NCBI GenBank assembly: GCA_016936655.1
Contig: JAFGXL010000015.1
Location: forward strand, 1-64,000
Direction of reading: 5' to 3'
From: Nitrospirota bacterium
Lineage (GTDB): Bacteria > Nitrospirota > Thermodesulfovibrionia > Thermodesulfovibrionales > Dissulfurispiraceae
Length of the DNA stretch: 64,000 bases
Shown here: positions 1-64,000 of the stretch, one piece after another
Numbering within the stretch: position 1 is the first letter of the stretch
Layout of the letters: each line of letters begins with the position of its first letter
Notes under the pieces: model-generated
The model's database searches: none
Told to the model about the DNA's origin: nothing
The model's input: the letters and a program-made list of their open reading frames with translations, nothing else
Position numbers and translations under genes: made by a program

Positions 1-80
1 GACATTGGCTACAATCGACGGGTAGTTTGTACCCTTTTATCGAAGCCTTCGTCAACTGGCTCTTCTACGAGAGAGACGGA
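1..80. other. Unassigned sequence downstream of tRNA operon
   Basis: This is the sequence that follows the tRNA-Gly gene in the direction of transcription (minus strand). In many bacteria a Thr-Tyr-Gly tRNA group is followed by tuf. I do not recognise the start of tuf or another tRNA here, and every frame carries stops or is too short to judge. It could be spacer or a processed leader whose gene lies outside the window. Confidence 0.3.
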
Positions 81-155
81 TGGAGCGGGAAACGGGATTC
101 GAACCCGCGACCCTCAGCTTGGAAGGCTGACGCTCTACCACTGAGCTACTCCCGC
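81..155 (-). tRNA. tRNA-Gly (anticodon TCC)
   Basis: Read on the minus strand, this folds as a standard 75-nt cloverleaf. It has a GCGGGAG acceptor, the D-arm AGCTCAGTGGT, anticodon loop CTTCCAA with anticodon TCC, T-arm GGTTCGAATCC, and an encoded CCA end. It is the last of three tightly spaced tRNA genes on the same strand (Thr, Tyr, Gly), so it is probably cut from one precursor. Confidence 0.96.
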
Positions 156-255
156 ATAAACAATACAACAGAAAGCTACTTTAAACTCTGGCCCCGGCTG
201 ATGCAGCCAACATATTAATAACCAGAACCTTATGCATCTATGCAAAAGTAATACA

Positions 256-340
<85 letters not shown>

Positions 341-467
341 TTATATAAAAAAACCGGAATTCAATAACGAGAAGCCTATATCTGGCCAGCTGAAGCCGCA
401 AAACTCTATCGCAAAAGCCGCCTTTATTCCTATTTCTTCTGTTATTGATTCCTGCCTGCTGCTTAAA

Positions 468-543
468 TGGAGCCACCGAAGGGAATCGAACCCCCGACCC
501 GCTGATTACAAATCAGCTGCTCTACCATCTGAGCTACGGTGGC
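468..543 (-). tRNA. tRNA-Thr (anticodon TGT)
   Basis: This 76-nt minus-strand cloverleaf begins GCCACCG and ends with CGGTGGC, T and an encoded CCA. The anticodon loop TTTGTAA carries TGT, read as threonine. It is the first gene of the tRNA group, a few bases downstream of a sigma-70-like promoter. The Thr-Tyr-Gly order is a common bacterial arrangement. Confidence 0.96.
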
Positions 544-554
544 AAGAACTGATT

Positions 555-584
555 AATATAAGGGAAATATTATAATTTAGTCAA
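555..584 (-). promoter_or_regulatory. Sigma-70-like promoter of the tRNA operon
   Basis: On the minus strand a TTGACT hexamer is followed, 18 bases on, by TATATT. Transcription would start about five bases before tRNA-Thr, a sensible place for a stable-RNA promoter. A 17-base alternative ends in TTATAT. Confidence 0.5.
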
Positions 585-673
585 GGCAGAAAATGCAACA
601 TAATGAGGCAGGGGTAATTATATTTAACAAAAACATCAAAACAGCCCCTAAAATGGCCTTAACAATCTGATAT

Positions 674-1468
674 TCATAAACTTTTGCGATATCTCCGCCT
701 GACAACTTCATAAGCCATAATTCCGGATGCCACAGAAACATTCAGCGAGTTTACGCTTCCGAGCATAGGCAGACTCACAATCTCATCACATAGATCCCTT
801 ACTGTTCTCCTGAGACCCTTTCCTTCAGAGCCTACAACAATCGCTACCGGACCTGTGAGATCGATATCCCATATTGTGTTTTCTGACCCTGCCTCTGCGC
901 CTAATATTAATATATCCTGTTGCTTCATCGCTAAAATTGCGTGCTTGATATTAACTGTTTCACATAAAGCCACATGTTCTATCGCCCCTGCAGAGGCCTT
1001 TGCAACAAGCGGACTCAGGCCTGCAGATCTGTGAGACTGGAATACAACACCATGAGCTCCTGCTGAATCAGCTGTTCTTAAAACAGCGCCGAAGTTGCGC
1101 GGATCTTCTATACAGTCGAGCACCATAAAAAATGGAGACTCGTGTCTTGATCCAGGTATCTCGAGCAGGTCTTCAATACTGATTGTTGATATAGGAGCTG
1201 CTTTTGCAGCAATGCCCTGATGTCCCTTTTGGAACTTCTCATCAAAAAACTGTTTGCCTGCCTGCTCAAGCGTAATGCCGAGCTCAGCAGCCTCTTTCAG
1301 GAGCTTTGATACTGCATCATTGCGGCTGCTGTAGACCACTTTTTCGATCTTTCGGCCTGATCTGAGAGCCTCTGAAACAGGATTCAACCCATATATCCAG
1401 TCTGTTTCAATGCGCTTTACATGCTGCCTGTCCCTGCTACGAAATTCTGACCTTCCATGTCGTGCCAT
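674..1468 (-). CDS. rlmB: 23S rRNA 2'-O-ribose methyltransferase, TrmH/SpoU family (RlmB-like)
   Basis: The protein (264 residues from the chosen start) is a SPOUT-fold, SAM-dependent RNA 2'-O-methyltransferase, of the family whose E. coli member modifies G2251 of 23S rRNA. The N-terminal substrate-binding domain begins around the [15 protein letters not shown] stretch. The catalytic half carries the three SpoU motifs: [34 protein letters not shown] and [18 protein letters not shown], which form the knotted SAM site. I chose the ATG at 1468 because a GAGG lies upstream; an in-frame TTG at 1483 is possible. Either start overlaps the end of cysS. The cysE-cysS-rlmB order is known from Bacillus, where mrnC sits between cysS and rlmB; mrnC is absent here. 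Confidence 0.9.
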
Positions 1469-2912
1469 TCTGTTTATCCTCAAGAAGTATTCCTTTTGTC
1501 TCCAGATATTTTCTTATAGTATCCGCTGCTGCCCAGTCTTTGTTCTGGCGGGCAGTCCTTCTCTGTTCAATCAGATTCTGTATCTCCTGCTCTGTAACCG
1601 GCAGTTTCTTTGTTCTCAGAAGCGCCCTGCTCCAGTCATGCGGTGTCCTGCCAAAGAGATTGAGCAGAACTCCAAACTCATTAAGCACTGCCTTTGCCTT
1701 TGAAACAAGAACAGCAGCCTGCTCTCCCTTTATCTTCATATCGAGGAACCTGTTTATCTCCCGCACAAGCTCAAAAAAGTGCCCAATAGCCATAGCTGTG
1801 TTGAAATCATCATCCATAGCTTCTTCAAACCTCTGCCCAAACCTGTCCAAAAAGACCTGAAGCTCATTAATAGCCGATTGGCCTTTTTCGTCAGAAGCGC
1901 CTTCTGATGCCTTTGCTGTATATTCATCAATCCTTGAAATGGTTGAGTAGAACCTGTCTAGTGATGATTCAGCATCCCTTAACTGCTCTTTGGAAAACTC
2001 TATGGGATTTCTATAGTGCGTAGACAGTATAAACAGCCTCACAACTTCTGGATCGAATACGTCCAGTATCTCGCGAATTGTAAAGAAGTTGCCAAGAGAC
2101 TTGGACATCTTCTCTTTGTCGATTGTTATAAAGCCATTGTGCATCCAGTATTTGGCAAAGGGTTTGCCTGTATATGCCTCAGACTGGGCAATCTCATTTT
2201 CATGATGCGGGAAGATGAGGTCAGCTCCCCCGCCATGTATATCTATCGACTCTCCAATATGTTTGATAGCCATTGCCGTACACTCAATATGCCATCCAGG
2301 CCTGCCCTTGCCCCATGGGCTCTGCCACCACGGCTCGCCCTCTTTTGATGCCTTCCATAATGCAAAGTCCATAGGTGAGCGCTTTCTGTCATCAACATTA
2401 ACACGCGCTCCTGCCTGAAGATCATCCAGATCTTTCTTGGAGAGCTTGCCATAGCCTTCAAAGCTGTTAACAGCAAAATATACGCTTCTGCCGCCATCCT
2501 CTTCCACTTCATATGCATAGCCTTTACCAATAAGTGCGCTTATCACACTTTTCATTTCTTCAATATGGTCTGTAGCCTTAGGCTCAACATCTGCCCGAGC
2601 TATACCCAGACCATCCATATCCTGATAGTATTCATTTATATACTTTTCAGAAACCGTAGCCCATGAACTCTTTTCTTCATTGGCGCGCTTTATTATCTTG
2701 TCGTCGATATCTGTAAAATTCCTGACATATTTGACATCAAAGCCCTTGTATTTGAGATAGCGCCTTATTACATCAAATACCACCGCGCTCCTTGCATGGC
2801 CTATATGGCAATAGTCATAAACAGTCACACCGCATGCATACATGCCCACTTTATTGCCGGAAAGAGGCACAAAATCCTCTTTTTTGCCGGACATGGTGCT
2901 AAAAACCTTCAT
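1437..2912 (-). CDS. cysS: Cysteinyl-tRNA synthetase, separately initiated form
   Basis: An internal ATG at 2912 starts a full-length CysS (491 residues, the usual size). The sequence just upstream, AAAGGGGGGAGA, is a strong Shine-Dalgarno match close to that ATG, which argues that CysS is translated by itself whether or not CysE reads through. The enzyme charges tRNA-Cys: the HIGH motif ([11 protein letters not shown]), the HHENE zinc region ([13 protein letters not shown]) and KMSKS are all intact. This entry is an alternative product of the fused frame 1437-3578, not a second gene. Confidence 0.7.
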
Positions 2913-3578
2913 TCTCCCCCCTTTCCCCTCGAGCGACTCTATTCTGTTTTTCAGTATGGCTATATGTTCATTCATTTCATGAAACTTGTCTTCAACAGGA
3001 TCTGGCAAACGAACATGGTCAAGCGCTTCGACTATGCCGTCAAACCCAAACTGCACAACCTTCTTTTTAATGACTCTGCCAGGCACACCCACCACAATAG
3101 AATAGTCAGGCACAGACTTCAGCACAACAGAATTTGCGCCTATCTTTACAAAGCTGCCTATCTTTATAGGCCCCAGCACCTTTGCACCTGCCCCCACCAC
3201 TACATTGTTGCCTAAAGTTGGATGTCTTTTGCCCTTATCCTTGCCTGTACCCCCAAGCGTTACCCCTTGATATATAAGACAGTTTTCACCTATTTCTGTA
3301 GTCTCTCCTATCACAACTCCCATACCATGGTCTATGAAGAAACCGGGGCCTATTCTGGCTGCAGGATGTATCTCTATGCCTGTCAGCAGGCGAGCAGAAT
3401 AGGATATCAGCTTAGGCAGCAGAGGAATTCCGATATTTTTGAGCCGGTGGCTTATCCTGTGCAGAACTATCGCATGAAACCCCGGGCATGTAAGCAGAGC
3501 CTCTGCTCTGCATACAGCAGCCGGATCACGATCAAATACAGCATTAAAATCGAGTTTTATCTCTGTCAGAAGTGACAT
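1437..3578 (-). CDS. cysE-cysS: Serine O-acetyltransferase fused in frame to cysteinyl-tRNA synthetase
   Basis: One open frame of 713 codons joins two enzymes. Residues 1 to about 222 are a short CysE: an N-terminal helical part, then left-handed beta-helix hexapeptide repeats ([22 protein letters not shown], split here from the [11 protein letters not shown] motif). It makes O-acetylserine for cysteine synthesis. From about residue 223 comes a complete class I CysS of about 491 residues, with CHIGHARS (HIGH), the zinc-binding residues and KMSKSLGN. The junction codons read K-G-G-R-M and double as a strong ribosome-binding site for CysS. The junction contains six consecutive Gs at 2916-2921; with five Gs CysE would end in a TGA overlapping the CysS ATG, the usual arrangement in this genome. 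So the fusion may be real, a slippage site, or a one-base sequence error. The family functions are certain; the fusion is not. Confidence 0.85.
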
Positions 3579-3616
3579 GATTCTGAATTATAACCTAAAC
3601 CAGCCAAAATCAGGCG

Positions 3617-5521
3617 CTATTGTCCTCTGCGCTTCATCAGGCTCTGGACAGTTGGAAAAAGATCAATATTTGTATGGGGCAGAAATAGCGCGGACATATA
3701 TTCATCCATAAATCCCCTGGATACAGAAAGCTCAACATATGTCATTTTCGATGCTATATCTTCAGCCTCTGCTCTAAGATCTTCTGAAAGAAGGCTCAGA
3801 TACGCGCCAGTGATGGATGTGTTGCCCATGAAGACAAATTTATCTCTAGGAAGGTCAGGCAGCATACCGAGTGTTATTGCCCTGTCAACATTCAAATAGT
3901 TGCCGAATCCGCCTGCTATATACACTCTGCTTACATCATCAAATGTAAGTCCTGCCTCATTTAACAGTGTCGTAACACCGGCATATATGGCAGCCTTTGC
4001 TCTTAAAAGATTCTCTATGTCAGGCTCTGTAAGCGCAATATATCTATGCATGGACTCATTGTGAAAAAAAACGTACTCCGGCCCATTTTCACCCTTTCTT
4101 ATTCTGGAGCTGCTTCCTGAAGAGAATCTGCCCTTCTGGTCAATCAAGCCGGCAAGATACATTTCTGAAATAGCATCGATCATACCCGAGCCGCATATTC
4201 CAATAGGATGAGTTCCTGCCACCACGCCGAGTTCAGGCTCCAGAGTCAATGGATCTATCTTCACAGACTCTATCGCGCCTTCTGTTGCGCGCATACCGCA
4301 CTTTATACCACTGCCCTCAAAGCATGGGCCTGCTGAACATGCTGCTGTCATCATCCACTCACTATTGCCTATAGCTATTTCTCCGTTAGTGCCTATATCC
4401 ATGAACAGAGCTATTTCATCGCTCTTGTGCATTTTGCATGCTAGCACTCCGGAGACTATATCGCCTCCTACATAGCTCGCTATGCATGGCAAAGTATATA
4501 TAGGAGCCTGTCTGTTTATCTTCAGTCCTGCTGTGCCTGCCTTCCAGAGCGGGAAAAAGTTCATTGTTGGTATATAAGGCTCTTCGCGAATTGATGCAGG
4601 ATTGAGACCCCAGAATATATGCGCCATAGTCGTATTTGCAGAAACAACAGCTGAATCTATCTCACAAAAAGATATGCTGTGGCGCTCTATCAAAGAGACT
4701 GCTATAGAATTAATATCTTCAACAACTGCATTGCGGAGTTCATCCAGCCTTATCTCAGCATCATCTCCCTCAGACGCATATACGATCCTTGTTATTACAT
4801 CATCGCCAAAACGCATCTGCGAGTTGTATGTAGATCCCACATCAATAACAGATCCGTCAGAAAGACTCACCAGATAGACCACAATTGTTGTTGTTCCAAT
4901 ATCAATAGCAAGCCCGTACCTTTTGCTGCACCGATCTTTTGATGTCAGGAATATAGCTTCATCTGGAGCTCCTTCGCCCTTTATATAGCTGAGGTCAACC
5001 TCCCAATTTGAGAATCTGAGTGTCTCGAACATTCCAGCTATAAAATCATGAGAAAATCTCATATCCGAAAATCCCTTATCCTGAAGGCTGCGCTTGAGTC
5101 TTTCGAGGTCGCTTATGCTGTCGCTTATTGTTGGATGAGGAAGACTCAGAAATACCCTGCTTACTATAGGACTTAGCTCTGCTCCGTATGATCTGAAATA
5201 GTCAGAAAGGTCTTTTGTTTTTGCTACAGCTATCTTGTCTCCAACTACAAGCAGAGACTCTTTGGGTATATCGACAACAATATCAGACTCCGGAAAGCTC
5301 TGGCAGGAAATAACTGCACCCCCTTTTCGCTCTTCTGCGCTCAGTCTTATATTGGACTCTGTCCTGTACCGGCCTTCAACAATATTGACCTTGCATTTGC
5401 CGCATGTACCCCTTCCTCCGCATGAAGCAGCAAGAAATACACCGCTGCGTTTAAGAGATGAGAAGATCGACTCTCCGGCATTTACCTGAACCTCATGTCC
5501 TGAAGTCAATATTATCTTCAA
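3617..5521 (-). CDS. RACo-like ATP-dependent reductive activator of corrinoid proteins (DUF4445/ASKHA family)
   Basis: The 634-residue protein has the three parts of RACo and AcsV proteins. An N-terminal plant-type [2Fe-2S] ferredoxin domain has cysteines at about 34, 40, 43 and 73 (SCGGRGTCGKC and ISC). A linker follows, then from about residue 200 an ASKHA ATPase core with YGLAIDIGTTTIVVYLV, ALFMDIGTNGEIAIG and VYIAGGFGNYLNVD. Characterised relatives use ATP to drive electrons uphill and return inactive Co(II) corrinoid of the corrinoid iron-sulfur protein, or of methyltransferases, to Co(I). Here it stands alone, with no acs genes beside it. Its likely client is the CoFeSP of the Wood-Ljungdahl pathway, because the C1 genes lie elsewhere in this window, but the target is inferred. 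Length and motifs look complete. Confidence 0.85.
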   Translation of the reverse strand: MKIILTSGHEVQVNAGESIFSSLKRSGVFLAASCGGRGTCGKCKVNIVEGRYRTESNIRLSAEERKGGAVISCQSFPESDIVVDIPKESLLVVGDKIAVAKTKDLSDYFRSYGAELSPIVSRVFLSLPHPTISDSISDLERLKRSLQDKGFSDMRFSHDFIAGMFETLRFSNWEVDLSYIKGEGAPDEAIFLTSKDRCSKRYGLAIDIGTTTIVVYLVSLSDGSVIDVGSTYNSQMRFGDDVITRIVYASEGDDAEIRLDELRNAVVEDINSIAVSLIERHSISFCEIDSAVVSANTTMAHIFWGLNPASIREEPYIPTMNFFPLWKAGTAGLKINRQAPIYTLPCIASYVGGDIVSGVLACKMHKSDEIALFMDIGTNGEIAIGNSEWMMTAACSAGPCFEGSGIKCGMRATEGAIESVKIDPLTLEPELGVVAGTHPIGICGSGMIDAISEMYLAGLIDQKGRFSSGSSSRIRKGENGPEYVFFHNESMHRYIALTEPDIENLLRAKAAIYAGVTTLLNEAGLTFDDVSRVYIAGGFGNYLNVDRAITLGMLPDLPRDKFVFMGNTSITGAYLSLLSEDLRAEAEDIASKMTYVELSVSRGFMDEYMSALFLPHTNIDLFPTVQSLMKRRGQ

Positions 5522-5775
5522 AAATACACCACCGTTTAATGATAATTAGCTGCATTTTTATATTCTACCACAGCGCCAAAGCACACTGATATTTATTGTT
5601 TTTTATAGTCGTATAATGTGCATTATTTGCACTGAGCATGCAATTAATGCGTTTACACATTTTTTATGCTATATAAGTTATTGAAACTATTAAAGTGCAC
5701 ATGCAGGCATTGAAATTGCATTTGTATTAGTTGCTTATTAGAGTCACAATAATAGTATCTCAAAAGGAGGCAGTC
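5522..5775. promoter_or_regulatory. Divergent intergenic region
   Basis: This AT-rich 254-base spacer separates the minus-strand RACo gene from the plus-strand NifX-like gene, so it must hold promoters for both. I could not fix convincing -35/-10 pairs. Near 5620-5720 there are several GCAT/ATGC-rich short inverted pairs, for example around GTGCATTATTTGCAC. No riboswitch was recognised. Confidence 0.3.
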
Positions 5776-6165
5776 ATGTTTAAACATTTATTTGTAATCA
5801 GCCTATGTCTTTTGCTGGTCGCTCCTATGGCATTTTCAGCACAGGAAACAGGGAAAATCGCTATAGCATCTACAGGCAAGGCGGCAACTGATCAGGTGAG
5901 CCAGCTTGCTGGAAGGGGCCCATACTTCCAGATCTTTGACAACAGCGGCAAGCTTGTGGAAACAATTGAAAACCCATACAAAACAGCACGTGGAGGAGCA
6001 GGGGTATCCATAGTCAGCCTTCTTGCTAAAAAGGGTGTAACTAAAATAGTAGCAGGGGAAGCAGGGCCAAGAATGGCCAATGCTATGAAGGCTCAAAACA
6101 TAGTCTTTATGGAATTTAAAGGCAGTGTAGAGAAGGCTCTTAAACATGCAATAGGCAGCAAATAA
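5776..6165 (+). CDS. Exported NifX/NifB-type (dinitrogenase FeMo-cofactor-binding fold) protein
   Basis: The ATG at 5776 follows a strong AAAGGAGG site. The 129-residue product begins with a clear signal peptide (FKHLFVISLCLLLVAPMAFSA, about 22 residues). The rest is a single DiNase_FeMo-co domain: KIAIASTGKAATDQVSQLAG at its start, FQIFD, then the central GGAGVSIVSLLAKKGV and VAGEAGPRMANAMKAQNIV. Family members such as NifX, NafY and the C-terminal part of NifB bind Fe-S or FeMo-co precursors in the cytoplasm; export is unusual. It lies 24 bases upstream of a DUF4405 membrane protein, so the two probably act together. The ligand is unknown: the domain has no cysteine and no histidine until near its end, so cofactor binding is only inferred. 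Confidence 0.75.
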   Translation: MFKHLFVISLCLLLVAPMAFSAQETGKIAIASTGKAATDQVSQLAGRGPYFQIFDNSGKLVETIENPYKTARGGAGVSIVSLLAKKGVTKIVAGEAGPRMANAMKAQNIVFMEFKGSVEKALKHAIGSK

Positions 6166-6189
6166 AAATTCTACTCAACAGGAGATATA

Positions 6190-7089
6190 ATGCAGAAGAA
6201 GATTTTTCATACACGCGGATTTATGAGCCTGCTCACAGCGCTAAGTTTTATTGCGATGACGATTTCGGGCATTGTACTTTACTTCACTCCTCACGGCAGG
6301 ATCGCATACTGGACAGACTGGAAGTTTGCTCTTTTAACAAAAAACAACTGGGCTGATATGCATGTTCTTACCAGCCTGCTTTTTGTGGTCGCAGCAGCAT
6401 GGCACCTTTATCTGAACTGGCAGGTTTTCATGTCATACATATGCCGCAAGGCACAGACAGCTGCGAGCCTCAAAAAAGAGCTGGCTATTGCAGCCGTCAT
6501 AACCTTGATATTCACATTCGGTCCTGTATTCAGCATTCCGCCATTCAGCTATGTAATAGACTTTTCTGAATATCTGAAAAAATCATGGGTATCAAGCAAT
6601 GAATATGAACCTCCGTTCGGGCATGCTGAAGAGCTCTCCCTAAAGGCTCTCGCAAGAAGAACAAATATTGATCTGCAGTCTTCGATGGATGAATTAAGAA
6701 ATAGCGGCATAAAATTTAACAACAGCTCAGAGTCACTACAGAGCATCGCCAAGGCTAACAATAAAAACGCGATGGAGATATTCGCCATAATCAAGAAGTT
6801 TCAGAAAATTGATCCTATTGAAACTGGCACAAAATTCAGCCCAGAACAGGTTGAAGAGCGCTTTGCAGGCAAAGGCATAGGCAGAAAGACACTTAAACAG
6901 GTGGCTGCTGAAAACGGTATTGATATTGAGCAGGCTGTCAAAAAACTCGAGGCAAAAGGCATAAAAATAGGAGAAGACGAGCCTTTCAAGGATGCTGCTG
7001 CACGTAATGACATATATCCGCTCGACCTACTGAAGGTCATCCTTGTTGAAGGGTATTCACCAGACAGCCAGACAGGAGGCAAGAAATGA
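6190..7089 (+). CDS. DUF4405 membrane protein with C-terminal helical repeats
   Basis: The 299-residue protein has three or four N-terminal membrane helices (about residues 10-32, 55-78 and 95-115). The second holds two histidines in MHVLTSLLFVVAAAWHLYLNW, the pattern of haem-binding DUF4405/cytochrome-b-like helices. From about residue 145 a soluble domain contains a duplicated unit: LSLKALARRTNIDLQSSMDE and KTLKQVAAENGIDIEQAVKK, each followed by a GIK turn and a second helical pair. Similar tails occur in DUF4405 proteins of sulfate reducers. It overlaps the next gene by four bases and follows the NifX-like gene closely, so the three form an operon. A quinone- or cytochrome-linked electron-transfer role is inferred, not shown. 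Confidence 0.7.
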   Translation: MQKKIFHTRGFMSLLTALSFIAMTISGIVLYFTPHGRIAYWTDWKFALLTKNNWADMHVLTSLLFVVAAAWHLYLNWQVFMSYICRKAQTAASLKKELAIAAVITLIFTFGPVFSIPPFSYVIDFSEYLKKSWVSSNEYEPPFGHAEELSLKALARRTNIDLQSSMDELRNSGIKFNNSSESLQSIAKANNKNAMEIFAIIKKFQKIDPIETGTKFSPEQVEERFAGKGIGRKTLKQVAAENGIDIEQAVKKLEAKGIKIGEDEPFKDAAARNDIYPLDLLKVILVEGYSPDSQTGGKK

Positions 7090-7391
7090 TAAAGAAAATT
7101 AGCATATTTGCAGGAGCTTTATTGTTCACAGCATCTGCTCTATTTGCTGCTGACTATAGCACCATGAGCACAGAAGAGCTTGCATCTATGCGAGGCAAGA
7201 TGCAAAACGCCACTGTGCAGGAGCGCAGCGCATTTCAAAATGAGTGGCAGAAGCGGGTACAGACAATGTCAGCTGAGGATCGCCAGAAGTATCTAGGCAG
7301 ACCCCAAGGCGCAGGACAGGGGGCAGCACCCGGAAGCAGAGGTGCAAACAAGCCGGGCTCCAAAGGATTCGGAGGCCGCGGCGGCAGATAA
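7086..7391 (+). CDS. Small exported DUF1104-like protein with Gly/Arg-rich tail
   Basis: This 101-residue protein starts inside the end of the previous gene (ATGA overlap). It has a signal peptide (MIKKISIFAGALLFTASALFA), then a helical charged segment (YSTMSTEELASMRGKM and MSAEDRQKYLG) that resembles DUF1104 proteins, then a low-complexity tail rich in G, R, P and S ending SKGFGGRGGR. There are no cysteines. The function is unknown. As third member of the NifX-like/DUF4405 operon it is probably a periplasmic accessory. Confidence 0.6.
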   Translation: MIKKISIFAGALLFTASALFAADYSTMSTEELASMRGKMQNATVQERSAFQNEWQKRVQTMSAEDRQKYLGRPQGAGQGAAPGSRGANKPGSKGFGGRGGR

Positions 7392-7421
7392 CAATAAAAT
7401 ATAACTTATTTATAAATAACA

Positions 7422-7462
7422 AATTTACAGGCTGTCCGACACTGTCGGACAGCCTGTAAATT
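7422..7462. terminator. Perfect 20-bp inverted repeat after the NifX-like operon
   Basis: Two perfect 20-base arms (each beginning or ending AATTTACAGGCTGTCCGACA or its complement) are separated by one base. It lies 30 bases after the DUF1104-like gene and 80 bases before purL. A hairpin this strong should stop or stabilise transcripts, but no real T-run follows the stem on either strand, so it might also be an operator or a repeat of a dispersed family. Confidence 0.55.
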
Positions 7463-7543
7463 ATCTAACACTGCAGTAATTGAATTGCCATCTCTTCAGT
7501 TCAATGTGTTAAAATTATTGCTCATAATATTCAAGGAGATTCC

Positions 7544-10500
7544 ATGTCTAACACCAGACTTGTCCATATGTACCGCACACCTGCTCTATCTGAGTACCAG
7601 ACAGATGTGCTGCTCAAAAATACTGAGACCGCAATGCCCTCTGTAATATCAGACATAGAAACAGAGCACTGCTTCAATATCGAGACAACAGAGCCTCTTT
7701 CTGGCAGCGACCTGAACACTCTCACATGGCTTCTCTCAGAGACATTTGAAAAAGAGCTCTTTTCAACATCAAGCTTTCTTGCTACTGATACAGAATCAGC
7801 CATAACAATAGAGGTCGGGCCGAGAATGAACTTCTCTACCGCATGGTCAACGAACGCTGTATCCATATGCCGCGCATGCGGACTCAAAAAGATAACCAGG
7901 ATTGAGCGTTCAAGAAGATACAGGGTATTGCTCAATAAAGATATGGCCTGCTTTGACAGGCAGGCATTTCTGGCGCTGGTGCATGACAGGATGACAGAGT
8001 GCGAATACAAAAACAGACTCATAACATTCGAGACAGGAATTGTGCCTGAGTCTGTATTCACAGTGCCGCTCATCGAAGATGGCAAAGATGCGCTGCGCAA
8101 ACTCAACACAAAAATGGGACTCGGCCTGGATGACTGGGATGTTGACTACTACTACAACCTTTTTGTGAATGACCTGAAGCGTAATCCGACAAATGTGGAG
8201 TGCTTTGATCTGAGCCAGTCCAACAGCGAGCATTCTCGTCACTGGTTCTTCACTGGAAAGATAGTTATAGACGGCAAAGAGCTGGACAAGAGCCTGATGA
8301 AGATAGTGAAAGAGCCTTATCTCAAAAACAAGAACAACAGCGTAATCGCATTTCATGACAACTCGAGCGCTATTGAGGGCTTCAGGATAAAGACACTCAT
8401 TCCGCAAAAACCGGGATCACCTTCAAAATTTGATGAAAAAGATACTTTTTACCACCTCATATTTACAGCAGAGACTCACAACTTCCCATCCGGCGTAGCT
8501 CCGTTTCCGGGTGCAGAAACAGGCACAGGCGGCAGAATAAGGGATGTGCATGCAACAGGCAGGGGCAGCCTTGTTGTTGCAGGCACAGCAGCATACTGCG
8601 TGGGCAACCTCAGAATTCCGGGATATGAACAGCCATGGGAGGATATGACATTCGAGTACCCGACAAACCTCGCCTCTCCGCTCCAGATAGAGATTGATGC
8701 GAGCAACGGAGCATCTGACTATGGCAATAAGTTCGGCGAACCGCTGATACAGGGCTTCACACGCGCATTTGGCCTCAGGCTTCCTGATGGAGAGAGAAGG
8801 GAGTGGCTCAAGCCGATCATGTTCACAGCCGGAGTAGGCCAGATAGATGCATCGCATATTGAAAAAGGCGGACCTGAAAAGGGAATGGTTGTGGTTAAGC
8901 TCGGCGGCCCTGCATACAGGATAGGCATGGGCGGCGGCGCTGCATCAAGCATGATACAGGGCGAAAATGTTGCAGAACTCGACTTCAATGCTGTACAGCG
9001 CGGAGATGCTGAGATGGAGCAGAAGGTTAACCGCGTTATACGGGCATGCGTTGAGATGGCAGGTGCAAACCCGATAATCAGCATCCATGACCAGGGCGCA
9101 GGCGGCAACTGCAATGTTGTAAAAGAGATCATCTACCCTGCCGGTGCAAAGATAAATATTCGCGATATACTCGTTGGAGACAATACACTCTCTGTGCTCG
9201 AAATATGGGGAGCTGAGTACCAGGAGCAGGATGCGCTGCTTCTTTCTTCAGACAAGGTGAGCCTCTTTGCAACACTCTGTCAAAGAGAGAAGGTGCCGTT
9301 CTCTGTAATCGGCGACATAACCGGCGATGGATACATAGTACTATTCGACAGACTTGATAACTCAACCCCGGAAAATCTTGACCTAAAAAAAGTACTTGGA
9401 GAGATGCCGAAGAAGACATTTACCATGCAGAGGGCAGAGCCTGAATTAAAACCGCTCGTTCTTCCTGATGGGATAACAATAAAAGACGCGCTCAACAGGG
9501 TGCTTAGGCTCGTATCAGTCGGATCTAAAAGATTCCTCACCAACAAGGTGGACAGGTCTGTTACAGGCCTGATAGCGAGACAGCAGTGCGCTGGTCCGCT
9601 TCAACTCACAGTATCTGATGTGGCTGTCATAGCACAAAGCCACTTCAGCAATACAGGCGCTGCGATATCCATTGGCGAGCAGCCGATAAAAGGGCTTATT
9701 GATCCAGCTGCAATGGCGCGCATGAGCGTTGCAGAGGCTGTAACAAATATTGTCTGGGCAAAGATAACAAAGATCGAGGACATCCGCTGCTCAGGCAACT
9801 GGATGTGGGCGCCTAAACTCCCGGGAGAGGGAGCGAGGCTCTATGATGCTGCTGTTGCGATGAGCGATCTTATGTGCGAACTCGGCATAGCCATTGACGG
9901 CGGTAAAGACAGCCTTTCGATGGCAGCAAAGGTTACAGGCAAGACGACTGATGAACTTGTTAAGTCTCCCGGCACGCTCGTTATCTCAGCATATGCGCCC
10001 TGCCCTGACATTACAAAGACAATAACTCCTTACATAAAGGCAGCTGGAAATGATCTGATCTTTATAGACTTGGCAGGCTCAAAAAACAGACTCGGCGGAT
10101 CTGCGCTTGCTCAGTGCTACAGCCAGGTGGGCAGCGAGACTCCTGATATTGAAGATTCATCAGCTTTAAAAAACGCCTTTGCAACTATACAGAATTTAAT
10201 AGACAAAGGCCTTATACTTTCTGGACATGACAGGAGCGACGGCGGTCTTATAACCACGCTTCTTGAGATGGCGTTTGCAGGCAACTGCGGACTCGATCTC
10301 AACATATCCGCAAAAGACGCATCATCTATTGAGTATCTATTCTCTGAAGAGTCCGGACTTGTAATAGAGTGCAGCCCAAAAGACACAGACAATATAATTT
10401 CGGTCTTCACCAAACAAGGCATACCTGTTGCAGCAGTTGGCAAAAGCAGTGCGAACAATAATATAAAAATAAGCTTCAATGGCAAAGACGAGCTCAATGA

Positions 10501-11476
10501 AGATATGCGCGCGCTCAGGGCCGTATGGGAAGAGACGAGCTACCAGCTCGAGAAGCTCCAGGCAAATCCGGCCTGCGTTGAAGAAGAAAAGAAGAATATA
10601 TACGACAGATCCGGCCAGACATTCAGAACATCTTTCAGCCCGGAGCCAACACCAGAGATCATTCTTAAAAAGGGCGCAAAACCTTCAGTTGCAGTAATAC
10701 GCGAAGAGGGCAGCAATGGAGACAGAGAAATGTGCTCTGCATTTTACCAGGCTGGATTTGATGTCTTTGATGTGACAATGTCTGACTTGCTTGATGAGCG
10801 GATCGAGCTGGATCAATTCAGAGGCGCAGTATTTGTGGGCGGGTTCAGCTACGCAGATGTAATGGACTCTGCAAAAGGCTGGGCAGGCACAATCAGGTTC
10901 AACACCAGGCTTCAGGATAAGTTCAATGGATTTTATAACAGGCCAGACACATTTAGCCTCGGCGTATGCAACGGCTGTCAGCTGATGGCCCTGCTCGGAT
11001 GGGTGCCATGGGAAGGCATAGAAGATGCGAAGCAGCCGAGATTCATCCATAATAAATCAGGCAGATTTGAATCGAGGTTCAGCAGCCTCAGGATACTCCA
11101 GAGCCCCTCGATTATGCTAAAAGACATGGAAGAGTCTGTTCTTGGGGTATGGATTGCTCATGGTGAAGGTTTTGCGCATTTCCCCGATAATAAAATACTT
11201 GTTGATTTATTGGAGAAAAACCTTGCTCCAGTCAGATACGCTGATGACCTGGGCAATATAACAGAGGCATACCCGTTCAATCCGAACGGCTCTCCACAAG
11301 GGATAGCAGGCCTATGTTCTCCGGATGGCAGACATCTTGCGATGATGCCTCACCCTGAAAGGGCGTTTTTAAAATGGCAATGGCCTTGGATGCCTGAGAA
11401 TATGAAGAGAGAACTTGCAGCATCGCCGTGGCTCAGGATGTTCCAGAACGCGCGGCAGTGGTGTGAAAATAATTAA
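7544..11476 (+). CDS. purL: Phosphoribosylformylglycinamidine synthase, large single-chain form
   Basis: PurL makes FGAM from FGAR, glutamine and ATP in step four of purine synthesis. At 1310 residues this is the large form. It has an N-terminal PurS-like part (about 1-150), a linker, two AIRS-like halves (motifs near SNSEHSRHWFFTGK, FTAETHNFPSGVAPFPGAETG, GGGAASSMIQGEN and the second half around DGGKDSLSMAAKV), and a C-terminal class I glutaminase from about 1035. The glutaminase nucleophile lies in SLGVCNGCQLMALLG and the His/Glu pair in MPHPERA. The start follows AAGGAG. Many non-proteobacterial species instead use separate purS, purQ and purL, so the fused type is notable here. No truncation or frameshift was seen. 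Confidence 0.96.
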   Translation: MSNTRLVHMYRTPALSEYQTDVLLKNTETAMPSVISDIETEHCFNIETTEPLSGSDLNTLTWLLSETFEKELFSTSSFLATDTESAITIEVGPRMNFSTAWSTNAVSICRACGLKKITRIERSRRYRVLLNKDMACFDRQAFLALVHDRMTECEYKNRLITFETGIVPESVFTVPLIEDGKDALRKLNTKMGLGLDDWDVDYYYNLFVNDLKRNPTNVECFDLSQSNSEHSRHWFFTGKIVIDGKELDKSLMKIVKEPYLKNKNNSVIAFHDNSSAIEGFRIKTLIPQKPGSPSKFDEKDTFYHLIFTAETHNFPSGVAPFPGAETGTGGRIRDVHATGRGSLVVAGTAAYCVGNLRIPGYEQPWEDMTFEYPTNLASPLQIEIDASNGASDYGNKFGEPLIQGFTRAFGLRLPDGERREWLKPIMFTAGVGQIDASHIEKGGPEKGMVVVKLGGPAYRIGMGGGAASSMIQGENVAELDFNAVQRGDAEMEQKVNRVIRACVEMAGANPIISIHDQGAGGNCNVVKEIIYPAGAKINIRDILVGDNTLSVLEIWGAEYQEQDALLLSSDKVSLFATLCQREKVPFSVIGDITGDGYIVLFDRLDNSTPENLDLKKVLGEMPKKTFTMQRAEPELKPLVLPDGITIKDALNRVLRLVSVGSKRFLTNKVDRSVTGLIARQQCAGPLQLTVSDVAVIAQSHFSNTGAAISIGEQPIKGLIDPAAMARMSVAEAVTNIVWAKITKIEDIRCSGNWMWAPKLPGEGARLYDAAVAMSDLMCELGIAIDGGKDSLSMAAKVTGKTTDELVKSPGTLVISAYAPCPDITKTITPYIKAAGNDLIFIDLAGSKNRLGGSALAQCYSQVGSETPDIEDSSALKNAFATIQNLIDKGLILSGHDRSDGGLITTLLEMAFAGNCGLDLNISAKDASSIEYLFSEESGLVIECSPKDTDNIISVFTKQGIPVAAVGKSSANNNIKISFNGKDELNEDMRALRAVWEETSYQLEKLQANPACVEEEKKNIYDRSGQTFRTSFSPEPTPEIILKKGAKPSVAVIREEGSNGDREMCSAFYQAGFDVFDVTMSDLLDERIELDQFRGAVFVGGFSYADVMDSAKGWAGTIRFNTRLQDKFNGFYNRPDTFSLGVCNGCQLMALLGWVPWEGIEDAKQPRFIHNKSGRFESRFSSLRILQSPSIMLKDMEESVLGVWIAHGEGFAHFPDNKILVDLLEKNLAPVRYADDLGNITEAYPFNPNGSPQGIAGLCSPDGRHLAMMPHPERAFLKWQWPWMPENMKRELAASPWLRMFQNARQWCENN

Positions 11477-11492
11477 ATGAGAGGCAGGAATC

Positions 11493-11720
11493 ATGTCAGA
11501 TTCAGAGATTAAAAAGACTCATGTCAGATCCTTTTACAGCAAGATGCTTGTAACATGCTACGAATGCAACGGGATCAAGTATGTTGCCAACCAGCACGGC
11601 AACTGGGATGTTTATGAAGGCGAGTACGAACGCGGCAACCGCACAAGAACAGTGCCGGCAGCAGCAGAAGAGATAACAAAAATAATCAGCGAGCATAAAA
11701 AACAGTCAGGCGGCAAATAA
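11493..11720 (+). CDS. Small protein of unknown function
   Basis: This 75-residue product starts 16 bases after purL behind GAGGCAGG and is probably co-transcribed. It contains a CYECNG pair of cysteines (residues about 22 and 25), a YVANQHGNWDVYEGEYERGN segment, and a charged helical C-terminus. One CxxC alone is too little to call a zinc finger. I do not recognise the family. Confidence 0.55.
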   Translation: MSDSEIKKTHVRSFYSKMLVTCYECNGIKYVANQHGNWDVYEGEYERGNRTRTVPAAAEEITKIISEHKKQSGGK

Positions 11721-11758
11721 TCTTGTAAACAACAGGCCTGTTGTATTCTGCACAACAG

Positions 11759-12154
11759 ATGCAGCAGGTCAAAACCAGCATCAGGCAAGAGTTGATATAC
11801 AGAATCCTTGCAGACCTCACTGTAGCGCTACACTTTGGCTGGATACTCTTTCTGATATTCGGCTGTTTCCTCGGAACAAGATTCAGGCTGATAAAAATAG
11901 TCCATCTTTCAGCCCTCGCCTTTGCTGTAATCATTAACGCTTCAGGCAGCGTATGTCCATTAACATATCTGGAGGTCTGGCTGAGGCAAAAACATGACCC
12001 TTCCCTGTCGTATGCAGGATCATTCATAGTGCACTACATCGAAAAGCTGATCTACTTCACCTTCCCTGAAAGTTCTCTCGCTGTACTTACAATTATGCTC
12101 GCCGGACTTAATCTCTTTGTATATTTGCGAAGACGCAAAAGCATAAAATCCTGA
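11759..12154 (+). CDS. DUF2784 membrane protein
   Basis: The protein has about 131 residues and three predicted membrane helices, with ILADLTVALHFGWILFLIFG near the start and a VCPLTYLEVWLRQ motif followed by SFIVHYIEKLIYF, which is typical of DUF2784. The role of the family is unknown. The start is uncertain: an in-frame TTG at 11741 lies inside a palindrome, the ATG at 11759 has no clear ribosome-binding site, and a TTG after GGCAAGAG (around 11795) would also leave the whole conserved part. Upstream (11729-11744) is a perfect 16-bp palindrome ACAACAGGCCTGTTGT. Confidence 0.65.
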   Translation: MQQVKTSIRQELIYRILADLTVALHFGWILFLIFGCFLGTRFRLIKIVHLSALAFAVIINASGSVCPLTYLEVWLRQKHDPSLSYAGSFIVHYIEKLIYFTFPESSLAVLTIMLAGLNLFVYLRRRKSIKS

Positions 12155-12223
12155 TTCTGCTATTGTAACTTTCAATCATCAGTCGTACAATATGTTTTAA
12201 ATAAAAAAAGAACAGGAACAAAT

Positions 12224-13384
12224 ATGATGACTAATAAAATATACCTCGACCACGCAGCGACCACTCCTGTTGATCCAAGAGTTGCTGAAGCGATGCTGCC
12301 ATTCTTCACAGAGCAGTTCGGCAACCCCTCGAGCCAGCACTCATTTGGCCGTGATGCAAAAGCTGCTGTTGAAAAGGCTCGCAGTCAGGTGGCATCACTC
12401 ATAAACTCTGAACCTGAAGAGATCATCTTCACCAGCGGCGGCACAGAGAGCGACAACTTTGCTATAAAAGGCACTGCATTTGCAAACATGGCAAGAGGCA
12501 GCCATATCATCACTTCAACAATAGAGCATCATGCTGTTCATGATCCATGCGAATTTCTAAAGCAGTTCGGATTTGAAACCACATTTATTCCTGTGGATAA
12601 AAACGGCATGATCAACCTTGCTGACATTGAGAAGGCGATAACAGACAGGACAATACTGATTTCAGTGATGCATGCTAACAACGAGATGGGAACGATTCAG
12701 CCCGTAAGCGATGTGAGCATCATCGCAAAGTCACACGGCATACAGCTTCATACAGATGCAGTACAGACCTTTGGGCAGATACCTGTTGATGTGAAGCAGC
12801 TCGGAGTGGATATGCTCAGCATATCTGGCCATAAAATCTACGGACCAAAAGGCATAGGCGCAATATACATAAAAAAAAGCACAAAGATAACGCCTTTTAT
12901 GCATGGAGGCGGACAGGAAAGAGGGCTCAGATCATCCACGCTCAATGTGCCCGGCATAGTCGGACTCGGCAGGGCTGCCGAGATAGCTGCTGATATGATC
13001 AACACAGAACCGTTGCGCCAGAGTACTCTCAGGAACAATCTTATTAAAAAGCTTCAGGAAGATGTAGGCGACCTGAAGCTCAACGGCCACCCTTCAAGCA
13101 GGCTGCCGAACAACATAAACATATCGTTCAACAATACTGACGGCGAGTTTCTTATGTCGAGTCTTGATATTTCCGGCATAGCATGCTCAACAGGCTCTGC
13201 ATGCAGTTCAGCCGGTTCAGGGCCTTCACATGTACTGCATGCACTCGGCCTGTCAGAAAGGATGATAGGATGCTCACTGCGGCTGACTCTCGGCAGGAGC
13301 ACAACCTCAGAAGACCTTAATTCTGCAGCAGAAATGATTTCTGATCTGGTAAAAAAAGCGAGGGCAATGGCGCCCAGATTCTAA
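12224..13384 (+). CDS. Cysteine desulfurase, NifS/IscS family
   Basis: This 386-residue PLP enzyme takes sulfur from cysteine for Fe-S clusters and tRNA thiolation. It shows the family start YLDHAATTPVDPRV, TSGGTESDNFAIKG, SVMHANNEMGTIQPV, the PLP lysine in SISGHKIYGPKGIG, and the active cysteine loop STGSACSSAGSGPSHVLHAL. The short spacing of this loop fits the group I (NifS/IscS) class. No iscU or mnmA lies beside it, so whether it serves Fe-S assembly or tRNA modification cannot be told from context. It is read convergently with the sensor kinase gene that ends only six bases away. Confidence 0.93.
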   Translation: MMTNKIYLDHAATTPVDPRVAEAMLPFFTEQFGNPSSQHSFGRDAKAAVEKARSQVASLINSEPEEIIFTSGGTESDNFAIKGTAFANMARGSHIITSTIEHHAVHDPCEFLKQFGFETTFIPVDKNGMINLADIEKAITDRTILISVMHANNEMGTIQPVSDVSIIAKSHGIQLHTDAVQTFGQIPVDVKQLGVDMLSISGHKIYGPKGIGAIYIKKSTKITPFMHGGGQERGLRSSTLNVPGIVGLGRAAEIAADMINTEPLRQSTLRNNLIKKLQEDVGDLKLNGHPSSRLPNNINISFNNTDGEFLMSSLDISGIACSTGSACSSAGSGPSHVLHALGLSERMIGCSLRLTLGRSTTSEDLNSAAEMISDLVKKARAMAPRF

Positions 13385-13389
13385 AGCTT

Positions 13390-14775
13390 TCAGTCCGCCT
13401 CTTTAACAGGAAAGGTTATCGTAAAAGCCGCACCAGCTCCAAATATGCTCTCAACCTTTATGTCGCCGTCCATTGCGTATACAAGCTCCTTGACTATAGC
13501 AAGCCCCAACCCAAGCCCTGATGAAGCTCCCTTGTCTGCTCTGTAGAATCTGTCAAAAATATTAGGTATCTCATCCTGCGGGATTCCTCTGCCTGTATCA
13601 CTAACCTTTATGAACCATTTTTTATCATCAGCACCATATTCAATATCTACAGATCCGGAATCTGTAAACTTCAGCGCATTGGAGAGAAGATTCCTCAATA
13701 TGCTCTCTAGTTTTTCAGCATCAGTCATAATAATAACGGGCCCTGTGTTGTGTATGTTCAGGCTAATGCCTTTTTCCTTAAACAATGCGTCAATAGCTGC
13801 TGCAACACACCTTATAAAATCCCTCAGCTCCATCTCCTCAAGATTGCCTTTTGAGAGAAAGCTCGCCTCAGCTATGGCTAAGTTCTCTATGCCGTCGATA
13901 AGCTTTGTCAGCCTCTCTATACCGCCCTGTATATTAGCCATGCCTCTTTCCCTGTCCATAACGCAGTCAACTATCGCCTCTGCCTGCGTCTTGATGACAG
14001 TAAGCGGGGTACGCAGCTCATGGGCTATGTTGGACATCAGCTTTTTTCTTATGGCTTCTTCTCGTTTCAGTGACTCTGCCATCTTCGCAAAAGCATCAAA
14101 AAGGTCTTCCACCTCATCTTCACCGCCGGACATCAGTCGGTGAATGCTGGAATCCGGTTTTTCAACAGTAACATTAAAGTCTCCCTCTGTAATCCTCTCG
14201 GCAGCTTTTTTAAGATTTGATACAGGCTTGGATAGAAATTCGCTCATAAAGTAGGCGATTATAAGCGCACTACCGCCTGCTATGAAAAATGAGAATATAA
14301 GAAAGTTGTTGACACGCTGCTTGAATATCATCTCTTTTCGCAGCAGATCCTTCTTGTCATAAGGCTGCCAGAATAGCGATGCTGCTTTTTTGCCGTTTAT
14401 AACCAGCGGGTACTCATAAAAATGCGCTGCGCTCTTTCTGAGATTGAAACTGTCATGCAGCCGCCTTAGCATGCCGGGGGAGAGGGTCTGAGCCACAACC
14501 TCTGAAGAGATTATTTCTGCGCCTGTGCTGTCTGTTATCCTGAGGTTTATGCCGAGCATCATCGCCCAGTGCACAGCATCAGCAAGCATCTTCATATTCC
14601 AGATGCCATTATTGTAGCTGTCCTCAATAGATGTTATTACCCAGTAGAACTGATCATCCTTAACCTTGTCCACATACTCGTCAAAATCATTTATTATAAA
14701 TTTTTCGAATATAAAGTTTGATAGCAGCACAGCAACTATTATCGAGACAAAAGCAAGAAATATCTTGGTTCTCAT
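13390..14775 (-). CDS. Membrane sensor histidine kinase (HAMP-HisKA-HATPase)
   Basis: The kinase (461 residues) has TM1 at about 5-25, a periplasmic sensor domain to about 155, TM2 at about 157-178, HAMP to about 235, a HisKA box with the phosphorylated His at about 252 (SNIAHELRTPLTVIK), and a HATPase domain with N box LSNALKFTDSGS, DTGRGIP and GLGLGLAIVKELV. It starts inside the stop codon of the response regulator gene (ATGA), so the two form a classical OmpR/EnvZ-type operon. The stimulus is unknown; no target gene is adjacent on the same strand. Confidence 0.92.
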   Translation of the reverse strand: MRTKIFLAFVSIIVAVLLSNFIFEKFIINDFDEYVDKVKDDQFYWVITSIEDSYNNGIWNMKMLADAVHWAMMLGINLRITDSTGAEIISSEVVAQTLSPGMLRRLHDSFNLRKSAAHFYEYPLVINGKKAASLFWQPYDKKDLLRKEMIFKQRVNNFLIFSFFIAGGSALIIAYFMSEFLSKPVSNLKKAAERITEGDFNVTVEKPDSSIHRLMSGGEDEVEDLFDAFAKMAESLKREEAIRKKLMSNIAHELRTPLTVIKTQAEAIVDCVMDRERGMANIQGGIERLTKLIDGIENLAIAEASFLSKGNLEEMELRDFIRCVAAAIDALFKEKGISLNIHNTGPVIIMTDAEKLESILRNLLSNALKFTDSGSVDIEYGADDKKWFIKVSDTGRGIPQDEIPNIFDRFYRADKGASSGLGLGLAIVKELVYAMDGDIKVESIFGAGAAFTITFPVKEAD

Positions 14776-15476
14776 CCTCGAGCCTCATCAGCAGTTCCTA
14801 TAAACTTATAGCCAGAGCCATAGACTGTCTGTATATAAGCAGGCTCTTTAGGATTGTCGCCTAGTTTCTGTCTTATGTTTTTTATATGCGCATCAACCAC
14901 TCTCTCAAAACCCTCAAAATCATATCCCTGTACGATATTAATGAGCTGGAGCCTCGAAAAAACCATATGCGGCTTTTCTGCTAGTCCGAGAAAAAGCCTA
15001 AACTCTGTTGTAGTCATCGGCACAAGCTGGCCGCTTCTGAAAACCTCCATTGATGAAGCGTCTATAACAAGATCTCCGCTGTTGAAGGATAGCTTGTCTC
15101 CTCCAGATCTGGAGCTGCTCCTTCTGAGATGCGCCTTTATGCGCGCAACCAGCTCTCTTGGGCTGAAAGGCTTGACCACATAGTCATCAGCCCCCAGTCC
15201 TAGACCTGCGATCCTGTCGTCTTCAGTACTTTTTGCTGTGAGCATTATTATAGGAACATCTGTAACTTCACGAGCTGCCCTGCAAATCTCTTCGCCATCC
15301 ATGTCAGGCAGCATCAGATCCAAAATTATAAGATCAAATCTATACTTCAGCATACTCAGCGCAGAAGCTCCGTCAGCAGCTAAAGACACACTGAAACCCT
15401 CTCTCTGGAGATAAGATCTTACTATATCTGCGATATTTGCCTCGTCTTCCACAACGAGTATCTTTTTGCCCGGCAT
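14772..15476 (-). CDS. OmpR/PhoB-family response regulator
   Basis: This is a DNA-binding regulator of 234 residues. The receiver has the acidic pair in VVEDEANIA, the phosphorylated Asp at about 53 (LIILDLMLPDMDG), the Thr in PIIMLTAKS and the Lys in YVVKPFSPREL. The C-terminal winged helix contains TTTEFRLFLGLAEKP, VVDAHIKNIRQKLG and TVYGSGYKF. It is upstream of, and overlaps, its partner kinase. The ribosome-binding site is AGAGGG. Confidence 0.94.
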   Translation of the reverse strand: MPGKKILVVEDEANIADIVRSYLQREGFSVSLAADGASALSMLKYRFDLIILDLMLPDMDGEEICRAAREVTDVPIIMLTAKSTEDDRIAGLGLGADDYVVKPFSPRELVARIKAHLRRSSSRSGGDKLSFNSGDLVIDASSMEVFRSGQLVPMTTTEFRLFLGLAEKPHMVFSRLQLINIVQGYDFEGFERVVDAHIKNIRQKLGDNPKEPAYIQTVYGSGYKFIGTADEARG

Positions 15477-15543
15477 AACCCTCTTTACTATTTAATGATT
15501 AATATAAGCTTTACCTAAATACTACCATAACTTTATAACATGG

Positions 15544-15572
15544 TTGCATATGAATAAAATATGCAATAAACT
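15544..15572 (+). promoter_or_regulatory. Possible promoter with an embedded palindrome
   Basis: TTGCAT and TAAACT are 17 bases apart in the divergent region between the response regulator and the substrate-binding protein. The -35 and spacer form an inverted repeat, TTGCATAT-N7-ATATGCAA (15544-15566), the kind of layout used by repressors or MerR-like activators. A related TTGCATATGATGCAA lies at 22779-22793 upstream of the BON lipoprotein gene. The binding protein is unknown. Confidence 0.35.
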
Positions 15573-15639
15573 AATTATTAGGGAATAACAGCTTAAGCAG
15601 CAATATTAATATCAACCGCGAATATAGAGGGAAGAACGG

Positions 15640-16770
15640 ATGCTGCTTGATCAGAAACATCTTACCGCAAAACTTATAACAGGAATGGCTCTTGTTCTGT
15701 CCACCTTTATAATATCCGGACAATCTTACGCTCAAGAGCAGGATCTTTACAAACATCCCAAATATTCAAAATATCAATTCAGCAAAAACCCTAAGATTAT
15801 AGACCTTGCCACACAGCCTGCTGCTGTAGCCTCAGGGATAATAGTCGAATTAATGAAAAGAGACAATATACTGGCTGCAGACCTGAAGGCCATAGGCAGC
15901 AAGATCCGATTTCACAACTTTTTAAATGGATCTCACTCAAACTTTTTTTTAACAAGAGGAGATGTTGATGCTGTAATAGCAGGCGATGCCCCTACCATAG
16001 AACTTGCTCTCAGGCATCCGATATTTATACCTGCTCTGATCAAGCAGGGCAGTTCATCAATTATATCCAGAGACCTGATGACAGTATCTGATCTTAAAGG
16101 CAAGCGCATAGGCGTAACTCCTGGCACAACATCAGAGTTTGGGCTGCTTATTGTGATGTCTATCGAAGGTCTTTCACAAAAAGATGTAAATATAGAGCCT
16201 ATGGAGATAACTGAGCTGTCTTCTGCGCTGCACAGGGGAGCGATCGATGCATTTGCTGCTTGGGAGCCTACACCCTCAAACGCACTCATGAAGCACAGCA
16301 ACTTCCGGGTGCTTGCTAAATACCCAAGCTTGAGCATGTTTGCATTCAGCAGACAGATTGTTGAAAAAAACAGGCCTGCAGCACTGCACATAATCGCATC
16401 TTATATCAGATCACTTAAGTGGCTTAGACAAAACTCATCCAATCTTAAAATAGCAGCTCAGTGGAACATAGATGGCATAAAATCGTTCACAGGAGAGCAG
16501 CCAAAACTCAACAGCGACCAGATCAGCAAAATAGTCAGGTCAGAAATCCTGCCCTCTGCTGATGCGCCGTTTGTACCCCGAAGGTCTCTCGAAAAGGGAG
16601 GAACCCTAAGGATGATCTTTGACCACCTGATAAGAAAAACTGGGTATGAAAACTCTAAATGGATCACTGTACAGCAGAGCATAGACAATACTCTGCTGCA
16701 TACTGTGCTTTCTAATCCTAAAAAATACAGGATCGGAACTTTTGACTACACTATGGAACAGGGAGAGTAA
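15640..16770 (+). CDS. Periplasmic substrate-binding protein, SsuA/NMT1-like
   Basis: This 376-residue exported protein has a signal peptide ending near GQSYAQE. It then has the two-lobed fold of nitrate/sulfonate/taurine-type binding proteins: IIDLATQPAAVASGIIVELM, a GDVDAVIAGDAPT loop, LKGKRIGVTPGTTSEFGLL, and ALHRGAIDAFAAWEPTPS. No ABC permease or ATPase is nearby. Instead a giant sensor kinase follows at once (stop at 16768-16770). This suggests that the protein delivers a ligand signal to the kinase rather than serving transport. The ligand cannot be read from sequence. Confidence 0.8.
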   Translation: MLLDQKHLTAKLITGMALVLSTFIISGQSYAQEQDLYKHPKYSKYQFSKNPKIIDLATQPAAVASGIIVELMKRDNILAADLKAIGSKIRFHNFLNGSHSNFFLTRGDVDAVIAGDAPTIELALRHPIFIPALIKQGSSSIISRDLMTVSDLKGKRIGVTPGTTSEFGLLIVMSIEGLSQKDVNIEPMEITELSSALHRGAIDAFAAWEPTPSNALMKHSNFRVLAKYPSLSMFAFSRQIVEKNRPAALHIIASYIRSLKWLRQNSSNLKIAAQWNIDGIKSFTGEQPKLNSDQISKIVRSEILPSADAPFVPRRSLEKGGTLRMIFDHLIRKTGYENSKWITVQQSIDNTLLHTVLSNPKKYRIGTFDYTMEQGE

Positions 16771-16851
16771 GACATAACAAAAAAACTCAACAAAAGTTTT
16801 TTAAATTCTCTGCGGGGCAGGATATTCACCTACTTCACAGCAGCTGCTGTA

Positions 16852-19800
16852 TTGTTGATTCTTTTTGCATGGCTAATAACTATGTTCGGCCTTCCTTACA
16901 GCGGATACAAGGGCAGCTGGCAAATATACAAATCAGAAGCATTCAAAAATCTTAATCTGATCGCGGAGCTTAAAAAGCATGAGCTTATGCATAAATTTGA
17001 ACAGCAAATACAGACATCAAGAACAATAGCGTCAAACAAAATAATCCAGCGAACCTCAACAGACAATAAAGCCGAAGATCTGCTTAAGCTGTTCCAGAAT
17101 ATTTTTGATGAGCATCCTGACATCTCTTTGCTTGATCCTGATACAAAGCGTATTCTAGCAAACTCATCCGGCATTAAGAAGGGATCAGATTCTGAATATT
17201 TTGCAAGCATAAAAGATATCAAACCGGATATTCTGCATGAAGAGCTGGTATTTTATAAAAGCAGCTCCGGAACAATCTATGCCATACTGCTGCTGCCTGT
17301 AAATAAACCTTCAGATTCCTGGCATAAGAGAACAAACGCTCTGCTGGCTGTTCAGATAGATCTTACACAATGGTTTGCTTCAACTCTTCACACAACACCA
17401 GAGATGGGCAGCACAGGAGAGGTAATTATAATTGATGACAAAAAAGTTCTGCTCTCCGCTCTGAAGCATAAGCTGTCTGACGGAAACACGCCAAACCCGA
17501 TGCAATATACTGCATCAACAAAATCAGCTGACTATGCTGTGATGGGTGTAGACAATATGCTGCACGAAACTGATTACAGAGGCGTTGAAGTACTTGCTTC
17601 AGTCAGATATATACAGGCTACGCCGGGTTCAGGACTCGGCATTATTGTAAAAATGGACAAAAGCGAAGTGTTTGAGCCTATATTAGAAAGTTTTAAATAC
17701 CTCACTTTTATATCTCTTGGACTTCTGGCGCTTTTGATAGCGCTCGCAAATGCAGTGTCAAGGTGGCTCTCGGCTCCCATTGAAAAACTTGCTGACACAG
17801 CAAAGAAAATAAGTGAAGGAGATCTTGGAGCAAGGGCGCAGATCACAGGCAGACAAGATGTTGATGTGCTGGCATCAGCCTTCAACACTATGGCAGAAAA
17901 GCTCGAGGAATGGAACAGAGAGCTCGAATCAGAAGTAGAAAAAAGAACACTTGCTCTTCTGGATGCGACCACAAAACTGAATGCAAGCAAAGAGAAGCTC
18001 AGCATTGCTCTTTCCGCAGGTCATATAGGAATGTATGATATTAATTTTAAGACCGGAACAGTAGATATAAACAATGAATACGCAAAAATGCTTGGTTACC
18101 AGAATGCAGAAGATCTGCATGAATCAATAAACAGCTGGAAAGAGAGACTGCATCCTCTGGACAGAGACTCATCAGCAGAGGTATTCGATGCATTTATAAA
18201 GGGAGCGATTCCCGAATATGCAACCGAATTCCGTCTGCGCTCAAAAAATGGCGACTGGGTCTGGATACTCTCAACAGGCAAGATAATCGAGTATGATGAA
18301 AAAGGCAGTCCAGTAAGAATGCTCGGCACGCATCTTGACATAACAGACAGGAAGAAGAATGAGCAGATGCTAATGGATCGTGAAGAAAAATACCGCACGC
18401 TCTCCACAAGGTTCAACACTCTTCTAGAGGCAAACCCCGATGTTGTTATAGTGCTCTCGCCTGACATGAAAATTATATGGGCAAACAAAGCTGCTGAAGA
18501 AACCTTTGACTCTTCTGTGAATGAAATCATAGGAAAAACCTGCTGCGAATTTTGGTACAAGAGCGACTCTGGCTGTGTTGATTGTCAAGCTAAAAAGTGT
18601 TTATCATCAGGAGATCTTGAAGACTATACCATTGAGAGCCATGACAAGCGCACATGGGACATAAGATCAGTAGCAATCACTGATGAAGCAGGCAAGAGCA
18701 GCAACATTATAATATTCGGCCGCGATATAACTGACAATAAAAAGCTGGAAGAGCAGCTGCTGCAGGCTCAGAAGATGGAGGCTGTAGGGCAACTGGCCGG
18801 AGGCATAGCGCATGACTTTAACAACATACTTACAGGCATTATTGGATACGCGAGCCTGCTCCAAATGAAGGCTTCGGACAACAGCTCCGTAAAATCTGAT
18901 GCTGCCAATATAATTCATGCTGCAGAGCGCGCAGCTGAAATGACAAAAAATCTGCTCACATTCAGCAGGAAGCAGATATTTAACTACTACACAATTAACC
19001 TGAATGAGATAATCTCCAGAACAATGAAAATAGCCGGCAGGCTGATACGAGAAGACATCGAGATAAAGACAGAATTCAAAAATGATCCGCTCTATATTAC
19101 GGCTGATGAAAGCCAGCTCCAGCAGGTGCTGATGAACCTGATCACTAATGCGCGTGACGCCATGCAGCATGGCGGCAGACTGCTTATAACTACAGAAATC
19201 ACAGAACTCGATGAGGAGTTTGTTAAGCTTCACAATATTGGCAGCCAAGGCAGCTATGTTGTCTGGAGTGTATCTGATACAGGCATCGGCATGGATGAGG
19301 AGACAAAAAGAAAGATATTTGAACCTTTCTTCACCACAAAAGAGGTTGGCAAAGGTACAGGGCTTGGGCTTTCTATGGTTTATGGAATAATCAAGCAGCA
19401 TAAAGGCCACATTACTGTATACAGCAGCCCGGGCGAAGGAACAACATTCAGAATATACCTTTCTGCTGCTTCAAAAGAAAAATCAGCAGCAGCGAAATCT
19501 GAGGACAAACACCCGATGCCGTTTGGCAAAGGAGAGACAATACTGGTAGCTGAAGACGACTATGCGCTCAGGGGCATGACGGAATCTCTGCTTACAGAGT
19601 TTGGATACAAGGCTATAGTTGCTGAAAATGGCGAAGAGGCTATAGAGCTCTTTATACTCAATAAAGATAAGATAGATGCGCTGCTTTTTGATATCACAAT
19701 GCCAAAGATGGGAGGAGTGCAGGCTTATATGGAGATAAAAAAGACAGCTCCTGATATCCGTTTTCTATTTTACACAGGTTACGCAAAAGACCTTATATCA

Positions 19801-19896
19801 GAAAAAGACTATCCGTTTGATATAACAAAGCTGATACAAAAACCTGTATCTCCGCAAGAGCTTCTTTCAAAGCTAAGAGAGATACTCGATGCATAA
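16852..19896 (+). CDS. Hybrid sensor histidine kinase with periplasmic sensor, HAMP, two PAS domains and a C-terminal receiver
   Basis: Using the TTG at 16852 this is 1014 residues. The order is: a membrane helix, a periplasmic dCache-like region (about 20-275), a second helix (about 280-300), HAMP, a coiled coil (WNRELESEVEKRTLALLD), PAS domains near 390-500 and 530-640, HisKA ([20 protein letters not shown]), HATPase ([20 protein letters not shown]) and a receiver with VAEDDYALR and DALLFDITMPKMGG. The second PAS holds three close cysteines (KTCCEFW, GCVDCQAKKC). The true start is unclear: the frame stays open back to the preceding stop, and an in-frame ATA at 16774 lies just behind GGGAGAG and would restore a complete first membrane helix, which the TTG start cuts. 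See findings. Confidence 0.85.
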   Translation: MLILFAWLITMFGLPYSGYKGSWQIYKSEAFKNLNLIAELKKHELMHKFEQQIQTSRTIASNKIIQRTSTDNKAEDLLKLFQNIFDEHPDISLLDPDTKRILANSSGIKKGSDSEYFASIKDIKPDILHEELVFYKSSSGTIYAILLLPVNKPSDSWHKRTNALLAVQIDLTQWFASTLHTTPEMGSTGEVIIIDDKKVLLSALKHKLSDGNTPNPMQYTASTKSADYAVMGVDNMLHETDYRGVEVLASVRYIQATPGSGLGIIVKMDKSEVFEPILESFKYLTFISLGLLALLIALANAVSRWLSAPIEKLADTAKKISEGDLGARAQITGRQDVDVLASAFNTMAEKLEEWNRELESEVEKRTLALLDATTKLNASKEKLSIALSAGHIGMYDINFKTGTVDINNEYAKMLGYQNAEDLHESINSWKERLHPLDRDSSAEVFDAFIKGAIPEYATEFRLRSKNGDWVWILSTGKIIEYDEKGSPVRMLGTHLDITDRKKNEQMLMDREEKYRTLSTRFNTLLEANPDVVIVLSPDMKIIWANKAAEETFDSSVNEIIGKTCCEFWYKSDSGCVDCQAKKCLSSGDLEDYTIESHDKRTWDIRSVAITDEAGKSSNIIIFGRDITDNKKLEEQLLQAQKMEAVGQLAGGIAHDFNNILTGIIGYASLLQMKASDNSSVKSDAANIIHAAERAAEMTKNLLTFSRKQIFNYYTINLNEIISRTMKIAGRLIREDIEIKTEFKNDPLYITADESQLQQVLMNLITNARDAMQHGGRLLITTEITELDEEFVKLHNIGSQGSYVVWSVSDTGIGMDEETKRKIFEPFFTTKEVGKGTGLGLSMVYGIIKQHKGHITVYSSPGEGTTFRIYLSAASKEKSAAAKSEDKHPMPFGKGETILVAEDDYALRGMTESLLTEFGYKAIVAENGEEAIELFILNKDKIDALLFDITMPKMGGVQAYMEIKKTAPDIRFLFYTGYAKDLISEKDYPFDITKLIQKPVSPQELLSKLREILDA

Positions 19897-22633
19897 CCTT
19901 TCAACCGGCAGCCATTATAAAGCTGCTTATATTTATTGCAGGGTCACTAAATTTGCTGTTCAATTATGCCAGTTCATGAGCCGCATTTATTATCCGGCTG
20001 TAATACTTTTAATAGCTTCGACTCTGCTTATGGTCAAACCCCAGAATTTATCTGCAGAGACACCCGGACAAAACAAAAAAATACTGATTCTTAATTCATA
20101 CAACTATGGATACATATGGTCAGATCTGGAGATGAGCGGCATAGAATCCGTTTTTAAAGAATCTGGCATGCCCATAGATATTCATATAGAGTATCTCGAC
20201 ACAAAGCGTGTCTATGATCAAAAGCATCTCGAAAATATTTTCAGGCTTTTTAAATATAAATTTACCAAAGATAAGTTCGACATAATAATATCTGCTGACA
20301 ACGATGCATTAGCTTTTATGCTTAAGCACAGGGCTGAACTCTTCCCCGGCACTCCGCTGGTATTCTGCGGCATAAATAACTTCAGTCCTTATATGATAAG
20401 CGGTCAGAAAAACATAACAGGCGTGGTGGAAACAATTGATTATTCAAAGACAATAGAGATAGCCCTAAAGCTCTTTCCCGATGCATTCAGTATAGTCGCT
20501 GTAACTGATGAAACCATAACCGGACAAGCCCATGCTAAAAAAATTAAGGAGTTAGAGCCTCAATTCAAGGGTCGCGCCAGCTTAACAGTTCTGAATCTTA
20601 ACAATATGACAATGCGCGATCTGCAGCTCAGGCTGAGCGCTCTCGATGAAAATCATATTGTGCTGCTGCTCGCCCACTTCAAAGACAAGACAGGCAGATC
20701 ATACTCTATACAGGAGAGCCTCGGAATTCTCGCTAAAATCAGCAATGCTCCCAGCTTTGTTGTTACAGAAGACAGGGTAGGCTCAGGAGTTGTAGGCGGA
20801 ATGGTTGTGTCTGGATATTTTCAGGGCAGGACTGCAGCACACATTGCCATAAGAATACTTGGAGGTGAAAAACCAGAGAGTATCCCGATAGTTACAGAAA
20901 GCGCAAATAAATATATATTTGACTACAACGCCCTAAAGCGCTGCGGAATTCGGGAGGCCAGTCTGCCAATGGGTTCAATAATTAAAAACAGACCAGTCTC
21001 ATTTTATGAAACTTACAAAAAAACTATACTGGCTGTTATAAGCCTGTTTGCGATATTCTTATCACTGCTTGCTGGACTTTCTTACAATATAATCAAAAAG
21101 ACAAAACTCGAAAAAGAGCTTCGTGCAAATCAAGAGAGACTAAGCGCAATACTGTCTACTGTGCCGGACGGCATTACAGCTATGGACACAGAAGGCAATA
21201 TAACATATGCCAACTCTGCAGCTGAAAGCATACTGGGGCTGGATCGCAAAGACATTACCGCACGCAGGTATAATGATTTGAAATGGAAAATATATTCAGT
21301 AAACGGGTCGCTCGTAAACAAGGACGATCTGCCCTTTTCACTGGTTAAAAATACTGACAAGCAGGTTTTCGGGCTTGAGCACTCTATTACGCACCCTGAC
21401 GGCAGCAAAGCCTTCCTTTCGATAAACGCAGCTCCTCTGCATGACACTAAAGGTTTATTCAACGGAGTGATAGCATCAATTTCCGACATAACAGATCGGG
21501 TGAACGCTCAAAAGGAACTGCTCGAGAGTCAAAACAGATTTAATATGTTCATGAAATATCTGCCCGGATTCGCTTACATAAAGGATATAAACGGCAGGCA
21601 TATATACGCAAATGAACGATTCAAAACAGAAACTCATATCAACCCTGAAGATCTTAGCCGCATGACAAACAAGGAGATCTGGAGTGACAGCGCAGCCCAC
21701 CAGCTCACAATGCATGACAATGATGTTATTCAAAAAGGCACGCCAGTTGTTTTCGAAGAAACACTAAATATAAAAGGCGATGAAAGGATTTTTATCTCGT
21801 ATAAATTCCCCATCCCAGCCAAAGACGGGTCTCTGCTTTTAGGTGGCATATCGATTGATATTACAGAGCAGAAGAAACTTGAAGATCAGCTTATGCACTC
21901 CCAAAAAATGGAGGCTGTAGGCACACTTGCGGGAGGCGTTGCCCATGACTTTAACAATATCCTGACCGCTATACTGGGCTATGCTCATCTTGCGCTTATG
22001 AAACTGCAGAATGACGAAAAGCTGAAACAGCACATGGAGCGCATAATAGAGTCGAGCCAGAAGGCAGCTCTTCTTACGCAGAGGCTTCTGGCATTCAGCC
22101 GCAAACAGACTCTTAATCTTGTAGCAATAGATGCCAGAGAAATTATTAAACATTTCGAGCAACTCATAATCAGACTGCTGCCTGAAAACATAGAGTTGAA
22201 GATCAGCTTAACAAATGAGCCTCTGCCTATACTGGCAGACACAACACAGATTGAGCAGGTGCTTATGAATCTCTCCACAAACGCACGCGACGCAATGCCT
22301 GATGGAGGCACACTGGAAATATCAGCTGCAGCAGATCTGTTTGATGAAGAAAAGATAAAAGAGACAGGATTCGGCGAACATGGTAGATATGCCCGCATAT
22401 CAGTAAAAGACACCGGATGCGGAATAGACTGCGAGATAAAAGACAAGATATTCGAGCCATTTTTTACAACAAAAGAGCCGGGCAAAGGCACTGGACTAGG
22501 ACTCTCTATGGTCTATGGCACAATAAGAAAACATGAAGGATATATAGATGTAATTAGTGAAATCAATAAGGGCTCAAGGTTTGACATATATCTACCAATT
22601 GCCGAAGCACAGTCGCCTCCTGAACTGCTTTAG
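19889..22633 (+). CDS. Sensor histidine kinase with ABC-type binding-protein sensor domain and PAS domains
   Basis: The gene overlaps the previous kinase by eight bases. The 914-residue product has an N-terminal membrane/signal segment ([18 protein letters not shown]) and a periplasmic domain of the ABC_sub_bind type (about 55-365, with [31 protein letters not shown] and [21 protein letters not shown]). A membrane helix (about 375-400) is followed by two PAS domains, HisKA ([20 protein letters not shown]) and HATPase ([20 protein letters not shown]). It has no receiver domain. ATG at 19976 (MSRIYY) is an alternative start. A pair of sensors beside a lone binding protein suggests one signalling module, with the output gene unknown. 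Confidence 0.85.
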
Positions 22634-22682
22634 CTATTAAAATGCGGGATTATTTTACAGAAAGATAGATTTTATACGGAAA

Positions 22683-22704
22683 GTGGAGCTGAACGGAATT
22701 GAAC
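22683..22704 (-). pseudogene. tRNA-Ala 3'-end fragment (possible att remnant)
   Basis: GTGGAGCTGAACGG and the following bases match the T-arm/acceptor end of the intact tRNA-Ala gene at 29860-29935 at 20 of 22 positions, 14 of them in a row, in the same orientation. The rest of the tRNA is absent. A direct repeat of a tRNA 3' end, distal to the intact tRNA, is what a tRNA-targeting integration leaves. This lies in the 271-base gap 22634-22904, which otherwise shows only short TGCAT-type inverted pairs. Confidence 0.55.
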
Positions 22705-22904
22705 AGCAGAAACTGCCCAGTTTTTGCATACATTCATAAGGTTATGCATTTATTATCAGTTGATGTTTGCACAAAACCTTGCATATGATGCAATAAAGCG
22801 TCAAGCTATATTATCAAGGCAAAAAGAACTCTATAATCAATTTGCAGATTCCAGATATTCTTGCACGCTAACGCTAACCTTGAACTAAACTCAGGAGGAT
22901 AGAT

Positions 22905-23219
22905 ATGAAAAAGACAGTTTTATTGTTGATCTTTATATGTTTTACATCCGCCTTTCTTTTAGGATGCGCCTCGATTAAGGGGGAAACTGCGGGTGAATAT
23001 ATAGACGACTCCACGATAACCACTAAAGTTAACGCGATCATCATTAAAGACCCTGATGCCAGTTATTTCAAGATTGATGTGACAACAATACAGGGAGATG
23101 TTGTTCTTCAGGGTTTTGTTAACAGCAGAGAGACCGAATCGCGCTTGATCACAAAAATCAGGGAGATAAGAGGCGTAAAATCCGTTAAGAGTCTTCTGAA
23201 GATAGAAACAAGAAAATAA
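22905..23219 (+). CDS. BON-domain lipoprotein
   Basis: The 104-residue protein follows a strong AGGAGG site. It has a lipoprotein signal with lipobox LLGC (Cys about 21), then one BON domain: DDSTITTKVNAIIIKDP, VTTIQGDVVLQGFVNSRE and IREIRGVKSVKSLLKI. BON domains (OsmY, DolP families) bind phospholipid or envelope surfaces, and such lipoproteins sit in the periplasmic face of the outer or inner membrane. It is a single-domain version and probably has an envelope-stress role, by inference. Confidence 0.85.
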   Translation: MKKTVLLLIFICFTSAFLLGCASIKGETAGEYIDDSTITTKVNAIIIKDPDASYFKIDVTTIQGDVVLQGFVNSRETESRLITKIREIRGVKSVKSLLKIETRK

Positions 23220-23243
23220 CATTTCAAATAGTTGGAGCACACT

Positions 23244-24734
23244 GTGAAAGCATTGCTTATTTATCCTGAATTTCCTGATACATTCTGGAGCTTCAGATAT
23301 GCGCTGAAGTTCATTAACAGAAAAGCGAGCAGTCCGCCGCTTGGGTTATTGACCATAGCAGCAATACTTCCTGAAGCTTGGGACAAGAGACTTGTTGATA
23401 TGAATGTGGAAAAACTGGATGACAAAGATTTAAGGTGGGCTGATCTTGTTTTTATAAGCGCAATGTCTATACAGAGAGAGTCAGTAAAAAATGTGATAGC
23501 CAGATGCAAATCAATCGGGGTCAAAATTGTTGCCGGCGGTCCACTTTTTACAACTTCATACGAAGAATTCAATACAGTAGACTATCTGGTGATGAATGAA
23601 GCTGAAATCACCCTGCCTAATTTTCTAAGTGATTTGGAAAATGGTGAAGCAGTGCATTTCTATACCACTGATCAGTGGGCAGACATACGGCATACCCCCA
23701 TCCCGCTTTGGGAACTTGTTAACTTTAAGCGCTACGCCTCTGTAAACATCCAGTATTCCCGCGGCTGCCCTTTTAACTGTGAGTTTTGCGACATCACCCT
23801 GCTTTGCGGCCGCACCCCTCGCACAAAAGATAAAGATCAGGTGATCAACGAGCTCGAAAGCGTTTACGCAACAGGATTCAGGGGTCAGGTCTTTTTTGTT
23901 GACGACAATTTTATAGGCAACAAAAAGAAATTAAAGGAAGAGATTCTTCCTGCAGTCATCAACTGGACAAAGATGAGAAAACATCCTTTCACCTTCAACA
24001 CTCAAGCATCCATAGAACTTGCTGATCATAAAGACCTGATGGACATGATGGTAAGGGCAGGCTTTGATGTTGTCTTTGTCGGCATCGAGACACCTCATGA
24101 GCAGAGCCTTGCGGAATGCGGAAAATTCCAGAATAGAAACCGGGATCTTATTGACAGTGTAAGAAACATCCAGAAGTCAGGGCTTGAGGTGCAGGGAGGA
24201 TTTATTGTCGGGTTTGACAACGACCCTCCTACCATTTTTGATACTCAGATAAAGTTCATCCAAAAAAGCGGCGTAGCAACTGCGATGATTGGCATTCTAA
24301 TGGCCTTGCCGCGCACACAGCTATACGAAAGGCTGAAAACAGAGCACAGGCTCCTGAAAGAATCAACCGGAAACAATACGGATCTCTCGATAAATTTTAT
24401 TCCCACGATGGACTATGACCTGTTGATCAGCGGTTACAAAAAAGTTATCAGCACACTCTATGCACCAAAGCACTACTATGAAAGGGTCAGAACATTCATG
24501 AGGCAATACACTCCTCCGGGGAAAAAGCGGAGAGGCTTTAGATTCAGACCTCACTATTTCAGCGCTTTCTTCAGGTCAGTCGTTGTCCTCGGAATAATTG
24601 AAAAAGAGCGGTTCTTTTACTGGAGGCTTCTGTTCTGGACAATGTTCAGCAGGCCGCGCCTCATTACCCAGGCAGTTACATTGTCGATCTACGGATTTCA
24701 TTTTCGCAAGATATACCAGAAACGCCTTGATTAA
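23244..24734 (+). CDS. B12-binding-domain radical SAM protein with DUF4070 tail
   Basis: The GTG at 23244 is preferred because TTGGAG lies six bases upstream. The 496-residue product has an N-terminal cobalamin-binding-like Rossmann domain (about 1-150, PPLGLLTIAAILPE), a radical SAM core with the cluster motif RGCPFNCEFCDI, a glycine-rich FVDDNFIGNKK, FVGIETPHEQSL and GGFIVGFDNDP, and a C-terminal DUF4070 region. The family is large and mostly uncharacterised; related enzymes carry out methylations or other modifications of lipids and natural products. Its place beside an envelope lipoprotein may hint at a lipid substrate, but that is speculation. Confidence 0.85.
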   Translation: MKALLIYPEFPDTFWSFRYALKFINRKASSPPLGLLTIAAILPEAWDKRLVDMNVEKLDDKDLRWADLVFISAMSIQRESVKNVIARCKSIGVKIVAGGPLFTTSYEEFNTVDYLVMNEAEITLPNFLSDLENGEAVHFYTTDQWADIRHTPIPLWELVNFKRYASVNIQYSRGCPFNCEFCDITLLCGRTPRTKDKDQVINELESVYATGFRGQVFFVDDNFIGNKKKLKEEILPAVINWTKMRKHPFTFNTQASIELADHKDLMDMMVRAGFDVVFVGIETPHEQSLAECGKFQNRNRDLIDSVRNIQKSGLEVQGGFIVGFDNDPPTIFDTQIKFIQKSGVATAMIGILMALPRTQLYERLKTEHRLLKESTGNNTDLSINFIPTMDYDLLISGYKKVISTLYAPKHYYERVRTFMRQYTPPGKKRRGFRFRPHYFSAFFRSVVVLGIIEKERFFYWRLLFWTMFSRPRLITQAVTLSIYGFHFRKIYQKRLD

Positions 24735-24829
24735 TTGAATGTTATTTAATTTAAGTAATAGGAATAATGCATTAAATATGATATTGTTAGATCCGGCTTT
24801 AAAATCTTCGGCTGCAACTCAGGAGGAAA

Positions 24830-27800
24830 ATGAGTACGAAGCAAAATGATAACGGATCAAAAAGCAAAAAGAAGCCAATTTCAAAAAAACTATCTATCCC
24901 TATCGCGCAGAAAAAAAATAAAACCACGGCTAAACCAAAAACATCTCTCGACAAGACTAACCGGATAATGAATGGCAACTCCTTCCACATTGTTGGCATA
25001 GGCGCTTCAGCCGGAGGACTTGAGGCTTTAGATCAATTTTTTAAAGTCATGCCCTCTGATAGCGGAATGGCCTTTGTACTTATTCCGCAGCTTGCCCCTG
25101 AGCATAAGAGCATGATGGTTGAGTTGTTACAACGACATACGGAAATGAATGTTATGGAGTCAAAAGACGGTATGCCGGTCAAACCTAACTGCGTGTATAT
25201 TATTCCTCCTGACAGTGACATGACGATATTGAGAGGCACGCTCCAGTTGCTAAAGCCTGTTGAGCGCAGAGGGCTTCGTCATCCTATCGATTTCTTTTTA
25301 CGCTCATTGGCCGAAGACCGGGGAGAAAAAGCTGTTTGTATTGTGCTCTCAGGAACCGGCACTGAAGGCACATTGGGGTTACGCGCTATCAAAGAAAAAG
25401 GCGGTTTAGTGATTGTTCAGGATCCAAAAACCACCCGGTTCGACGGAATGCCTGCCAGCGCCGTGGCCACAGGCCTCGCTGACTATGTACTGCCACCCAA
25501 TAAAATGCCAGCGCAATTATTGAACTATGCGAAACAAACACTTGCAAGAACTTCAACCCAAGCAGTTGAAACCAAAGTCAATGCACCTCTGCAAAAAATT
25601 ATATCCCTGATACTAAGCTATACTGGACATGATTTTTCCGAATACAAACAAAATACAATACTACGCAGAATTGAAAAACGACTTGCCGTTCTCCAGATAG
25701 GAGACATAGAGGACTATGTCTCCTATCTCCGCAACAATCCGCAAGAGATCAACCAGATCTTCAGCGAACTACTAATAAGAGTCACAAGTTTCTTCAGGGA
25801 TCAAAAGGCATTTGAATGCATCAAGAATAAGATACTGCCGCACATGTTTAATAATCGGACTCCTGACCAGCCAATACGCATCTGGATACCCGGCTGTTCT
25901 ACCGGAGAAGAAGCTTATTCCTTAGCTATTATTGTTCAGGAGTATATAAATACGCTAAGAGAGAAATACAAGGTTCAGATTTTTGCTGCTGATATAGATA
26001 AACAAGCAATTGATATGGCTCGAACCGGGTTATATCCAGACAGTATTTCGGTCGACATATCTCCGGAGCGCCTAAGCCGATTCTTCATCAAAAAATCCTC
26101 TGCATATAAAATCAGGGACGAGATCAGGCAGATGATCGTCTTTGCCGTGCAGGATATAGTCAAAGATCCGCCCTTTACAAAGCTGGACATGATATCTTTC
26201 AGAAATGTCCTGATCTATTTCAATACCAAGCTGCAAAAAAAGGTAATACCAATGCTTCATTACTCATTGAAGCCTGGAGGCATTCTCTTTTTGGGGCCAT
26301 CAGAAACCACAGGTGACAATGCCGACATATTTAGCACTGTAGACAGGAAATGGAAGATATTCAAAGCTAAAGACACATCAGCTCTACGCACAACTCTTTT
26401 TAATGTCCGCAGAGCTGCAGTGCAAGAACAAAGTCCCAAACTTGAACAGCTAAAAGCACCTGTAAAAACTCAAGAAGCAAGTATGGTAAATTTAGCAGAA
26501 AAGATTATTATGGACCAATATGCACCTACTTTCGTGATCATTAACAACAAGGGAGAATGTCTATATTTTCACGGCAAAACAAACAGGTATCTTCAACCCC
26601 CTTCCGGAAGAGCAAATCTGAACATTATTGAAATGGCACGCGCAGAGTTAAGATCTGAATTAAGAACCGCTCTACGCAAAACAATCACTCACGGAAAAAA
26701 AGTAACAGTTGAAGGGCTAAAGATAAAAGGCGCTAGCAGTCTGCTGACCTTTAACATAGAAATACATCAGCCCGAATCCCTCCAAGGGCTGCTTATGGTC
26801 GTATTTAAGGAGCTCAAGCTTCAAAAAGGGCAAAAAGCATTAAAAACGCAACCGCCTTCAATAAAAATGAAACACTACATTGAAGAACTAGAGCAAGAGC
26901 TTCGTTCCTCAAAGGAGCAGCTTCATACTGCTAATGAAGAACTCGAAACAACTATCCAGGAGCTGAGATCAACTGAGGAAGAATTCCAGTCATCAACCGA
27001 GGAGCTCCAAAGCACTATTGAAGAGCTCGAGACCTCCAAAGAGGAACTCCAGTCAGTTAATGAGGAACTAACCACTGTCAACTCGGAATTGCAGCTTACG
27101 ATGGATGATGCATTCACAGCCAATAACGATCTGAATAATCTTATCTCCAGCACTCAGATTGCAACCGTCTTTCTGGACAAACAACTTCGCATAAAACGTT
27201 TTACCCCTGCAACAGTTAATGTGCTCAATCTTGTGGAAACTGATGTAGGCAGACATATAGGAGATCTTGCATTAAAACTCGACTATGCTGACCTTGAAAA
27301 TGAAATAACCCGGGTGCTGAAGATGTTCACATTAAACGAAAGGGTGGTGAAGCACAGAGACGGGCTATGGTATCTCACACGGATAGTGCCATATCAGACA
27401 ACCGGAGGTACTATTGACGGAGCGATTATAACCTTTATTGATATTACAGAGCAGAAGAAAACCGAAGAAGCTCTAAAGGATGCTCTCAATTATGCCGAAG
27501 GGATTGTGGACACAGTGAGGGAGTCTCTTATCATTCTTGATAAGAACATGATTGTTATAACAGCAAATAGATCATTCTACAAAACCTTCAAAATGTCAAA
27601 AGAGGATGTTGAAAGAAAGCATATCTACAAACTTGGCAATCGACAGTGGGACATCCCTGCTCTCAAAGAGCTCCTGGAGCAGATCCTTCCAGAAAATTCG
27701 CGCTTTGATAATTTTGAGGTTACACATGACTTTAATGATATAGGTCATAAGAAAATGCTACTAAACGCCCGCAGATTATACGAGCACAGCAAACAAACCC

Positions 27801-27847
27801 AGATGATACTTCTTGCGATAGAAGACATCACCGAAAGGAATAAATAA
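24830..27847 (+). CDS. CheB-CheR-PAS fusion protein with altered CheB active site
   Basis: This 1005-residue protein starts behind AGGAGG with a basic, Ser/Lys-rich 45-residue head. A CheB methylesterase domain (about 50-240) keeps the serine motif GIGASAGGLEAL. Where relatives have Q-H-L, it reads PQLAPEHK, and where they have SGTGSDG it reads SGTGTEG. Two of the three catalytic residues (His, Asp) are therefore replaced. The CheR domain (about 250-515) looks intact: RVTSFFRDQKAF, WIPGCSTGEEAYSLA, DIDKQAIDMAR and FRNVLIYFN. A long Glu-rich coiled coil (about 685-760) and two PAS domains follow. In such fusions the coil and PAS parts link to cyclic-di-GMP or kinase signalling; a GGDEF-EAL gene follows directly. 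Methyltransferase activity is plausible; methylesterase activity is doubtful. Confidence 0.88.
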   Translation: MSTKQNDNGSKSKKKPISKKLSIPIAQKKNKTTAKPKTSLDKTNRIMNGNSFHIVGIGASAGGLEALDQFFKVMPSDSGMAFVLIPQLAPEHKSMMVELLQRHTEMNVMESKDGMPVKPNCVYIIPPDSDMTILRGTLQLLKPVERRGLRHPIDFFLRSLAEDRGEKAVCIVLSGTGTEGTLGLRAIKEKGGLVIVQDPKTTRFDGMPASAVATGLADYVLPPNKMPAQLLNYAKQTLARTSTQAVETKVNAPLQKIISLILSYTGHDFSEYKQNTILRRIEKRLAVLQIGDIEDYVSYLRNNPQEINQIFSELLIRVTSFFRDQKAFECIKNKILPHMFNNRTPDQPIRIWIPGCSTGEEAYSLAIIVQEYINTLREKYKVQIFAADIDKQAIDMARTGLYPDSISVDISPERLSRFFIKKSSAYKIRDEIRQMIVFAVQDIVKDPPFTKLDMISFRNVLIYFNTKLQKKVIPMLHYSLKPGGILFLGPSETTGDNADIFSTVDRKWKIFKAKDTSALRTTLFNVRRAAVQEQSPKLEQLKAPVKTQEASMVNLAEKIIMDQYAPTFVIINNKGECLYFHGKTNRYLQPPSGRANLNIIEMARAELRSELRTALRKTITHGKKVTVEGLKIKGASSLLTFNIEIHQPESLQGLLMVVFKELKLQKGQKALKTQPPSIKMKHYIEELEQELRSSKEQLHTANEELETTIQELRSTEEEFQSSTEELQSTIEELETSKEELQSVNEELTTVNSELQLTMDDAFTANNDLNNLISSTQIATVFLDKQLRIKRFTPATVNVLNLVETDVGRHIGDLALKLDYADLENEITRVLKMFTLNERVVKHRDGLWYLTRIVPYQTTGGTIDGAIITFIDITEQKKTEEALKDALNYAEGIVDTVRESLIILDKNMIVITANRSFYKTFKMSKEDVERKHIYKLGNRQWDIPALKELLEQILPENSRFDNFEVTHDFNDIGHKKMLLNARRLYEHSKQTQMILLAIEDITERNK

Positions 27848-27883
27848 GATGCTCTTCAATCTCAACTGCAAGCAGTGTGCTAA

Positions 27884-29743
27884 ATGATGAAAAAAAAGCT
27901 CGAAGACATTAATACGCTTCGCAAAAAAGCAGAAGAGCAGCTGCTGCATCAGACAAAGAAAATGCAAGGCATCTCAATGAAAGGAATTAAAAACCTCGCA
28001 CATGAACTCGGAACCTATCAGATCGAGCTGGAGATGCAGAATGAAGAGCTGCGCAGGGCACAGCAGGAGCTCGAAGCGTCACGCAGCAGGTATGCTGATC
28101 TTTATGATTTTGCACCGATCGGGTATTTCACCTTGGATAATAACGGACTGATAATGGAAGCAAATCTCTCTGGAGCTAAGCTTCTGGGTATTGATCGTCG
28201 GTATCTAATCAACAAGCCTTTTTCAGCCTTTGTTATCAGAGATGATCTATCCATTTTCAGAACGCACCTCCTGGAGACTATAGAAAAAAAACTTCGCATG
28301 ACCAGTGAACTGAGGATCAAGCAAAAAAATGGCGCCATACTCTTTGTTCAGCTGCAGAGCATATCGTCTAACGATAACGAAGATGGCTCAATTTTTTGCC
28401 GCACAGCGACAATCGATATCACAGAGCGCAGACATATGGAAGATGCGATCCGGCACCAAGCTAACCATGATGCGCTGACCAATATGCCTAACAGGCGGCT
28501 GTTGATGGAAATACTAACGGTTACTCTGGAGCAGGCTCGGCGTTCGCAGGACAAACTTGCCGTACTATTTCTCGATCTTGACCGTTTTAAATACATAAAT
28601 GACACACTGGGTCACAATGCCGGAGACATGCTGCTCAAAGAAGTAGTCTTGAGGCTACAAAACAGTGTACGCGCATCTGATACGATTTCGCGTACAGGAG
28701 GCGACGAGTTCAATATACTCCTGACTAAAATATCAGTCCCGGACGACATCCTCACAATTGCGCAAAAAGTTATTAATTCTTTCAGTAAACATTTTATGAT
28801 CAACGGCCATGAGCTTGACATAACAACCAGTATAGGTATTAGCATTTATCCGGAAGACGGCAAGAATATTGAAGAGCTGTTTAAGAATGCTGATATCGCT
28901 ATGTATCATGCAAAGGAACATGGCGGCAACTCGTATCAATTCTACAATCCTGCAATGAACATACGGTCAGTCGAACGCCTGCAGTTAGAAAGCCAGCTAA
29001 GCAGAGCTCTTAAACGATGTGAACTGACAGTCTACTACCAGCCGCAAATCACTATAGATACCCAGCAAATCTTTTCTGCCGAGGCATTGGTGCGCTGGCA
29101 GCATCCGGAAAAAGGAGTGATTGATCCAGTGCATTTCATCCCCCTCGCCGAAGAAACAGGATTTATTACCGCCATCGACGAATGGGTGCTCAAGACAGCC
29201 TGTTTGCAGGTCAACCAGTGGCATAATGCGGGCCTTAAAAACCTTTGTGTCGCAGTTAATCTTTCAGCCAAAGAGTTTCAAACAAAAGGAATTATTGAAA
29301 GGATAACAAGGATTCTGCGTGAAACCGGTCTAAATCCAGAGTATCTTTCTGTTGAAATTACCGAGAGCATTGTAATGCGAAACCTGGAGCTGATGCTTCC
29401 AAAAATTACCAAGCTGGCGGAAATGGGAATTGACATATCCATTGACGATTTCGGCACTGGCTATTCATCACTGAATTATCTTAAAAAACTGCCAATCCAG
29501 ACACTAAAGATCGATAAAACGTTCGTCCATGACATAACAATATCTGATGAAGACGAGGCAATTGTCGGTGCAGTAATAGCAATGGCAGGCAAGTTGAAAA
29601 TGAAGGTAATTGCTGAAGGTGTTGAGACAGCAGAACAAATGGCACATCTCAAGACATTAGGCTGCAACAAGATGCAGGGATACCTGTTCAGCAAACCAAT
29701 TTCAGCTCAAGAGTTCGGTGATTTATACAGAGTCAGTAAATAA
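27884..29743 (+). CDS. PAS-GGDEF-EAL cyclic-di-GMP enzyme
   Basis: The 619-residue cytoplasmic protein has an N-terminal coiled coil (YQIELEMQNEELRRAQQELE), one PAS domain (about 70-185), a GGDEF diguanylate cyclase domain with intact RTGGDEFNIL, and an EAL phosphodiesterase domain with SAEALVRWQHP, VEITES and DDFGTGYSSLNYL. Both catalytic signatures appear intact, so it may make, break or only sense cyclic-di-GMP. It begins 36 bases after the CheB-CheR gene with no clear ribosome-binding site, so translation is probably coupled. The N-terminal coil and PAS resemble those following CheB-CheR in related signalling operons. Confidence 0.92.
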   Translation: MMKKKLEDINTLRKKAEEQLLHQTKKMQGISMKGIKNLAHELGTYQIELEMQNEELRRAQQELEASRSRYADLYDFAPIGYFTLDNNGLIMEANLSGAKLLGIDRRYLINKPFSAFVIRDDLSIFRTHLLETIEKKLRMTSELRIKQKNGAILFVQLQSISSNDNEDGSIFCRTATIDITERRHMEDAIRHQANHDALTNMPNRRLLMEILTVTLEQARRSQDKLAVLFLDLDRFKYINDTLGHNAGDMLLKEVVLRLQNSVRASDTISRTGGDEFNILLTKISVPDDILTIAQKVINSFSKHFMINGHELDITTSIGISIYPEDGKNIEELFKNADIAMYHAKEHGGNSYQFYNPAMNIRSVERLQLESQLSRALKRCELTVYYQPQITIDTQQIFSAEALVRWQHPEKGVIDPVHFIPLAEETGFITAIDEWVLKTACLQVNQWHNAGLKNLCVAVNLSAKEFQTKGIIERITRILRETGLNPEYLSVEITESIVMRNLELMLPKITKLAEMGIDISIDDFGTGYSSLNYLKKLPIQTLKIDKTFVHDITISDEDEAIVGAVIAMAGKLKMKVIAEGVETAEQMAHLKTLGCNKMQGYLFSKPISAQEFGDLYRVSK

Positions 29744-29859
29744 GAATTACCAAAACTGGACTTGCTGTACTATTTAGGCACTTGTTGAAGTACAATTATC
29801 GTCCTCGGCGTTACTGAGAAACAGGGTGGCAGAAATCAATACATATAATTAGTTTTTAA
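29744..29859. other. Spacer before tRNA-Ala, no gene seen
   Basis: These 116 bases between the GGDEF-EAL gene and tRNA-Ala show no coding potential and no strong hairpin. If the stretch 22683-29862 is an integrated island, this is its tRNA-proximal end, but no integrase remains are visible. Confidence 0.3.
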
Positions 29860-29935
<76 letters not shown>

Positions 29936-30190
29936 TTCTATTTGAAACCGCTTAAATCTTTTTTGAACATAAACATTATCATCAATCTGATATTGTTGTC
30001 AAGAATACCATCCATAAGTAACTTGCAGTCTCCACAGGGCGATACAGCATAACTTAAGCTAATCCGCCCTCTAAAAAAACTTCATTGTCAGCGGCACATA
30101 AATAACAGACCCGTTTCTGTATACAAGCAGAAGTATGATCTTTCCAGCTGACCATTGTTTATATCGCAGGCTTTTGTTAATATTATTTTT
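29936..30190. other. Intergenic stretch, nothing recognised
   Basis: This 255-base region separates the minus-strand tRNA-Ala from the plus-strand nucleotidyltransferase gene. It should carry both promoters. I saw no ORF with support, no riboswitch and no strong inverted repeat. Confidence 0.3.
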
Positions 30191-30586
30191 ATGACAAGAT
30201 TAGTTGTATGCGGTGGCACATTTGATCATTTTCATCCAGGTCATACCTATTTTCTGCAGCAGGCCCGGTCACTAGGCGACAGCCTTACAGTAGTAGTTGC
30301 CCGTGATGAAACTGTGCTCAGAATTAAAGGTTTTCTTCCTACTGATAGTGAAGAGACCAGGCTAAAAAATGTGCGGCAATGCGGAATTGCAGATAAAGTG
30401 ATGCTCGGCAACTACGGAGAGGATCTGTTTGTGATTATTGATGAGATTGAACCCTCCATTATTGCACTTGGATATGACCAGCGTATGTCTGAAGCAGAGA
30501 TGGGGTGCAGGTTTCCGAACTGCCAGATAATAAGGCTAAAATCATTTCATCCGGAAAAATACAAATCATCTTATTTCAGAAAATAA
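30191..30586 (+). CDS. Cytidylyltransferase-like nucleotidyltransferase, RibL (archaeal-type FAD synthase)-like
   Basis: The ATG at 30191 gives a compact 131-residue protein. It has the HxGH nucleotidyltransferase motif in CGGTFDHFHPGHTYFLQQA, VVARDETVLRIKG, and the late motif IIALGYDQRM, which is typical of archaeal RibL FAD synthases and their bacterial relatives, more than of TagD glycerol-phosphate cytidylyltransferases. It would transfer AMP or CMP to a phosphorylated substrate; FMN is the best guess. No flavin genes are adjacent, so the substrate stays open. Confidence 0.75.
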   Translation: MTRLVVCGGTFDHFHPGHTYFLQQARSLGDSLTVVVARDETVLRIKGFLPTDSEETRLKNVRQCGIADKVMLGNYGEDLFVIIDEIEPSIIALGYDQRMSEAEMGCRFPNCQIIRLKSFHPEKYKSSYFRK

Positions 30587-30698
30587 TCAGATCTTCAGAG
30601 GTATGATGCCAATTTATCAGCAGTGCAGATAGACAACCAAAACTTCATAACCTTGATAAACTGCCTCTGCAATTAAATAATCAGCACATAAAATTGAC

Positions 30699-30740
30699 AA
30701 AAAAAAAGGGATGACCCGCTTTTCCGGATCATCCCTTTTG
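30699..30740 (-). terminator. Rho-independent terminator of atpB-atpE
   Basis: On the minus strand a stem AAAAGGGATGATCCGG pairs with the GGGTCATCCCTTTT side around a short AAAAGC loop, followed by a run of Ts. It starts 13 bases after the atpE stop, so atpE ends the unit. Confidence 0.85.
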
Positions 30741-30752
30741 TAATCAGATTAA

Positions 30753-31106
30753 TTAGAAAATCTTGAACGGATTTGCGAAGAGCACGATCAGAACAACAAC
30801 CAGTGCGTAGATCGCTAGTGACTCGATAAGAGCCATACCGATAATCATTGTGGTTGTTATCTTTCCTGAAGCGCCGGGGTTTCTGGAAACACCCTCTGTT
30901 GCGCCTTTCAGACCGAGACCCATACCAATGCCTGTTCCAAGTGCAGCAAGACCTATTGCGAATCCGAGACCCATGGTTACGAATCCAAAATCAATCTGCT
31001 GTTTTACCTGGCTGACCGCATCTCCCGGTTCAGCTGCGAGCGCAAATGAGGTTAATGCTACCAGCGCAAAGGCTGCAAGAATAATGGTTGTAAAAACTTT
31101 CCTCAT
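30753..31106 (-). CDS. atpE: ATP synthase F0 subunit c
   Basis: The ATG at 31106 follows GGAGGAG. The 117-residue protein is longer than usual because it has an N-terminal signal-like helix ([24 protein letters not shown]) before the two membrane helices. Helix one holds the Gly-rich [17 protein letters not shown]; helix two holds the ion-binding glutamate in [14 protein letters not shown]. The first helix has Met where sodium-type c subunits have Gln, so proton coupling is more likely. It follows atpB after 26 bases. The F1 genes and atpF are not in the window, so the atp genes are split in this genome. Confidence 0.95.
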
Positions 31107-31132
31107 AAGACTCCTCCTTTCAATAAGAAATT

Positions 31133-31810
31133 TTAGTGCGCGTCTTCGACTGCGCCTGCAAGATATAAACATGTGAGCAGTATAAAGACATATGCCTGTA
31201 TAACACTCACAAGAACACCCAGTATTAGAATCGGAACCGGTACGATAGCCGGCACTAGCATTCCCAAAATTATCAGTATCATATGTTTAGCCATCATGTT
31301 GCCGAAAAGTCGAACAGACAGCGTGACAGGCCTTGCTATGTGTCCAAGGGTCTCGAGTATAAAGAAAAAGACCATGGCGGGAAAAGCATAGACAGATCTG
31401 AAGGAACCTACAAAATGGTTGATGTATTTAAACTTGTGAACTTTGATGCCATAGTAGTGTGTAGCGAGAAATACCGGAACAGCCATTGATGCTGTCATGT
31501 TGATATTGCTGGTTGGTGAATCAAAACCTGGTATCAGACCCATTATGTTACATGTAAAAATGTAGAGTCCGATTGTTCCTATCAATGGGAAAAACTTGTC
31601 TCCCCAATCATGCCCTATATTGCTCCTTGCTGTTGTTAGAAAAAACTCAGCTACTGATTCCATGACATTCTGGAGGCCTGTTGGCACAAGGCTTAACCTA
31701 CCGCGAAGCACAAGGGCCACACTTATAAGAATAGCCATTGCGAGCCATGAATAAGATACATACGGCGGGATATTCGGCAATACTGCGTGTAAAAATGCTG
31801 GAGCTTCCAC
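31133..31810 (-). CDS. atpB: ATP synthase F0 subunit a
   Basis: This 225-residue membrane protein starts with GTG at 31810 behind GGGAGG. It has five or so membrane helices and the essential arginine in [20 protein letters not shown], the stator residue that faces the c-ring, and the C-terminal [24 protein letters not shown]. It is followed by atpE. A well-formed sigma-70 promoter lies just upstream, so atpB is the first gene of a two-gene unit; no atpI was seen. Confidence 0.95.
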
Positions 31811-31840
31811 TTCTACCTCCCGATTAAAAATTGACTCAAT

Positions 31841-31869
31841 ATTTTAATTATCCTATACAGAATTGTCAA
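31841..31869 (-). promoter_or_regulatory. Sigma-70 promoter of atpB-atpE
   Basis: On the minus strand TTGACA and TAAAAT are separated by exactly 17 bases, with the GTG start of atpB about 31 bases after the -10. This is one of the best consensus promoters in the window and fits a highly expressed gene. Confidence 0.7.
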
Positions 31870-31889
31870 ACATTCATTTTTTATGACTT

Positions 31890-32759
31890 TTATTTCAACG
31901 CTTTCATCAGCATCATTGAGCCTTTTTCGAGTCCAAGCACGCCTGACACAACATCACATTTTGACTGAAAGAGATAGTAAACATCCCTGCCAGCGAGCCT
32001 GAGATCATTATGCCCCTGAAGCGTCTCAAAATTGCCCTGTCCTTTGCTTATGATACATTTTGCAGCATCAAACTCTTTTATAAATTCCTGCGAAGACATC
32101 TCTAGTATTGTGCCTATCGCATCAGAGCCGTTGTCTATCACCCTGCATACGGATGAGAGGTCGGATTCATCAGCATCCGCCATTGTGACATCATTAAGCA
32201 CAGCAGAGCCTTTGACTACAGCTGTAACCTTGACATCAAGCAACTGGAGCGTCTCTATTAATATCCTGTCAAAAACAACCTCTCCTGCATTGTCTAGCAG
32301 GTAGAGAGCCTCTTTTGATTCAAGCACGGATTGTTTGAAGAGTGCATAGTCATCAACCGCGATCTTTTCAGCAAGAGCCTTTTTAATTGTTCCTTCTATA
32401 TCTATTGATGTGAATATGCCGAAATCTATTATGTTGCCTGCTATCGCTATCCTCGCTGCTGTCCAGAGCGGGTCAGGACTTTTATCAACCATAGCCTTCA
32501 GCTCTGGATATAGTCCGAGAGCTAGCCTGTTATACTCAGATTTTATTTTGCCGAACGGATCTCTGCCGATCATCTGCCTCAGCTTTCTGTGTATCTGTGT
32601 TGTGGTGTGAGCCGGAGATAATGAAAGATCAGCGGCTTTTATATCATCGCAAACGCTTTTGAGGGCTGCTTCTTCAATATGGGCGCAGTCCGGATTCAGC
32701 CGCAGGGCTATAAGCACCTGTTTGAAAAAGCAGGGGAAACAGTCAGGATATATTCTCAT
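31890..32759 (-). CDS. DUF89 (ARMT1-like) metal-dependent phosphatase family protein
   Basis: The 289-residue protein begins MRIYPDCFPCFFKQVLIALR, the CxxC start of DUF89 subfamily I. It has the metal-site motif YLLDNAGEVVFDRIL, TAVVKGSAVLNDVTMADA, and SKGQGNFETLQG, all expected for the fold. Characterised DUF89 proteins are Mn/Ni-dependent phosphatases that clear damaged phosphometabolites. It lies four bases after purD, so it may deal with a purine-pathway sugar phosphate, by inference from position only. Confidence 0.82.
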   Translation of the reverse strand: MRIYPDCFPCFFKQVLIALRLNPDCAHIEEAALKSVCDDIKAADLSLSPAHTTTQIHRKLRQMIGRDPFGKIKSEYNRLALGLYPELKAMVDKSPDPLWTAARIAIAGNIIDFGIFTSIDIEGTIKKALAEKIAVDDYALFKQSVLESKEALYLLDNAGEVVFDRILIETLQLLDVKVTAVVKGSAVLNDVTMADADESDLSSVCRVIDNGSDAIGTILEMSSQEFIKEFDAAKCIISKGQGNFETLQGHNDLRLAGRDVYYLFQSKCDVVSGVLGLEKGSMMLMKALK

Positions 32760-32763
32760 TGTT

Positions 32764-34053
32764 TCAGCTTCTGCTTTCCTGTATTCTTCTTAGCGCCTTG
32801 TCAGAGATATCCTTTCTGAACTGCATGCCTTCAAAGCTTATGCAGTTTACAGCTTCATAAGCATGCTTCTTTGCATCAGCAATAGTGCTGCCGAGAGCTG
32901 TAACACCAAGCACCCTGCCTCCGCTTGTTGCTATATCATTCCCCTTGAAGGATGTGCCCGCGTGAAAGACTGTAACATTATCGAGAGCTTCGGCATCTTT
33001 AAGGCCTTTAATAACCTTGCCTTTTTCATAAGAGGCCGGGTATCCGCCTGAAGCCATGACAACGCATACAGAAGGTTCATCATGCCACTCGATATTTATA
33101 TCAGCAAGACGCTCCTCGGTTATCGCAAGCGCTATCTCAGCAAGATCGCTCTTAAGCCTTGTGAGTATAACCTGCGTCTCAGGGTCTCCAAATCTGCAAT
33201 TGTACTCAAGCACCTTAGGCTCCCCGTCCTTTATCATCAGGCCAGCATATAAAACACCCTTGTATTTGATGCCCTCCCTCTTGAGTCCTTCAAGGGTCGG
33301 ACGCATCACCTTTTCTATTATCTTATCTTCCACTTCTGGAGTTACAACAGGCGCAGGGCTGTATGTTCCCATGCCGCCTGTGTTTGGGCCTTTGTCATTG
33401 TCAAAAATGCGCTTGTGATCCTGTGAGCTAACCATCGGCACTATCGTCTTCCCATCAGTAAATGCCATGTATGATGCCTCTTCACCCTGAAGGCAATCCT
33501 CAATTACCACTCTGTCGCCAGCTTCGCCGAAGGCCCTGTCCTTCATGATAATTTTAAGCGCCTCTCTTGCTTCATCAAATGTAGAGGGTATGAATACGCC
33601 CTTGCCTGCAGCAAGCCCGTCAGCCTTTATGACTATCGGCAAACCCTTTAGACGCACATAATCTTCTGCATGCAGATATGATGAGAAGACCTTATAGTCA
33701 GCAGTAGGTATGCGGTACTGGCGGAGAAAGTCCTTGCAGAACACCTTGCTAGACTCGAGCATTGCTCCGGCTTTTAAAGGCGCAAATATGCGCCTGCCCT
33801 CTTTTTCAAAGGCATCTGCTATGCCGCGCGAAAGCGGCTCTTCAGGACCAACTATTGTGAGATCTATCCATTCGTACTTAACAAAATCGATAAGGTTTGT
33901 GAAGTCAGACAGGCCTATGTCAACGCACTCAGCCATGCCCGCTATGCCTGCATTGCCAGGTGCGCAATAAATTTTATCTACAAGCCTCGACTGCGACAGT
34001 TTCCATACAAGCGCATGCTCTCTACCGCCGCTCCCGATTACCAATACCTTCAT
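32764..34053 (-). CDS. purD: Phosphoribosylamine-glycine ligase
   Basis: The ATG at 34053 after GAGGG gives 429 residues, the normal length. This ATP-grasp enzyme makes GAR in purine synthesis step two. It has VLVIGSGGREHALVWKL, GPEEPLSRGIADAF, IKADGLAAGKGVFI, and SSQDHKRIFDNDKGPNTGGM with the metal-binding EYNCRFGDPETQ. It follows purH and precedes the DUF89 gene on the same strand, forming purH-purD-DUF89. Confidence 0.95.
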   Translation of the reverse strand: MKVLVIGSGGREHALVWKLSQSRLVDKIYCAPGNAGIAGMAECVDIGLSDFTNLIDFVKYEWIDLTIVGPEEPLSRGIADAFEKEGRRIFAPLKAGAMLESSKVFCKDFLRQYRIPTADYKVFSSYLHAEDYVRLKGLPIVIKADGLAAGKGVFIPSTFDEAREALKIIMKDRAFGEAGDRVVIEDCLQGEEASYMAFTDGKTIVPMVSSQDHKRIFDNDKGPNTGGMGTYSPAPVVTPEVEDKIIEKVMRPTLEGLKREGIKYKGVLYAGLMIKDGEPKVLEYNCRFGDPETQVILTRLKSDLAEIALAITEERLADINIEWHDEPSVCVVMASGGYPASYEKGKVIKGLKDAEALDNVTVFHAGTSFKGNDIATSGGRVLGVTALGSTIADAKKHAYEAVNCISFEGMQFRKDISDKALRRIQESRS

Positions 34054-34106
34054 GTATCCCTCGCTTTTGCCTATGCAGCCCTGCATATAAAACAGAGCTG
34101 ATAATT

Positions 34107-35657
34107 TTAGTGCCTGAAATGCCTGTTCCCTGCAAGTATCATCGCCATGCCATGCTCATCAGCAGCATCAATCACTTCCTGATCCTTTAGCGAGCCGCCT
34201 GGCTGCACAACAGCCGTAACACCCATCTCGTGCAGCACATCAAGCCCGTCCCTAAACGGGAAGAATCCGTCAGAAGCAACAACAGAACCCTTTATCTGGA
34301 GCACTGCGTTTGATGCGCCTGCCTTTGCAGCAAATACCCTGCTAGTCTGTCCCACGCCTATGCCTGTTGTCATGTCCTTTAGGGCGTAGACAATGGAGTT
34401 GGATTTAACATGCTTGCATATCTTCCATGCAAACTCCAGAGCATCCAGCTCATCAGCGCTAGGATGCCTCTTTGTGACAGCTTTTATTGCTGCCACATCC
34501 TCTGATGAGTAGTCCCACTGCTGGAGCAGCAGTCCGCCTGCTATGCGCTTTATGTCCCATGAAGCAGGTCTGTTCTTTTTCGGGTCTGTTATTGAGGGCA
34601 GTTCTAGCAGCCTGACATTCTGCTTCTTTGCGAATAGATCGAGCGCCTCTTTTGAGAATGAAGGTGCTATTATCACCTCGAGGAATATCTTTGACATCTC
34701 TTCAGCAGCCTCAGCATCCACCTCGCAGTTGAATGCTACAACACCGCCGAATGCTGAGAGAGGATCCGTCTTGAGCGCCTTTCTGTAAGCATCAGCCACT
34801 TTATCTGCTGTGCCGACTCCGCATGGGTTGTTATGCTTTATGATGGAGCAGGTCTTTTTATTGAATTCGAGTGTGAGCAAAAGCGCACAGTTTGCATCGA
34901 GGTAGTTGTTGAATGACATCTCTTTGCCCTGCAGAACCTTTGCATCCGGCAGTACAAGACCGGAGCTTCTCTCTTTATATATAGCTGCCTTCTGATGCGG
35001 GTTTTCGCCGTATCTGAGCACAGCCACTCTCTTGAGTGATGTTGTAAATGCCTCAGGGAACTGCGGCTCTTTGTCTATAACGCCTGTAAGATAATCGGCT
35101 ATAAGCGTGTCGTAGCGTGATGTATGAACAAACACCTTTCTTGCGAGATTAAGTTTTGTATCCCTGCTAACATCACCGCTCTTTTTCAGTTCATCAAGCA
35201 CAACGCTGTAGTCTGAAGGATCAACAATAACTGCAACATCCTGATAATTCTTTGATGCTGCCCTCAGCATTGTAGGGCCGCCGATGTCTATATTCTCTAT
35301 TGCTGTCTCAAAAGCAACATCAGGCTTTGATATGGTCTGTTCAAACGGATAAAGATTTACAACCACAATGTCTATCGGAGGGATGTCATGCTTCTTTGTG
35401 TCCTCCATATCTTCTTTGCTTGCGCGTCTTGCTAAAAGGCCGCCATGTATCTTGGGGTGTAGGGTCTTGAGTCTGCCGTCGAGCATCTCAGGAAATCCAG
35501 TGTAGTCAGACACCTCGATAACCTTTATGCCTGCATCACGCAGAGCCTTTGCTGTGCCGCCTGTTGAGAGGATTTCAACTCCCATCGCATTAAGCTCTCT
35601 GGCAAACTCGACTATGCCAGCCTTGTCAGAAACGCTCATCAAAGCTCTTTTTACCAT
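34107..35657 (-). CDS. purH: Bifunctional AICAR transformylase/IMP cyclohydrolase
   Basis: The 516-residue protein catalyses the last two steps of IMP synthesis and uses 10-formyl-THF, which ties it to the folate genes in this window. The N-terminal MGS-like cyclohydrolase domain (about 1-195) has LMSVSDKAGIVEFA, STGGTAKALRDAG and MLDGRLKTLHPKIHGGLLA. The transformylase domain has RYGENPHQKAA, the KH pair in SIIKHNNPCGVG, and FPFRDGLDVLHEMGVTAVVQ. Length and motifs are complete. The ribosome-binding site is weak. Confidence 0.96.
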   Translation of the reverse strand: MVKRALMSVSDKAGIVEFARELNAMGVEILSTGGTAKALRDAGIKVIEVSDYTGFPEMLDGRLKTLHPKIHGGLLARRASKEDMEDTKKHDIPPIDIVVVNLYPFEQTISKPDVAFETAIENIDIGGPTMLRAASKNYQDVAVIVDPSDYSVVLDELKKSGDVSRDTKLNLARKVFVHTSRYDTLIADYLTGVIDKEPQFPEAFTTSLKRVAVLRYGENPHQKAAIYKERSSGLVLPDAKVLQGKEMSFNNYLDANCALLLTLEFNKKTCSIIKHNNPCGVGTADKVADAYRKALKTDPLSAFGGVVAFNCEVDAEAAEEMSKIFLEVIIAPSFSKEALDLFAKKQNVRLLELPSITDPKKNRPASWDIKRIAGGLLLQQWDYSSEDVAAIKAVTKRHPSADELDALEFAWKICKHVKSNSIVYALKDMTTGIGVGQTSRVFAAKAGASNAVLQIKGSVVASDGFFPFRDGLDVLHEMGVTAVVQPGGSLKDQEVIDAADEHGMAMILAGNRHFRH

Positions 35658-35724
35658 AGCATTACCCCCATATAGATATGATTATTCTTAATACACGCAG
35701 TAAACTTCCAGGAAAGTTATTTTA

Positions 35725-36408
35725 TCACAACATGCCCATTTGCTGTAGACTCACAAACTTACTGTCACCTATCACCACATGGTCAAGCACACTAATACCT
35801 ATAAGTTCGCCTGCGCTCCTAAGCCGCTTTGTAACTTCGATATCTTCGCTGCTCGGAGTCGGATCTCCGCTCGGGTGATTATGAACAAATATCACAGATT
35901 TTGCAGCCTCGCGCACGGCCTCTCGGAAAGCCTCTCTTGGATGGATAAGAGAATTTGTGAGAGTGCCTTCAGAAACCCTGTATTCTTTTACAAGCCTGTT
36001 TTTCGCATCGAGCAGGCAGCAGACAAAAAGCTCCTTTTTGGCTCCCTTGAACTTTGGTGAAAAAAACCTGAACACATCATCGCCCGAAGAGAATATTGGC
36101 GCAGACTGGTTGGTGCAGTTCATAACCCGTTTGCCGAGTTCAAAAGCAGACTTTATCTGAGCTATCTTTGCAGTGCCTATCCCGTTGAGAGATTTGAGAT
36201 CATTGACAGACGCAGCATCAATTCCGGATATGCTGCCGAATTTGTCGAGAAGAGAGATCGCGAGGTCCATTACGCCTCTGTCGCGGTCGCCTGTCCTTAG
36301 TATTATCGCCAGAAGCTGTGCATCAGAGAGGCTCGATGGGCCGTAGCTGATAAGCCGCTCTCTCGGCCTCTCGCCTTCAGGCCAGTCCTTCACCCTCTTT
36401 AGCGCCAT
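35725..36408 (-). CDS. radC: RadC/MPN-domain (JAB) DNA-repair-family protein
   Basis: The 227-residue protein has the N-terminal helix-hairpin-helix-like region (ERLISYGPSSLSDAQLLAIILRTG, split here; LKSLNGIGTAKIAQI) and the C-terminal JAB/MPN metal site HNHPSGDPTPSSEDIEVTKR, with both His, Ser and Asp present. A GGAGG lies before the start. Despite its name the family has no firm repair role. It sits 37 bases downstream of metG. Confidence 0.93.
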   Translation of the reverse strand: MALKRVKDWPEGERPRERLISYGPSSLSDAQLLAIILRTGDRDRGVMDLAISLLDKFGSISGIDAASVNDLKSLNGIGTAKIAQIKSAFELGKRVMNCTNQSAPIFSSGDDVFRFFSPKFKGAKKELFVCCLLDAKNRLVKEYRVSEGTLTNSLIHPREAFREAVREAAKSVIFVHNHPSGDPTPSSEDIEVTKRLRSAGELIGISVLDHVVIGDSKFVSLQQMGML

Positions 36409-36445
36409 ACTGAAACCTCCGAAAAAGCTGCGGAAGGATTATTGT

Positions 36446-38389
36446 CTATTTAACCCTTGATCCCTCTTCAACATCCCTGTCAAGAGAGAGAACTGATATA
36501 ATGCCGTCGCTGCCTGTTGCAGCGAGCAGCATGCCCTGTGACTCCACACCCATAAGTTTCGCAGGTTTAAGGTTGGCCACTATAACTATCTTTTTGCCCA
36601 CCAGCTCCTCTGGAGTATAGGCCTTGCCGATGCCGGCCACTATCTGCCTCTCGCCTCCTGCATCAACTGTCATCCTTATCAGCTTGTCTGACTTCTCAAC
36701 ACGCTCTGCGCTTATGACTTTGGCTATTTTGAGCTGTACCTTTGAGAAATCCTCTATTCCTATCAGATCATCCTTTATCTCTTCTGTCATCTTCTTTGTC
36801 TCCTTATTCTTTTCAGCCGTCTTTGCGGCAGCATCTTTTTTATCGGTTTCTATCCTCGGGAAGAGCGCCTCTCCTTTGAAAACCTTTACTGTATATCCTG
36901 GCATCCATGCATGGGTTCCCTTTGACGCGTATGCCTCAGCAGACATATCTTTCAGCCCGAGCTGCTGCCACATCTTTTCGACAGCAACAGGCATAAAAGG
37001 AGAGAGCGGCAGCACAACAGAGCGCAGCGCGCACCAGAGATCGAACATAACATGTTTAAGTCTGTCCGGATCTGTCTTTGCAATCTTCCATGGCTCTGTA
37101 TGGGCTATATAGTTGTTGGCAGCCCTTATAATATCCCAGATGCTGTCTAGTATCTGGTTGAACTGGAGCCTGCGCCAGCAGTCCTGATTATGCGCCTTTG
37201 CCTCAGCCTCGATGCATACAGAAGCGAACTCATTATTTGCTGATGAGTATCCAACAGGCATCTCTATAACACCGCTGAAATATTTTTCTGCCATTGTCAC
37301 AAACCTGCTCAGCAGATTGCCAAGATCATTGGCAAGGTCTGTGTTTATCCTTCTTACAAGCGCATCTTCAGAAAAATCTCCGTCAAGACCAAATGTTACC
37401 TCTCTAAAAAGAAAATACCTGAATGCATCCACACCGTACTTCACTGCCATTGCAGCAGGGTCAACCACATTGCCGACAGACTTTGACATCTTTTTGCCTT
37501 CAACTGTCCACCAGCCATGCGCGAATATGTTTTTTGGCAGAGGCATATCAAGAGCCATAAGCATGGTTGACCAATATACAGCATGAGTGGTCAGGATATC
37601 CTTGCCTATGAGATGGTGCGATGCAGGCCACCATGAATCAAGACTGCTGACTGCTGGTGCAAGATACTGAGTTGCAGAGTAGTAATTCACAAGCGCGTCA
37701 AACCATACATAGGTTACATAATTTTCATCAAACGGCAGAGGTATGCCCCATGACAAGCGCTGTTTTGGCCTTGATATGCAGAGGTCGCCAAGCTCGTTGT
37801 TATTCAGAAATCCGAGCACCTCGTTCCTTCTGGACTCAGGCAGTATGTAGTCAGGATTGCTGTTTATATAATCGATAAGCTTCTGCTGGTATTTGGACAT
37901 GAGAAAGAAGTAATTTTCTTCAACAATTGTCTCAACAGGTCTGCCGCAGTCAGGGCAGTTGCCCTCAACAAGGTCTTTCTCTGTCCAGAACCTCTCGCAA
38001 GGCGTACAGTAGACGCCTTCATAAGAACGCTTTACTATCTTGCCGCTCTCCTTTAGCCTCTGCATCAGATCCTGAACAATTTTTATATGTTCTTTATCAG
38101 TTGTTCTAATAAAGGAGTGTTCACTTATATTCAGCTTTCCCCAGAGCTGCCTGAAGTTGCCGACCATAAGATCAGCATGCTCTTTGGGAGTTCTGTTTTT
38201 TTCAGCAGCAGCCTTCTCAACCTTCTGGCCATGCTCATCTGTGCCTGTCAGAAAAAAGACCTCATGACCCATAGACCTGTTGTAACGCGCCAGTATATCA
38301 GCAGCTATTGTTGTGTATGCATGTCCGATATGCGGTATGTCGTTAACATAGTAGATCGGAGTGGTTACATAAAATTTCTGCTCTTTCAT
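36446..38389 (-). CDS. metG: Methionyl-tRNA synthetase with C-terminal tRNA-binding domain
   Basis: The 647-residue class I enzyme has the HIGH variant in TTPIYYVNDIPHIGHAYTT, a zinc knuckle with four cysteines (CTPC and CPDC near 130-150), and KKMSKSVGNVVDP. A charged linker (KKDAAAKTAEKNKETKKM) leads to a C-terminal EMAPII/Trbp111-like domain from about 540 (IEDFSKVQLKIAKVISAERV, GIGKAYTPEELVGKKIVIVANLKP). Its start overlaps the ricT stop (ATGA). It belongs to the tmk-holB-ricT-metG-radC run. Confidence 0.97.
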   Translation of the reverse strand: MKEQKFYVTTPIYYVNDIPHIGHAYTTIAADILARYNRSMGHEVFFLTGTDEHGQKVEKAAAEKNRTPKEHADLMVGNFRQLWGKLNISEHSFIRTTDKEHIKIVQDLMQRLKESGKIVKRSYEGVYCTPCERFWTEKDLVEGNCPDCGRPVETIVEENYFFLMSKYQQKLIDYINSNPDYILPESRRNEVLGFLNNNELGDLCISRPKQRLSWGIPLPFDENYVTYVWFDALVNYYSATQYLAPAVSSLDSWWPASHHLIGKDILTTHAVYWSTMLMALDMPLPKNIFAHGWWTVEGKKMSKSVGNVVDPAAMAVKYGVDAFRYFLFREVTFGLDGDFSEDALVRRINTDLANDLGNLLSRFVTMAEKYFSGVIEMPVGYSSANNEFASVCIEAEAKAHNQDCWRRLQFNQILDSIWDIIRAANNYIAHTEPWKIAKTDPDRLKHVMFDLWCALRSVVLPLSPFMPVAVEKMWQQLGLKDMSAEAYASKGTHAWMPGYTVKVFKGEALFPRIETDKKDAAAKTAEKNKETKKMTEEIKDDLIGIEDFSKVQLKIAKVISAERVEKSDKLIRMTVDAGGERQIVAGIGKAYTPEELVGKKIVIVANLKPAKLMGVESQGMLLAATGSDGIISVLSLDRDVEEGSRVK

Positions 38390-39519
38390 TGCTGTGGTTT
38401 AAACTTCCTCTTTTTGAATTTGTGGCGCTTGCGCTTGTGCTTGTCATGCGCTTGACCTTCTGAACCGGCTTGTCCAGCCGCAGCAGGCTTTGCTGAGGTC
38501 TGCGGTGTCTGCACTTTCTGCTCTTTAGCTTTAGCTGTCCCAACGCCGGCGAACCCCTGTGGAGGCAGATTTCTATCTTCCTGCATCTGTTGTCTGTTAT
38601 CTGCAATCTGCGGCCTGTTCTCTGTTGTTGTTAGTGGTTTATCTTCTGTCTTCTGCTGTCTGTTCTCCGCTATTTGCTGTCTGTTGTCCGGTCTCTGGTC
38701 TTTATGCTCGGGTCTCGGTCTTCTGTTATCAGGCCTGCGGCTCCTGTCTTCTCGTCTATGAGGATAATCCCTGTGGCCTGCCTCTTCCTTTTTCTGTGCA
38801 TTAATAGGCTGCTTTTCATCCTTCAGCAGCTCGCTGATAGGCATATCTTCCTGTGGCGGAAGCTCGTCATCAACCGTAACATGAGCAAGATCTCCGTCAT
38901 ATTCATATCTGAGGCAGCACATCAGCCTGCCGCATACACCCGAGAGCTTGCCAACATTCAGCACAAGCTCCTGCTTCTTCGCCATCTTAATTGATACAGG
39001 ATCAAAGCTTGTAAGAAATGTTGCGCAACACAGCTCTCTGCCGCATAGACCAAGTCCGCCAACCATCTTTGATTCATCTCTAACACCAATCTGCCGCATC
39101 TCGATTCTTGTCTTGAACTTTGCTGCAAGGTCTTTGACCAGCTCTCTGAAATCTATCCGGCCGTCAGCGGTAAAATAGAATACAAGCCTTTTTCTGTCCA
39201 AAGTAGATTCCGATCCTACAAGCTTCATCGGCAGTCCGCGCGCCATTACCCTCTCGATACAGAACTTTCTGGCATCTTCTTCGAGCTTTTTATTATCTTC
39301 AACCGCCTTTAAGTCTTCCTCATTAACTACCCTGAGCAGCTTTTTTATATCTCTTTGAGGCTTTTCGATTTCGTGTCTTTCTGTTACAACTACACCAATG
39401 TTCAGGCCAAAGTCAGACTCAACAACTATACGATCGCCTTTTTTTATATCAAGAGAACCGGGATCAAAATCATAAATCTTTCCGCAGGTTCTGAACCTTA
39501 TACCAACCACTTCAGGCAT
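38386..39519 (-). CDS. ricT: PSP1-domain protein (RicT/YaaT-like) with long repetitive tail
   Basis: The ATG at 39519 follows a good GGAGG. The PSP1 core (about 1-235) has the family cysteines in GGLGLCGRELCCATFL and GKLSGVCGRLMCCLRYEYDG. In Bacillus, RicT joins RicA and RicF in an Fe-S complex that helps RNase Y mature mRNA; the gene order tmk-holB-ricT here matches Bacillus. From about residue 255 the protein has a low-complexity tail with recurring N-R-Q-Q, E-D-R and D-N-R units and a Lys/Arg-rich end (KHKRKRHKFKKRKFK). The tail is unusual for the family and could bind RNA. Total 377 residues. Confidence 0.9.
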   Translation of the reverse strand: MPEVVGIRFRTCGKIYDFDPGSLDIKKGDRIVVESDFGLNIGVVVTERHEIEKPQRDIKKLLRVVNEEDLKAVEDNKKLEEDARKFCIERVMARGLPMKLVGSESTLDRKRLVFYFTADGRIDFRELVKDLAAKFKTRIEMRQIGVRDESKMVGGLGLCGRELCCATFLTSFDPVSIKMAKKQELVLNVGKLSGVCGRLMCCLRYEYDGDLAHVTVDDELPPQEDMPISELLKDEKQPINAQKKEEAGHRDYPHRREDRSRRPDNRRPRPEHKDQRPDNRQQIAENRQQKTEDKPLTTTENRPQIADNRQQMQEDRNLPPQGFAGVGTAKAKEQKVQTPQTSAKPAAAGQAGSEGQAHDKHKRKRHKFKKRKFKPQQ

Positions 39520-39584
39520 TAAATCCTCCAATTCCGATCTTCTTTATTTTTAACAGAAGAGTGACTAATCGCCGCTATCCTATC

Positions 39585-40544
39585 TCAACTGCGTGATGCA
39601 TGCATTCTCATTATACTAGATACATAGTTCCATGTTATTGATTTGTTAAGATTAAAATCAAGGCGCGATTTTATGTACTGAAGAGAGAAAAACAGGCGCG
39701 CAAGTATCTCTGGATTCGGCTTCAGCCCTTTTGGCAGGGCATCTTTCCAGAAAGATTTCAGAGCTTCATCTCCTGTAATAGCAGCAACGGCATGATCCCT
39801 AACCATAAGCATAGCTGTATCGAGCCACTGCCTCATCTCATTTTTGTCCTGCCAAGCAGCCTTTGTCTCGCACTTCATCATATCTATAAGCAGCTCATTA
39901 AACCATGAGATATCTTCAGCGTAATTACTGGATATAGCTATGCCCGGTCTGCCCATAGCGAGCATCATAGCTGCGTCAATATCTGCTAAATCCATTTTAT
40001 CTAGAGCCACTTCTCTGCATATATCAGGAGGCAGAGGATAAAATCTTACAGTCATGCATCTGGAGCGCACTGTGTCAGGCAGACTGTCCGGGGCTCCGGA
40101 TACAAGTATCACAAGACTGTCTTCCGGCGGCTCTTCCAGAGTCTTTAGAAATGCATTTGCAGCATGGTTGTTCAACTGCTCTGCATTGTCAATAATGATG
40201 ACTCTAGATCTCGCAAGAAGAGCCTTCATAGAGAGCATCTCTATAACCTCTCGCACCTGCTCTATCTTTATCTCTTCTGTCCCAGACGAGATGATCTTCA
40301 CATCAGGATGCGTTGCAGCATCAATACTCCTGCATGATGCGCACTCATCGCAGCAGTCAGGTCCAAAAATTGTGTTTAAAGGCTTTTGGCAGTTGAGCGC
40401 CTTTGCAAAATTAATGGCAGCTGTACGCTTGCCTATGCCCGAGTCTCCTGCAAAAAGCATTGCAGAAGGCACCCTGCTGCACGTTAACATGCCGTAAATT
40501 ATTTTAAGCGCCTTATCCTGTCCTTTAATGCTGCTTAGCGACAT
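39585..40544 (-). CDS. holB: DNA polymerase III clamp-loader subunit delta'
   Basis: The 319-residue AAA+ protein has a Walker A-like GDSGIGKRTAAINFA, a zinc knuckle CCDECASC, IIDNAEQLNNHAANAFLKTLEEPPED (split here) and VRSRC sensor region. These place it in the delta'/tau family, and its short length and position beside tmk identify it as delta'. It overlaps tmk by ten bases. It loads the sliding clamp with HolA and DnaX. Confidence 0.9.
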   Translation of the reverse strand: MSLSSIKGQDKALKIIYGMLTCSRVPSAMLFAGDSGIGKRTAAINFAKALNCQKPLNTIFGPDCCDECASCRSIDAATHPDVKIISSGTEEIKIEQVREVIEMLSMKALLARSRVIIIDNAEQLNNHAANAFLKTLEEPPEDSLVILVSGAPDSLPDTVRSRCMTVRFYPLPPDICREVALDKMDLADIDAAMMLAMGRPGIAISSNYAEDISWFNELLIDMMKCETKAAWQDKNEMRQWLDTAMLMVRDHAVAAITGDEALKSFWKDALPKGLKPNPEILARLFFSLQYIKSRLDFNLNKSITWNYVSSIMRMHASRS

Positions 40545-41161
40545 AGCCTCTCCATAACAATATCCTTAACTTGCTTATGTATATCTTGAGGTTCCTTTGA
40601 TGCATCAACAATCTTTATTCTTTGCGGCTCGAGTCTCGCAATTTCGAGATATCCGCTTCTCACCTTCTCATGAAAAGCGACCTCCTCAAGCTCAAATCTG
40701 TCTACTTTATTAACACCGCGGTTTCTCTCAAGCCCAACCTGCACATCAAGGTCAAAAAGTATTGTGAGATGCGGCATGAATCCTTTTGTTGAAATTCTGT
40801 CAATCGATTTTAGAAGCTCTATATCAATTCCTCTGCCGTATCCCTGATACGCCACTGTAGAGTCTGTGTAGCGGTCTGTTATAACAACAGCGCCGCGCTC
40901 AAGAGCTGGAAGAATAACCTCATGCAGATGCTGGCTTCTGGCTGCATTATATAGCAGCAGTTCTGCTACAAAAGACATCTCTTTGTGGTCAGGCTTCAGC
41001 AGTATCTCTCTGATGCTCTGGCCTATGCGCGTGCCGCCGGGCTCGAATGTGAGCAGCGCTTCGTAGCCTGCAGCAGTGAGAGCCTCTGAAAGCAGCCTTG
41101 ACTGCGTGCTTTTGCCTGTACCCTCTATGCCCTCAAGGGATATGAAGATGCCTTTCTTCAC
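40535..41161 (-). CDS. tmk: Thymidylate kinase
   Basis: The 208-residue kinase turns dTMP to dTDP. It has the P-loop SLEGIEGTGKSTQSRLL, FEPGGTRIGQSIRE, the DRY-type motif VITDRYTDSTVAYQGYGRG, and the LID region GLERNRGVNKVDRFE. It begins 10 bases after the MesB-like gene and overlaps holB, so all are probably co-transcribed. Confidence 0.96.
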   Translation of the reverse strand: MKKGIFISLEGIEGTGKSTQSRLLSEALTAAGYEALLTFEPGGTRIGQSIREILLKPDHKEMSFVAELLLYNAARSQHLHEVILPALERGAVVITDRYTDSTVAYQGYGRGIDIELLKSIDRISTKGFMPHLTILFDLDVQVGLERNRGVNKVDRFELEEVAFHEKVRSGYLEIARLEPQRIKIVDASKEPQDIHKQVKDIVMERLCR

Positions 41162-41171
41162 AACATGTCCT

Positions 41172-42185
41172 TCAGGAGACAGCCTCTTTGAGTCTTATTG
41201 TCATCTGGAATATCTTCAGCGCCTCTTCAATACTGCGCGAGCCTGTGCCACATGAAGGAGTGATGATTATGCGATTTGCAGCTTCACTGTCCTTTACAAC
41301 ATTTCTGAGTCTCTTCAGCTCCTCGAGCATAAGCGACAGCACGCTGTCTTCAGTAACCCTGTTTATGCTGTCTGAGGTTGGCACAATGCCGAATGCGAGA
41401 TAGCCGCCGCTGCACATAAAATCAGCAAGCTCTTTTTCGTACATCACAAGAGTTTCAAAATACTCAAACGCATCAAAGTTTATTATCTTTGCTCCGGTCT
41501 GTATCACAGCAGGCCAGTCAGCCCTGCCGCAGCAGTGTATACCGGGTATGCCGCCAGCCTCTTCAATAGCAGAGACAGCCTCACTCAGCAGTCTCTGCAC
41601 CTCGGCAGTATCAACACCAAGATAGGATGAACTGCCGAGTGCGGACAGTATAGGTTCATCGATGAATATGATCACATTGTCAGCATGCTGCTTGAGCGCG
41701 TCAATCTGCCAGCGTATCTTTGCCTTGAGCAGCATAGATGATATCTCACGCATCTCTTCATCAAAGAATACATATTTGCCGCTGCTGTCCTTTAGTCCGA
41801 GTGTAAAAGTAATAGGTCCTGTTACATGGCCTTTTAAAAATGGGAAGCGTCTGCCTTTTATGCGCCTCAAAAAAGCGTGCAGCCCGGCAGCGCAATCCTC
41901 TGAAACAGCTATTTTTGTATCCTCTGTATATGACTCATAGAATCTGGTTAGATCATCCCCTGAACCATGCTCTATCCAGGCTGTCTCCTTTGCCTCATCA
42001 ATCTTCAAAAAAGGCATGCCCTCAGCATATTGAAGGGTCATCGACTCCTTGAATGAAAGCATCGGGAGCTGTGGCCAGAAAGGTATGTCAAAGGTGTTGA
42101 GAATAAGGTCAACCGCATCATCTGCATTTGTGTGCGGCAGACTGCCTATGCCGGTTGTGGAGAATGGTTTTATATTGTTTAACAT
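41172..42185 (-). CDS. Short (core) MetE-like methionine synthase, MesB-like
   Basis: The 337-residue protein matches only the C-terminal catalytic barrel of MetE. It shows the start TTGIGSLPHTNADDAVDLI, KGHVTGPITFTLGL, the zinc-site glutamate in FIDEPILSAL, the HxC of GIHCCGRADWP and the late cysteine of TPSCGTGSRSIEEA. It lacks the N-terminal half that folate-dependent MetE needs. Core-MetE enzymes (families MesA-MesD) are described as folate-independent. MesB members are linked to genomes with the Wood-Ljungdahl pathway and are proposed to take the methyl group from a corrinoid iron-sulfur protein. The RACo and MetVF genes here fit that. Which Mes family it joins needs a tree. It heads the tmk operon. 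Confidence 0.75.
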   Translation of the reverse strand: MLNNIKPFSTTGIGSLPHTNADDAVDLILNTFDIPFWPQLPMLSFKESMTLQYAEGMPFLKIDEAKETAWIEHGSGDDLTRFYESYTEDTKIAVSEDCAAGLHAFLRRIKGRRFPFLKGHVTGPITFTLGLKDSSGKYVFFDEEMREISSMLLKAKIRWQIDALKQHADNVIIFIDEPILSALGSSSYLGVDTAEVQRLLSEAVSAIEEAGGIPGIHCCGRADWPAVIQTGAKIINFDAFEYFETLVMYEKELADFMCSGGYLAFGIVPTSDSINRVTEDSVLSLMLEELKRLRNVVKDSEAANRIIITPSCGTGSRSIEEALKIFQMTIRLKEAVS

Positions 42186-42244
42186 CCAATATTATAGCAT
42201 ACGCAAATCAAAGCATTACGCTGCCCAGAGTATGGCTGAAACAT

Positions 42245-42295
42245 ACAGGGGCTAATCAAGTGCCATCCATATAACAGCACCCCATCAACCCCTGT
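42245..42295. repeat. Nested inverted repeat between methionine synthase and bS22 genes
   Basis: ACAGGGG (42245-42251) pairs with CCCCTGT (42289-42295), and GTGC (42260-42263) with GCAC (42277-42280) inside. A CTTTT follows on the plus strand. No plus-strand gene precedes it, so a simple terminator role is odd; it may end the bS22 transcript or be a small structured RNA. It lies in the 380-base gap 42186-42565, which also holds the bS22 gene and its promoter. Confidence 0.3.
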
Positions 42296-42350
42296 CTTTT
42301 AAGCTTTTCAAGCAGCAGATTTATTAAAGTATGCCCAGCAAAAAGAGCTA

Positions 42351-42443
42351 CTACTTCCTTCTCTGAGCCTTTGTCTTTTTCAGAAGTTTCTTGTGTTTAT
42401 GCTTGCTCATCTTCTTTTTGCGCCACTTTGTAACATTACCCAC
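42351..42443 (-). CDS. Ribosomal protein bS22-like (AURKAIP1/COX24-domain) 30-residue protein
   Basis: A GTG at 42443, behind a near-perfect anti-16S match AAAGGAGGTGAT, opens a 30-codon frame. It encodes VTKWRKKKMSKHKHKKLLKK and TKAQRRK after two residues. Thirty residues with about half Lys/Arg/His and the W-R-K-K-x-M-x-K-H-K-H-K-K-L-L-K-K-T pattern match bacterial AURKAIP1/COX24-domain proteins, one of which is bS22, found in the mycobacterial small subunit. A consensus promoter lies just upstream. The strong expression signals fit a ribosomal protein. Placement in this organism's ribosome is inferred. Confidence 0.85.
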   Translation of the reverse strand: MGNVTKWRKKKMSKHKHKKLLKKTKAQRRK

Positions 42444-42496
42444 AACATCACCTCCTTTGATATCACGGCAAAAAACATCTTTTTTAAGGAAGATAC

Positions 42497-42525
42497 ATAA
42501 TAGCAGACCAGCCTTTTTTTATCAA
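42497..42525 (-). promoter_or_regulatory. Sigma-70 promoter of the bS22-like gene
   Basis: On the minus strand TTGATA and TATTAT are exactly 17 bases apart, about 54 bases before the GTG start. Together with the ideal ribosome-binding site this supports a strongly expressed small gene. Confidence 0.6.
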
Positions 42526-42565
42526 GAAGAAGGGGTATATAAAGCATAGTGCTTGCCACTCATAC

Positions 42566-43285
42566 CTATCTATTAATTTTACGCAGATACCATACCCTGA
42601 AAGTATCAGACAAAATATCAAAGGCCATTTTTAATGGCATAGATGAATGTTTTTTCGATCTGAAATCAAGATTAACAGGATACTCAACAATTGCGGCACC
42701 CTTTTCATAGGCATTTACCAAAATTTCTATATCAAAAGCGTATCCTTTTGTCTTTACCAAGGGCAAAACATTGTCGAGCGTCTCTCTCTTAAAAATCTTT
42801 ATACCTGACTGTGTATCATGAAGGGGCATACCAAAAAGCGCTTTATTCAACAAGGCATAACATCGACTCATCAACTTTCTTGTGAATGGATATTTGATCC
42901 TGGATTCCTCATGGTACTTTGACCCTATAATGATATCTGCCCTCTTCTCTTTTAGACGGTTTAGCATGGGAAGCAGCTGATCAGGAGGCAAATCCAGATC
43001 AGCATCCAGAAGAGCTGTATATTCTCCAATGCTATTTTCAACCCCGGATCTAAAAGCATTGCCTTTTCCATAATTTATGTCCGTATGTACAATCTTGATC
43101 CTGCCTGATTCCTGAACTGCCCTCTCAGCCTGCTTAAGTGTATCGTCTGTGCTGCCGTCATCAACAATTATAATTTCAAAATCAGACATAACTTTCGAAA
43201 TGACTGAATCCACCTTTAGGAGATTTTCGAAAATAACATCTCCTTCATTGTATGCAGGCATAATTATGGAGAGGTGAGGTTTCAT
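42566..43285 (-). CDS. Family 2 glycosyltransferase (dolichol-phosphate-mannose-synthase-like)
   Basis: The 239-residue GT-A enzyme has HLSIIMPAYNEGDVIFENL, the DDGSTDDT motif, the metal-binding DADLDLPPDQL, and the C-terminal SGIKIFKRETLDNVLPLVKT. It lacks membrane helices. It resembles enzymes that charge polyprenyl phosphate with a sugar. It overlaps the preceding TMTC-like gene by four bases, so the two should work together: this one making the lipid-linked sugar, the membrane partner using it. The sugar is unknown. Confidence 0.88.
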   Translation of the reverse strand: MKPHLSIIMPAYNEGDVIFENLLKVDSVISKVMSDFEIIIVDDGSTDDTLKQAERAVQESGRIKIVHTDINYGKGNAFRSGVENSIGEYTALLDADLDLPPDQLLPMLNRLKEKRADIIIGSKYHEESRIKYPFTRKLMSRCYALLNKALFGMPLHDTQSGIKIFKRETLDNVLPLVKTKGYAFDIEILVNAYEKGAAIVEYPVNLDFRSKKHSSMPLKMAFDILSDTFRVWYLRKINR

Positions 43286-44976
43286 TTTATCGTTAGCAAT
43301 TCTCTTCTTAACAAGGCCCCCATTGCCTCTGATGAATAGACCGTATTTGGAGCCATATCAAGAACTTTTTCATAATATTTTACTGACTCTGCAAAATCTT
43401 TCAGATCAAAATAGACCTTGCCAAGCCCAAGGTAAGCCTCAAAAAGAAACGAATCATTCTCTAAGGCCTTCTGATAATATGCCTTGGCTTTTTTAAGATA
43501 TGAATCCTTACTTTTTTCATTTGGCTGTTGAGCCTTACGCATAAAAATCTCGGCTAAATTATAAAATGGAATCGGGTTAGTTTTATCTAGAGATAATGAT
43601 TTGTCAAAATACTTTTCAGATGCTGCTGTCTCACCTTTCTTAACATATACCTGACCTATGTTGTTGTATATTCTTGACAACGCTCTTGGACTGGCGCCAT
43701 CTTTTAAGGCTTTTTCCAATGCGTCATTAAACATATTGAGAGAATTGTCGAGATTGCCTTCAGATGCCAATATGCCTGAGTACTGAGTCTGTGGATACCA
43801 GTGCTCTGTTTTCTGCACAGCATCTCTCCACAAAAGCGCCTCACTCCTCCAGACATCATTGCGCTGGAAGGTGGCAATTCCAAATATAACCAGTAGAGCT
43901 CCCAGTACATATTTGCTGTAAGGCATAAACCTAACAATACCCATAGCTGCTGCTACACATAAAAAAGCTGAGGGCAGGTATAGATACCTCTCAGCAAATG
44001 GAGGAGAGAGCGTTGTTGTGAACGAACCTGCAACAGACGGCATAAGAGTAAGAATGAATGAAGCCATCAAAAAAGCATATATCTTCTTCTCTTTCATATA
44101 CAGAATAGCTGTAAAAATAAAAAGACCTCCTCCCAGTCCAAAAAATATCGGGATATAGGGGATGCTATCTATGTAGATACTAAGATTAAAAGGGAATATG
44201 AATTTGTAGAAATAAAACCCTGTTGCTGCGAAAAATAGCACTAACATATCCAGATAAGGCTTAAAAACTAATTTAACTGAACTATCAACCAGATATGAAT
44301 GCCTCATAATAAAATAGGTTATTACAACAATTCCATAGAAAATATAGGGTAAAATCCCAAGCTTCTTTTTCTCTACAAGCAACTCATATAACGCAAAAAC
44401 AATTACGCCACCGAGAGCTATCTCTTTCGAAAAAAGTGCAAATGCGAAAAAAAGAGATGCAGGGATAACAGCTTTTTTATCTCCCCTAAGATATTCGATG
44501 TGGCAGATTAACGCCAGAAATATAAACGCTGAAGCGATAAGATCAAGTCTGGCAGAAATCCATGAGACTGATTCAGTATGTATTGGATGCAGGGCAAAAA
44601 GCATAGCAGCCCCAAACGCGATCTTTTTTGGAGCATTTGTCCTTAGACAAAGAGTAAAAAGAAGCAGACAATTCAGAATATGCAGCATCACATTTGTAAG
44701 ATGATAGCCAATATAGTTTTCGTGCCATAAGGAGTAGTCAAGCAGATATGAAAGTCCGGCTACAGGCCTATAAAAAACCATTATCGCGCCTTTTAGATCA
44801 GCAGGCAGAAAAAGGGATTCAAGAGAATTAAACCTTAGAGAAAACTTTTTAACATAGTAGTGGTCATCCCAGACAAGTGTCTGGGTAAGTATATTTGAAT
44901 ATACACAAAAAACAGCCGCAAAAATGGCTAACACCACCAAGGAAAGCACCAGCTTATTTTTTATTGAACTATTCAT
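43282..44976 (-). CDS. Membrane glycosyltransferase with C-terminal TPR repeats (TMTC-like)
   Basis: ATG at 44976, behind AGGTGA, gives 564 residues. The first two thirds are a polytopic GT-C type membrane domain with an early acidic loop (LVWDDHYYVKKF), YRPVAGLSYLLDYSLW and ALHPIHTESVSWISARLDLI. The last third has tetratricopeptide units (RIYNNIGQVYVKKGETAASE, PFYNLAEIF, EAYLGLGKVYFDLKDFAESV). This is the layout of the TMTC proteins, which in animals are O-mannosyltransferases. It sits between a lipid-sugar synthase and a pilin gene, so pilin or other exported protein glycosylation is a fair guess. In-frame codons further upstream run into the pilin terminator and were rejected as start. Confidence 0.78.
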   Translation of the reverse strand: MNSSIKNKLVLSLVVLAIFAAVFCVYSNILTQTLVWDDHYYVKKFSLRFNSLESLFLPADLKGAIMVFYRPVAGLSYLLDYSLWHENYIGYHLTNVMLHILNCLLLFTLCLRTNAPKKIAFGAAMLFALHPIHTESVSWISARLDLIASAFIFLALICHIEYLRGDKKAVIPASLFFAFALFSKEIALGGVIVFALYELLVEKKKLGILPYIFYGIVVITYFIMRHSYLVDSSVKLVFKPYLDMLVLFFAATGFYFYKFIFPFNLSIYIDSIPYIPIFFGLGGGLFIFTAILYMKEKKIYAFLMASFILTLMPSVAGSFTTTLSPPFAERYLYLPSAFLCVAAAMGIVRFMPYSKYVLGALLVIFGIATFQRNDVWRSEALLWRDAVQKTEHWYPQTQYSGILASEGNLDNSLNMFNDALEKALKDGASPRALSRIYNNIGQVYVKKGETAASEKYFDKSLSLDKTNPIPFYNLAEIFMRKAQQPNEKSKDSYLKKAKAYYQKALENDSFLFEAYLGLGKVYFDLKDFAESVKYYEKVLDMAPNTVYSSEAMGALLRRELLTIK

Positions 44977-44996
44977 GTATTCACCTATATTAAAAT

Positions 44997-45026
44997 AAAA
45001 AAAGGGGGCTTGTAGCCCCCTTTTTA
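44997..45026 (-). terminator. Terminator of the pilin gene
   Basis: AAAGGGGGCT and AGCCCCCTTT form a perfect stem around a three-base TGT/ACA loop, with A/T runs on both sides. It lies 18 bases after the pilin stop on the minus strand and separates the abundant pilin mRNA from the glycosyltransferase genes. Confidence 0.88.
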
Positions 45027-45043
45027 AAAACATTTTAAACAGA

Positions 45044-45484
45044 TTACTGCCAGGTTGTAGCACCGGTGTTATCCAGCGTATGAGGAGATACTCTTCCGGT
45101 TCTGGTAGCGTTAGCATTAGCTACGGAAATCGAATATGTAGAAGCGTCACTAGTAATTGTAATAGTATTATTCGCACTTGCTGGAACATCTATGTTTGGA
45201 ACACCTGCTGTTGTTGGATCTATTGTACCATGAGCTGTCTGTGCTGCCACTACTCCGTTTGCAGCAGCATATGAATTATCATCTGTAAATAAAGCCTCAA
45301 GCAGTGTTGCGGTATTTTTTGCATCAGCAACCATGCTAGCCTCTACAGCTCTAACCCTATATGCTGCGAACTGTGGTATTGCTATTGCTGCCAGAATTGC
45401 TATGATCGCGATAACGATAAGCAGTTCTACGAGTGTAAAGCCTCTCTCATCCCTAACCTTCATTTTGTTAATCAAACCTAACAT
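45044..45484 (-). CDS. pilA: Type IV major pilin-like protein
   Basis: The start at 45484 follows AAGGAGG. The 146-residue prepilin has a 15-residue basic leader ending in Gly, then the processing site G-F and the canonical N-terminal helix FTLVELLIVIAIIAILAAIA with Glu5. In the mature numbering Phe1, Phe24, Tyr27, Phe51 and Tyr57 match the aromatic positions of Geobacter PilA, while Tyr32 is Val. The C-terminal part is Thr/Ala/Asn-rich with no cysteine, so it has no disulfide loop. The mature chain is 131 residues, longer than short conductive pilins. It has a sigma-54 promoter and its own terminator, and PilS/PilR are coded divergently next to it. Confidence 0.93.
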   Translation of the reverse strand: MLGLINKMKVRDERGFTLVELLIVIAIIAILAAIAIPQFAAYRVRAVEASMVADAKNTATLLEALFTDDNSYAAANGVVAAQTAHGTIDPTTAGVPNIDVPASANNTITITSDASTYSISVANANATRTGRVSPHTLDNTGATTWQ

Positions 45485-45576
45485 TTGAACCTCCTTTTAA
45501 CTATTGCCCGCAAAGCGGGCTTGCATGATTTATACTCACATCCATCTGGTATCTCTTTGTCTGCACCTTTCTTAAA

Positions 45577-45591
45577 GCATCTTCTGTGCCA
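45577..45591 (-). promoter_or_regulatory. Sigma-54 (RpoN) promoter of the pilin gene
   Basis: On the minus strand TGGCACAGAAGATGC keeps the GG and GC pairs at the exact -24/-12 spacing of the consensus TGGCACGNNNNTTGC, with one change in the -12 box. Transcription would start near 45565, giving a leader of about 80 bases that includes the hairpin GCCCGCAAAGCGGGC (45506-45520). Pilin genes are often RpoN/PilR controlled, and pilR is 1.3 kb away. Confidence 0.75.
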
Positions 45592-45686
45592 GGATGCCTG
45601 CCATTGCGACTATGCTGAATTTTAAAGCTAAATAGTTATTAATACCTTAAACCAGTTCTACTCGCGACAAAAAACGGCAATCATAT

Positions 45687-45701
45687 TGACAATTTTTGTC
45701 A
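45687..45701. promoter_or_regulatory. Possible PilR binding site
   Basis: TGACAA-TTT-TTGTCA forms a 6-bp inverted repeat about 100 bases upstream of the pilin -24 element, a usual distance for an RpoN enhancer site. A further GCGACAAAAA lies at 45664-45673. Both contain the TGTC core reported for PilR sites. The site also lies 19 bases before pilS, so it might control that gene as well. Confidence 0.4.
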
Positions 45702-45719
45702 CTCATTATACAATTTGCC

Positions 45720-46892
45720 ATGAACCTTACAGCATTCTTCAACTACTACAAGGTCGGCAGATTCATCCTTGTGCTCACATTCCTTTTAACTCTGCCTATG
45801 CTCGGGCAATCATACGCAAGCAGCGCCATGATAATTGTGCTCGCAATATATTGTCTCGTCGCTTTTGCGAGATTCTTTATATCACCGACCAAAGTTATTA
45901 CTTATGAATTTGCGCTCGATATAGTATTTATCACAGCCATATTCTATTTAAGTTCCGGGTTAAACAGCTTTCTTGCGCTTCTGTACCTCTTTCCGATCCT
46001 GCTTGCGTCCATACTCACAAGGCCTGACCGCATATTTGTATACCCTTTGCTCGCAGGCATACTCTATATAATAGTTTATACCCTTAACTACACATTTGCG
46101 ATAGAATCTGCTCTGCTTGATATTGGCCTGCACCTCTTGTCCTTCAGCCTTATAGCTCTTGCAGGCAGCGGTATTAAGAAACGGCTCGATAACCAAGCAA
46201 GATATATAAAAACTCTTGAAGATGAAAAGATAAAGATGAAGAGCTATGAACGGCTTTACAGGGTGAGCGCTGATCTTGCGCACGAGCTCAGAAATCCTCT
46301 CGCATCTATCTCTGCCTCTGTACAGTTTCTAAAGGAAGGAAAGATTGAGCAGGATTTTATAGATATGCTCGATACTGAGACAAAACGGCTTATAAATCTG
46401 GTGAATGACTTTCTCTCTTTTTCCCGGCCTGCTGATGCGCCTGCAGAAAAGGTTGAGCTTGCTGAGATTATAAGGGAAGCAGCTAAAGTGATAAGGTATG
46501 AGATAAAAACAACAATAAACATTACAACTAATGGCGAGCTCTATTGCAACAGGACATATATGGCAGCAGCTATTACAAATATAATGAAAAACGCCTCTGA
46601 AGCAGCAAAATCAGAAATAAAAGCAACTCTAAGGCAACTGCAGAATGATATTATCATCTGGATTGAGGATGACGGCCCCGGCATAAGCGAAGAGGTTAAA
46701 GAGAGTATGTTTGAACCGTTTATCACCACAAAATCCAGTGGCACCGGCCTGGGTCTTGCAATAGCACACAGGACAATTACCAGCTATGGCGGCAGCATAA
46801 GCGCTGAAAAATCTTCCATGGGTGGAGCAAGATTTGTGATCAAATTTACAGCGCCTGAAAAGGAGGTCCTGCTTGCGCGCACTGATAGTTGA
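45720..46892 (+). CDS. pilS: PilS-like sensor histidine kinase
   Basis: The ATG at 45720 gives 390 residues. About six hydrophobic helices span residues 15-155 (PilS-type membrane domain, no large periplasmic loop). A coil follows, then HisKA with SADLAHELRNPLASISASVQ and HATPase with EDDGPGISEEVKESMFEPFIT and GLGLAIAHRTI. It overlaps the pilR gene, and the pilin gene is read away from it. It probably tunes pilin transcription; in Pseudomonas PilS senses pilin in the membrane. Confidence 0.88.
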   Translation: MNLTAFFNYYKVGRFILVLTFLLTLPMLGQSYASSAMIIVLAIYCLVAFARFFISPTKVITYEFALDIVFITAIFYLSSGLNSFLALLYLFPILLASILTRPDRIFVYPLLAGILYIIVYTLNYTFAIESALLDIGLHLLSFSLIALAGSGIKKRLDNQARYIKTLEDEKIKMKSYERLYRVSADLAHELRNPLASISASVQFLKEGKIEQDFIDMLDTETKRLINLVNDFLSFSRPADAPAEKVELAEIIREAAKVIRYEIKTTINITTNGELYCNRTYMAAAITNIMKNASEAAKSEIKATLRQLQNDIIIWIEDDGPGISEEVKESMFEPFITTKSSGTGLGLAIAHRTITSYGGSISAEKSSMGGARFVIKFTAPEKEVLLARTDS

Positions 46893-48213
46893 TGATGAGC
46901 CAAATATTCGAAAGGTGCTGAGCAGAATTCTGTCTGAAACAGGATTTGAGCCTTATGAAGCAGGCTCTACTGCGCAGGCTGTTGAGCTTTTACATTCCAC
47001 ATATTTTGATTTTGCAGTCCTTGACCTGAGACTCCCTGATGGATCAGGAATAGATCTCCTTAAAACCATAAAAGAGAATCAGAACGATACAACAGTATTA
47101 ATAATTACAGCATTCGCCTCTGCAGAGACAGCGATAACAGCGATGAAGCTTGGCGCGTATGACTATGTAACCAAACCATTTAATATTGATGAACTCAGGA
47201 TAGTTGTAAAAAATATTAAAGAGAATATCCTGCTCCAGAGAAAAGTCAGGGAACTTCAGCAGTATGCTGATGTCTATCAGTTTATGGTAGGAAAATCTGA
47301 AGCCATGAAAAAGGTCTTCAACACAATAGACAAGATAGCTCCTTTTGACACAAATGTGCTTGTCACCGGTGAAAGCGGCACAGGCAAAGAGTTGGTCGCA
47401 AAGGCCATACACCAAAAAAGCAGAAGATCAGAAAAACCGTTCATCGCAATAAACTGCGCAAGCCTGCCTGCTGAACTGCTCGAGAGCGAGCTGTTTGGTT
47501 ATGCCAAAGGCGCTTTTACAGGAGCATACACAACAAAACGCGGGCTGATTGAAGAGGCTGACAAGGGTACGCTTTTTTTGGATGAGATAGGTGAGATGCC
47601 TCAATCGCTCCAGGCAAAGCTTCTGCGGTTTCTTGAGGACAAAAAGATACGACCTCTAGGCAGCAGCGCAGAGATACAGGTTGATGTAAGGGTTATAGCA
47701 GCAACAAACAGACCTGTTGCTGAACTCACATCATCAGGAGACTTCAGGAGTGACCTATACTACAGACTCGCAACCTTTGAGCTGGCGCTGCCTTCACTCA
47801 GGGAAAGGAGAGAAGACATCCCTTTGCTGATCGACCACTTTGTAAAGGCATTGGCAAAGAAGTTTGAAAAGAACATAACAAAGATTGAGCCGGATTTTGT
47901 TGACGCGATAATGCAGCACGAACTAAAAGGCAATGTGCGCGAGCTCAAAAACATTATCGAACGGAGCATAATACTTTCAGAAGATGGGCAGCTGAGAAAT
48001 ACCATTTCTTATGCCAGAGAGCAGTCTTGTGAATATGAAGACGAACTGCCATCAACCGGGTTTGATCTTAACAAACACCTCGCTGATATAGAAGCAAAGA
48101 TGATAAGCAAGGCGCTCAAAAAGGCTGATGGAGTAAAATCAAAAGCAGCAGAACTGCTTGGCCTCACATTCAGGGAATTAAGGTACAAACTCTCAAAACA
48201 GAAAACAAAATAA
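46873..48213 (+). CDS. pilR: PilR-like sigma-54-dependent response regulator
   Basis: The start is TTG at 46873, set by AAGGAGG at the right distance and by the receiver beginning ALIVDDEPNIRKVL. The 446-residue NtrC-class activator has Asp in FAVLDLRLPDGSG, an AAA+ domain with GESGTGKELVAKAIH and the sigma-54-contact loop ESELFGYAKGAFTGAYTTKR, then a Fis-type helix-turn-helix (GVKSKAAELLGLTFRELRYK). It overlaps pilS by 20 bases. The RpoN promoter in front of the pilin is its obvious target. Confidence 0.92.
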   Translation: MRALIVDDEPNIRKVLSRILSETGFEPYEAGSTAQAVELLHSTYFDFAVLDLRLPDGSGIDLLKTIKENQNDTTVLIITAFASAETAITAMKLGAYDYVTKPFNIDELRIVVKNIKENILLQRKVRELQQYADVYQFMVGKSEAMKKVFNTIDKIAPFDTNVLVTGESGTGKELVAKAIHQKSRRSEKPFIAINCASLPAELLESELFGYAKGAFTGAYTTKRGLIEEADKGTLFLDEIGEMPQSLQAKLLRFLEDKKIRPLGSSAEIQVDVRVIAATNRPVAELTSSGDFRSDLYYRLATFELALPSLRERREDIPLLIDHFVKALAKKFEKNITKIEPDFVDAIMQHELKGNVRELKNIIERSIILSEDGQLRNTISYAREQSCEYEDELPSTGFDLNKHLADIEAKMISKALKKADGVKSKAAELLGLTFRELRYKLSKQKTK

Positions 48214-48216
48214 AAA

Positions 48217-48248
48217 AATACGGGCAGCCTTAATGACCGCCCGTATTT
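48217..48248. terminator. Bidirectional terminator between pilR and pilC
   Basis: AAATACGGGC and GCCCGTATTT form a perfect 10-bp stem with a 12-base loop. On the minus strand it is followed by a seven-T run, so it ends pilC transcripts; on the plus strand it lies right after the pilR stop. Confidence 0.8.
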
Positions 48249-48269
48249 GCAAAAACATTAAAATAGAAA

Positions 48270-49490
48270 TTAGCCGCCGACAACCTCTCCCATCTTAAAT
48301 ATCGGCAGATAAAGCGCAACAACTATAAATCCAATAACCACACCAAGGAACACCATTATCAAGGGTTCGAGCATTGTAGTAAGGTTAGAAACAGAGTTGT
48401 CAACTTCATCATCATAAAAGTCTGCTATCTTTGAGAGCATCTGGTCCAGCGCTCCGGTTGATTCTCCTACATGTATCATCTGAACAACCATTGGAGGAAA
48501 CAGGGGAGATTTCATCAGAGGCTCAGACACAGTCTTGCCTGAGGCGACTTCTTTTTTAACATCATATATTACAGCCTCAATTATTTTATTGCCGGATGAT
48601 TTTGCACATATATCAAGACTGTCGAGTATAGGCACGCCGCTGCCTATCAATGTGCCGAGAGTTCTTGTGAATCTCGAGACAGCAACTTTGCGAAGCACAT
48701 CTCCTAATATGGGCATGTCAAGCAGCAGCCTGTCCGTAACTTTTCTGCCGCCTTTTGTCTTTCTGTAGTTCACTATGCCAACGCCAGTCGCTACAAGAGC
48801 TACAAGCAATATTAAACCGCCTAAGCCGCCGAGGAAATTACTCATTCCAATAACCAGACGGGTCGGAGCAGGTAAAGGCACTCCCATCTCACCAAATATT
48901 TTTGAGAAGACTGGAATAACAAATATCATAATAACAGCTACAACCAAAACAGCAACAGATATGACTATCGCAGGATATATCATTGCGCCCTTAACCTTCT
49001 TCTTGAGCTTCATAGCTTTTTCAATATAGGTCGCAAGGCGCATAAGCACAGCATCAAGCACACCGCCTGCCTCGCCTGCTGCAACGAGATTTGAATAAAG
49101 GTCGTCAAATACTCTGGGATGTTTCTTTAGGGCATCAGCAAGTGTGGTGCCTGTCTCAACATCTGTCTTTACCTGATTAATGACAGCTCCAAAAGACTTG
49201 TTCTCTATCTGGGAGCCCATAATATTAAGACCTTGAACAATAGGTATGCCTGCTGTAAACATTGTTGCGAACTGTCTGGTAAATACAACGAGGTCTTTGT
49301 CAGTAATTTTAGCCTTCTTCTGGCCAAAACTCATATTAAGACTCAAGCCCTTCTTCTCGTTGATTGATGTCGGAATAATTCCCTGTTTTCTTAATGAGGA
49401 AGCAACATCTTCCTTGCTGTCTGCTGTGATCTCTCCGCTCTTGATCCCGCTCCTAAGCGTTTTGCCTGTCCATTTGTAGGTTGTGGCCAT
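48270..49490 (-). CDS. pilC: Type IV pilus inner-membrane platform protein PilC
   Basis: The 406-residue protein has two GspF repeats. It begins with YKWTGKTLRSGIKSGEI and VFTRQFATMFTAGIPIVQGL, then membrane helices near 170-200, 220-245 and 375-400, with the second repeat around RFTRTLGTLIGSGVPILDSL and the end LEPLIMVFLGVVIGFIVVALYLPIF. It anchors the pilus motor. It starts 22 bases after metF on the same strand, which puts a pilus gene at the tail of the C1 cluster; pilB and pilT are not in the window. Confidence 0.93.
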   Translation of the reverse strand: MATTYKWTGKTLRSGIKSGEITADSKEDVASSLRKQGIIPTSINEKKGLSLNMSFGQKKAKITDKDLVVFTRQFATMFTAGIPIVQGLNIMGSQIENKSFGAVINQVKTDVETGTTLADALKKHPRVFDDLYSNLVAAGEAGGVLDAVLMRLATYIEKAMKLKKKVKGAMIYPAIVISVAVLVVAVIMIFVIPVFSKIFGEMGVPLPAPTRLVIGMSNFLGGLGGLILLVALVATGVGIVNYRKTKGGRKVTDRLLLDMPILGDVLRKVAVSRFTRTLGTLIGSGVPILDSLDICAKSSGNKIIEAVIYDVKKEVASGKTVSEPLMKSPLFPPMVVQMIHVGESTGALDQMLSKIADFYDDEVDNSVSNLTTMLEPLIMVFLGVVIGFIVVALYLPIFKMGEVVGG

Positions 49491-49512
49491 ATACGCTCCC
49501 CTTCAGGATATG

Positions 49513-50484
49513 TTAAAGATTAGGCCTTGGATAAAGCCCTGCTGCCTTAACGATCTCTTCTATTGCAGACTCCCACTCAATAGCCTGTATATGCACTCCC
49601 TTTATCCCGGGGATCTCAAGGGCCTGTTTCACAAGCTCTACTGTTATCTTGATGCCTTCCTGCTCCTGCAGCTCTTTTGCCCTCTTCTTGTCATCGCCTG
49701 CTGCCTCTTTTGCCTTTAACATCCTCTCTATCAAAGGCTTAGGAACAGTCACTCCAGCGACCGAAGAATCCATATACTTTAACATCATAGCACTTTTAGG
49801 CACAATAATACCCGCCAAAATTGCTGTGCGCTCATGCAGACCCAAATTGCGGGCCTTCTCCATCTGCTGTTTGAAAAGCTCCATGTCATAAATTCCCTGG
49901 GTCTGGATAAAATCAGCTCCGGCATCAACCTTTTTCTTGAGGTTGTAAGGCCTGAAGTCCATCGGCTCACCCATCGGCGTCCATGATGCTCCGATAAAAA
50001 ACTTGGGAGGCACCTCTATCTTATCGCCGCCCTGCTGCAAACCTTGATCCCTCATCTTTTGGAGTATGCCCACAAGCTGGCATGTGTCAACATCATAAAC
50101 ATTCTTTGCTCCCGGATGACCCTTCAACTTTCCTGCTGCGCCGAACTTCTGGTGGTCACCTGCTATGCAGAGGCAGTTTTTGAGTCCGAGCGCAGCAGCG
50201 CCCAGCAGGTCAGCCTGAATCGCTATCCTGTTTCTGTCGCGGCAGGTCATCTGCATTACAGGCTCGAGCCCTGCCTGCTGTGATATATAAGCAGCTGCAA
50301 TGCTCGATATGCGGACAACCGCTGTCTGACAGTCTGTTATGTTTGCAGCATCACAAAATCCTTTAAGCACCTTTGCCTTTTCTATGATCTCATGCGGATC
50401 AGCGCTCATCGGAGGCCCAAGCTCTGCGGTGACAGCCATCTGGCCGCTTGCGATAATCTTTTCGAGATTGCTGCCGCTCTTCAT
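49513..50484 (-). CDS. metF: Methylenetetrahydrofolate reductase, MetF subunit
   Basis: This 323-residue TIM-barrel flavoprotein reduces methylene-THF to methyl-THF. It has VTAELGPPMSADPHEII, ITDCQTAVVRISSIAAA, LCIAGDHQKFG, FIGASWTPMGE and DFIQTQGIYDMELF. It directly follows metV (the metV stop abuts the ATG) in an Hdr-Mvh cluster, so it is the MetF of an acetogen-type MetFV complex rather than a lone NADH enzyme. In Moorella the matching genes encode a MetFV-HdrABC-MvhD complex. Last C1 gene of the operon. Confidence 0.93.
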   Translation of the reverse strand: MKSGSNLEKIIASGQMAVTAELGPPMSADPHEIIEKAKVLKGFCDAANITDCQTAVVRISSIAAAYISQQAGLEPVMQMTCRDRNRIAIQADLLGAAALGLKNCLCIAGDHQKFGAAGKLKGHPGAKNVYDVDTCQLVGILQKMRDQGLQQGGDKIEVPPKFFIGASWTPMGEPMDFRPYNLKKKVDAGADFIQTQGIYDMELFKQQMEKARNLGLHERTAILAGIIVPKSAMMLKYMDSSVAGVTVPKPLIERMLKAKEAAGDDKKRAKELQEQEGIKITVELVKQALEIPGIKGVHIQAIEWESAIEEIVKAAGLYPRPNL

Positions 50485-51198
50485 CTAACATGCCTCCGTT
50501 TTATTTTCTGATTTTTCTTCCTTCTCTTCATACGCCCTTATATGCTCAAGCGAAATTCTGCGCGGTCCGCCATCGCGGGATGTTGACCAATCGCGCGGAG
50601 GCTGAATCTCAAAGAGTTTTTCCAGAGTGCCGAGCTTCTTCATGCGCTCGATGATAAGATACCAGGCGCAGTCTATCTGATCACTCACTTCACATTTACC
50701 GTTGCTGGTTCCGCCGCACGGGCCGTTCATCAATGATTTTGAGCATCTGGCTACAGGGCATATTCCACCTGTAAGATGCAGAATACAGCTGCCGCAGCCT
50801 GCACAGAGCTCAACAAAAAAACCCGGCTCTGGAACCGCTCCGTAAAATGATGTATTAAGGGCAGGATACACAGGGATATTGCCAATGCGTTCTGAAAGAA
50901 AGTTTACTCCAACTCCACAGGCTGTTGAGAGTATAAGATCATATGACCTCGCCTTTTCCATCATAGGTTCGAAAAATTCGGGTTCACAATGCCGTTCTAT
51001 TGCAGCATGATCTATCTGGATCTCCTTGCCTTCCTGTGAAGCTTTTATTTTTAGCATAGATGCTAATATCTCAGCCTCTTTGCTCCCACCGGCGTGGCAG
51101 ATCGCAACGCAGGTGTTACAGCCAAAAACCAGTACCTTTTTAAAATCTTTTATCATCTCCCATATCTCTTCAAATGGTTTCTGCTGAGCAACGATCAT
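50485..51198 (-). CDS. metV: Methylenetetrahydrofolate reductase accessory subunit MetV
   Basis: The 237-residue protein is rich in cysteine. An N-terminal part resembles CO-dehydrogenase-linked and MTHFR_C proteins (VFGCNTCVAICHAGG, STACGVGVNFLSER). A C-terminal zinc/Fe-S part has ELCAGCGSC, GGICPVARCSKSLMNGPCGG and CEVSDQIDCAWYLI. MetV partners MetF in acetogens and passes electrons into it. Its ATG overlaps the mvhD stop (ATGA) and its stop touches metF, so the three are translationally coupled. Confidence 0.92.
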   Translation of the reverse strand: MIVAQQKPFEEIWEMIKDFKKVLVFGCNTCVAICHAGGSKEAEILASMLKIKASQEGKEIQIDHAAIERHCEPEFFEPMMEKARSYDLILSTACGVGVNFLSERIGNIPVYPALNTSFYGAVPEPGFFVELCAGCGSCILHLTGGICPVARCSKSLMNGPCGGTSNGKCEVSDQIDCAWYLIIERMKKLGTLEKLFEIQPPRDWSTSRDGGPRRISLEHIRAYEEKEEKSENKTEAC

Positions 51199-51698
51199 TG
51201 TTCTTCACCCCTTGTATTCTTCTGAGCTTTAAGCGCTGTACAAACGGGCGACGGACCGAGCTTGCGTATGCGTTCTGTAAATTCATTGCATATCTCTGCC
51301 CAGCGCGGTCCCTCTGCTGAAGAGAGGTTGAACATCTCGACCCTTGCAGGATTAAGGCCTATCTCTTTCAACAATGTCTTTACGTGACCAACTCTTCTTG
51401 CTGCGAATTTATTACCTTCCAGGTAATGGCATTGTCCCTTTAGTCAGCCTGCGACAAATACGCCGTCAACACCTTTTTCAAAGGCGTGCAGTATATGAAT
51501 GTGGTCTAGCTTGCCTGTGCATGGCAGCCTTATTATCTTCACATTAGGAGAATAGGAGAGCCGCATTACTCCTGCAAGATCTGCTGCTGCAAACGCACAG
51601 TAGTGGCAGGCGAATGCGAGCACATTCGGCTCCCATCCCTGCGGAGTCTCTTGCGGCTTTTCGATTGCATGCTCAATAGCTTTTGGAGCATCAGACAT
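51195..51698 (-). CDS. mvhD: MvhD/FrhD-type hydrogenase iron-sulfur subunit, selenoprotein (UGA as Sec at residue 85)
   Basis: The gene reads as one 167-residue MvhD if the in-frame TGA at 51444-51446 is selenocysteine. Before it comes NVLAFACHYCAFAAADLAG, IIRLPCTGKLD and GVDGVFVAG; after it, LKGQCHYLEGNKFAARRVGH and AEICNEFTERI, both typical of MvhD. The UGA replaces the cysteine in the family motif G-C-x-x-G-x-C-H-Y. Downstream codons continue without a stop to a normal TGA that overlaps metV. A hairpin with GG in its loop starts about 16 bases after the UGA, at SECIS distance. Sec-containing MvhD/VhuD relatives are known in methanogens and some bacteria. MvhD carries a [2Fe-2S] cluster and passes electrons to HdrA. 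Confidence 0.92.
51411..51446 (-). promoter_or_regulatory. Bacterial SECIS element with its UGA codon
   Basis: On the minus strand the UGA (51444-51446) is followed by a hairpin ATTACCT-GGA-AGGTAAT (51411-51427). The stem is seven perfect pairs, and the apical GG is 24-25 bases after the UGA, inside the 16-37 base window of bacterial SECIS elements. It lies within the mvhD reading frame, as SelB-dependent elements do. Confidence 0.75.
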
Positions 51699-51723
51699 AA
51701 GCAGTCACCTCTTTTACCATCAG

Positions 51724-54700
51724 TTAGTTAAGAACTCCTGCCTCTGATTCAGCAGCAGCATCTATCATAGCCATTATCTGGTCATCCCTGAAGTTGTTCA
51801 CCTGAAATGCCTTTGCAGGGCAAATGCCTGCGCAGATGCCGCAGCCCATGCATTTGACCTCATTGTGCGATATCTTACCGTCTGCATCAATATATGGAGA
51901 GCCGAATGGACAGACTCTGAGGCAGCTTAGACACGACATGCAGAGCTCTCTTTTGTGTTTTGCGATAATGCCTGAGACAGCAAGTTTTTCATGGGAAAGG
52001 AGCACGCCTGCCCTGCCTGCTGCAGCCATAGCTTGGCTTATTGTCTCATCAATATTCTTTGGCGCATGGCCCAGACCCGCGACAAAAAGTCCTTCAGTCG
52101 GTATATCAACCGGGCGCAGCTTTACATGAGCCTCGAGGTAGTAGCCATCCATATTGCGGGTGACTTTATACATACTGCCAACCTGATCAGTTGATGGATG
52201 GGGCCTCAATCCTGTAGAGAGCACCACATGGTCTGCATCAATTGTGATCTCCTTGTTCAGCATAAAGTCCCATGTTGATACACTAACCCTGCTGCCGTCT
52301 TGATGAACATCCGGCTTGCGATCAACATCATAACGCACAAAAAGCACTCCAAGGTCACGCGCTTTTTTATAGTAGTCCTCACGCAGCCCGTATGTCCTGA
52401 TGTCACGGTAGAGTATCACCACATGCGCAGCAGGCTCTGTCTCTTTTATATTTATCGCATTTTTTATCGCATCTTGACAGCATACACGCGAGCAGTATTG
52501 ATTTGGCTCTTCTCTTGACCCGACGCACTGTATCATCACATATGTCTCGCCTGCCTTTGGTCTTTTACCGGATGCGAGCCTCTGCTCAAGCTGGCGCTGA
52601 GTTATAACATTGCTGTTCTGTCCGTACAAATACTCTTTTGGCTGGTAGTCCGTACCGCCTGTGGAAAGTATGATCGCGCCATGCTCCAGCTCTGTGCCGT
52701 CACTAAGCATTGTCTTGAAGTTGCCCACAAAGCCATCAGTACTCTTAACCTCAACGCCTGTATGAAGTGTTATGTTCGGATGTTTTTTAACAGCAGCAAT
52801 TCTCTCATCAAGAAATCTCTGCACATCAAGACCATCAAGTGTCTTATAAACATTCCTTAGAAGTCCGCCCGGCTCTTTCTCCTTCTCTACAAGATGAACC
52901 TTAAAGCCCTGATCAGCAAGTGAGAGGGCAGATGTCATACCTGCTATACCGCTGCCTATAATCAGGCATGCAGAAGTGACGCCTACAGATTCGCTCTTGA
53001 GCGGAATCTGTAGCCTCGATTTCGCTATGGACATCTTCACAATGCCTGAAGCCTTTTTTGTAGCAGCTTCATTCTGGTCTTTGTGGCACCATGCGCACTG
53101 TTCCCTTATATCAGCAAGGTCAAACATATATTTGTTCAGGCCTGCTTCGCGTATTGTGTCTTGAAAAAGCCCTTCATGCGTACGCGGGGTGCATGATGCG
53201 ACCAGCACGCGGTTAAGATTCTTCTCCTTAATCAACTGCTTTATCTTCTCCTGGCTGTCCTGACTGCATGAGTAGAGCAGGTTCTCTGCATGCGCCACAT
53301 TAGGCAGGTCCTTCACATCTTCAACAACCTTTTTCACATCAACAGTGCCTGCTATATTTGTGCCGCAGTGGCATACAAAAACGCCTATTCTCGGAGCCTC
53401 GCCTGATATGTCCTTCTCTTCAGGCAGCTCTTTTGTGATCGTCTCTGTCCATCGCGCATCTGAAAGCAAAGACATCGCCTGTCCTGCAACAGCGCTGCCC
53501 TGCATGACTGTCTCTGGTATATCCTTTGGCCCCTGGTAAATGCCTGTCACAAATACGCCGGGCTTTGATGTCTCAACAGGCGAAAAAGCTGAAGTGCGCG
53601 GAAAGAGATAGTCGTTTGTATCTATGCCGCATATATCCGCAAGCTGCTGCGCATCTTTGTGAGGCTGAAGCCCGACGGAAAGCACCACCATGTCAAATGT
53701 CTCATCAACGAGCGAGCCATCCTCCTGCGCATATCTGAGCAGAAGATTTCTTGTCTCTGGTTCCTCACGCACAGCAGAGACCATTGCTCTAATGTATTTC
53801 ACGCCATATTCATTCTTAGCCCGCTCAACATACTTGTCAAAATCCTTGCCATAGGCGCGCATCTCCATATAAAAAATCGTGGGCTCTATATGTTTGTCAT
53901 GTTCTTTGGCAATGATCGCCTGCTTTGTTGCGTACATGCAGCAGACTGATGAACACCACGGATTTGCATTGTGAGGATCGCGCGAACCAACGCACTGTAT
54001 CCAGGCTACCTTCACAGGATGTTTGTTGTCGCTCAGCCTCTGCACAACTCCCTGGTACGGCCCTGATGCTGACAGTATCCTCTCGAACTGGAGAGATGTA
54101 ACAACATTGGGCCACCTGCCGAATCCGAGTTCTCCGCGCACCTTTGGATCATATGTATCGAGTCCAGGAGAAAGAATAACAGCGCCGACATTCAGCTCTG
54201 TCAGCTTTTCTTTCTCCATAAAATGGTCTATGGCATTTGCCTGGCACTCTGAAACACATATCATGCATTCACAGCAGCCTGAACAGCTCATGCAGCGAGA
54301 TGCCTCTTTAAGCGCCTGCTCTTCTGTATACCCAAGAAAGACCTCTCTGAAGTTGCCTTTTCGTTCAGCAACAGGCAGCGCAGCCATTGATGGCCGCGCC
54401 TCTTTTTTCATACCTGCAATGTCCTTTATATACTTCTGGCGGTCTTTCAGTTTTGGACGGTCAGCGCGCATGTCCTGCTGACGCAGGTAGCGGTGAATCG
54501 ACTCTGCTGCGTCACGGCCTGATGCTATGGCTGTAATTATGTTTGTAGATCCCTGGACGCAATCGCCGCCGGCAAATACTGCTTCAATGTTTGTGGTGCA
54601 TGTTAGCAGGTCTGCCTTTACCCTGCTGTTGGGCATAAGCTGCAGACCCTGCGCGCCTTTTGCGAATGAAGCATCAACACCCATGCCGATCGCAAATATT

Positions 54701-56169
54701 ATTGTGTCTGCCTCAAAGAAGTTGAGGCTGCATTCGTCATACTGCGGATTAAAGCGCCTGTTTTCGTCAAACACAGATACGCACTGTTTAACCTCTATGC
54801 CCTTTATCTTTCCGCCATCAGCAATGATCTTGTTCATGCCCCATGAATTCTCTATCTTTATGCCCTCTTCGAGCACCTGATCTATTTCCCATTTATGCGC
54901 AGGCATCTCATCGCACTTTTCGAGGCATACCATTCTTATCTCTTCAGCTCCGAGCCTGCTGGCTGTAAGCGCAACGTCAACAGCAACATTGCCACCGCCA
55001 AGCACAACCACTTTTTTGCCCACTCCAACTTTCTGCCCCAGATTCACCCTGCGCAGAAAGTCGAGGCTGTCGATTGAGCCCTCAGTATTCTCCTGTCCCT
55101 CGAATCTGAGCATCACTCCCTTATGAGTGCCAACCGCTATAAAAACAGCCTTATACCCCTGAGCTTTCAGATCATCAATGCTAAAATCCCTGCCGAGTGC
55201 AAGGCCTGTTTTCAGTTCAATATCATGGCTCAGTATGGCATCTATCTCTTTCTGCACAACATCCTTGGGCAGACGGTAGGCTGGTATTGATAGGGTTAGC
55301 ATTCCCCCTGCAACAGCCTCTTTCTCGAACACAGTAACTATGTAGCCCTTGAGTGCGAGATCCCTTGAGCAGGTCATTCCAGCAGACCCGCTCCCTATTA
55401 CAGCAACCTTTTCGAGCTTCTGTTCAGGAAGATCCGGTTTTTTAAATCCTCCATGCGCGTCTTCATAATCCGTAAGGAAACGCTTTAACGAGCATATTGA
55501 GACAGGCTCATCAAGGTCTCCTCTTCTGCATGCTGTTTCGCACGGATGGTTGCATACCCTGCCTGTGGCAGCCGGGAAAGGATTATTCTTTCTCACTATC
55601 TCGAGCGCTTCGCTGTATCTTCCTGCTGCTGTAAGCACAACATACGCATGAGCATTAACCTCAGCAGGACATGCTGTGCGGCAGGGAGATATCTCTTCCT
55701 TGTCTATAGCCACTCCGCCAGGCACAGCCTGGGCATATCGCCTGTTTATTGCTGTGCGTTGAGCAAGACCCTGATTAAATTCGCTCGGCTTCTGCACAGG
55801 ACACTTCTGCACACAGGCTTCGCAGCCTGTGCATTTGGAGAGATCAACATATCGCGCCTTTTCTCTAACAACAGCCCTGAAATTGCCTGCTTCACCTTCG
55901 AGCTTCACAAGCTCTGAGCATGAGTGGACATCAATGTTAAGATGCCTGCCGACATCCACCATCTTTGGCGAGATCATGCACATGGCGCAGTCGCCTGTTG
56001 GGAATGTCTTGTCGAGCATGGACATTATGCCGCCGATGGATGACTCTTTCTGGATTATATGCACCTTGAATCCTGAATCAGCAAGATCGAGGCTCGTCTG
56101 CATGCCGCCTATGCCGCCGCCTACAACAAGCACTGAACCGCGTTTTGTTGAATCTGACAAAAGACTCAT
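51724..56169 (-). CDS. hdrA: Giant HdrA: two HdrA modules with a nested GltD/NfnB-like module
   Basis: The 1481-residue flavo-iron-sulfur protein is far longer than HdrA of about 650. Residues 1-155 start an HdrA FAD domain (VVGGGIGGMQTSLDLADSG; TGDCAMCMISPKMVDVGRHL; ferredoxin CTGCEACVQKCP). At about 158-600 a glutamate-synthase-small-subunit-like module is inserted, with CRTACP, CNHPCETACRRG, FAD motif GSGSAG and a second nucleotide motif GGGNVAVD. The first HdrA resumes at about 605-905. From about 926 a second HdrA begins with VFVCHCGTNIAGTVDVKKVV, CTPRTHEGLF, IGSGIAGMTSALSLADQG and ends with two 4Fe-4S motifs (CMSCLSCLRVCP, CMGCGICAGICP). The insert suggests NAD(P)H as electron donor, perhaps by flavin-based bifurcation. 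It overlaps hdrB (ATGA) and precedes mvhD by 25 bases. Confidence 0.9.
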   Translation of the reverse strand: MSLLSDSTKRGSVLVVGGGIGGMQTSLDLADSGFKVHIIQKESSIGGIMSMLDKTFPTGDCAMCMISPKMVDVGRHLNIDVHSCSELVKLEGEAGNFRAVVREKARYVDLSKCTGCEACVQKCPVQKPSEFNQGLAQRTAINRRYAQAVPGGVAIDKEEISPCRTACPAEVNAHAYVVLTAAGRYSEALEIVRKNNPFPAATGRVCNHPCETACRRGDLDEPVSICSLKRFLTDYEDAHGGFKKPDLPEQKLEKVAVIGSGSAGMTCSRDLALKGYIVTVFEKEAVAGGMLTLSIPAYRLPKDVVQKEIDAILSHDIELKTGLALGRDFSIDDLKAQGYKAVFIAVGTHKGVMLRFEGQENTEGSIDSLDFLRRVNLGQKVGVGKKVVVLGGGNVAVDVALTASRLGAEEIRMVCLEKCDEMPAHKWEIDQVLEEGIKIENSWGMNKIIADGGKIKGIEVKQCVSVFDENRRFNPQYDECSLNFFEADTIIFAIGMGVDASFAKGAQGLQLMPNSRVKADLLTCTTNIEAVFAGGDCVQGSTNIITAIASGRDAAESIHRYLRQQDMRADRPKLKDRQKYIKDIAGMKKEARPSMAALPVAERKGNFREVFLGYTEEQALKEASRCMSCSGCCECMICVSECQANAIDHFMEKEKLTELNVGAVILSPGLDTYDPKVRGELGFGRWPNVVTSLQFERILSASGPYQGVVQRLSDNKHPVKVAWIQCVGSRDPHNANPWCSSVCCMYATKQAIIAKEHDKHIEPTIFYMEMRAYGKDFDKYVERAKNEYGVKYIRAMVSAVREEPETRNLLLRYAQEDGSLVDETFDMVVLSVGLQPHKDAQQLADICGIDTNDYLFPRTSAFSPVETSKPGVFVTGIYQGPKDIPETVMQGSAVAGQAMSLLSDARWTETITKELPEEKDISGEAPRIGVFVCHCGTNIAGTVDVKKVVEDVKDLPNVAHAENLLYSCSQDSQEKIKQLIKEKNLNRVLVASCTPRTHEGLFQDTIREAGLNKYMFDLADIREQCAWCHKDQNEAATKKASGIVKMSIAKSRLQIPLKSESVGVTSACLIIGSGIAGMTSALSLADQGFKVHLVEKEKEPGGLLRNVYKTLDGLDVQRFLDERIAAVKKHPNITLHTGVEVKSTDGFVGNFKTMLSDGTELEHGAIILSTGGTDYQPKEYLYGQNSNVITQRQLEQRLASGKRPKAGETYVMIQCVGSREEPNQYCSRVCCQDAIKNAINIKETEPAAHVVILYRDIRTYGLREDYYKKARDLGVLFVRYDVDRKPDVHQDGSRVSVSTWDFMLNKEITIDADHVVLSTGLRPHPSTDQVGSMYKVTRNMDGYYLEAHVKLRPVDIPTEGLFVAGLGHAPKNIDETISQAMAAAGRAGVLLSHEKLAVSGIIAKHKRELCMSCLSCLRVCPFGSPYIDADGKISHNEVKCMGCGICAGICPAKAFQVNNFRDDQIMAMIDAAAESEAGVLN

Positions 56170-57044
56170 ACCAGCCCCTTTTCCTTTAGCAGACTTATAG
56201 CATCAACAAAATGTCTGTCTATCTGCATTTCATAGGGATCAAAGCCCATGGACATTCCTATAAGTTCGGTTATGAAATATACCGGCAGCGATTTTTTGAT
56301 TCCATGCTTCTGCATTACTCTGACCTGGTGCGCGTCAAGATTCATCTGACAGAGCGGACAGGTTGTAACAATGCAGTCTGCACCGCGGCTGACAGCATCT
56401 TTGAGTATGTATGACATAAGCAGCAGCGACTGGTCTGTGTCATTTACAGAAGCAGAAGCGCCGCAGCAGTCTGTCTTGTATCCCCAGTCGAGCGGCTCTG
56501 CGCCAAGCTCTTCGCATATCTTCTCCATGGACTGAGGATTCTCAATATTATCATCAACGCTTATATCGCACGGAAAGCGTGTGAGCAGACAGCCGTAGTA
56601 ACAGGCGACTTTAAGACCAGCAAGTTTTTTATTCAACTTTGCAGCGAGTTCGCCTGAAAGAAGTTTCGGCATCAGCAGATCGAGTATGCTCGATACTTTT
56701 ATCTTCGCCTCTACCTTGCGACTTAATTCAGCATTTATTTTATGCTTCAACTCGCTGTCGCATAACAGCCTCTTTTGAGAAACGAGTGTTCTGCTGTAGC
56801 ATGATGAGCAGGGTATAACAATTTCTGAAAGTCCGGTTGCATCAGCTATGCCGAGGTTTCTTGCAGGAAGCGCGATGGCGAGAAAGTCATCTGTCTTTGC
56901 TGCTGCTGTTGCGCCGCAGCAGTTCCAGTCATCAATCTCCTTAAGCTCTATGCCGAGGTTAGAAAATACCATCCTGCACTGCAGATCGTACAGTTCAGAT
57001 GATGAGTGGAGCGAACAGCCAGGATAGTAGGCGACCTCTTTCAT
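56166..57044 (-). CDS. hdrB: Heterodisulfide reductase subunit B-like protein
   Basis: The 292-residue protein has two CCG domains. The first reads YYPGCSLHSSS, DDWNCCGATAA and PCSSCYSR; the second ACYYGCLLTR, KTDCCGASASV and TCPLCQMNLD. In methanogen HdrB these bind two non-cubane [4Fe-4S] clusters where CoM-S-S-CoB is split. In bacteria with no such disulfide, HdrB is thought to pass electrons to another acceptor, here probably MetVF. It overlaps hdrC and hdrA by four bases each. Confidence 0.93.
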   Translation of the reverse strand: MKEVAYYPGCSLHSSSELYDLQCRMVFSNLGIELKEIDDWNCCGATAAAKTDDFLAIALPARNLGIADATGLSEIVIPCSSCYSRTLVSQKRLLCDSELKHKINAELSRKVEAKIKVSSILDLLMPKLLSGELAAKLNKKLAGLKVACYYGCLLTRFPCDISVDDNIENPQSMEKICEELGAEPLDWGYKTDCCGASASVNDTDQSLLLMSYILKDAVSRGADCIVTTCPLCQMNLDAHQVRVMQKHGIKKSLPVYFITELIGMSMGFDPYEMQIDRHFVDAISLLKEKGLV

Positions 57045-57661
57045 TTCCTGTCCTCCTTTTTGGAGGCATCCGCTTTTTTGTAGAGCGCCTTAATCTCAGA
57101 GATATTTTTGACCCTCTCGATGCCAATATGAAGCCTTTTTTTGCTGATCATCGCGAGCCCGAGATCAGACTGGGTCTTTACTTCATTTATTATGGATTTG
57201 ATATCGCCTTTTTTCAGATCCTTGAGCATCGTCTTTGTCTCGTAGATACCCATGCCCTCAAGCTCATTGAATCTGCCGAGATGTCCTGCAGACTGCATGA
57301 ATGCTGCATTAAAATCAGCAGTGCGCTCAACAAGCGGCGTTATGCCAGCCTCTTTTGCCATCTGCTTTAGTGTCTCTGTTATGCGGGCTGTCTGTATATT
57401 GTTTGGGCAGCGTGCGCCGCAGGTGTAGCAGGCAACGCACTTCCAGACCAGAAGATTGTTCAGCGCCTCTTCTGTCTCGCCCATTGTTATTAACCTTATA
57501 AGACGGTCAGGGGTCACCATTGTCTGCATACCGACCGGACAGCCTGCTGCACAGCGGCGGCACTGATAGCAGGCATAGATATTCTGGCCTGACCTTTCGG
57601 CAACCTCATTCATGAACTGGACAGATTTTGGCATATCGCACTGCAGCTTTTTAACCGGCAT
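57041..57661 (-). CDS. hdrC: Heterodisulfide reductase subunit C-like protein
   Basis: The 206-residue protein has two 4Fe-4S motifs, ACYQCRRCAAGCPVG and KCVACYTCGARCPNN, in the HdrC helical fold. It relays electrons between HdrA and HdrB. It is the first gene of the hdrCBA-mvhD-metVF set, with a weak ribosome-binding site and a 148-base spacer to folD, which may hold an internal promoter. Confidence 0.92.
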   Translation of the reverse strand: MPVKKLQCDMPKSVQFMNEVAERSGQNIYACYQCRRCAAGCPVGMQTMVTPDRLIRLITMGETEEALNNLLVWKCVACYTCGARCPNNIQTARITETLKQMAKEAGITPLVERTADFNAAFMQSAGHLGRFNELEGMGIYETKTMLKDLKKGDIKSIINEVKTQSDLGLAMISKKRLHIGIERVKNISEIKALYKKADASKKEDRK

Positions 57662-57809
57662 TTCCAGATCCCTGATATTTTTTAACAGGGATTATGCTTT
57701 TTGGAGCATCATCCCTTTGTGCGCTGTCTGATCATGCTTCTTCTACAGATAATGACTAAATTATATAACCGCTGACACCAAATAACACCAAAGTATTATG
57801 CTTATTAAA

Positions 57810-58718
57810 TTATTTAATGCCGGCGCTGATCTTTGCGGATTTAACGGTGTTTTTCATCAGCATAGTTATTGTCATAGGCCCTACTCCTCCGGGCACAGGC
57901 GTTATCGCGCCTGCTATCTCTTTGGCAGCATCAAAGTCCACATCGCCTTTAAGAATAGGAACAGGCTTGCCTGTCTTTTCGCTGATCTTCTCTCCAACCC
58001 TGTTCACGCCAACATCTATAACGCAGGCTCCAGGCTTTATCCATTCGGGCTTGACCAGATGCGGCACACCTGCAGCGACTATGAGTATGTCTGCCCGTTT
58101 GCAGTGTGACTCCAGATCCTTTGTGCCTGTATGAACAACAGTAACAGTAGAGTTTGCTCCCCTTCCCTTCTGGAGCATTATATTTGCAATCGGTTTGCCT
58201 ACTATATTTGAGCGGCCCACAACAACAACCTCAGCTCCTGATGTCTCAAAGCCCGCCCTTACTATAAGCTCCTGTATGCCTGCCGGAGTGCATGGAAGAA
58301 ACCTCGCCTCATCACCGCCGATCATCAAACGACCCACATTTATAGGATGAAAGCAGTCAACATCCTTGTCAGGGTCTATCGCATTCAGAATCTTTTTTTC
58401 ATCAATATGCTTTGGAATCGGGAGCTGAACAAGAATTCCGTGGATTTTGGAATCATTGTTGTACCTGTACACAAGTTGCAGCAGAGACTCTTCGCTGATA
58501 TCGTCAGGCTGGTCATCCTGAATGGAGTAGAAACCAAGTTCATGCGCTGCCTTCTGTTTTGCTGTTACATAGCTTACTGATGCCGGATTCTTGCCCACCA
58601 GTATGGTGACCAGTCCAGGCACAACACCGCTCTTTTCCTTAAGCTCTGCTGTCTCTTTCTTGAGCTCCTCTCTGATCTGAGCCGCTATTTCTGTACCGCT
58701 GATAATACGAGCTGCCAT
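57810..58718 (-). CDS. folD: Bifunctional methylene-THF dehydrogenase/methenyl-THF cyclohydrolase
   Basis: The 302-residue enzyme interconverts 10-formyl-, methenyl- and methylene-THF, the step before MetVF. It has VTILVGKNPASVSYVTAKQK (with the catalytic Lys), DPDKDVDCFHPINVGRL, VVVGRSNIVGKPIANIMLQ and GGVGPMTITMLM. A GGGAGGA lies before the start. It sits between folE and hdrC in the folate operon. Confidence 0.96.
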   Translation of the reverse strand: MAARIISGTEIAAQIREELKKETAELKEKSGVVPGLVTILVGKNPASVSYVTAKQKAAHELGFYSIQDDQPDDISEESLLQLVYRYNNDSKIHGILVQLPIPKHIDEKKILNAIDPDKDVDCFHPINVGRLMIGGDEARFLPCTPAGIQELIVRAGFETSGAEVVVVGRSNIVGKPIANIMLQKGRGANSTVTVVHTGTKDLESHCKRADILIVAAGVPHLVKPEWIKPGACVIDVGVNRVGEKISEKTGKPVPILKGDVDFDAAKEIAGAITPVPGGVGPMTITMLMKNTVKSAKISAGIK

Positions 58719-58742
58719 GCCTGTTCCTCCCTTTGAACACTA

Positions 58743-59303
58743 TTATTCTTTTCTCCCTATGAGTTCGAGCATCTCTTCTCTTGTGCTCTGTTTGGATCTG
58801 AATATGCCGCGCACTGCAGATGTAATTGTCCTTGCGCCCGGTTTTTTGATTCCTCGCATGCTCATGCAGAGGTGGTCTGCATCTATGATGACCATGCAGC
58901 CCTTTGGTTTTAATTTTTGCATTATCATGTCAGCAAGCTGCGCTGTTAGCCTCTCCTGCACCTGAGGCCTCTTTGCAAAATGCTCAAGCGCCTTCACCAG
59001 CTCGCTCAACCCTGTTATCGAACCATCCGGCACATATGCGATATGCGCCTTTCCGATAAAGGGCAGCAGGTGGTGCTCGCACATGGAGTAAAACGGTATA
59101 TCTTTAAGAAGCACCATCTCGTCATGGCTTTCGCCTGGTATAGGTTTTAGTATCTCTTCAGCTGGAGCATGCAGCCCTGCAAATATGTCAACAAACATAT
59201 TCGCAACACGCTCCGGTGTATCTTTGATCCCGGGCCTCGAAACATCCTCACCCATGCCCTCGAGCATAAGCTTTACGCCTTTTATGATCTTTTTCTTATC
59301 CAT
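58743..59303 (-). CDS. folE: GTP cyclohydrolase I
   Basis: This 186-residue enzyme commits GTP to pterin synthesis, the first step of tetrahydrofolate. It has the zinc-binding [20 protein letters not shown] and [32 protein letters not shown] and TSAVRGIF. It overlaps the end of the cyclo-ligase gene by eight bases. Its presence here ties folate supply to the C1 pathway. Confidence 0.96.
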
Positions 59304-59862
59304 TTTTTATGACCCTCTTGTCTGTAACAATCATGTCCAGCACAATATCGTGCGGCTCGGTCGGCAGACTCCCGACTATCTGTTCATCATAAGCAAGACC
59401 TACGGCCTTTGACCTCCTATCTTTCAGCAGCCGGTCATAATATCCCTTGCCGTATCCAATCCTGTTGCACGAAAGATCAAAAACAGCTCCCGGCACCAAT
59501 ATGAGATCAGCTTGACTTACATCCACCCTTCGGCATTTCGCAGGGTCAGGCTCCATTATGCCGTATGCGCTGCGTGTCAGATTCTCCATACTAAAAACCT
59601 CATAAATATCGAGTATGCCTGATGCTCTATCCACCTTCGGCAGAAGCGCCTTTTTGCCTCTGGCAAAAAGCTCTTTTATTATCTGCCAGGTATTCACCTC
59701 GCTCCTGAATGATGCGTACAGCATAAGCAGCTCTGCATTTCTGAACTCATCAATAAGCAAAAGCTGGCGGATTATATTTTTGTCTTTAAGAGCCCTGTCA
59801 TTTGCTGAGATATTATCCCTGACAGAGAGCATTCTGAGCCTTAAGCTATTTTTATCTTCCAT
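59296..59862 (-). CDS. 5-formyltetrahydrofolate cyclo-ligase
   Basis: The 188-residue ATP-dependent enzyme returns 5-formyl-THF to methenyl-THF. It has [12 protein letters not shown] at the start, [42 protein letters not shown] and [18 protein letters not shown] (each a stretch of the conserved core). I prefer the ATG at 59862; a GTG at 59877 overlapping the cooC stop is also possible. It lies between cooC and folE. Confidence 0.92.
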
Positions 59863-59876
59863 AATCGCAAAAAACA

Positions 59877-60659
59877 CTAAAGCGAAGGCACAAAACTATG
59901 CAGAGCTGCCTTTATCTGCCTGATAGATTCCAACGCTGCTGACTCTTTGGCAAAAGGAGGTTCGCCATGCAGGTCAGCATCCATAAGCGAAGTGTCGAGC
60001 TTTATATGGCCAAGTATATTCATATCAGAAAGCTCCAGTCTGATAAACGCCAGATCATCCTCACCGCGCACCTTATTGACAACGACAAATATATTTTTTA
60101 CACCCATCTGCTCAGCCATTTCCTTAACAGCATGAGCTGTCTGAACGCTTCTTTTGCCCGGCTCAACAACAACAATCATCGCATCCACAGCCTCTGACGT
60201 GCCTCTTGTGAGATGCTCAATGCCTGCCTCCATATCAACAATAACGACCTCATCCCTTTCGAGCACAAGATGTTTAAGCAGTCTCTTTAGAAATACATTC
60301 TCAGGACAGTAGCATCCTGCGCCAGCTGATTTTGATTTGCCCATTATCAGGAGAGTCACGCCATTAACTTTGTGCCCAAAACCTTCAGGAATATCGTCAA
60401 CCTTCGGATTTATTCTAAAAACCTTTGCCGAAGATCCGGGCCTTGCGCCTGTGCGCTCCTCAATAAGGTCCGCCATCTCTGAGATAGGCTTTATATTGTC
60501 AATCTCTGAATGAGACACTCCAAGAGCCTGCGCAAGATTTGCATCAGGATCAGCATCTACAGCTATCACTTTTTTGCCTTCCTCAGCAAAAAGATGACTC
60601 AACACAGCTGAAAGTGTTGTCTTCCCTACTCCGCCTTTACCAGTGACAGCGAGTTTCAT
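59877..60659 (-). CDS. cooC: CooC/AcsF-type nickel-insertion ATPase
   Basis: The 260-residue MinD-like ATPase has the deviant P-loop VTGKGGVGKTTLSAVLSHLF, DADPDANLAQALG, the metal-binding CxC in GAGCYCPENVFLKRLL, and VVDMEAGIEHLTRGT. CooC proteins bind nickel at the dimer CxC site and load it into carbon monoxide dehydrogenase; AcsF does this for acetyl-CoA synthase. No cooS or acs gene is in the window, so the client must lie elsewhere. The start is the ATG at 60659, directly behind an extended -10, so the mRNA may be leaderless. Confidence 0.9.
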   Translation of the reverse strand: MKLAVTGKGGVGKTTLSAVLSHLFAEEGKKVIAVDADPDANLAQALGVSHSEIDNIKPISEMADLIEERTGARPGSSAKVFRINPKVDDIPEGFGHKVNGVTLLIMGKSKSAGAGCYCPENVFLKRLLKHLVLERDEVVIVDMEAGIEHLTRGTSEAVDAMIVVVEPGKRSVQTAHAVKEMAEQMGVKNIFVVVNKVRGEDDLAFIRLELSDMNILGHIKLDTSLMDADLHGEPPFAKESAALESIRQIKAALHSFVPSL

Positions 60660-60666
60660 AAACAAA

Positions 60667-60675
60667 ATTATATCA
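60667..60675 (-). promoter_or_regulatory. Extended -10 promoter of the cooC operon
   Basis: On the minus strand TGATATAAT is an extended -10 (TGNTATAAT). Only seven bases separate the hexamer from the cooC ATG, so transcription should start at or one base before the start codon. No clear -35 was seen, as is common with an extended -10. Confidence 0.5.
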
Positions 60676-60702
60676 CAATACTATTAAATATCAGCAGAAT
60701 TA

Positions 60703-60732
60703 TTGCCCTTATCTTTTTGCGTGTGTTATGAT
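60703..60732 (+). promoter_or_regulatory. Promoter of argD-argF
   Basis: TTGCCC and TATGAT are 18 bases apart, with eight bases between the -10 and the argD ATG. There is no ribosome-binding site before argD, so the transcript is probably leaderless or nearly so. Confidence 0.45.
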
Positions 60733-60740
60733 TTTCTATC

Positions 60741-61934
60741 ATGGAATTCAGCAAAATATCTGAAGATTCAGCGCGTTATATTTTAAATACCTATAACAGA
60801 CTGCCAATAGCTATACGAAAAGGCAGGGGCATAAAGGCATGGGGAAGCGACGGAAAGGAATACCTTGACTTTGTATCAGGCATTGCAACAAATGTGCTTG
60901 GACATTGCCACCCCAAGGTCGTTGTGGCGATACAAAAGCAGGCTCAACGGCTTATTCATATATCAAACTACTACCATATAGAGAACCAGATAAGGCTCGC
61001 AAAGCTGCTTGTTACAAACTCTTTTGCTGAAAAGGCATTCTTCTGCAACTCAGGCGCAGAAGCCAATGAAGCTGCTATAAAGCTAGCAAGAAAGTACTCA
61101 ATAGAGAACTTTACTCAGAACAGGTTTAAGATAATAACAGCGCTCAACTCTTTTCATGGCCGTACAATGGCTACACTGACAGCAACAGGGCAGGAAAAGT
61201 TTCAAAAAGGTTTCGGCCCCCTACTGCAAGGATTCAGCTATGTGCCTTATAACGATTTCCCTGCGCTAGAGGCAGCTTTAGACAAAGCGACTTGCGCCAT
61301 AATGCTTGAGCCAATACAAGGTGAAGGCGGAATAAAAGTGCCTTCAGCCGATTATCTGAAAAATGTGAGAGAGCTGTGCGATAAAAACAACATCATTCTT
61401 ATATTCGATGAAGTGCAATCTGGAATGGGCAGGACAGGCAAACTGTTCGCATATGAGCATTTTGGCATAACCCCGGATATAATGACCCTAGCCAAAGGTC
61501 TTGGCGGCGGAGTGCCTATAGGCTGCATGCTGACAACCAACAAGTTTGCATCAGGCTTCCAGCCGGGTAATCATGCCTCAACATTCGGCGGCAATCCTCT
61601 TGCATGCGCTGCTGCCATAGCTACGATAGAGACTATACTTGAAGATGGCTTTGTGCTTGACAACTGCACAAGAATGGGAGAATATTTCCTTACAAAGCTG
61701 AACCTTCTGAAGTCATACTATCCTGAGCAGATTGTTGATGCGCGCGGCAAAGGTCTTATTGTGGGCATGGAGCTTATGCGGGACGGTCTGCCTATAGTAA
61801 AGGCGTGCCTCGAAAAGGGAGCGCTTATAAACTGTACCGCCGGCAATGTGCTAAGGTTTACTCCTCCTTTGATTGTTGAGGAGAATGAAATAGATAAGCT
61901 TATTGACATACTTGATGATGTAATAGGAAAGTGA
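60741..61934 (+). CDS. argD: Acetylornithine aminotransferase
   Basis: This 397-residue class III PLP transaminase has SDGKEYLDFVSGIATNVLGH, FFCNSGAEANEAAIKLARKY, FHGRTMATLTATGQ, the EPIQGEGGIKVP and FDEVQSGMGRTGKLFA motifs, and the PLP lysine in MTLAKGLGGGVPIGCML. It makes acetylornithine in arginine synthesis and is followed at once by argF. The sequence fits ArgD rather than GABA or ornithine transaminase, and the arginine context settles it. Confidence 0.94.
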   Translation: MEFSKISEDSARYILNTYNRLPIAIRKGRGIKAWGSDGKEYLDFVSGIATNVLGHCHPKVVVAIQKQAQRLIHISNYYHIENQIRLAKLLVTNSFAEKAFFCNSGAEANEAAIKLARKYSIENFTQNRFKIITALNSFHGRTMATLTATGQEKFQKGFGPLLQGFSYVPYNDFPALEAALDKATCAIMLEPIQGEGGIKVPSADYLKNVRELCDKNNIILIFDEVQSGMGRTGKLFAYEHFGITPDIMTLAKGLGGGVPIGCMLTTNKFASGFQPGNHASTFGGNPLACAAAIATIETILEDGFVLDNCTRMGEYFLTKLNLLKSYYPEQIVDARGKGLIVGMELMRDGLPIVKACLEKGALINCTAGNVLRFTPPLIVEENEIDKLIDILDDVIGK

Positions 61935-61938
61935 AATA

Positions 61939-62841
61939 ATGAAAAGAGATTTTCTATCAATTAATGACCTGAATTCTTCTGAACTTCAAAGCCTCTTTAA
62001 AAGGGCAACTGAACTAAAATCAGGCAAAGACAGATCTTCCTGCCCACTGATAGGCAGGAGCGTTGGACTCTTTTTCGAAAAACCATCCACGCGCACCAGG
62101 GTCTCGTTCGAGGTAGGAGTATACCAGCTAGGCGGGCAACCTATATATCTCACACCAAAAGAGATACAGCTGAACAGAGGCGAGTCGATAGCAGATACAG
62201 CTCGAGTCCTTTCGAGATACCTGAGCGCAATTGTGCTTAGAACATTCAAGCATTCAACAATTGAGGACTTTGCGTCATTTGCTGATGTGCCGGTTATAAA
62301 CGGGCTTTCTGACATTCACCACCCATGCCAGGCTCTCGCAGATTTAATGACGATTCTTGAGAAAAAGGGCAGGCTCAGCGGTATAAAGCTGGCTTATATA
62401 GGAGATGGAAACAATGTGGTCAACTCTTTGATGGAATCATCAGCAAAGACAGGCATGGAGCTAGTAATATCATGTCCTGAAGGATATGACCCAAACCAGA
62501 ATATCTACAAACAGTGCAGAGATATAAACAACAAAATAGAGATAGTTAGAGATCCTCGTGAAGCAGCAAATATGGCTGACGTGCTTTATACTGATGTATG
62601 GATAAGCATGGGACAGGAGAGCGAGGCTGACCACAAGAGGCAGCAGCTCAGAGGTCACCAGCTCAACAGCAGCCTGCTTCAGTGCGCTAAAAAAGATGCT
62701 ATTGTTATGCACTGCCTGCCTGCGCACAGAGGAGAAGAGATAACAGACGATGTTATGGACAGCAAAGCAAGCGTTGTTTTTGATCAGGCAGAAAACAGGC
62801 TTCATACAGAAAAGGCTCTGCTTGAATTCCTCATTTCTTAA
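61939..62841 (+). CDS. argF: Ornithine carbamoyltransferase
   Basis: The 300-residue enzyme joins carbamoyl phosphate and ornithine to citrulline. It has the carbamoyl-phosphate motif FEKPSTRTRVSFEVG, LRTFKHSTIEDFA, HHPCQALADLMTI, and the ornithine site DVWISMGQE with HCLPAHRGEEI. It lies four bases after argD; the two are co-transcribed. A hairpin follows. Confidence 0.96.
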   Translation: MKRDFLSINDLNSSELQSLFKRATELKSGKDRSSCPLIGRSVGLFFEKPSTRTRVSFEVGVYQLGGQPIYLTPKEIQLNRGESIADTARVLSRYLSAIVLRTFKHSTIEDFASFADVPVINGLSDIHHPCQALADLMTILEKKGRLSGIKLAYIGDGNNVVNSLMESSAKTGMELVISCPEGYDPNQNIYKQCRDINNKIEIVRDPREAANMADVLYTDVWISMGQESEADHKRQQLRGHQLNSSLLQCAKKDAIVMHCLPAHRGEEITDDVMDSKASVVFDQAENRLHTEKALLEFLIS

Positions 62842-62867
62842 GCATTTGGGCAGAAATGCTGTTTCTT
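62841..62867 (+). terminator. Terminator-like hairpin after argF
   Basis: AGCATTT and AAATGCT form a seven-pair stem with a six-base loop, followed by GTTTCTT. It starts at the last base of the argF stop codon. The stem is short and A/T-rich, so it may be only partly effective. Confidence 0.5.
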
Positions 62868-62947
62868 GACTTGGCTCTGTTTTGTCTTATAACATATAGC
62901 TTCTCTTTTTAAGATTCTGTATACTTTTTAGCCTTTCCGGAGGAAAA

Positions 62948-63412
62948 ATGCAGATCGCAATCGGATCTGACCACGCTGGCCTCGAACTGAAAACCGAGGT
63001 AATTTCCATACTTAATGATCTCGGGCATGAACCTGTTGATTTCGGAACTGACAGCCCCGCATCAGTAGACTACCCTGATTTTGGAGAAAAAGCAGCCTCA
63101 GCTGTATCAACAGGCAAGACAGAGCGCGGCATTCTTATATGCGGCACCGGACAGGGCATGTCCATGGTAGCAAACAAGTTTCGAGGCATAAGAGCAGCCC
63201 TGTGCAATGACCTCTTTTCAGCAAAGATGAGCAGGATGCACAATGATGCAAACATGCTCATAATGGGAGGCCGGATAATAGGCAAAGACCTTGCTAAAGA
63301 GATCGTAAAGACATGGCTCTCAACACCATTTGATGGCGGCAGGCACTGCAACAGGCTCGACAAGATAAACGCTATAGAGACCAAAAACATGAAAGGAGAG
63401 TCACAGCTGTAA
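62948..63412 (+). CDS. rpiB: Ribose-5-phosphate isomerase B
   Basis: The 154-residue protein begins MQIAIGSDHAGLELKTEVIS and has DYPDFGEKAA, the active cysteine in GILICGTGQGMSMVANKF, GIRAALCNDLFSAKMSRMHND and NMLIMGGRIIG. It interconverts ribose- and ribulose-5-phosphate. A GGAGG lies before the ATG. It precedes glyA by 15 bases, a pairing common in many bacteria. Confidence 0.95.
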   Translation: MQIAIGSDHAGLELKTEVISILNDLGHEPVDFGTDSPASVDYPDFGEKAASAVSTGKTERGILICGTGQGMSMVANKFRGIRAALCNDLFSAKMSRMHNDANMLIMGGRIIGKDLAKEIVKTWLSTPFDGGRHCNRLDKINAIETKNMKGESQL

Positions 63413-63427
63413 TACAGAAGCTATTAC

Positions 63428-64000
63428 ATGCACGAACAGATCATGAATTTCGAACTTCTCAAAAAAACAGACCCTGAAATACACGATGCCATACTAAGCG
63501 AAATTAAACGCGAGCAGGACAAAATTCTGCTCATTGCATCAGAAAACTACTGCAGCCCTGAGGTGCAGCTGGCACAGGGATCTATCTTCACAAATAAATA
63601 TGCTGAAGGTTACCCTGGCAAGCGCTACTACGGCGGATGCCAGTATGCTGATATAGTAGAAGACCTCGCCATAAGCAGGGCAAAAGAGATATTCGGAGCA
63701 GACCATGTGAATGTGCAGCCGCACTCTGGCAGCCAGGCGAACATGGCAGTATACTTCTCGGTACTCAAGCCCGAAGACACAATATTAGGTATGAGCCTTA
63801 GCCATGGCGGACATCTGACTCATGGATCCTCAGTAAACTTCACTGGAAAGATATTTAATGCTGTATCCTACGGAGTCAACAAGGCCGGTTACATAGATAT
63901 GGACGAGGTGCGTCAGCAGGCGCTCAAGTACAAGCCTAAGATGATAGTTGTGGGCGCAAGCGCATACTCAAGGACAATAGACTTCAAGACATTTTCAGAG
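63428..64000 (+). CDS. glyA: Serine hydroxymethyltransferase (partial, runs off the window)
   Basis: The first 191 codons are present and the frame is open to the end of the window. [80 protein letters not shown] and [13 protein letters not shown] are all typical of GlyA. The active-site lysine lies beyond the window edge. The enzyme moves the serine C3 to THF as methylene-THF, feeding the same C1 pool as FolD and MetVF. ATG at 63443 is an alternative start. Confidence 0.95.

Follow-up and report, generated by a model that had tools for sequence, protein, structure and literature searches.

The window analysed here is a 64,000-nucleotide stretch of a Nitrospirota genome that carries, on its minus strand, six genes in the order hdrC-hdrB-hdrA-mvhD-metV-metF (Table 1). 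The same six are shared with the HdrCBA-MvhD-MetVF methylene-tetrahydrofolate reductase (MTHFR) of Moorella and Sporomusa (PMC9430772, PMC5736913). The N-terminal, HdrA-like half of the window's HdrA is broken by a GltD/NfnB-like NAD(P)/FAD domain, after which comes a second HdrA unit; at 1481 aa the protein is in the same size class as Moorella thermoacetica HdrA, which has 1487 aa and an inserted NAD(P)/FAD domain (PMC9430772). With its long HdrA, the cluster is a Moorella-type Hdr-linked methylene-tetrahydrofolate reductase cluster. An enzyme of this type would reduce methylene-THF in an NADH-linked and possibly bifurcating reaction.

Table 1. Genes and features of the hdr-mvhD-met cluster in the window
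Feature	Position	Strand	Properties and basis
metF, methylenetetrahydrofolate reductase	49513..50484	-	PF02219, 126.5 bits
metV	50485..51198	-	PF12225, 121 bits; overlaps mvhD stop
mvhD	51195..51698	-	167 aa with one predicted Sec; Hdr-associated [2Fe-2S] protein; PF02662 match, read-through translation and AF2 model
Predicted Sec codon (in-frame TGA, codon 85 of mvhD)	51444..51446	-	TGA at the aligned codon of relatives; X at the aligned residue of PDB 9sfi_K
Predicted bacterial SECIS hairpin	51411..51427	-	7-bp stem, GGA loop; conserved among Sec genes, lacking in Cys genes
hdrA	51724..56169	-	1481 aa, long form; GltD/NfnB-like insert at about aa 160-565
hdrB	56166..57044	-	PF02754, 80.7 bits; CoB_CoM_SS_B, 159 bits, below its cut-off
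hdrC	57041..57661	-	4Fe-4S dicluster domains; CoB_CoM_SS_C, 62 bits, below its cut-off

An interrupted mvhD frame

The coordinates given for mvhD in a preliminary description of this DNA hold, and we add the strand, which had been left out: the gene starts with an ATG at 51698 and runs along the minus strand. That description had also reported a single TGA in the frame, at codon 85 and at a motif cysteine, followed by good MvhD sequence up to a stop overlapping metV. Read-through translation, alignment with relatives and the coordinates bear out all of this. Codon 85 is the only internal TGA (51446-51444), 82 sense codons follow it, and the terminal TGA (51197-51195) overlaps the metV ATG at 51198 within the sequence ATGA. 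The motif around the interrupted codon reads G84-U85-L-K-G-Q-C90-H-Y, and upstream of it the protein has C31-x-x-C34, with the predicted selenocysteine at 85 and not at 34.

The read-through protein matches PF02662 over residues 26-148 with 166.1 bits (curated cut-off 22.3). It scores 142.9 bits against the NCBIfam VhuD model NF045873, below the required 215 bits, and is a homologue of VhuD rather than the methanogen VhuD itself. An AF2 model of the read-through protein forms one compact domain (pLDDT 87) that superimposes on the solved chains 7bkb_F, 5odh_D, 5odc_D and 8rvu_F with TM scores of 0.91-0.94, normalised to the target. A default ORF listing returns only an 84-aa stump of mvhD, just as had been foreseen for automatic callers. 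This gene is the sole PF02662 match in the window's own genome, leaving no second MvhD as a back-up. Of the candidate read-through TGAs listed when all six frames of the window were scanned, only this one both falls within a recognised family's frame and comes with a stem of at least 7 pairs.

Conservation of codon 85 and its hairpin

A search of one genome per species across 84,980 species returned 110 relatives. Among the best 80 of these 110, which come from Nitrospirota and Desulfobacterota, codon 85 is TGA in all 80, and cysteine is retained at positions 31, 34, 60 and 90. Cultured relatives carry this gene as well, for example Desulfofustis glycolicus DSM 9705 (L136) and Desulfoprunum benzoelyticum DSM 28570 (L125). 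Only one search pattern spanned codon 85; it was built with cysteine there, and no pattern could require TGA, so the search method does not select for TGA. In the alignment, codon 85 is TGA in 88/88 Sec rows and cysteine in 30/30 Cys-type rows. Searching 246 genomes from the phylum separately with PF02662 yielded 16 copies containing TGA. An apparent second in-frame TGA in two of the relatives (L064 and L103) proved to be the terminal stop. Directly upstream of mvhD lies hdrA, and directly downstream metV, in 84 of the 88 Sec loci, a set picked by similarity to the window's mvhD whose neighbourhood counts describe a clade and not the whole family.

A Nitrospiraceae MAG of the same genus (L069) has the same TGA at the same codon. 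The preliminary description had asked whether related strains show a frameshift or a codon replacement at this point, and here the answer is a codon replacement with no frameshift. Between the two genes dN/dS is 0.084 before the UGA and 0.197 after it; the latter value indicates that the second half of mvhD is under purifying selection.

The seven-pair hairpin with GG in its loop that had been described downstream of the UGA is indeed present at 51427-51411, with the stem ATTACCT/AGGTAAT and the loop GGA. The stem begins 16 nt past the UGA, and the loop lies 23 nt past it. The published rules for bSECIS elements call for a stem of 4-16 bp, a loop of 3-9 nt, a G in the first two loop positions and a distance of 16-37 nt from the UGA (PMC13188914), and the stem (7 bp), loop (GGA) and spacing (23 nt) of the mvhD hairpin all fall within them. 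The published model further asks for an MFE of -7.5 kcal/mol or lower (PMC13188914). By this measure the window's hairpin is borderline: it has an MFE of -6.3 kcal/mol in stretches of 40-54 nt, -8.4 in 60 nt and -8.8 from -3 to +45, reaching the threshold only in the longer stretches (60 nt and -3 to +45); at 48 nt, 77/88 Sec genes pass. Taken alone as evidence, the window's hairpin is not significant, since a 7-pair stem with suitable loop and spacing also arises in 8% of recodings that keep the peptide and draw synonymous codons at random.

As an observation on a single sequence, then, the hairpin is weak, and it is convincing only through its conservation. For every stem pair, 84 to 88 of the 88 Sec genes preserve the pairing. 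In the Cys genes (n=30), one stem pair never forms, others are often broken and RNAalifold finds no structure. Synonymous choice in the Sec genes is frozen inside the hairpin only (His CAT in 88/88, Leu CTG in 86/88, Asn AAT in 87/88), and neighbouring codons vary. Codon 92 and the codon of Gly95 covary across the 88 Sec genes, TAC occurring with GGT (36 genes) and TTC with GGA (52 genes) and the two never mixed, which amounts to a compensatory A-T/T-A switch of one stem pair. On the tree one change suffices to explain this switch, and covariation counted over 88 sequences reduces to a single event. Similar hairpins occur in more distant Sec85 paralogues (L049, L055, L183-L185).

Decoding of UGA-85

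The window's own genome (2.0 Mb in 42 contigs, 97% complete) was searched for the selenocysteine machinery, whose absence the preliminary description had taken as evidence against a selenoprotein. All four genes are there: selA (613 bits), selB (363 bits), selD (329 bits) and the tRNA-Sec gene selC (69.7 bits), which ARAGORN calls as SeC with a TCA anticodon. The selD gene (L020, G000:C18:12193-13125) is itself Sec-encoded, a TGA occupying the position already known for Sec (VKAAGUAGK), and like mvhD it would be cut short by a default caller. In the same-genus genome (95% complete, 150 contigs), no selB scored over the cut-off, although tRNA-Sec and the Sec-MvhD are present; this is likely an assembly gap. 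Co-occurrence with selB was considered as a test for Sec-MvhD and set aside: selB is over the cut-off in 15 of the 16 Sec-MvhD genomes (the window's included), but 39 of the 45 remaining genomes have it too, which leaves the test without discriminating power in Nitrospirota.

With these results, mvhD is almost certainly a selenoprotein gene, in which SelB, acting with Sec-tRNA-Sec and with the hairpin that follows at 23 nt, would decode UGA-85 as selenocysteine to give the 167-residue MvhD of a Moorella-type MTHFR. A pseudogene or a sequencing error, with a single nonsense change truncating MvhD to 84 residues, is one competing account, given that TGC or TGT becomes TGA by one base and that a default ORF caller does give a stump. 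Yet the same TGA recurs in independent assemblies from many species and two phyla, the codons past it are under purifying selection and the hairpin is conserved; we regard this account as already refuted by the relatives and give it practically no chance. The UGA might instead be read as cysteine or tryptophan without selenium, by a changed code or by unspecific read-through, residue 85 being deduced here from DNA. Against such a reading, TGA also serves as the terminal stop of mvhD, the genome has the full sel set with tRNA-Sec included, the hairpin accompanies Sec codons and not Cys codons, and selD of the same genome has a TGA of its own at a known Sec site, leaving a negligible probability.

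A further idea adds to selenocysteine insertion rather than replacing it, namely that the UGA is also a selenium-sensing switch, low selenium yielding the stump and less of the translationally coupled metVF. The overlap of the mvhD stop with the metV start suggests translational coupling, and in the window's own genome no back-up MvhD exists. However, selenocysteine insertion alone accounts for the sequence constraints, and in many Sec loci a gap, and no overlap, separates metV from the point where the mvhD match stops. We consider such a switch improbable.

Selenocysteine sites in the family and their likely role

Selenoprotein MvhD/FrhD has been known in kind since 2006, when a catalogue of bacterial selenoproteins included FrhD as a family of 19 members, with Moorella thermoacetica among its hosts (PMC1794560). 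Four Sec MvhDs were reported in 2009 from Desulfobacterium autotrophicum HRM2 (PMC2702500), and a 2026 catalogue assigns PF02662 the motif CxxU and gives its Sec count as two (PMC13188914). These FrhD/MvhD/VhuD selenoproteins resemble the window's gene in fold and family, in having a UGA at a conserved cysteine, in usually adjoining hdrA and in occurring in anaerobes with sel genes (PMC1794560, PMC2702500, PMC13188914). The CxxU motif corresponds to position 34, whereas the window's gene has cysteine at 34 and the predicted selenocysteine at 85; CxxU is a property of the catalogue's example (PMC13188914) and not of every MvhD/FrhD selenoprotein. The text of the Sporomusa MTHFR paper makes no mention of selenium, and in literature outside subscription journals we found no paper describing selenocysteine in a Nitrospirota MvhD. 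What is new here is that Sec85 is nearly fixed in MetVF operons of the Moorella type in two phyla, and that the bacterial family has two alternative Sec sites, 34 or 85.

Desulfobacterota paralogues have Sec at 34 or at 85, never at both. The codon-34 form, a C-x-x-U with TGA at 34 and not at 85, was seen at six loci (L201, L202, L204, L205, L206 and L207). None of the sampled bacterial proteins has Sec at both sites, in contrast to the solved delta subunit PDB 9sfi_K, in which an X, presumably standing for Sec, aligns with each of 34 and 85. The X at 85 likens 9sfi to the window's protein; the second X at 34 sets it apart, as does its naming as a hydrogenase subunit rather than a member of a MetVF cluster. 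On a tree of 152 domains, well-supported branches force at least four changes of the Sec85 label.

Several Nitrospirota loci (L156, L157, L159, L162, L166, L167, L172 and L174) carry an HdrA-MvhD fusion directly upstream of metV. These are metV-linked like the window's mvhD and differ from it in the fusion to HdrA, in having cysteine at 85 and in having no cysteine aligned at 34. The notion that MetV-linked MvhD always contains Sec is ruled out by these Cys-type fusions, and it is also contradicted by stand-alone Desulfobacterota MvhDs near a MetV-like gene that have Cys or Sec34.

In solved complexes the [2Fe-2S] cluster of MvhD hands electrons to the bifurcating HdrA flavin (PMC6019823, PMC12350162). 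Among HdrA-fused MvhD domains, position 34 is mostly not cysteine and positions 31, 60, 85 and 90 remain cysteine, on which basis residue 85 is a probable ligand of the cluster. As the small [2Fe-2S] electron-transfer subunit of the HdrCBA-MvhD-MetVF reductase, the window's MvhD would likely relay electrons from HdrA through a cluster ligated by, or lying beside, Sec85, and Sec85 may tune how electrons pass between HdrA and its partner. It may also alter the potential of the cluster, as the preliminary description had suggested. A more specific proposal is that the selenolate of Sec85 directly ligates the [2Fe-2S] cluster, which exchanges single electrons with the HdrA flavin, that Sec85 is functionally required in the HdrCBA-MvhD-MetVF complexes of Nitrospirota and Desulfobacterota, and that sites 34 and 85 are interchangeable around the same cluster. 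The requirement is suggested by the lack of any reversion to cysteine in that clade. We put this proposal forward tentatively, as a possibility that falls somewhat short of probable.

Our findings correct a systematic annotation loss, in that default callers halve MvhD in many Nitrospirota and Desulfobacterota genomes. They also link an electron-transfer subunit in the methyl branch of the Wood-Ljungdahl pathway to the supply of selenium in these mostly uncultured lineages. Stand-alone Sec85 proteins, Sec34 paralogues and Cys-type HdrA fusions together form a natural series on the role of selenium at an iron-sulfur relay. Stand-alone Cys85 MvhDs with a MetV-like gene nearby occur at five Desulfobacterota loci (L186, L190, L191, L192 and L193), and the genomes concerned also hold a Sec85 form, making up natural Cys/Sec pairs.
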